The notes under the pieces were generated by a model, which was given only the letters and a program-made list of their open reading frames with translations, was not told the origin of the DNA and made no database searches. Made by a program: the position numbers and the translations under genes. This document shows positions 1 through 20,428 of a stretch of DNA of 20,428 nt, one piece after another. The DNA is from JACRDV01 sp024860865 [NCBI: Methanobacteriota archaeon]. Lineage in GTDB: Archaea; JACRDV01. The stretch covers positions 1-20,428 of the forward strand of contig JACRDV010000071.1 of the NCBI GenBank assembly GCA_024860865.1, written 5' to 3'. Numbering within the stretch: the first letter of the stretch is position 1; each line of letters starts with the position of its first letter.

Positions 1-1345
1 GATAAAGTATTTGAGCAAACATCAAATGTTGCGTGTTTGCCCGGCATTCAAAAGTTTTCTATTGCAATGCCCGATGCCCACTGGGGATTTTGATTAAGTT
101 TCTGCTTAATCGACTCCAAATGGTTTTCCAATAGGCGGCATTGCGGCATTTGACCCAAATGAAAACGGAATTATTAGTGTTGGGGGAGTGGGATTCGACG
201 TAAATTGTGGCGTCAGAGCTCTTAAGACTAATCTCGCATTATCTCAAGTGAGGCCAAAGATAAAAGAACTTGTTGACACTTTGTTTCAAATAGTACCAGC
301 TGGTTTAGGGTCAAGAGGAGAGATAATACTCAAAGGTAATCAGATTAATGATGTCCTCATTGATGGCGCTCAGTGGGCAGTTAAGCAAGGCTATGGTACA
401 GAGGATGATCTCGAACATACAGAGGAAAAAGGGAAAGTTCCAAAAGCTGATCCCGCAAACGTTAGCCAAACCGCAATAAAAAGAGAACAAGGCCAAGTAG
501 GAACATTAGGTTCTGGTAATCATTATTTAGAAATTCAATATGTTGATGAAGTTTATGATGAGGCAATTGCTAAACAATTTGGCTTATCTAAAGACCAAAT
601 TTTAGTTTCAATCCATTGTGGTTCAAGAGCTTTAGGCCATCAAATTGGAACTGATTATTTGAGAATTCTTGCAGATGCCGTGAGAAAATATAACATAAAA
701 ATAAAAGACAGAGAACTAGTTTGCGCGCCATTCAGTTCTGAGGAAGGACAAAGATATTTTTCTGCAACTAACTGCGCAATAAATTATGCATTTGCCAATA
801 GGCAAGTGATTGCGCATCTTGTTAGGAGGGGACTTAGCAAGGTATTTCCAGATGCTGAGGTAAAAACGCTCTATGATGTTGGGCATAATACAGCTAAATT
901 AGAAAAGCACGAGATAGATGGTAAATTAAAAGAAGTTATTGTGCATAGGAAAGGAGCTACTAGAGCGTTTGGTCCCGATAGGGAAGAAGTGCCTAAAGAT
1001 TACAAAAATGCTGGTCAACCAGTGCTCATTGGTGGCTCGATGGGGACGTATTCTTACATTTTAGCAGGAACTGCTGAAGGCGTGAAAAAAGCCTTTGGGA
1101 GCTCGTGCCATGGCGCCGGGCGGACAATGAGCAGAATTGCTGCCAAGAAAAAATATTGGGGAAGCACTTTAGTTAAAGAGTTAGAATCAAAGGGAATTTA
1201 CATAAGAGGCCACTCTATGTCGGGATTGGCTGAAGAAGCTCCAGATGCATATAAAGATGTTTCAGTTGTTGTAGATGCAACTCATGATGCAGGGGTAGCG
1301 AAAAAAGTCGCGCGGCTCAAACCTATGGGAAATGTTAAAGGTTAA
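1..1345 (+). CDS. rtcB: RtcB RNA ligase, 5'-truncated, interrupted by a 31-nt intron-like insertion
   Basis: RtcB joins 2',3'-cyclic-phosphate and 5'-OH RNA ends using GTP and Mn2+; in archaea it ligates tRNA exons after the splicing endonuclease cuts. The gene enters from the left edge in frame 1 (1-88), is interrupted at 89-119, and continues in frame 2 (120-1345). Removing the insertion gives one frame of about 437 residues reading MPDAHWG-Y-GFPIGG across the joint; family members are near 480, so only the N-terminus is missing. Visible signatures are the metal-binding [39 protein letters not shown], and SSCHGAGR with the histidine that is guanylylated in this family. The GTG at 188 is not a real start, because homology continues upstream of it. 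A T-rich tract follows the stop. Identification is near certain; whether the insertion is spliced is inference. Confidence 0.95.
89..119 (+). other. Candidate 31-nt bulge-helix-bulge intron inside rtcB
   Basis: Seen directly: nt 90-98 pair with 105-113 (9 bp, one G-U) around a 6-nt loop. Nt 83-86 (GGGG) pair with 114-117 (CTCC, one G-U). Nt 87-89 (ATT) and 118-120 (AAA) are the two 3-nt bulges on opposite strands. This is the geometry of the archaeal splicing-endonuclease substrate, which is cut after the second nucleotide of each bulge, here after 88 and after 119. That excises 31 nt and joins T88 to A120-T121, making a TAT codon. The unspliced frame meets TGA at 91-93. The outer exonic helix is weak (C81-G122 after a T-T mismatch, or CCA 78-80 with TGG 121-123), so this is a relaxed BHB. 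Splicing itself is not observed. Confidence 0.8.
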
Positions 1346-1362
1346 ATTTTAGAATAGTGAAG

Positions 1363-1380
1363 TTTTATTTTTGTTTTTTT
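1363..1380 (+). terminator. T-rich terminator after rtcB
   Basis: A tract of 16 T in 18 bases begins 18 nt after the rtcB stop codon. No hairpin precedes it, as is usual for archaeal intrinsic termination at oligo-T. Confidence 0.5.
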
Positions 1381-1494
1381 ACTGTTTCAATGACTTTTTC
1401 CAGTGACTTTCTAAGATAAGTGGTACCATTCTATATCTCTTAATTTTGATGGATTAAGCTGTTTAAAGAGGCAAGAAAAAGAGGTGAGAATGTA

Positions 1495-1827
1495 ATGAAC
1501 AGAATAGATAGAATGGTTAGCAGAATGATAGATTTTGCATTAGAAAGACCAGGGTTAGCTCCAAGCAGGATTTTGATTGTTAGCTTAAGCAAGCGAACTT
1601 TAGAGAAAGTTTTAACTCCAAGCAGGATGGATTTGATAAGAATGATAAGAGAAAAGAGGCCAAAGTCTGTAGGAGAATTAGCCAAGCTAGTGAAAAGGCC
1701 AGTAGAGTCTGTATCAAGAGATTTAAGATTTTTGGAGAGTTATGGATTACTCTCTTTAGTTCAAGTAGGCAAAATTAAAAAACCAGAAATAGAAAAGGAC
1801 GTGTTAATGATTCCGTTAACTGCCTAG
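1495..1827 (+). CDS. Winged-helix DNA-binding protein, HVO_A0114-like
   Basis: A 110-residue protein. Residues about 41-80 read as a winged-helix core: LTPSRMDLIRMIREKRPKS, then SVGELAKLVKRPVESVSRDL as the helix-turn-helix, then LRFLESYGLLSL and a basic wing. The pattern of LTP.R..L...I....P.SV.ELA followed by V.RDL..L...GL matches small archaeal regulators of the HVO_A0114 type, which often serve as antitoxins or autorepressors beside DUF6516/TumE toxins. A Shine-Dalgarno GAGGTGAG lies just upstream of the ATG and supports this start. The stop TAG overlaps a possible GTG start of a decayed frame (1827 on), which suggests a former two-gene operon. The DNA target is unknown. Confidence 0.7.
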   Translation: MNRIDRMVSRMIDFALERPGLAPSRILIVSLSKRTLEKVLTPSRMDLIRMIREKRPKSVGELAKLVKRPVESVSRDLRFLESYGLLSLVQVGKIKKPEIEKDVLMIPLTA

Positions 1828-2002
1828 TGAGGGTATTGGAGAAATTAGGTTTCTAAAGAATTTGTCAAAAAGGCCACGTAAAATATACTTCCATACCTGG
1901 CGATGAAGAATTAAGTATTAGCATTAGTTTGCTTAGAGAAATTTACAAAAACTGATAAGACTGCAATGGAACTAGTTTTATCTATATCTAGAATTATATA
2001 TT
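1827..2002 (+). pseudogene. Decayed small gene downstream of the regulator, faintly HicA-like
   Basis: A GTG overlapping the regulator's stop codon opens the frame MRVLEKLGF, which hits TAA at 1854-1856. The same frame then reads RICQKGHVKYT...PGDEEL...LLREIYK up to TGA at 1953. Dropping one A near 1947-1950 enters a frame reading KTDKTAMELVLSISRIIYLL. The series LEKLGF, then QKG-H, then a basic C-terminal helix loosely resembles HicA-type mRNA interferases. This is composition and motif reading only; the coding nature itself is uncertain. If real, it is a broken toxin beside its former regulator. Confidence 0.3.
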
Positions 2003-2038
2003 TGTTACATACCTCCACCTGGCGATACACTAACGTTA

Positions 2039-2311
2039 ATGTATGTATGGAAAAAGAGAAATAAAAAACAAGAAGACCTTCTTGCTGCGCAAAGTATTAT
2101 ACGAATTATGTTTTTAGAAAGGGAAAAAGAGAAATTTCCTTCTAAGCGTTTGAGGTTTCCACATTTAGAAGAAGAAATAAAATTAATTGAGTTTGTGAGA
2201 AAGTTGAGCTATAAAGATTGTGAAAAAATTTTTGACCAGGTAAAGAATCTTGATAGAGAAGAACAGTTATCAATAGCTAAAAATTCTTTTGAAAACGAAA
2301 ATACGAATTAA
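2039..2311 (+). CDS. Hypothetical 90-residue protein
   Basis: I do not recognise this protein. It is highly charged (Lys, Glu, Arg rich) and probably helical, with no membrane segment, cysteine pair or obvious catalytic motif. The C-terminal part (FVRKLSYKDCEKIFDQVKNL) could form an amphipathic helix pair. The ATG at 2039 has no convincing Shine-Dalgarno sequence. The open frame extends upstream to 1976 through IPPPGDTLTL, so this may be the tail of the decayed sequence to its left. It ends 21 bp from the convergent uS11 stop. Coding status is moderately supported by length and composition only. Confidence 0.45.
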   Translation: MYVWKKRNKKQEDLLAAQSIIRIMFLEREKEKFPSKRLRFPHLEEEIKLIEFVRKLSYKDCEKIFDQVKNLDREEQLSIAKNSFENENTN

Positions 2312-2332
2312 TAGGGCTTATTTTGGCAAAAT

Positions 2333-2725
2333 CTAGACCCTGCGCCCTCTTTTCCCCCCCTTCCTCCGTACACCATCATGGGGCACCGGTGTTGCGTCTT
2401 CAATCCTTCCGATTTTCAATCCGGCTCTAGCAAGAGCTCTGATCGCAGCTTGAGCACCAGGTCCAGGTGTCCTTGCCCCACTTCCGCCCGGGGCCCTAAC
2501 TTTTATGTGAACTCCAATCACTCCTTTTTCTTTTGCCTCGTGCGCAGCGCGACCTGCTGCTTGCATCGCAGCATATGGTGAAGATTCCTCTCTATCAGCT
2601 CTAACTACCATTCCGCCTGAACACCGAGCTATAGTTTCAGCGCCAGTTACATCGGTAATTGTGATCAGCGTATTGTTAAATGAAGAAAAGATGTTTGCAA
2701 TAGCCCACTTGCCTTTTTCAACCAT
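2333..2725 (-). CDS. rps11: 30S ribosomal protein uS11
   Basis: A small-subunit platform protein that contacts 16S rRNA near the E site. At 130 residues it has the usual archaeal length. It carries the family's core: [21 protein letters not shown], the residues following Ser-Pro-Tyr-Ala-Ala, and the C-terminal [12 protein letters not shown]..-type stretch (here [20 protein letters not shown]). The ATG overlaps the uS4 stop in a TAATG, so translation is probably coupled. It is the last gene of this transcript and runs into the convergent plus-strand genes. In most archaea uS11 is followed by rpoD, eL18, uL13 and uS9, none of which follow here. Confidence 0.97.
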
Positions 2726-3291
2726 TACTCTTGTCCCTCACTTAATTCAGTTTCTTTAGCCTCTTCTACTGCTATGACTTTTGGCCTTTCCGGATGTTCT
2801 AAATTCTTTGATAATGGCGAATCAGAATGATAATTAATTTTTCCTTCCTCCTCGCGCAATACTAAATAACTTGGAACAGTTACTCCGTGGTCGCCAATAG
2901 AAATATGTCCGTGAACGATTAGTTGGCGAGCTTGGTTAATTGTTTTACACAAACCTTTTGCATAAACTAATGATTGCAATCTTCGGTTCAATATATTTTC
3001 ATTTTTTAATGCCAGAACATCATCAAGCATTGCTCCTTCCTCAAGAAGTCCAAGTCTAATTAACCTGCTCAAAAGTTGTTTAGTTTCAGTTTCTACTTCA
3101 GCGCCTGTCGCAGTGAGCAATCGTCTGGCATTTCTGCGGATTCTCCTCAGCATAGTTTCTAATCGCCAAATCTCCCTCTTACTCCTCAAGCCAAACTTCT
3201 GCATTAACCTTCGTTCTTCAGTTAAACGATCAGCTTGCCATGGGTGATGTGGTACTTCAAATTTTTTCTTAAGTTTTCTCGGGTCCCCCAA
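2725..3291 (-). CDS. rps4: 30S ribosomal protein uS4
   Basis: A primary 16S rRNA-binding protein. The N-terminus [18 protein letters not shown] matches the archaeal family's conserved MGDP start. The S4 RNA-binding fold lies near residues 103-150 ([20 protein letters not shown], then [11 protein letters not shown]). The start is TTG at 3291, supported by that homology and by a Shine-Dalgarno GGAGGAC at 3300-3306. It begins inside the end of uS13 (23-nt overlap) and its TAA overlaps the uS11 ATG, so the three genes are translationally coupled. The last 20 or so residues are acidic. Length (188) is slightly above the usual 170-180. Confidence 0.96.
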
Positions 3292-3919
3292 TCTTTTGTC
3301 CTCCTACTTTTTTCTCAGGTTCTGCCTTTTTTTCAGCTTTTTTTTCAGCGGGCGTGGGTGCTGTAGGTGCAGGTGTTGGTTTTTTCTCCGGTATTTTTCC
3401 TTTCTTTTCAACAGGCGCGGCGGCAGGCGGTGGAGCTGGGCCCTCTTTAGCTTTTCTTTTAACTCCAACTGTCATACCAGTGCGACCAGTTGATCTTGTT
3501 CTTTGGCCACGAACCTTCAAACCAAGCTCATGGCGAATTCCTTTATAACTTCGAGTCTTTCTCATAAAATCTATATCGCCGCGAACCGATACTAACCAGT
3601 CAGAACCAATCAAGTGCAAATGTTTTCCTTCTAAAATGCTCTTCTGATGGTCAAGCAACCATGGAGGAATTTTATATTCAGCAAAATTTGCAATAACTTT
3701 ATCAAGCTTTTCAATATTTTTCTCAGAGAGGTTTCCCAATTTTTCATCGGGATTAACCTCAGCAAGAAGTGCTGCAATTCTTCCAGTTCTAAACCCAATG
3801 CCCTTTATCTTGCTCAGAGCAAGCCACACTTTTTTATTACCATCTAAGTCTGTGCCTGCAATTCTCACTATGTACTTAAATTCTTCACCGACTTTTGTTT
3901 CAGCCTTAGTTTCTTCCAA
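3269..3919 (-). CDS. rps13: 30S ribosomal protein uS13 with a long low-complexity tail
   Basis: A small-subunit head protein that contacts the P-site tRNA and the A-site-finger bridge. Residues 1-150 are a standard archaeal uS13: YIVRIAGTDLDGNKKVWLAL, KIKGIGFRTG (helix-hairpin-helix), DWLVSVRGDIDF, and RGQRTRSTGRTGMTVGVKRK. Residues about 158-216 are an added Pro/Ala/Lys-rich tail (APPPAAAPVEKKGK, EKKPTPAPTAPTPAEKKAEK), giving 216 residues against the usual near 150. The start is TTG at 3919 with a Shine-Dalgarno GAGGT just upstream. It is the first gene of the uS13-uS4-uS11 unit and has its own promoter-like TATA box near 4009-4016. Confidence 0.96.
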   Translation of the reverse strand: MEETKAETKVGEEFKYIVRIAGTDLDGNKKVWLALSKIKGIGFRTGRIAALLAEVNPDEKLGNLSEKNIEKLDKVIANFAEYKIPPWLLDHQKSILEGKHLHLIGSDWLVSVRGDIDFMRKTRSYKGIRHELGLKVRGQRTRSTGRTGMTVGVKRKAKEGPAPPPAAAPVEKKGKIPEKKPTPAPTAPTPAEKKAEKKAEPEKKVGGQKIGGPEKT

Positions 3920-4008
3920 ATTTATACCTCAAATCAAGACCCCAGTTAGAATTAGAACTCTGGATTTCCAAAGTCCAGCAAATCCCTCTTTTTATCCTTT
4001 TCTCCAGT

Positions 4009-4016
4009 ATATTAAA
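4009..4016 (-). promoter_or_regulatory. TATA-like promoter of the uS13-uS4-uS11 unit
   Basis: The minus strand reads TTTAATAT preceded by a purine-rich BRE-like GAAATC. Transcription would begin near 3985-3990, leaving a leader of about 70 nt. That leader contains an imperfect hairpin (3959-3977) in which CTGGA pairs with TCCAG and TTT with AAA around one bulged base. Confidence 0.4.
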
Positions 4017-4065
4017 GATTTCGCTAATTAAGCGTTTTGGAGCCTACTAGAAACAAAAGTGGCAA

Positions 4066-4180
4066 TAAAGCCGTATGTTCGCAGTTCCAAAAGCTAGCGC
4101 TGCACTGGGGTTTAAGTTCGCCCAGCGTTCATTATCAACAGTGATTCAGCATCTTTTAGAATTTTCCTAGAACGGCTTTA
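4066..4180 (-). ncRNA. Candidate structured non-coding RNA of about 115 nt (class and strand unknown)
   Basis: This non-coding segment folds into one long nested hairpin. Nt 4066-4074 pair with 4172-4180 (9 bp, perfect). Nt 4083-4093 pair with 4153-4163 (11 positions, one non-pair on either strand). GCTGCACTG at 4099-4107 pairs with 4139-4143 plus 4147-4150, leaving a 3-nt bulge at 4144-4146. GGG 4108-4110 pairs with CCC 4121-4123 in the apex. On the minus strand a TATA-like TTTTTAAG (4194-4201) lies upstream and a T-rich run follows near 4049-4058, so minus is my preferred strand. I see no ACA box after the stem, no clear C and D boxes, and no match to 5S, SRP or RNase P RNA. Confidence 0.4.
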
Positions 4181-4238
4181 GTCCTTGAGAACCCTTAAAA
4201 ATTTCTCCGACCTTAAACTAAATTTTGGCCAACAAAGG

Positions 4239-4338
4239 CGCCGGGGTTGGGATTTGAACCCAAGAGTCCCATAAGGGACACGGGATCTCTGTATTCATCA
4301 TGCTCCAATCCCGCGCATTTCCACTCTGCCACCCCGGC
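4239..4338 (-). tRNA. tRNA-Ser(GGA) with a 16-nt intron
   Basis: A complete class II tRNA. The acceptor GCCGGGG pairs with CCCCGGC, followed by discriminator G (serine type); CCA is not encoded. Then come the D arm GCA...TGC, anticodon stem CGGGA/TCCCG, a long variable arm GTCCC-TTAT-GGGAC, and T arm TTGGG-TTCAAAT-CCCAA. The anticodon loop is TT-GGA-G...A with 16 nt inserted at the canonical 37/38 site (4287-4302). Mature length is 84. The intron fits BHB geometry: loop positions 32-34 pair with the intron end (U-G, U-A, G-C), with 3-nt bulges on both sides, though the inner helix is only 2 bp. Any intron placement that leaves a 7-nt loop and starts after two to six more loop bases still gives GGA. 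A TATA-like GATAAAAC lies about 25-30 nt upstream. Confidence 0.93.
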
Positions 4339-4507
4339 ACAAATTTTTACGATAACATTTGTTTTATCCGTTCTTAATATTTCCGGTTTAGACAAAATAT
4401 CCTTCTTTTAGCTAAATTAGAACTTGATTAAAAAAATTTTCTAAAAACTATAAAATAGACTAAAGTTGATTTGAATAAATGTTAAAACTTTTTTGGGGTT
4501 GAAATGC

Positions 4508-4521
4508 AAAAAATAAAAAAA
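4508..4521 (-). terminator. Oligo-T terminator after cbf5
   Basis: The minus strand has 13 T in 14 bases, about 37 nt past the cbf5 stop. It would separate the cbf5 transcript from tRNA-Ser. Confidence 0.55.
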
Positions 4522-4557
4522 GCTAGTGGGCTGGCAACAGAGCAATAAGCGACACTT

Positions 4558-5553
4558 CTACTTCCCCCACATTCGCGGATAGGTTCCTGGCAACATAATA
4601 ACTCTTTCAGTCCTAATCGCAATCCCTTTATTTAACTCAATAATCTGGTCGGTTGTTAACTCACTTCGACCCAATGATATTAATTCATTCTTTAAGGTGA
4701 ATACGGCAACAAAATCATCTCTTTTTATTCCAGTTTCAGCTTGCAAAATTCCGGGTACTGCTAGATGGGCACCATGGCAAATGGCATCAACAGCTGAGTC
4801 TCTAACTGTGACTCGTGGCAGATGTTGAACAGTTTTTTCAAGCGGCTGAATAATTTTTTTCAAAAATTTTTCTTCGCCATCTTCTTTCCAAAAATGATAC
4901 GAGTCCATTAACTCATGAAGTTTAGTTAAAGTTTCATCCTCTTTAAATGGACCTGTTTGAGTCCTTCTAAGCTCTGCCATATGTGCGCTAACGCCAAGTG
5001 CTTCTCCCACATCATGTGTAAGCTTTCGGAGGTATGTTCCTGCCTCACAGCCAACTCTAAGCAAAACATCTTTTTCAATTATTTCGAGCACATCAATATA
5101 GTATATCTTTCTTGGCCGAATTTGTCTTTTAACAGCAGCTCTGATGGGGGGCTTCTGAAGAATAGTCCCAGTAAATTCTCTGCAAACTTCTTTGATGCTA
5201 GCTTCGCTTGCATGTTCGTGTAAGTGCATTACACAAATGTATTCTTTCCCTGCTGATAACAAAGTTTGAATGACTTTTGTAGCATCCTCAAGGGCAGTCG
5301 GTAGAACTCCGCTAACATTTGGGTCTAAGGTGCCGCCATGGCCCGCTTTCTTTAAGCTTAAAATTCTTTTAACCCAAGCAACTACTTCATGTGAAGTTGG
5401 GCCACGGGGTTTGTCAAGGTTGATAACCCCTTTTTTAATGTGCTCTTCAATTGCTCTATTCTCTGGGGGGCAGCCGTACTTTGGGTCGGTGCTTTCTTCG
5501 GCTTTTATTAGAATTTCTCTTCCTTTCTTTTCAAATGGCAATTGGTTGGTCAT
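4558..5553 (-). CDS. cbf5: H/ACA RNP pseudouridine synthase Cbf5 (dyskerin/TruB family)
   Basis: The catalytic subunit of archaeal H/ACA RNPs, which convert uridine to pseudouridine in rRNA, and in archaea also in tRNA without a guide. GVINLDKPRGPTSHEVVAWV and GHGGTLDPNVSGVLP carry the TruB signature; the Asp of GTLDP (residue 77) is the catalytic aspartate. GCEAGTYLRKLTHDVGEALG is a second conserved core block, and residues from about 250 form a PUA domain. I chose ATG at 5553 over GTG at 5568 because GGAG sits 5 nt before this ATG. That gives 331 residues, normal for archaea. Some crenarchaeal cbf5 genes contain a BHB intron; here the frame is uninterrupted. The usual upstream neighbour eL14 is displaced by a toxin-antitoxin pair. 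Confidence 0.97.
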   Translation of the reverse strand: MTNQLPFEKKGREILIKAEESTDPKYGCPPENRAIEEHIKKGVINLDKPRGPTSHEVVAWVKRILSLKKAGHGGTLDPNVSGVLPTALEDATKVIQTLLSAGKEYICVMHLHEHASEASIKEVCREFTGTILQKPPIRAAVKRQIRPRKIYYIDVLEIIEKDVLLRVGCEAGTYLRKLTHDVGEALGVSAHMAELRRTQTGPFKEDETLTKLHELMDSYHFWKEDGEEKFLKKIIQPLEKTVQHLPRVTVRDSAVDAICHGAHLAVPGILQAETGIKRDDFVAVFTLKNELISLGRSELTTDQIIELNKGIAIRTERVIMLPGTYPRMWGK

Positions 5554-5594
5554 AAAATCTCCGTTCACGTCGAGTTAGCTTTAATGAAAAAACA

Positions 5595-5981
5595 TCAGTT
5601 GACTTGTAGCTCACCTTCGATTATCTTTAAAATCCGAAAGATATCGATAAACTCATGCTTAAAAACGCCTTTGGTATCATGCATATGGTAGGGAAAGGTG
5701 GGAAGCTCTCGGTGATGCGGTGCGTTATCCCATCTCTTTTTTAATTTTCCATTTATATCCTGCCAGTGGAACCTGTACTTCTGAACCTGAAGCTCTTTGT
5801 CAAAAGTTGCGTACACAAATATTTCGAGGATATCGCCGTTTAACAGAACAGCTCTTACTCGAAGGAATCCTTCGAATTCCTTTACCAACTCATCCTCTAC
5901 AGAATAAGACTTCACGGCAGGAGATAGAATTAGTGCACTTTTAATTTCTGAAAAGTATTCGGCGATGGACACGCTATGCAC
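5595..5981 (-). CDS. DUF6516/TumE-type toxin
   Basis: A 128-residue protein. The central stretch KYRFHWQDINGKLKKRWDNA, followed by PHHRELPTFPYHMHD, is the hallmark of the DUF6516/TumE family (YR.HWQ....L..RWDNAPHH.....FP.H.H), a toxin component of type II toxin-antitoxin modules. The target is not known to me for this subgroup. Strands near residues 40-65 (RVRAVLLNGDILEIFVYATF) precede the motif. The start is GTG at 5981, overlapping the antitoxin stop by 8 nt, so the pair is translationally coupled with the antitoxin first. A T-run at about 5585-5590 (minus strand) could end the transcript before cbf5. Confidence 0.8.
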   Translation of the reverse strand: MHSVSIAEYFSEIKSALILSPAVKSYSVEDELVKEFEGFLRVRAVLLNGDILEIFVYATFDKELQVQKYRFHWQDINGKLKKRWDNAPHHRELPTFPYHMHDTKGVFKHEFIDIFRILKIIEGELQVN

Positions 5982-6282
5982 TCTTTATTGCCTTCAGCCT
6001 GCCTTCGACTCTCTCTGCCATATCCAAAAGGGAAGCCCACTGAACAAAGTTAACTTCGTCGCCAAGCTCTCCGGCATTGTATTTTTTCAAAAAATCCTTG
6101 GAGGATATTTTATATTTTTTTTCAAATTCCTTCAATTTGCTCTTTATATCCTTCAGATCCCTTTCGAGACTTTCTATTTTATATAATGCAAGCTTCTCAA
6201 TGGTTTTAATTACTACTTTATCCTCTAAGCCCAGTTTCGCCAGTTCCTCTAACAATTTTATTTTTGAAAGAGCATCCGCCAA
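5974..6282 (-). CDS. Coiled-coil partner (probable antitoxin) of the TumE-type toxin
   Basis: A 102-residue, almost entirely helical protein with heptad-like runs (KIESLERDLKDIKSKLKEFE). It then has KYKISSKDFLKKYNAGELGD and FVQWASLLDMAERVEGRL, a layout common in small archaeal proteins encoded just upstream of TumE/DUF6516 or PIN toxins. No DNA-binding domain is evident, so autoregulation would need another mechanism. The start is TTG at 6282 with an AGGTGG Shine-Dalgarno about 6 nt upstream. A strong TATA box lies at 6316-6323. The antitoxin role is inferred from position and partner, not from a sequence signature alone. Confidence 0.7.
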   Translation of the reverse strand: MADALSKIKLLEELAKLGLEDKVVIKTIEKLALYKIESLERDLKDIKSKLKEFEKKYKISSKDFLKKYNAGELGDEVNFVQWASLLDMAERVEGRLKAIKSA

Positions 6283-6315
6283 TGTAACCCACCTAAGAAG
6301 CTGTATTTAACACAT

Positions 6316-6323
6316 TATATAAA
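6316..6323 (-). promoter_or_regulatory. TATA box of the toxin-antitoxin operon
   Basis: The minus strand reads TTTATATA about 34 nt before the antitoxin TTG. Transcription would start about 25 nt downstream, leaving a very short leader that still contains the Shine-Dalgarno AGGTGG. The rest of the gap 6325-6510 shows nothing I can name. Confidence 0.55.
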
Positions 6324-6510
6324 TTTGTTCGCTTCAGTAGCATTAAGTTTAGGCCATGTGAAATATTTTAGATATCACAATGATTTGAACATTTCAATAT
6401 TGTTTTTCAAATGATAATCTCTCTGCCTTTGTGTTAAGAGTGTGTATCAGTAGTACAGAAAGCCTTCGGCGTATTAAGGTATATTGCATCTCAATATAAC
6501 TGACTAGGCT

Positions 6511-6516
6511 AAAAAA
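6511..6516 (-). terminator. T-tract after eL14
   Basis: Six T on the minus strand, 13 nt past the eL14 stop, after GGAGGAC. It is a weak but plausible end of the long spc transcript before the toxin-antitoxin insertion. Confidence 0.35.
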
Positions 6517-6529
6517 GTCCTCCAGTGAA

Positions 6530-6787
6530 TCATTTTTCTTCTAATAATCCAATCTTTTTAAGAGCCTTAACAACCTCCTCATCCGAGGCTCCCACTTTAA
6601 TATCGATTTTTTGAGGTGTCGGCTCTAAGTGCCTAATATTAACTTTCCTCCGTTTAACTCCACTCACATCCTTTGGTCCCGTTACTAAGACAAAGTTTTC
6701 ATTAACAAAATCAACTAAAACGCATTGCTTTCCAGCTTCATGCCCGGATGTTTTTACGCAAATTCTGCCTATTTCAATTGCCGCCAT
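6530..6787 (-). CDS. rpl14e: 50S ribosomal protein eL14
   Basis: A large-subunit protein shared by archaea and eukaryotes but not bacteria. MAAIEIGRICVKTSGHEAGK is the KOW/SH3-like N-terminus. KRRKVNIRHLEPTPQKIDI follows, and a short helical C-terminus (SDEEVVKALKKIGL) ends it. At 85 residues it has a typical archaeal length. The ATG has GGGAG upstream. It sits 24 nt after cmk, in the usual archaeal order eL34-cmk-eL14-cbf5, except that the toxin-antitoxin pair separates it from cbf5 here. Confidence 0.93.
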   Translation of the reverse strand: MAAIEIGRICVKTSGHEAGKQCVLVDFVNENFVLVTGPKDVSGVKRRKVNIRHLEPTPQKIDIKVGASDEEVVKALKKIGLLEEK

Positions 6788-6811
6788 ATCTTCTCCCTTT
6801 AAGTTGAGTGG

Positions 6812-7363
6812 TTATTCAGGTAATGTGCGCTCTATTGCAAATTTTATTGGAACGCTTAGGATCTCAGCTATTTGGTTAGAATTCCACCTCACCGTATCTA
6901 TCACCAAGTCATAAATATTTAAGTTATCAACTTCAACTCCATAGATTTCTTTATACCGCTTTGCTTCGCTTTTATCTCTAATTTTTGTTTCATTAAGCAC
7001 TTCTTCATAACTCCTCTTTTCGCGCTGAGCAATTCTTTTTGCCCTAACTTCGAGGGGGGCCTTTAGGCAAACTCGCAAATGTGCAATATCGCGCACCATC
7101 CATCCTGATAATCGGCCCTCTAATACAACATTTCCTTTTTTCGCAAGCTCGATTTGCCGTCTGTCAATTTCTCTATCGATATTTGGTTCATTTTCAGCAA
7201 GTTCGCTAAACTTAAGTAGTGAAAGGTTTTGCCCACTTGCCATTTGGCGAAAAATTTCGCCTGCTGATACGTACTGAAGTTTAAATTTCTCAGCAATTGT
7301 TTTTGCAACCGTAGTTTTTCCACTACCTGCTGGACCACTAATAGCAATAATTACTCCGCCCAT
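6812..7363 (-). CDS. cmk: Cytidylate kinase (archaeal type)
   Basis: Phosphorylates CMP and dCMP with ATP in pyrimidine nucleotide salvage and synthesis. The P-loop GPAGSGKTT is at residues 10-18. YVSAGEIFRQMA forms the NMP-binding region, and EGRLSGWMV and LRVCLKAPLEVRAKRIAQRE form the core and the start of the lid. DKSEAKRYKEIYGVEVDNLN is typical of archaeal Cmk. At 183 residues it has the family length. It starts at ATG 7363, 2 nt past the eL34 stop, and is a standard member of this archaeal cluster between eL34 and eL14. Confidence 0.95.
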   Translation of the reverse strand: MGGVIIAISGPAGSGKTTVAKTIAEKFKLQYVSAGEIFRQMASGQNLSLLKFSELAENEPNIDREIDRRQIELAKKGNVVLEGRLSGWMVRDIAHLRVCLKAPLEVRAKRIAQREKRSYEEVLNETKIRDKSEAKRYKEIYGVEVDNLNIYDLVIDTVRWNSNQIAEILSVPIKFAIERTLPE

Positions 7364-7365
7364 GA

Positions 7366-7650
7366 TCAGGGCCCCATTACAATAGAACGCACTTTTTGTT
7401 TAATCATACGCCGCATGCAAATAGGGCAGAGATTTCCACCGTAAGGCCTGTTTGGTCTTCGATTACTTTTTGAAAATTTTAAAACTTCATCACTCCTTGG
7501 AACCGCACTCAGTGGGCGACCACAGACCCCGCATATGGGCGCCCCTACCTTTTTTGCTTTATAATGAGTAACGGTTTTTCCACCTGGAGTCTTTCGTTGA
7601 ACTTTTTTCATAGTTCTAGATCGATAGCGCGGAGCAGGAATTTTAACCAC
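7366..7650 (-). CDS. rpl34e: 50S ribosomal protein eL34
   Basis: A zinc-binding large-subunit protein specific to archaea and eukaryotes. Cysteine pairs C40-x2-C43 (PICGVCGRPL) and C75-x2-C78 (NLCPICMRRM) form the zinc ribbon. The N-terminus PAPRYRSRTMKKVQRKTPGG is highly basic and family-typical. The start is GTG at 7650, placed directly after the TAG of the DUF106 gene with no spacer, so initiation probably depends on terminating ribosomes. At 94 residues it has the normal length. Confidence 0.95.
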   Translation of the reverse strand: MVKIPAPRYRSRTMKKVQRKTPGGKTVTHYKAKKVGAPICGVCGRPLSAVPRSDEVLKFSKSNRRPNRPYGGNLCPICMRRMIKQKVRSIVMGP

Positions 7651-8148
7651 CTACTGCACTTTAAGTACTTTCCTAAAAATTGTAACAGGAGCTGCTGAAC
7701 AAACGATATACCAGCCTAGCCAGCCAAGGCTACCTCCAAGCCAAGGTAAAGTGAAAGGCAGTTGGACAACAATTGGCAGGCCTCCATACTTATAACCCAG
7801 ATAAAAGAAAATGACTGGGAATAATAAAAAAGTAACCATCCAAACTTTCATCATTTCCTTAAAGTATTTTTTTTGCAATTGCATCATTCTTTGGCTATCT
7901 TTATCTGCTTTTTTCACTGCACTAAAATCCTTAGCCTTTCTTGCTTCTCGCATTTTTTTGTAGAAACTTTGTTGCTGTTTTTTAAATTCAGCCACTAGAG
8001 TTTGGTCAATTAGCACTTTGTTGAGAAGCATAAGAATAAAGGATGCGGCTAATGCAACTACGAGAATAGTATATACTGGCGGAATACTTGGCAATGGCGA
8101 GATTATAGTATCGATTAACCGGAAAATAGGCTCAAGCATTTTTATCAC
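7651..8148 (-). CDS. DUF106 membrane protein (YidC/EMC3-like insertase)
   Basis: An integral membrane protein of the Oxa1 superfamily as found in archaea (DUF106, related to EMC3 and TMCO1), thought to help insert membrane proteins. Hydrophobic segments lie near residues 26-46, 102-122 and 133-152. The first two are separated by a charged cytosolic coiled coil (EFKKQQQSFYKKMREARKAK, then MMQLQKKYFKEMMK), the family's hallmark. At 165 residues it is typical. The GTG at 8148 shares one base with the adk stop; an ATG three codons in (8139) is an alternative and neither has a clear Shine-Dalgarno. Its place two genes after secY fits a membrane-insertion role. Confidence 0.88.
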   Translation of the reverse strand: MIKMLEPIFRLIDTIISPLPSIPPVYTILVVALAASFILMLLNKVLIDQTLVAEFKKQQQSFYKKMREARKAKDFSAVKKADKDSQRMMQLQKKYFKEMMKVWMVTFLLFPVIFFYLGYKYGGLPIVVQLPFTLPWLGGSLGWLGWYIVCSAAPVTIFRKVLKVQ

Positions 8149-8738
8149 TATCGCAGAGCCATTAACATTTGTTGAATAGCCTCATCAATTTTTCCATCGT
8201 TGTTTTTAATTATTTTTACAGTTGCACCACACAAAGCAGCATACGCCATGGCAGCCGCTCTGCTTGCAACAATATGTTCTTGAATCGACTCAAGTGATTC
8301 CGCATCTCTAAACCTAGTTTGATCTTTCGCACGCCGCCGTGCAATCTCTTCCGGATCTGCTTCGATTAAAACGATTACATTTGGTTGAAGTTCATCTAAA
8401 ACCCACTTAGGTAAACCAGGTAAAAAACCTTCGGGTGTTTTAATGACGCTGTGGGTATCAACTATAATTGGATTTGTTTCAGCCATAATTGCAATACTTT
8501 TCCCGGCCATCCTTTGCACATCGCGCTGAACCTTTGCTGGCAATTTACGTAAGCCATCTCTATGTTCAACAAGTTTTCGTTCTTTTGCTACGTTTAACAT
8601 TACATCCCCATAATTTACAACTTGGTATTGAATGCCTTCTTGCCTAACTTGTTCAATAGACCCTTTCATTACTGTGCTTTTACCAACACCTGGCAACCCT
8701 GTAACAACGACAACTTTAAAGCGATTGTGAGCTGCCAA
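8148..8738 (-). CDS. adkA: Archaeal-type adenylate kinase AdkA
   Basis: Interconverts ATP plus AMP and 2 ADP. The P-loop GLPGVGKST is at residues 14-22. NYGDVMLNVAKERKLVEHRD, the KVQRDVQRMAG helix and HSVIKTPEGFLPGLPKWVL are typical of the archaeal trimeric enzyme, which differs from bacterial Adk and lacks its lid. RRAKDQTRFRDAESLE forms the C-terminal basic region. Length is 196. The start is TTG at 8738, supported by an AGGTGG Shine-Dalgarno at 8743-8748. It follows secY by 8 nt, the conserved archaeal arrangement. Confidence 0.95.
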   Translation of the reverse strand: MAAHNRFKVVVVTGLPGVGKSTVMKGSIEQVRQEGIQYQVVNYGDVMLNVAKERKLVEHRDGLRKLPAKVQRDVQRMAGKSIAIMAETNPIIVDTHSVIKTPEGFLPGLPKWVLDELQPNVIVLIEADPEEIARRRAKDQTRFRDAESLESIQEHIVASRAAAMAYAALCGATVKIIKNNDGKIDEAIQQMLMALR

Positions 8739-8746
8739 ATTACCAC

Positions 8747-10117
8747 CTATTCAAAGAACCTTCGAATGGCAGGTTGCATTTCCATAACATAGTGTGAAGC
8801 CATGTCTTCATAAAGCCTGTACAAAATACCAACTGTTAAAAGAATACCTGTCCCGCCACCGAGTGCTCCTAAGAAATCAGCTCCAGCTGCTAAGAGCCCA
8901 ATAGCAGCACCGCCGATTATAGTGACAGTCGGAATATATCTCTCAAGCACGCGTTCTATTACTCGAGGATCCCTTCGAAATCCAGGTATTTGCAAACCAG
9001 TTTGCTGGAGTTGTTTGGCTACAGCCTTTGGTCCCATGTTGGTTGTTTCAACCCAGAAAATAGCAAACATAGCTGCAAAAGCAACCATTGCTATGAGATA
9101 ACACATGGCTCTTATAGGATCTCCGAAAACCATGTCTACGCCATGGACTGGGTAAAGATAATATACCACGCCACTGAGCGGCCTATTTCCTCCTATATCA
9201 AATCCTCCAAGTATTGGATAGCCCGTTCTTTGGAAGACCATACCCCAGAGTTGAATATTCCAAAGTAATGCTGACCCTAATATCACAGGAATATTGCTTG
9301 TGTAGAGAAGTTTGATTGGATATCTCCCTCGAATTCCATATTGTGTATAGGCGAGCGGAACTTCAACGCGAACGCTCTCAAAATAAACTACTATACAAAA
9401 TACAATTAACACGCCTAGTAATGGGTAAACAACAACACTTGGATTAACTGCTTCTCCAGTAACAATAGAATTGATTAGCTGATATATACGACCCGGTGCT
9501 GGAGCCCCTGGGGTCTCTGGAACTGGATTAAATGCTCCAACCATTATATTCTGTGCAACTCCAGCTACTATGAACAATCCTACACCCGATCCAATTCCCC
9601 ACTTTGAAACAACTTCATCCATATAGATAATCAAAATGCCGCCCATTGCTACTTGAAGCAAAATTATAGACTGCAGCATGCTCAGACTAATTCCGAGGGT
9701 TGGCTCGGGTTGAAACATCCCTAAATAAACTTGCGGCATTGCTTCTACTACGCAAAATACCATTGCTAAAAGCTTTTGAGTGCTCTGAAAGATTGCTCTA
9801 TCTTTTGGATTAGAGAGATCCAAGCCAATTAATTTTGCACCAACAAAAAGTTGCATAACAATTGATGATGTGACTATTGGGCCAATACCTAAAGAGACGA
9901 TGGAGTCCCCTCTACCACCTAATATAGCGCGAACATGTTCAAAATAATCAACAGCACCTTTCTGTAACCCAAAAATACGAGTTTGCATCAAGATAAAATA
10001 AATAAATAAAATTAATGCGGTCCATTTCATTCTCTCATAAAAGGATACTCGAGCAACTGGACGAGAAACGCCAGGGATGAGCTTCAAAAGCGGTTCAAGC
10101 TTTCTCAGAACTGACAT
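8747..10117 (-). CDS. secY: Preprotein translocase subunit SecY (Sec61 alpha homologue)
   Basis: The channel subunit of the archaeal Sec translocon. It has ten predicted membrane segments across 456 residues. Recognisable parts include the plug region after TM1 ([19 protein letters not shown]), [50 protein letters not shown] and [40 protein letters not shown] is the conserved cytosolic loop. I chose ATG at 10117 because AGGTGA lies 5 nt upstream; the longer GTG (10126) would overlap that site. It overlaps the end of uL15 by 23 nt, so translation is coupled. Confidence 0.97.
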
Positions 10118-10562
10118 TAGATTCACCTAGGACTATTGCTTTACCCCCGCCCTTCTCTAATTTTTCTATGGCTAGCTTTGAGAACTCTGGTGCCTTAACC
10201 ACCAATGGCTTAGTTATTTTGCCGCTGCCCAATACTTTCGTCAAGTTGAGCACAGTTATATCAACTATAATTTCATCATTTTCTTTTTGAGCAAGTCCTT
10301 GTTGAACTAAAATTTCAGCAATTTGATCAAGTTGACTTAGATTAACTGCCATTGGAACTTTTATTAGCTCCAAGGGTCTTTGGAAACCGTGTTTCCCAAA
10401 GTGGTTTGGGATGTTTTTTATGATCCAACTCCACTTATGTTTGTGTCCACCAGCCATTCCGCGGCCGCCTCGACTTCCACCACCGCGATGCTTTTTATGG
10501 GAACCATATCCCATTGTTCGGTGGCCGCGCATCTTTCGTATTTTTCTTGTTTTGCGGATCAT
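10095..10562 (-). CDS. rpl15: 50S ribosomal protein uL15
   Basis: A large-subunit assembly protein. The glycine- and arginine-rich N-terminus ([20 protein letters not shown], then [14 protein letters not shown]) is the long basic extension that threads through 23S rRNA. The C-terminal globular part ends [20 protein letters not shown]. At 155 residues it is normal for archaea. The ATG at 10562 lies 1 nt from the uL30 stop. Its coding end overlaps the start of secY. Confidence 0.96.
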
Positions 10563-10563
10563 T

Positions 10564-11034
10564 TTAGCTCATTCTCTCAAGAAGTTTTGAAATTTCTTTG
10601 CCGCGATAACCTAAGGCTCCCCCTTCTTTAAAAGTGCGTTTGATTCCTTCGTATCCGCCTCGAGGCGGTTTGAGCCTGAAAACAAGCTTAAGGCTCGGGA
10701 AATCTTTTAAATTTGCTTTTGAGTTTGCAACAGCTTTGGCAAATTCTTCAATAGAAGTAAATTTTGTGCATTTCTTTATTTCATCATCAGTTAATGATGC
10801 GCCGCCAACCAGTTCTCCGCGCTCTTTCAGAAGCATAGCAATTGTTTGTGCATCGACTTCACCCCAAGTCACGTAGTCTTTCACTTTTCGCAACATTCCT
10901 CTATAGGTTGGGTCATCCCCAATTATAATAGCATGATTGACTTGGGTTAATCTGAGTATTTTTAGCGCATCGCAAATCTGTTGTGGCACCTTTACACTTC
11001 CTCGAACTCTGACCACTGCAATTTTAATTGACAT
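10564..11034 (-). CDS. rpl30: 50S ribosomal protein uL30 (archaeal long form)
   Basis: A large-subunit protein. [20 protein letters not shown] and [20 protein letters not shown] are the conserved N-terminal core. The extended archaeal C-terminal region contains [20 protein letters not shown] and [15 protein letters not shown] use the ATG at 11034 (156 residues), preceded by GTGA; a GTG three codons upstream (11043) is possible, and neither has a strong Shine-Dalgarno. It follows uS5 by under 20 nt. Confidence 0.95.
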
Positions 11035-11052
11035 CGTAATCACTAAGTAAAA

Positions 11053-11681
11053 CTATTTTTTGAATTTTAAAATTGGAACTCGAGTTAGCCTCAATTTTTG
11101 AAGGGCATTAAAAGTTGCTTTTGCATAGTTTATTCGGGTGCATGTCATCCCCTCAGACTTAGACCAAACGTCTTTAATCCCAGCAAGTTTTAAAACAGAT
11201 TTTCCAGTATCCCCTATAGCAAGTCCTAAACCACGCGGAGCGGGCAAAAGGGTGACTTTTATACTTCCAGCCTTTCCAATTGCTTCTGCAATGATACTGT
11301 GGGATTGACCGCAACCGCATTCCCAAGATCCACAGCCACGTCGAACATCGATTAAATTTAACTTGGCATTTTCAATTGCTTTCGGATAGCGGGTCCAACT
11401 TCTTTTGCTTTACCCTGTCCGAGTCCAATATACCCATCTTCATTGCCAATTACAACAGTCGCTCTAAATTTGCTTCGGCGACCTGAAGCATGCATTTTTT
11501 GAACTAAACCGATATCAATAACTTCTTCTCTCAAATTTGGAACTAATACATCGACAATTTGAGGCTCTAAAATTGGCAAACCTTTGCGCAAAATTTCTTC
11601 TAAGCTAGCAATTTTCCCCTCCTTTACCGTCCTGCCTAATTTTGTTTTTGGTTGCCAAGCTTCTAAATCAACTTCTGGCAA
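11053..11681 (-). CDS. rps5: 30S ribosomal protein uS5, with a one-base frameshift in this sequence
   Basis: A small-subunit protein at the mRNA entry channel. The reading frame is split. 11681 down to about 11380 encodes the N-terminal part ([52 protein letters not shown]). The next frame down to 11053 encodes [30 protein letters not shown] and [17 protein letters not shown]. Adding one A to the AAA at 11380-11382 restores a continuous 209-residue uS5 of normal length. The start is TTG at 11681 with GGAGGT 7 nt upstream; the longer frame from 11729 would run into uL18. The cause may be a sequencing or assembly error, a true deletion, or recoding; the site is not a classical slippery heptamer. 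Confidence 0.93.
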
Positions 11682-11685
11682 ATTA

Positions 11686-12282
11686 TTAACCTCCGATTTT
11701 CTCTGCAATAGCTTGTTTAACCTGTTCAAAATGTTCTGTAAGTTTTTCAGGCATAAGTCCGCTCTTTATATAAACCGAAAAGTGTTTTTCGTATTTTGCA
11801 ACATCTCTTTCTTTCAAAGTTTTTGCATAATTTGCGATATGCTCTCCTTTGATCCGGGAATTATCAGGAAGTATATCCTCACTGCATGGAACACTCATAC
11901 CTGCATCTATGGTGCCTTTAACTGCCGCATATGCGCGAGATCCTTTAACAGAGGATTGAAGTCCAGTGTCGAGAACCCCCTCTTTAATTCCAGCTTTGAT
12001 GGCTTTGATGCCACAGAGATATCCGGTTAAGTATGCTGAGGGAATATTTCCACAGCTGCCTAACCATTTAAAATCGCGTTTAAGTTCATTTGTATGAGCA
12101 GAAATCAAAGTCTCATCGCCTTTTGGTATGGACCTAATAAGCTGAACTATTGTATGATTAAGGGTTTTTCGGATAACTATCCGTGGCTTCCTAGAAAGGA
12201 GTAATTTTAAGCGTTGTCGATAATCAGTTAATCCTTTGCGCTTTCTGCGAAATTGTACACGATATCTCGGACCAATTGCCAT
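11686..12282 (-). CDS. rpl18: 50S ribosomal protein uL18
   Basis: A 5S rRNA-binding protein of the central protuberance. [73 protein letters not shown] and the C-terminal [13 protein letters not shown] are family-typical. I start at ATG 12282 (198 residues), supported by GAGGT upstream and by homology. The open frame runs 38 codons further upstream, but that part is the antisense-phase shadow of eL19. Its final codons contain the Shine-Dalgarno GGAGGT of uS5. Confidence 0.96.
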
Positions 12283-12286
12283 TTTA

Positions 12287-12736
12287 TTACCTCGTGAGCA
12301 AACCTTTTTCTTTAATATAAACATCCAAGTGAGCTTTACTGCGAAAAGCTCCACCTTTTGCCATTTTGTAGAGCCTGCGGTAGGTTTTTGTTTCAATTAA
12401 TTTTTTATGGCGCAATTCTTTTAATCGATCTCGAAGTGCTCTGATCAAGTTCATCCAAGTTTCTTTAGTTGGGGCTTTAGCTCCCTTTTTCCCTTTTCTA
12501 CTTCCAATTCCTCTCCTTCTTCCTAACTTTTTCTTCCTATGCCTTTCCCTAGCTCTAACTCGGCTGATTCCTTTTTCAGGCTGAACTTTAATTGAACCAT
12601 CAAGAATTAATTTGCGGACATCTTCTCTGGTTATAGCAGCGGCTATTTCGCTAGTTCGAGTTGGATTGATCCAAATGCGGGATGCCCCAACTTTTAATAT
12701 TTCGGTGGCTAATCTTCGTTGAACTGTTAATGGCAC
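12287..12736 (-). CDS. rpl19e: 50S ribosomal protein eL19
   Basis: An archaeal and eukaryotic large-subunit protein that is almost all helix and very basic. [20 protein letters not shown] is the conserved N-terminus. [20 protein letters not shown] followed by KGKKGAKAP is the rRNA-threading middle. [20 protein letters not shown] and [20 protein letters not shown] close the protein. At 149 residues it has the archaeal length. The start is GTG at 12736 with a GAGGTGA Shine-Dalgarno immediately upstream. Confidence 0.96.
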
Positions 12737-12745
12737 AATGTCACC

Positions 12746-13117
12746 TCATAAGTTAAGGACTTTTATTTTCATTTCAATAGCTTTTTGGGCAATAAGCTGT
12801 CGTTTTCGTTTTCCGACTGATGCTGCAATTCTAACGGCTTGTACTCTTGGATCAACTTTTTCAAGCTCTTTAGGAGTCTGAACTAAGATTTCTTTATACC
12901 CGGATGGGTGAAGTCCTCGCACAGATTTTGGTGCTCGATACCCTGGCTCTGGAATTACACCTTTACTTTTCTGGTGTAGCCGAACTTTGCTGCTAATACC
13001 TCTTGGCCGCCGCCAACCCTCTTTTAAAGGCCTGTGTTTAAACCATTCACGTCTTCTAAAGGTCGGATGTCTTTTTTTCATTTTTTCACGTAATTTCAAT
13101 AATCTCTTTTCAACCAA
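12746..13117 (-). CDS. rpl32e: 50S ribosomal protein eL32
   Basis: An archaeal and eukaryotic large-subunit protein. RHPTFRRREWFKHRPLKEGW, RRPRGISSKVRLHQKSKG, GYRAPKSVRGLHPSGYKEIL and RVQAVRIAASVGKRKR are the family blocks. The best start is TTG at 13117, because AGGTGA (13123-13128) lies exactly 5 nt before it, the same layout as secY and uL24. The alternative GTG at 13126 lies inside that Shine-Dalgarno and directly follows the uL6 TAG. The difference is three residues. The Shine-Dalgarno overlaps the uL6 stop, so the two genes are coupled. Confidence 0.94.
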   Translation of the reverse strand: MVEKRLLKLREKMKKRHPTFRRREWFKHRPLKEGWRRPRGISSKVRLHQKSKGVIPEPGYRAPKSVRGLHPSGYKEILVQTPKELEKVDPRVQAVRIAASVGKRKRQLIAQKAIEMKIKVLNL

Positions 13118-13126
13118 TTTTTTCAC

Positions 13127-13675
13127 CTATACTGGAACTCCATCTCTTTCCACAAGAAAAACGCCATCCTGAAAAACTCTTGGGTCTCGGCGACGAATTC
13201 GAGTAGCCTGCTCGATATTAGCCGATGTTTGACCTACAGTCTCTTTATCTATTCCTCGAACAGAAACAATGTTTCCACTCACTTTAACTTCAGTTTTTCC
13301 CACTATCTCAGCGAATCTTGTGCGTTTTTCACCTAAAAAATTCTCAATAGTGATTTTATTGCCACTAACTTTAACGGAAATTGGAAAATGAGCATAAACT
13401 ATCTTTAGTTTATATTCAAATCCTTTTGTTACACCCTTAATCATATTTTGGATATGAGCTTTAATTGTCCTAAGCAGAGCTCTTTGAGGCCGGCGAGGAT
13501 TAACGCATCTAAACAAGATTTTTTTATTTTGTTTCTCGAGGGTGATCCCAGCTATTGGCAGTTCGCGCTCAAGTTGGCCTTTGGGACCATTCACAAATAC
13601 TTTGTTTCTCTCTATTTTGACTTCTACACCATCCGGAATATCGACAATCTCTTCAATTATTTCAGCAGTTGCCAA
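13127..13675 (-). CDS. rpl6: 50S ribosomal protein uL6
   Basis: A large-subunit protein near the sarcin-ricin loop and the factor-binding site. It has two similar alpha-beta repeats: IPDGVEVKIERNKVFVNGPK in the first and VYAHFPISVKVSGNKITIEN in the second. FLGEKRTRFAEIV and the C-terminal IEQATRIRRRDPRVFQDG are archaeal signatures. At 182 residues it is normal. The start is TTG at 13675. It is separated from uS8 by 83 nt holding a good TATA box, so transcription may restart here. Confidence 0.95.
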   Translation of the reverse strand: MATAEIIEEIVDIPDGVEVKIERNKVFVNGPKGQLERELPIAGITLEKQNKKILFRCVNPRRPQRALLRTIKAHIQNMIKGVTKGFEYKLKIVYAHFPISVKVSGNKITIENFLGEKRTRFAEIVGKTEVKVSGNIVSVRGIDKETVGQTSANIEQATRIRRRDPRVFQDGVFLVERDGVPV

Positions 13676-13715
13676 AATTGATACCCCAATATCTTTATCT
13701 TGTGAGTTTATTAGA

Positions 13716-13723
13716 ATTATAAA
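13716..13723 (-). promoter_or_regulatory. TATA box upstream of uL6 (internal promoter)
   Basis: The minus strand reads TTTATAAT, about 41-48 nt before the uL6 TTG, with GATAG just upstream. It lies in one of the few spacers within the spc cluster, between the uS8 stop and uL6. Confidence 0.45.
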
Positions 13724-13758
13724 CTATCATGAAAAGAATTTATGTAAATCATTAAAAC

Positions 13759-14148
13759 TCAGTACACATAGCAGAGCAGCCTTCCACCTAGATTCGATTC
13801 CCTTGCTTTTATATGAGTAAGAATGCCTTGCGGTGTTGAAAGAATTAACATTCCCATTCCTTTAGCAGGAAGATATCTTTTCTCCCATTTTTCAAACTCA
13901 GTTTTTTTTATAGCTGACCGTGGTCGAATAGGCCCACATCTATTTATTTTTCCTAGTAGTTGAACTTTAAATTTTCCAGCTTTTCCATCATCTATGAACT
14001 CAAATTCTCCTATGTATCCTTCTTCTTGCATTACTCGTAAAACTTTGCCAATCAATTTTGAAGCCGGGTGTATTACACATTCTTGTCTTCCAAGAACCTC
14101 ATGATTTTTTATTGTGATCATTGCATTAGAAAGAGTATCCATTAGCAC
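13759..14148 (-). CDS. rps8: 30S ribosomal protein uS8
   Basis: A 16S rRNA-binding protein of the central domain. [40 protein letters not shown], and the C-terminal [20 protein letters not shown] followed by [19 protein letters not shown] are conserved. The start is GTG at 14148, with GGGAG 6 nt before it, giving 129 residues, the standard archaeal size. The longer frame from 14163 lies in the uS14 stop and is unlikely. It is followed by a spacer carrying the uL6 promoter. Confidence 0.95.
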
Positions 14149-14159
14149 AGTAATCTCCC

Positions 14160-14306
14160 TCAACCATATTTCTCAAATCCTAATTCCCTTGCAGCCTCAC
14201 GAAAACATTTTCTACAGATCATTAATCCATATTTTCTTACTAAACCAGTAAATGTACCACATCGCCAACATTTGTTTGCTCCGCGACCAAATTTTTTTCG
14301 GGCCAA
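14160..14306 (-). CDS. rps14: 30S ribosomal protein uS14 (zinc-binding type)
   Basis: A 48-residue small-subunit head protein. Cysteine pairs C13-x2-C16 (CWRC) and C31-x2-C34 (CRKC) bind zinc. [16 protein letters not shown], the [15 protein letters not shown] stretch and the ending [10 protein letters not shown] match the archaeal family. The start is TTG at 14306, with GAGGAG 5 nt upstream overlapping the uL5 stop. It lies between uL5 and uS8, as in other archaeal spc operons. It is easily missed because it is so short. Confidence 0.95.
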
Positions 14307-14308
14307 AA

Positions 14309-14854
14309 TTACTCCTCTACAATGTTAAGTTTGGAGAAACTCTCCTTAAGAAATGCCTTTGTTTCTTCAGGTGTTAGCATATGTTTTGGCGGAATTTTTC
14401 TTTTTTCATGTCGACGTTCTTTAACCCTAAAACCTGCCCGGTTAAATGTTATACAAACATCCATCCCAAAAATACCAAGTGATGGATCATACTTGATGCC
14501 GGGGATATCGATGTGCTCTTTTATACCAAATGATAAATTACCAAATTTATCAAATTGTGAACGTTTTAGTTTGTTTCCTACGGCTTCAAATGCTTTCTCT
14601 AAAAATTGTTTAGCACGTTCTCGGCGTAAAGTGGCTTTGCAGCCAATGGGCATCCCACGTTTAATTCCAAAATCGGGATTAGTGACCTTTGCTTGAGTTC
14701 TAACTGGTTTTTGTTTAGCAAGTTTTTCAAGGATGGTTTCAGCTTTTGCTAAACGCTCTCCAGCTTCGCCAACACCGATATTGATAGTGACTTTTTCAAT
14801 TTTTGGCTGTAACATTGGATGTTCTTGCCATTTTTTTGTAAAATCTTCTGGCAT
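14309..14854 (-). CDS. rpl5: 50S ribosomal protein uL5
   Basis: A 5S rRNA-binding protein of the central protuberance. [30 protein letters not shown] [39 protein letters not shown] and [20 protein letters not shown] followed by [13 protein letters not shown] are diagnostic. At 181 residues it is normal for archaea. The ATG shares one base with the eS4 stop (TAATG), so translation is coupled. Confidence 0.96.
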
Positions 14855-15600
14855 TAGACAACCTCTGGCAGTGAAATCGTTGGCTCTTCTTTGCCAATAA
14901 CAAAGACATAGTCTTTAATAGTTTGGAATACGCTCCCCGCGCTATCTTTTATCGAGACAACAGTTGGATAGGGGCCACGCTTTATAATTGTGTCTTGAAT
15001 CTCCCCAAATTTTCCCGCGCGAACTCCATCAATAATTAGAGCTAAACTTCCGTTTTCAAATTTTAAATGAGACAAAATTTGTTGTTGAGGCAAACTTATT
15101 TTTAAGACATCACCGGTGTTGTAAACATCCTCCATACGAGCTTTTGGATCTTTAACTTTGATTAGAATATTTTTTCCATCGTGCAAATTAAGTTGGATAT
15201 TTCCATTTTTTAGCGTCGTTTTATTTTCGATTCTACATAGTTTAAAATCAGCTTTATCTTCTATTTTGTTGAGCATGATTTCTCCTTTTGCATTAAGAAT
15301 AACACGATATTTTTCATTTGTGGGAATAATCTCAACGACATCCATTAATCCTACTGGGAACTTATAATCCCGGCGAATTTTTCCATCAACTTTTACTTTC
15401 CCTTCATTCAAGATGGTTTTAACTTCTCGCGCATTATCTGCATACTTGAGTATATCTCTGAGAACTATGGCCAGTGGTAGACAGCGGTGAGCTGGGTGAG
15501 GTCCAGCCATCGGTTTTACTGTCCATTTTGCTATTTTTTTAGGCACTGGCCAAACAGCCAAAAATCTTTTCATATGTTTACTGCTACCGATTCTTCCCAT
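14854..15600 (-). CDS. rps4e: 30S ribosomal protein eS4
   Basis: An archaeal and eukaryotic small-subunit protein of 248 residues. [20 protein letters not shown] is the conserved N-terminus. The S4-like RNA-binding domain lies near residues 40-90 ([20 protein letters not shown], then [19 protein letters not shown]). A central domain follows, then a C-terminal KOW segment ([14 protein letters not shown]). The ATG overlaps the uL24 TAA by one base, and its own TAA overlaps the uL5 ATG. Confidence 0.96.
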
Positions 15601-15959
15601 TAACCACCAACTCGCTCAATGATTTTCTTGCGCATAGGATCTTTAAGTTCAGCCTCTAATATCTGAACATTTGATGGATGAATTGGATATTGTACTTCTC
15701 TCCCGCCTGTTTTTGCTGAAGTAACTCCTTCAACATAAATGCGCATTTTTTTCAAATCAACTTCAGTTATTTTTCCAATGTGGCCCCTAAAGTCGCCCCG
15801 TAAAATTTTTATTTTATCACCTTTTCGAACGGGTAAACTCCTTCGTTTAAATTTTTCACGGAGCTCAGGTGAAAGATTAGTGCTCATAATTTTTCGGCGG
15901 CGATGCATTGGAGCTTGGAATAAAGCTTTCCTTTGTTTTCTTGGTTGTTGAGCTTTCAA
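15600..15959 (-). CDS. rpl24: 50S ribosomal protein uL24
   Basis: A large-subunit assembly initiator near the tunnel exit. [20 protein letters not shown] and [20 protein letters not shown] are archaeal blocks. The KOW motif is [21 protein letters not shown] start at TTG 15959 (119 residues) because AGGTGA at 15965-15970 lies exactly 5 nt upstream; the GTG at 15968 overlaps that site and is less likely. It is followed by eS4 with a one-base overlap. Confidence 0.95.
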
Positions 15960-15969
15960 ATAGTTCACC

Positions 15970-16434
15970 TTAAATTATAATGCTCGCAGCACCAGCTATG
16001 CTTGGCCAGCGCTCAGCAGCTTCCTTTGCAACAGGTCCTTTTATATCTGAACCTCGAGGGTCACCTTCTGGAGTAACTAAAACAGCAGCATTATCTTCAA
16101 ATTTCACGTGAATCCCTTCCGGCCGGCGGTATTCCTTCTTTTGTCGAATAACAACAGCGTGGACTATCTCTTTTTTAAATTCTGATGTGCATCTCTTCAC
16201 TGAGGCAACAACCATATCTCCCACACCGGCGCTCGGAAGTCGCCCTCGAACCCCCTTATATCTAAGAACTGAAATAATTTGTATAATTCTGGCCCCAGTA
16301 TTGTCGCTAATTCCAATATTTGCGCCAACTGGTAATGCACGAACAACACCAAGAGGTTTCATTTTTGGAAGCTTGGCTTTTTTTCCAATTGATACTTTCC
16401 TTTTTTTTGCTTCAACCTTTGGGTATTTAACCAA
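15970..16434 (-). CDS. rpl14: 50S ribosomal protein uL14
   Basis: A large-subunit protein contacting 16S rRNA at an intersubunit bridge. [59 protein letters not shown] and the stretch [20 protein letters not shown] are diagnostic. The start is TTG at 16434, supported by GGAGGG about 9 nt upstream. That gives 154 residues, slightly longer than the usual 132-141 because of a basic N-terminal run ([19 protein letters not shown]). A longer frame to 16467 overlaps uS17 and lacks support. Confidence 0.94.
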
Positions 16435-16435
16435 C

Positions 16436-16765
16436 TTACTTTCCCTCCATTTTTTCAACCACAACAAAACTTTTTGTTTTGCTCAATGGTTTACACTCAG
16501 CAATCCTAACACTATCCCCAACCTTTGCACTAATACATGGGGGGTTGTGGGCAGAAATTTTAGAGTGCCGTCGCTCATATCTTTCAAATTTACTGGTATA
16601 TTTTGAATATTCACGTTTGACTACTACAGTTCTGCTCATTTTATCGCTCACTACAATTCCTTCAAGAATTTGTCCTCTCACAGCTAACTTACCGTGCCAA
16701 CAACAATTTGGATCCTCGCACGTTTTTTCTGGAGGTTTTGCATCAAGGCCAATATCCCTTGCCAT
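16436..16765 (-). CDS. rps17: 30S ribosomal protein uS17
   Basis: A primary 16S rRNA-binding protein with an OB fold. [20 protein letters not shown] followed by [15 protein letters not shown] is the archaeal N-terminal form with a cysteine and histidine cluster. [20 protein letters not shown] and [20 protein letters not shown] complete the domain, and [13 protein letters not shown] ends it. At 109 residues it is typical. The ATG shares a base with the Rpp29 stop. Confidence 0.95.
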
Positions 16766-17046
16766 TATTTTACCTCTATTCTCTTTTTTATACGGTCTTC
16801 AGGTCGACCCACTAACAGCTTTCCATAAACTTCGACAATAGTGTCTTCGGGAAGTGTAAAGTGGAGGGTTACTTCCGCTTTAGGAATTGTTTTTTCCTTT
16901 CCATTTTGGTCAATGATTAGAGTGTTTTTTGTTTCGTCTATAACCTTTCCTTTAATCCCAATATAATTGGGATGGGTACTCTTTACAACTTCGGCAAGCA
17001 ACCCAATCAATTCATGTCTGATCAAGTTCTTTGGCGTGATTGACAT
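16765..17046 (-). CDS. rnp1: RNase P protein component 1 (Rpp29/Pop4 homologue)
   Basis: A protein subunit of archaeal RNase P, which removes 5' leaders from tRNA precursors. The Sm-like core reads [36 protein letters not shown] and [15 protein letters not shown], ending [16 protein letters not shown]. At 93 residues it has the family length. In archaea it is normally encoded between aIF1 (SUI1) and uS17, exactly as here. The 76 nt before it hold a possible internal promoter. Confidence 0.93.
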
Positions 17047-17102
17047 TTAAATGGCCTCTTCTAACTAGAAAGTGCTAAATAAAATTTTCTTAACTTAAAG
17101 GC

Positions 17103-17110
17103 TTTAAAAA
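17103..17110 (-). promoter_or_regulatory. Possible TATA box upstream of rnp1
   Basis: The minus strand reads TTTTTAAA, about 57-64 nt before the rnp1 ATG, in the largest spacer of this part of the cluster. AT-rich context makes chance occurrence likely. Confidence 0.3.
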
Positions 17111-17122
17111 TGTGCTACAATT

Positions 17123-17428
17123 CTAGCGCATGTCAACCATGTCTTCAGAAAAGCCTGAATCCATTAAGACCTTTTTAGCCTTTTCTCTTTGGTCGCCTTG
17201 GAGTTCAATTCGGCCGCCTTTAGCTGTGCCGCCGCAAGCACATTTTGTCTTTAAAGCCTTTGCTAATTCCCAAAGATTAACATCGCGCTCATTTATGCCT
17301 TCAATAAGGGTAACAACCTTGCCGAATCTTCTCTTCATGGTGTAAACTTTGATCTTCTGGATCTCTCTAGCAATTCCCTCGCAAACGCATAGCTCCTTTG
17401 GCAACCCGCAAACTTTGCAAACATCCAT
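17123..17428 (-). CDS. Translation initiation factor aIF1 (SUI1 family)
   Basis: Binds the small subunit and enforces start-codon fidelity, which is of interest here given the many TTG starts. The N-terminus CKVCGLPKELCVCE is a small zinc ribbon (C4, C7, C13, C15) found in archaeal members. The SUI1 core reads RRFGKVVTLIEGINERDVNL, ELAKALKTKCACGGTAKGGR and IELQGDQREKAKKVL. At 101 residues it is normal. GGAGTG overlapping the uL29 stop serves as its Shine-Dalgarno. Confidence 0.94.
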   Translation of the reverse strand: MDVCKVCGLPKELCVCEGIAREIQKIKVYTMKRRFGKVVTLIEGINERDVNLWELAKALKTKCACGGTAKGGRIELQGDQREKAKKVLMDSGFSEDMVDMR

Positions 17429-17438
17429 TTTTTTTAAT

Positions 17439-17648
17439 TCACTCCTTAGGTTTTTGGATCTCCTTTTTTATGGTTAATAACCGAGCAATTGTTTTTCTTA
17501 ATGCTCGGATCCTTCCGGGATTTTCAGGAGGACCACCAGCTGCAATACTAGCTCTAATTCTAGCTAGATCGGTCCTGAGTTCCTTAATTTTCTCATCGAT
17601 TTCCTCAGGGGACATCTCTCGAATTTTACCCTTCCTTAGTATCGCCAC
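17439..17648 (-). CDS. rpl29: 50S ribosomal protein uL29
   Basis: A small helical-hairpin protein near the tunnel exit that docks SRP and other factors. MAILRKGKIREMSPEEIDEK and LRTDLARIRASIAAGGPPEN followed by PGRIRALRKTIARLLTI are family-typical. I start at GTG 17648 because archaeal uL29 begins MAILR; a GTG three codons upstream (17657) is also possible. It overlaps the uS3 end by 23 nt. Length is 69 residues. Confidence 0.94.
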   Translation of the reverse strand: MAILRKGKIREMSPEEIDEKIKELRTDLARIRASIAAGGPPENPGRIRALRKTIARLLTIKKEIQKPKE

Positions 17649-18327
17649 TCTTTTCACTCTCAGCTACAGCCTCTACTTGAGCTTCTTCTGGTTTCGATAC
17701 TGGAGTAATTTGAGCAACTTTCTGTTCCTGTTCCTTTAGCTTAATTTCATCGGGAAAAACAGCATAAGGTGGCATAATTCTGACTACTACACCAACTATG
17801 CCCGGTTTCAGATTAGCTTGAACATCGGCTTCTAGCACGAAGTTTTCGGCAGCTTCACCGCATTTTCTGATATGTCCCTCTCTAAATTTTTCATATCTAG
17901 CTCGTTCACCGCTTATTTTTCCAGAAATTATAATCTCAGCACCTTTTGCACCTGCATCCATAATTCTTTTTAAAGCAGTATAAGAAACTCGTCTGAAATG
18001 CATGCCTCTTTCCAATGCAGAGGCAATCCTTTGGGCCATTATCATAGCATTGAGTTCAGGAACTTCAACTTCTCTAACTTCAAGCTGTGGATTTTCAATC
18101 TTGAATTCTTCTTCTAGGACTTTAGTAAGACGTTTTATTTGTTTACCACGGCCACCGATTACCATACCTGGGCGTTCAGCATAAATTGCAATTCTAGTTC
18201 CCAATGGTGTGCGTTGAATTTCCATTCCACCATAGCCTGAGCGCCTAAGTTCAGAAAGTAAGAATTCGTTGATGCGCAGGCGCTTAATGTTTTCAGAGAT
18301 GAAATGCAATTCAGCTGGCAGGTTCAT
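17626..18327 (-). CDS. rps3: 30S ribosomal protein uS3
   Basis: A protein of the mRNA entry channel. The N-terminal KH domain carries ERPGMVIGGRGKQIKRLTK with a GxxG loop (GGRG). INEFLLSELRRSGYGGMEIQ and TPLGTRIAIYAERPG are archaeal blocks. GRRVSYTALKR-like FRRVSYTALKRIMDAGAKGA and EIIISGKISGERARYEKFRE form the C-terminal domain. An acidic tail of about 30 residues follows (PVSKPEEAQVEAVAESEKS). ATG at 18327 is used; it lies 4 nt past the uL22 stop. Confidence 0.96.
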   Translation of the reverse strand: MNLPAELHFISENIKRLRINEFLLSELRRSGYGGMEIQRTPLGTRIAIYAERPGMVIGGRGKQIKRLTKVLEEEFKIENPQLEVREVEVPELNAMIMAQRIASALERGMHFRRVSYTALKRIMDAGAKGAEIIISGKISGERARYEKFREGHIRKCGEAAENFVLEADVQANLKPGIVGVVVRIMPPYAVFPDEIKLKEQEQKVAQITPVSKPEEAQVEAVAESEKSGDTKEG

Positions 18328-18333
18328 ACGCCC

Positions 18334-18792
18334 CTATTGTTCTTCAAGAATAGCTTCAATGTGTGTGCGTTGAGTTTCAAATGGTGTAACACGGCCAAAC
18401 GCTCTTGGGGTCCAACCTGGAAGTGGAGTAGTTTTTTTTGCAGAAATATGCTTAATGTAAAGTCTTTCCACATCAAGTCCTTTGTAAACAGCATTTGACT
18501 CAGCATTCTCTAAAATTTCTAAGATTTGCTTTGCAGCCTTTACTGGATATCTTCCAGCATCCCAATTGACTCCTCTTTTATGGCCAACCTTACTTCGGTA
18601 ACGTTTGTAGGGGATAGGTGTCTTCTTCTTAGAAACTTTTTCCAACAAATCCTTTGCTTTAATTAATCTCATTCCTCTTAGTACTCGACAAATCTCAACG
18701 GAATCTTTCGGCGAAATTTGAAGAGCTCTACCCATGACCTTTGCAGTCTTTTCTACATTCACTGCTTTTAGAGAGTAGCCAAGCTTTGCCAT
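18334..18792 (-). CDS. rpl22: 50S ribosomal protein uL22
   Basis: A large-subunit protein lining the exit tunnel. AKVMGRALQISPKDSVEICR, GMRLIKAKDLLEKV and the RYPVKAAKQILEILENAESN helix are diagnostic. The extended tunnel hairpin is ISAKKTTPLPGWTPRAFGRV, followed by the C-terminal strand RTHIEAILEEQ. At 152 residues it is normal. The usual upstream partner uS19 is 449 nt away instead of adjacent, and uL22 has its own TATA box near 18932. Confidence 0.96.
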   Translation of the reverse strand: MAKLGYSLKAVNVEKTAKVMGRALQISPKDSVEICRVLRGMRLIKAKDLLEKVSKKKTPIPYKRYRSKVGHKRGVNWDAGRYPVKAAKQILEILENAESNAVYKGLDVERLYIKHISAKKTTPLPGWTPRAFGRVTPFETQRTHIEAILEEQ

Positions 18793-18810
18793 TTGTTCTC
18801 ACTTTGATAT

Positions 18811-18897
18811 TTAGAGAGTCTCCTCACTTTTAATATAGCTATCTAATAAACGTTTGGTCAAAAGGGCGATTGTTCGAGTTTCTTTACTTACACGCAA
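18811..18897 (-). CDS. Possible 28-residue leader ORF before uL22
   Basis: The frame opens at TTG 18897, with GGAG 9 nt upstream, and ends at 18811, 18 nt before uL22. The product would be small and basic (RVSKETRTIALLTKRLLDSY, then IKSEETL). It begins just downstream of the probable transcription start. I recognise no family. It could be a leader peptide or a chance frame. Confidence 0.25.
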   Translation of the reverse strand: MRVSKETRTIALLTKRLLDSYIKSEETL

Positions 18898-18931
18898 GAA
18901 TTCTAGCTCCTAAATTGTATAAGTAACAGAG

Positions 18932-18941
18932 TATTTTTAAA
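18932..18941 (-). promoter_or_regulatory. TATA-like promoter for uL22 onward
   Basis: The minus strand reads TTTAAAAATA with GCAAAAAA upstream. Transcription would begin near 18911, consistent with a separate transcript for uL22-uS3 and following genes after the break behind uS19. Confidence 0.45.
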
Positions 18942-19019
18942 TTTTTTGCGGCATTAACGGGTTTTAGGCTAAAATAAGCTTGTTTTTATCCATATGTTTC
19001 GACATCCAGGGATATTCCT

Positions 19020-19178
19020 TTATAATAATTTCGCGAGAATACCATTTGCTTTTAGCTGGGGGATGAATGCTTTATTTAGCGTTGGGAGGAGGTCACCTGA
19101 TGCTTCTATGATTTTCCACAAATTTTGGAGGTCTTTTTTCTCATCGAAACTTTCTAAAAAATAATATGAGAGAGGCAA
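19020..19178 (-). CDS. Possible 52-residue ORF or gene remnant in the uS19-uL22 gap
   Basis: An open frame from TTG 19178 to TAA 19020 reads LPLSYYFLESFDEKKDLQNL, then WKIIEASGDLLPTLNKAFIP, then QLKANGILAKLL. Composition looks protein-like (amphipathic, one Trp), but there is no convincing Shine-Dalgarno and no family I recognise. The frame extends only a few codons upstream to a TAA at 19188-19190. It may be a small gene or the tail of something inserted here and lost. Confidence 0.3.
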   Translation of the reverse strand: MPLSYYFLESFDEKKDLQNLWKIIEASGDLLPTLNKAFIPQLKANGILAKLL

Positions 19179-19203
19179 CTTCTCAGAAGGTTAAATTTTT
19201 ATT

Positions 19204-19240
19204 GAAGAAAAAGACTTCTACTGATTAAATGCTAAGCATT
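19204..19240 (-). terminator. Hairpin plus T-run after uS19
   Basis: Directly after the uS19 stop the minus strand has a perfect palindrome (AATGCT and AGCATT around one base, 19228-19240). A pyrimidine run GTCTTTTTCTTC (19204-19215) follows. This is a reasonable end of the uL23-uL2-uS19 transcript. Confidence 0.45.
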
Positions 19241-19241
19241 A

Positions 19242-19583
19242 CTATTTAAGCGGGACGTATATGCTGGATTTCGTTGCGCCCATCCCTGGTGCACCGTGAA
19301 GTACTCTTTTTCTGGTTAGAATAAATTCACCAAGATAGTGACCAACCATTTCAGGGAGGATAATCATATCTCTATTATGAGTTCGGAGGATAGGAACCTT
19401 GCTTCCCCGCCTCAGCAATCTCTTAGCTCGTTTAACTCTTTCCAAAAACTTCTTCTGACGAGATGAAAAACCTCGAAGCATAGACCTGCGCTGACGTGAG
19501 GGTAGGAGTTTTATAAATTCATCCATTGGCATTTTTTCCAATTGTTCAAAGGTGAGCCCGCGATAAGTAAACTCTTTTGGCAA
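19242..19583 (-). CDS. rps19: 30S ribosomal protein uS19
   Basis: A small-subunit head protein. [20 protein letters not shown] and [20 protein letters not shown] are the archaeal N-terminal blocks. The core is [20 protein letters not shown], and the end reads [18 protein letters not shown]. The start is TTG at 19583, preceded by GGAGGAG overlapping the uL2 end. The 38 extra codons of the open frame upstream lie within uL2 and show no homology. Length is 113 residues. Confidence 0.95.
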
Positions 19584-19584
19584 A

Positions 19585-20310
19585 TTATCTCCTCCTTCCA
19601 GTTCTGCGCGCTGCAATGTGCCCAACTTTTCTTCCAGGCGGGGCATTTCTCGAAATAGTCGTCGGCCTGCCAGCATGTTGGTGCCTTCCACCGCCAAATG
19701 GATGGTTTACAACATTCATTGCAACACCTCGAACTACAGGCCACTTCCAAGATTTTGCTTTAGAGAGATAATGTACCTTTCCAGCTTTAACAAAAGGCTT
19801 TTCAATTCTTCCTCCACCTGAAACTATGCCAATTGTTGCTCGGCAGTTTGGATCAAGAAATTTCATCTCACCTGAAGGAAGTTGCACAGCGGCTTTATCA
19901 ACTTCATGAGCAACTAAGAGCGCATGAGTTCCAGAGGCACGAGCAAATTTCCCTCCATCACCAGGTTTAGCTTCAACATTAAATATTTGTGCGCCTTCAG
20001 GAATTTCAGCTAAAGGTAAAATGTTGCCAGGCTTTGCTGGAGCTGAAACTCCACAATAGATTTTAGATCCAACTAAAATTCCTTCTGGAGCTAATACTAA
20101 TCTTTCTTCTCCAGTTTCAAATCTAACTCGTGCAACTGGAGCTGTTCTAGCCGGATCATGGAGGATCTCCATTACTTCGCCCCAAAGAGAACCTTCAAGT
20201 TCGCTTTCCTCAAGAGGGCGATAAGTCACTTCGCCTAAATATCTATGGCTAGGGGCCCTATACGTTGGCCCTCCTTTGCCTCTTCTCTGCGATTTTAAAC
20301 GCTTGCCCAT
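19585..20310 (-). CDS. rpl2: 50S ribosomal protein uL2
   Basis: A large-subunit protein near the peptidyl transferase centre and bridge to the small subunit. [20 protein letters not shown] is the archaeal N-terminus. [52 protein letters not shown] and [20 protein letters not shown] followed by HAGRP complete the signature; the histidine-rich loop is the functionally important part. At 241 residues it is normal. The ATG has GAGGGA upstream. Confidence 0.97.
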
Positions 20311-20319
20311 GTTATTCCC

Positions 20320-20428
20320 TCAAATCACTCCAATTTTAGTTGCGATATCACTTGCTTTATATTCTGTTTTAAGCTTTACATATGCTTTTTTAAGGCCTTT
20401 AGATGTAATTTCAGTATTTATGTCAGCA
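20320..20428 (-). CDS. rpl23: 50S ribosomal protein uL23, C-terminal part only
   Basis: A tunnel-exit protein that docks SRP. Only the last 35 residues are in the window, reading [20 protein letters not shown], then [13 protein letters not shown], the classic archaeal uL23 ending. It stops at TGA 20320-20322, 9 nt before uL2. The N-terminus lies beyond the right edge. Confidence 0.93.

What the first reader, a model, noticed from the sequence alone, without database searches (positions are those of the whole stretch)
83..122. A 31-nt bulge-helix-bulge intron splits the rtcB RNA-ligase gene
Seen in the sequence: the 9-bp helix 90-98/105-113, the central GGGG/CTCC helix 83-86/114-117, and 3-nt bulges 87-89 and 118-120 on opposite strands. 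Canonical cuts after 88 and 119 remove exactly 31 nt, the length that restores the frame. They also create the Tyr codon of the highly conserved HWG-Y-GFPIGG. Structure and reading frame are independent tests and agree to the base. From established knowledge, this motif is cut by the archaeal tRNA-splicing endonuclease, and protein-coding BHB introns are rare (crenarchaeal cbf5 is the known case). The outer exonic helix is weak, so the motif is relaxed.
Basis: partly seen in the sequence, partly recalled or inferred. Interest (0 to 1): 0.92.

Follow-up and report, generated by a model that had tools for sequence, protein, structure and literature searches.

The report
Spliced intron inside archaeal RNA-ligase gene
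The gene for RtcB, the enzyme that glues cut RNA back together, is itself interrupted in this archaeon by a tiny RNA intron, and dozens of other small-genome archaea carry such introns at the same two spots, so the ligase probably has to help splice its own message.

Summary
The only rtcB found in this archaeal genome is broken by 31 nt (89-119). Removing them restores MPDAHWG-Y-GFPIGG, and the insert folds with its exons into a bulge-helix-bulge (BHB) whose canonical cuts are exactly those ends.

It is also recurrent. A caller found 40 inserts of 16-33 nt in rtcB of 35 archaeal genomes; four more were seen by inspection (38 genomes; 525 of 557 searched have an rtcB match, so a lower bound). 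They cluster at HxGYGFPIGG (site 1) and around Asp95-Cys98 of the active site (site 2). In 37 of 40 a BHB lies at, or within 2 bits of, the junction best for the protein; at each of 40 shifted positions 0-4 of 40 do. In 15 genomes cut at the window's position the helices covary (12 of 14 pairs changed on both sides; 0 of 500 shuffles). None of 49 placeable bacterial genes has a short insert at site 1.

Best reading: a pre-mRNA intron cut by EndA and sealed by RtcB, so RtcB is needed to make RtcB. Splicing was not observed. My open-paper searches listed only cbf5 as a confirmed spliced archaeal protein-coding gene.

The parts
1..88 (+). rtcB exon 1 (5' end cut off by the contig start); last bases CAC TGG GGA T
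   Evidence: spliced translation; contig start
89..119 (+). 31-nt BHB intron TTTGATTAAGTTTCTGCTTAATCGACTCCAA
   Evidence: sequence; protein-optimal junction and BHB coincide; covariation in 15 genomes
120..1345 (+). rtcB exon 2, rest of RtcB to the stop codon
   Evidence: ORF 188-1345; Pfam RtcB 1.3e-147
83..86 (+). 5' half of the 4-bp central helix (exon, GGGG)
114..117 (+). 3' half of the 4-bp central helix (intron, CTCC)
87..89 (+). 5' bulge AT|T, cut after 88 (inferred)
118..120 (+). 3' bulge AA|A, cut after 119 (inferred)
90..113 (+). inner hairpin of the intron (90-98 with 105-113, plus U99-G104 wobble)
   Evidence: 10 of 10 inner pairs

Best explanation
Bases 89-119 are a bulge-helix-bulge pre-mRNA intron of rtcB. 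In the transcript the intron and its flanking exon bases fold into the BHB. The cell's splicing endonuclease EndA cuts after the second base of each 3-nt bulge, and the exon ends (3' phosphate or cyclic phosphate, 5' OH) are joined by the 3'-5' RNA ligase RtcB, giving the only reading frame that encodes full RtcB. RtcB is therefore probably needed to make its own mRNA (a self-dependent loop). Shown here: the insert, the frame, the BHB geometry, its covariation and its recurrence in other archaeal rtcB genes. Inferred: cleavage by EndA, ligation by RtcB, and any regulatory use of the loop.
For: Frame and structure agree. 40 inserts in 35 genomes; of 26 with a unique protein-optimal junction 24 have a BHB there, of 14 tied 11 do at one of the ties; 37 of 40 have one at or within 2 bits of the optimum, against 0-4 of 40 at each of 40 shifts. 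Window-position group (15 genomes): 94.7% of cells paired versus 65.7% shuffled, 12 of 14 pairs with changes on both sides, 0 of 500 shuffles as high on any of five measures, slid partners 34-52%. A model made from G000 and G194 alone finds G059 at 59.9 bits; the six uninterrupted rtcB loci given to it score 24.5-36. EndA match in G000 and in 36 of the 38 intron-bearing genomes. 15 of 20 distinct G000 tRNA genes have an intron by ARAGORN. 0 of 49 placed bacterial-titled rtcB genes have a short insert at site 1.
Against: No RNA evidence. The outer exonic helix is weak (1 of 5 pairs). G000's only EndA hit is a 185-aa frame, the size of homotetrameric enzymes, whose narrow substrate range is recalled; PMC12397907 states such a limit for the alpha'2 type (passages). 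In 9 of 11 genomes cut after the His codon the outermost central pair is G-A, and in that group the central helix pairs no better than re-dealt halves at their best (0.773 against a maximum of 0.773). 3 of 40 inserts fail the inner-helix test. The autoregulatory part has no direct support.
Confidence: 0.93

Rival explanations
1. EndA cuts the BHB, but as a switch: the cut mRNA is mostly degraded, and the element serves to lower RtcB output.
For: EndA cleavage at BHB sites in a 5' UTR is reported in Haloferax (PMC7714728, passages), and Yokobori et al. proposed negative regulation for the cbf5 intron (PMC2738675, section 8 part 2).
Against: Only the joined exons encode RtcB, and no second rtcB was found in G000, so some ligation must occur if RtcB is made. 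The 37 spliced peptides printed are all free of stops across the junction.
Confidence: 0.04
2. The ribosome skips the insert (bypassing) or reads through it; the RNA is not spliced.
For: Bypassing over short hairpins is known in phages (recalled). 12 of 40 inserts are multiples of three.
Against: 28 of 40 break the frame. The BHB geometry, with cut sites matching the protein junction, has no known role in bypassing; four different cut offsets occur at site 1.
Confidence: 0.01
3. An inactive gene, or an assembly or sequencing artefact.
For: The assembly does contain a likely 1-nt frameshift in uS5 (about 11380), and rtcB lies at a contig start.
Against: 437 conserved codons are open after splicing. 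Inserts of this type sit at the same motif in other genomes, with compensatory changes.
Confidence: 0.02

Closest known systems
BHB pre-mRNA intron of crenarchaeal cbf5 (Watanabe 2002, recalled and cited in papers seen; Yokobori 2009, PMC2738675)
   Same: Short intron (16-44 bp in cbf5; 16-33 nt here), BHB with cuts after the second bulge base, interrupts a highly conserved place of an RNA-processing enzyme, patchy presence in relatives.
   Different: Different gene, namely the ligase of the splicing pathway. Two recurrent sites with several cut offsets, sometimes two introns in one gene. Found in assemblies of 0.4-1.9 Mb, 29 of 36 with an EndA match having no frame of about 400 aa. cbf5 introns are mostly of unconventional BHB form and were tied to the heterotetrameric crenarchaeal EndA. 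cbf5 in this window (4558-5568) is one open frame.
Archaeal tRNA BHB introns
   Same: Same motif, same presumed enzymes (EndA, RtcB).
   Different: Those sit in tRNA and are supported by the tRNA fold; here the exon half of the BHB is coding sequence under codon constraint.
IRE1/RtcB splicing of XBP1 mRNA in metazoans
   Same: A protein-coding mRNA cut by a non-spliceosomal endonuclease and joined by RtcB, with a frame change (26-nt intron; PMC10630183, passages).
   Different: Different endonuclease and RNA signal; stress-regulated; the target is not rtcB itself.
RtcB inteins
   Same: Long in-gene inserts of 396-1530 nt, which I take to be inteins, interrupt the same stretches of rtcB: 15 loci at site 2 and 2 at site 1.
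   Different: Protein-level elements; no BHB needed. Their splicing domains were not checked here.

Membership tests
Archaeal BHB pre-mRNA intron | Two 3-nt bulges on opposite strands separated by a 4-bp helix | tested here: met
   Window: 4/4 central pairs. Set: 37 of 40 pass; of these 25 have 4/4 and 12 have 3/4 central pairs.
Archaeal BHB pre-mRNA intron | Predicted cuts restore the conserved reading frame | tested here: met
   Window junction equals the unique protein optimum; 437-codon frame.
Archaeal BHB pre-mRNA intron | Helices conserved by compensatory change | tested here: met
   12 of 14 pairs changed on both sides, 0 of 500 shuffles (alignment fitted to the model, so partly leaning). 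Model-free re-dealing over all 40: central 0.925 versus 0.471, inner 0.896 versus 0.455; weaker within single-offset groups.
Archaeal BHB pre-mRNA intron | Splicing endonuclease encoded in the genome | tested here: met
   PF01974 in G000, 107 bits, 185-aa frame.
Archaeal BHB pre-mRNA intron | Spliced mRNA or circular intron seen in RNA | not testable with these tools
   No transcriptome data.
Full BHB with outer helices on the exon side (class name hBHBh' recalled) | Stable outer helix on the exon side | tested here: not met
   1 of 5 outer pairs in the window, so a weak-outer-helix form.
cbf5 intron family | Located in cbf5 at the catalytic Asp codon | tested here: not met
   Host gene is rtcB (Pfam RtcB); cbf5 in the window is one open frame.

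The most novel reading that the evidence does not exclude
rtcB introns form a self-dependent gene circuit: RtcB must ligate its own mRNA, so RtcB level, the tRNA-splicing load competing for the ligase, and rtcB mRNA maturation are coupled. The introns have been gained or kept many times at conserved active-site codons because only precise removal is tolerated there.
Probability: 0.3. Interest if true: 0.95.

Novelty: new variant of a known kind. Interest (0 to 1): 0.86.

Why it matters
[quoted passage not shown] A recurrent set in the gene of the splicing ligase itself would show that archaeal mRNA splicing is broader than thought, that rtcB may be annotated as broken or missing in many genomes, and that splicing may feed back on its own enzyme. 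It offers dozens of natural substrates, with covarying helices, for testing EndA specificity and the gain and loss of very small introns. I rate it a variant rather than only a member because the host gene makes the intron dependent on its own product and because two sites are used again and again.

Tried and rejected
A uS5 'second intron': the two-ORF uS5 gene (11053-11729, minus) proved to be an apparent 1-nt frameshift, not an insert.

EndA type as the cause: frames of 393-409 aa (epsilon2-like by size only) occur in 7 of 38 intron-bearing and 3 of 34 other genomes given; G023 (no intron) has 379 aa; the rest have shorter frames or no match. Size does not separate the groups.

Is rtcB the only split gene? 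About half of the single contig of G509 (400 of 829 kb) and 400 kb of G479 were compared with each other and the window by tblastn. Queries with bits over 60 numbered 191 against G509, 214 against G479 and 48 against the window. Split rows: one for rtcB (G509 site 2) and two for a reverse-transcriptase gene with no convincing BHB. Eight further rows had a stop beside an alignment gap; I took them for sequence outside the genes and did not follow them. The scan is insensitive: of three known rtcB introns in that DNA (G509 sites 1 and 2, G479 site 1) it flagged one. So it does not show that rtcB is unique.

Alignment by MAFFT of mixed introns misplaced the gaps and was not used for the model. 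Model R1 is no general detector: introns at other offsets (L140, L137, L136) score 20-28.6, like uninterrupted genes. An earlier version of the caller is; the figures used are those.

Other breaks: L158 and L180 hold runs of N; L138, L182 and a second break in G365 (L148) gave no clear BHB. L139, L142 and L145 begin at contig ends.

Limits of the counts. One search printed only about 150 rows for 330 genomes with rtcB. I re-searched 59 picked for split, weak or stop-containing matches, leaving out split ones in families f6 and f42 and a few with intein-size frames, so 6 intron-bearing of 330 is a lower bound. The order searches printed all rows. The order of G154 was not searched. In the tree the rows of G399, G469 and G505 were coded 'none' although one search shows inserts.

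Full report
OBSERVATION. The window is bases 1-20428 of contig C15 of G000, a 1.54-Mb, 160-contig archaeal assembly (92% complete) with no other member of its phylum among the held genomes. rtcB lies at the contig start, so its first codons are missing. The frame reads ...MPDAHWGF-stop; the rest of RtcB is open in another frame of 411 codons ending at 1342. Removing 89-119 gives GGA T|AT GGT = G-Y-G and one 437-codon frame. Fold energy alone is not striking (z -1.87); agreement with the protein is what counts. Shuffling the insert with exons fixed gives the same pairing in 9 of 400,000.

GENE. The downstream frame is Pfam RtcB (1.3e-147). The spliced protein aligns over all its 437 residues with residues 41-481 of Pyrococcus horikoshii RtcB PH1602. 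By that alignment the split Tyr codon is Tyr70, and the second recurrent site (below) falls in codons 94-97, at or beside Asp95 and Cys98, which bind the two Mn ions (PMC10630183, passages). One rtcB and one tRNA-intron endonuclease match, in a 185-aa frame, were found in G000.

RELATED SEQUENCES. First set: 105 of 111 rtcB loci had an alignment spanning the site; 103 were uninterrupted and 2 (L022, L051) were misaligned there, both carrying long inserts further on. Of the six that did not span, one was the window's own gene, two carry long inserts, two begin after the site, and one, L134 of G059, begins exactly at the same residue. It has a 32-nt insert at the same base of the same codon (GGC T|..|AC GGA), with AAGG/CCTT instead of GGGG/CTCC. 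A domain-wide search (345 genomes, 330 with rtcB) with follow-up of 59 raised the number to six genomes: G000, G059, G154, G194, G202 (two inserts) and G292. Searches in the orders of four of them matched rtcB in 34 of 36, 74 of 79, 35 of 41 and 76 of 80 genomes (orders of G202, G059, G292, G194). After inspection 6, 6, 6 and 18 of those carry inserts. By my count over, 557 different genomes were searched, 525 have an rtcB match and 38 have inserts; a lower bound, because one search was only partly followed.

SYSTEMATIC CALL. A script anchored rtcB on both sides of each site with a position-specific matrix from 88 uninterrupted proteins. It found 40 inserts of 16-33 nt in 35 genomes, 31 at site 1 and 9 at site 2, five genomes having both. 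28 break the frame, 12 do not. The protein fixes the insert length and, in 26 cases, a unique junction; 24 of those 26 show a BHB at exactly that junction, and 11 of the 14 tied ones do at one of the ties. In two more (L162, L177) the BHB lies within 2 bits of the optimum. Three fail the inner-helix criterion (L166, L171, L184) but have 4/4 central pairs. Because the chosen junction was allowed to prefer a BHB within 6 bits, the shift control (0-4 of 40 at each of 40 other positions) should be read together with the 24-of-26 figure, where no choice was made. Four further inserts were seen outside the caller: G399 site 1 and G444 site 2 pass the geometry; G469 and G505 site 1 restore the motif but have mismatched helices, judged by eye on the sequence. 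That makes 44 inserts in 38 genomes.

COVARIATION. Fifteen genomes are cut at the window's offset (GGN T|). Aligned to a model made from G000 and G194, 94.7% of cells pair, 12 of 14 pairs have changes on both sides, and no shuffle of 500 reaches any of five measures; slid partners pair at 34-52%. The alignment is fitted to the structure, which leans the count. A model-free re-dealing of 3' halves among all 40 gives 0.471 (central) and 0.455 (inner) against 0.925 and 0.896 observed. Within single-offset groups the central contrast is smaller because exon codons are conserved: 0.967 against 0.833 (maximum 0.933), n 15; 0.773 against 0.722 (maximum 0.773), n 11, where the observed value is no better than the best re-deal. 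The inner helix holds in both (0.922 against a maximum of 0.689; 0.924 against 0.894).

CONTROLS. Of 50 loci whose record titles name bacteria (my sorting), 49 could be placed at site 1 and are uninterrupted; at site 2, 46 are uninterrupted, 3 carry long inserts and 1 could not be placed. Bacteria lack BHB splicing (recalled). Model R1 scores the six uninterrupted genes it was given at 24.5-36 bits, against 38.4-66.6 for the thirteen offset-10 introns not used to build it, G059 with 59.9 among them. Introns at other offsets score 20-28.6, so R1 was not used as a detector.

DISTRIBUTION. On a quick 143-row RtcB tree the site-1 states need 26 changes, and well-supported branches force at least 20 for presence against absence. 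Presence is not clustered in this sample (26 changes, shuffled mean 26.8, 194 of 500 shuffles as low); only the offset-3 class is (8 against 9.8, 6 of 500). Intron-less rows were chosen by me and three rows coded 'none' carry inserts, so the numbers are rough. Patchiness is clear; whether by repeated gain, loss or transfer is open. Cut offsets at site 1 are 3, 5, 10 and 12 nt from the His codon start, which argues against one ancestral intron for all.

MECHANISM. Shown: insert, frame, BHB, covariation, recurrence, an EndA match in 36 of 38 intron-bearing genomes (the two without are 73% and 77% complete; 31 of 34 others match too), and introns in 15 of 20 distinct tRNA genes of G000 by ARAGORN (positions approximate). 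Inferred from established enzymology: EndA cuts and RtcB joins. It follows that RtcB matures its own message. Whether cells exploit this is unknown. The choice of site resembles long inserts, taken as inteins, that occupy both stretches in other rtcB genes (G440 and G491 at site 1), and the cbf5 intron, which splits the catalytic Asp codon (PMC2738675, passages): all sit where imprecise loss would destroy the enzyme.

LITERATURE. Ten full-text searches of the open library listed no report of rtcB introns; two of the lists were cut (20 of 27, 25 of 51). I saw passages, not whole papers, of PMC2738675 (also section 8 part 2), PMC7714728, PMC12397907, PMC4090602, PMC6125680, PMC13149111 and PMC10630183. 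PMC7714728 (2020) names cbf5 as the only additional BHB intron reported; PMC2738675 mentions unconfirmed predictions in other genes. Preprints and most subscription papers are not covered, so earlier notice cannot be excluded.

Noticed in passing
window 11053-11729 (-): uS5 is split into two ORFs by an apparent 1-nt deletion near 11380 (CCGAAAGCAATTG); likely a sequencing or assembly error, not an intron.
   Followed up: partly
window 4239-4338 (-): tRNA-Ser(GGA) with an intron of about 16 nt; the tRNA tool misses it, Rfam finds it. 15 of 20 distinct tRNA genes of G000 have introns by ARAGORN.
   Followed up: partly
L152 (G440) and L185 (G491): Long inserts (1491 and 1470 nt, taken as inteins) inside or beside the same HxGYGFPIGG motif; G440 groups near G000 in the RtcB tree.
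   Followed up: partly
15 rtcB loci, e.g. L010, L011, L021, L137: Long inserts (396-1530 nt, taken as inteins) at the Asp95-Cys98 stretch, where nine other genomes have BHB inserts.
   Followed up: partly
11 genomes cut after the His codon, e.g. L136, L146, L154: The outermost pair of the central helix is G-A in 9 of 11, a conserved departure from the 4-bp helix that may mean a 3-bp form.
   Followed up: no
L244 (G509:C1:324642-325696): Relative of a G479 reverse transcriptase (RVT_1) with two frame breaks and a run of nine G; no convincing BHB.
   Followed up: partly
L148 (G365:C80): Shortest insert, 16 nt, plus a second unresolved frame break near site 2; the same assembly holds another, divergent rtcB without insert (L161).
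   Followed up: partly
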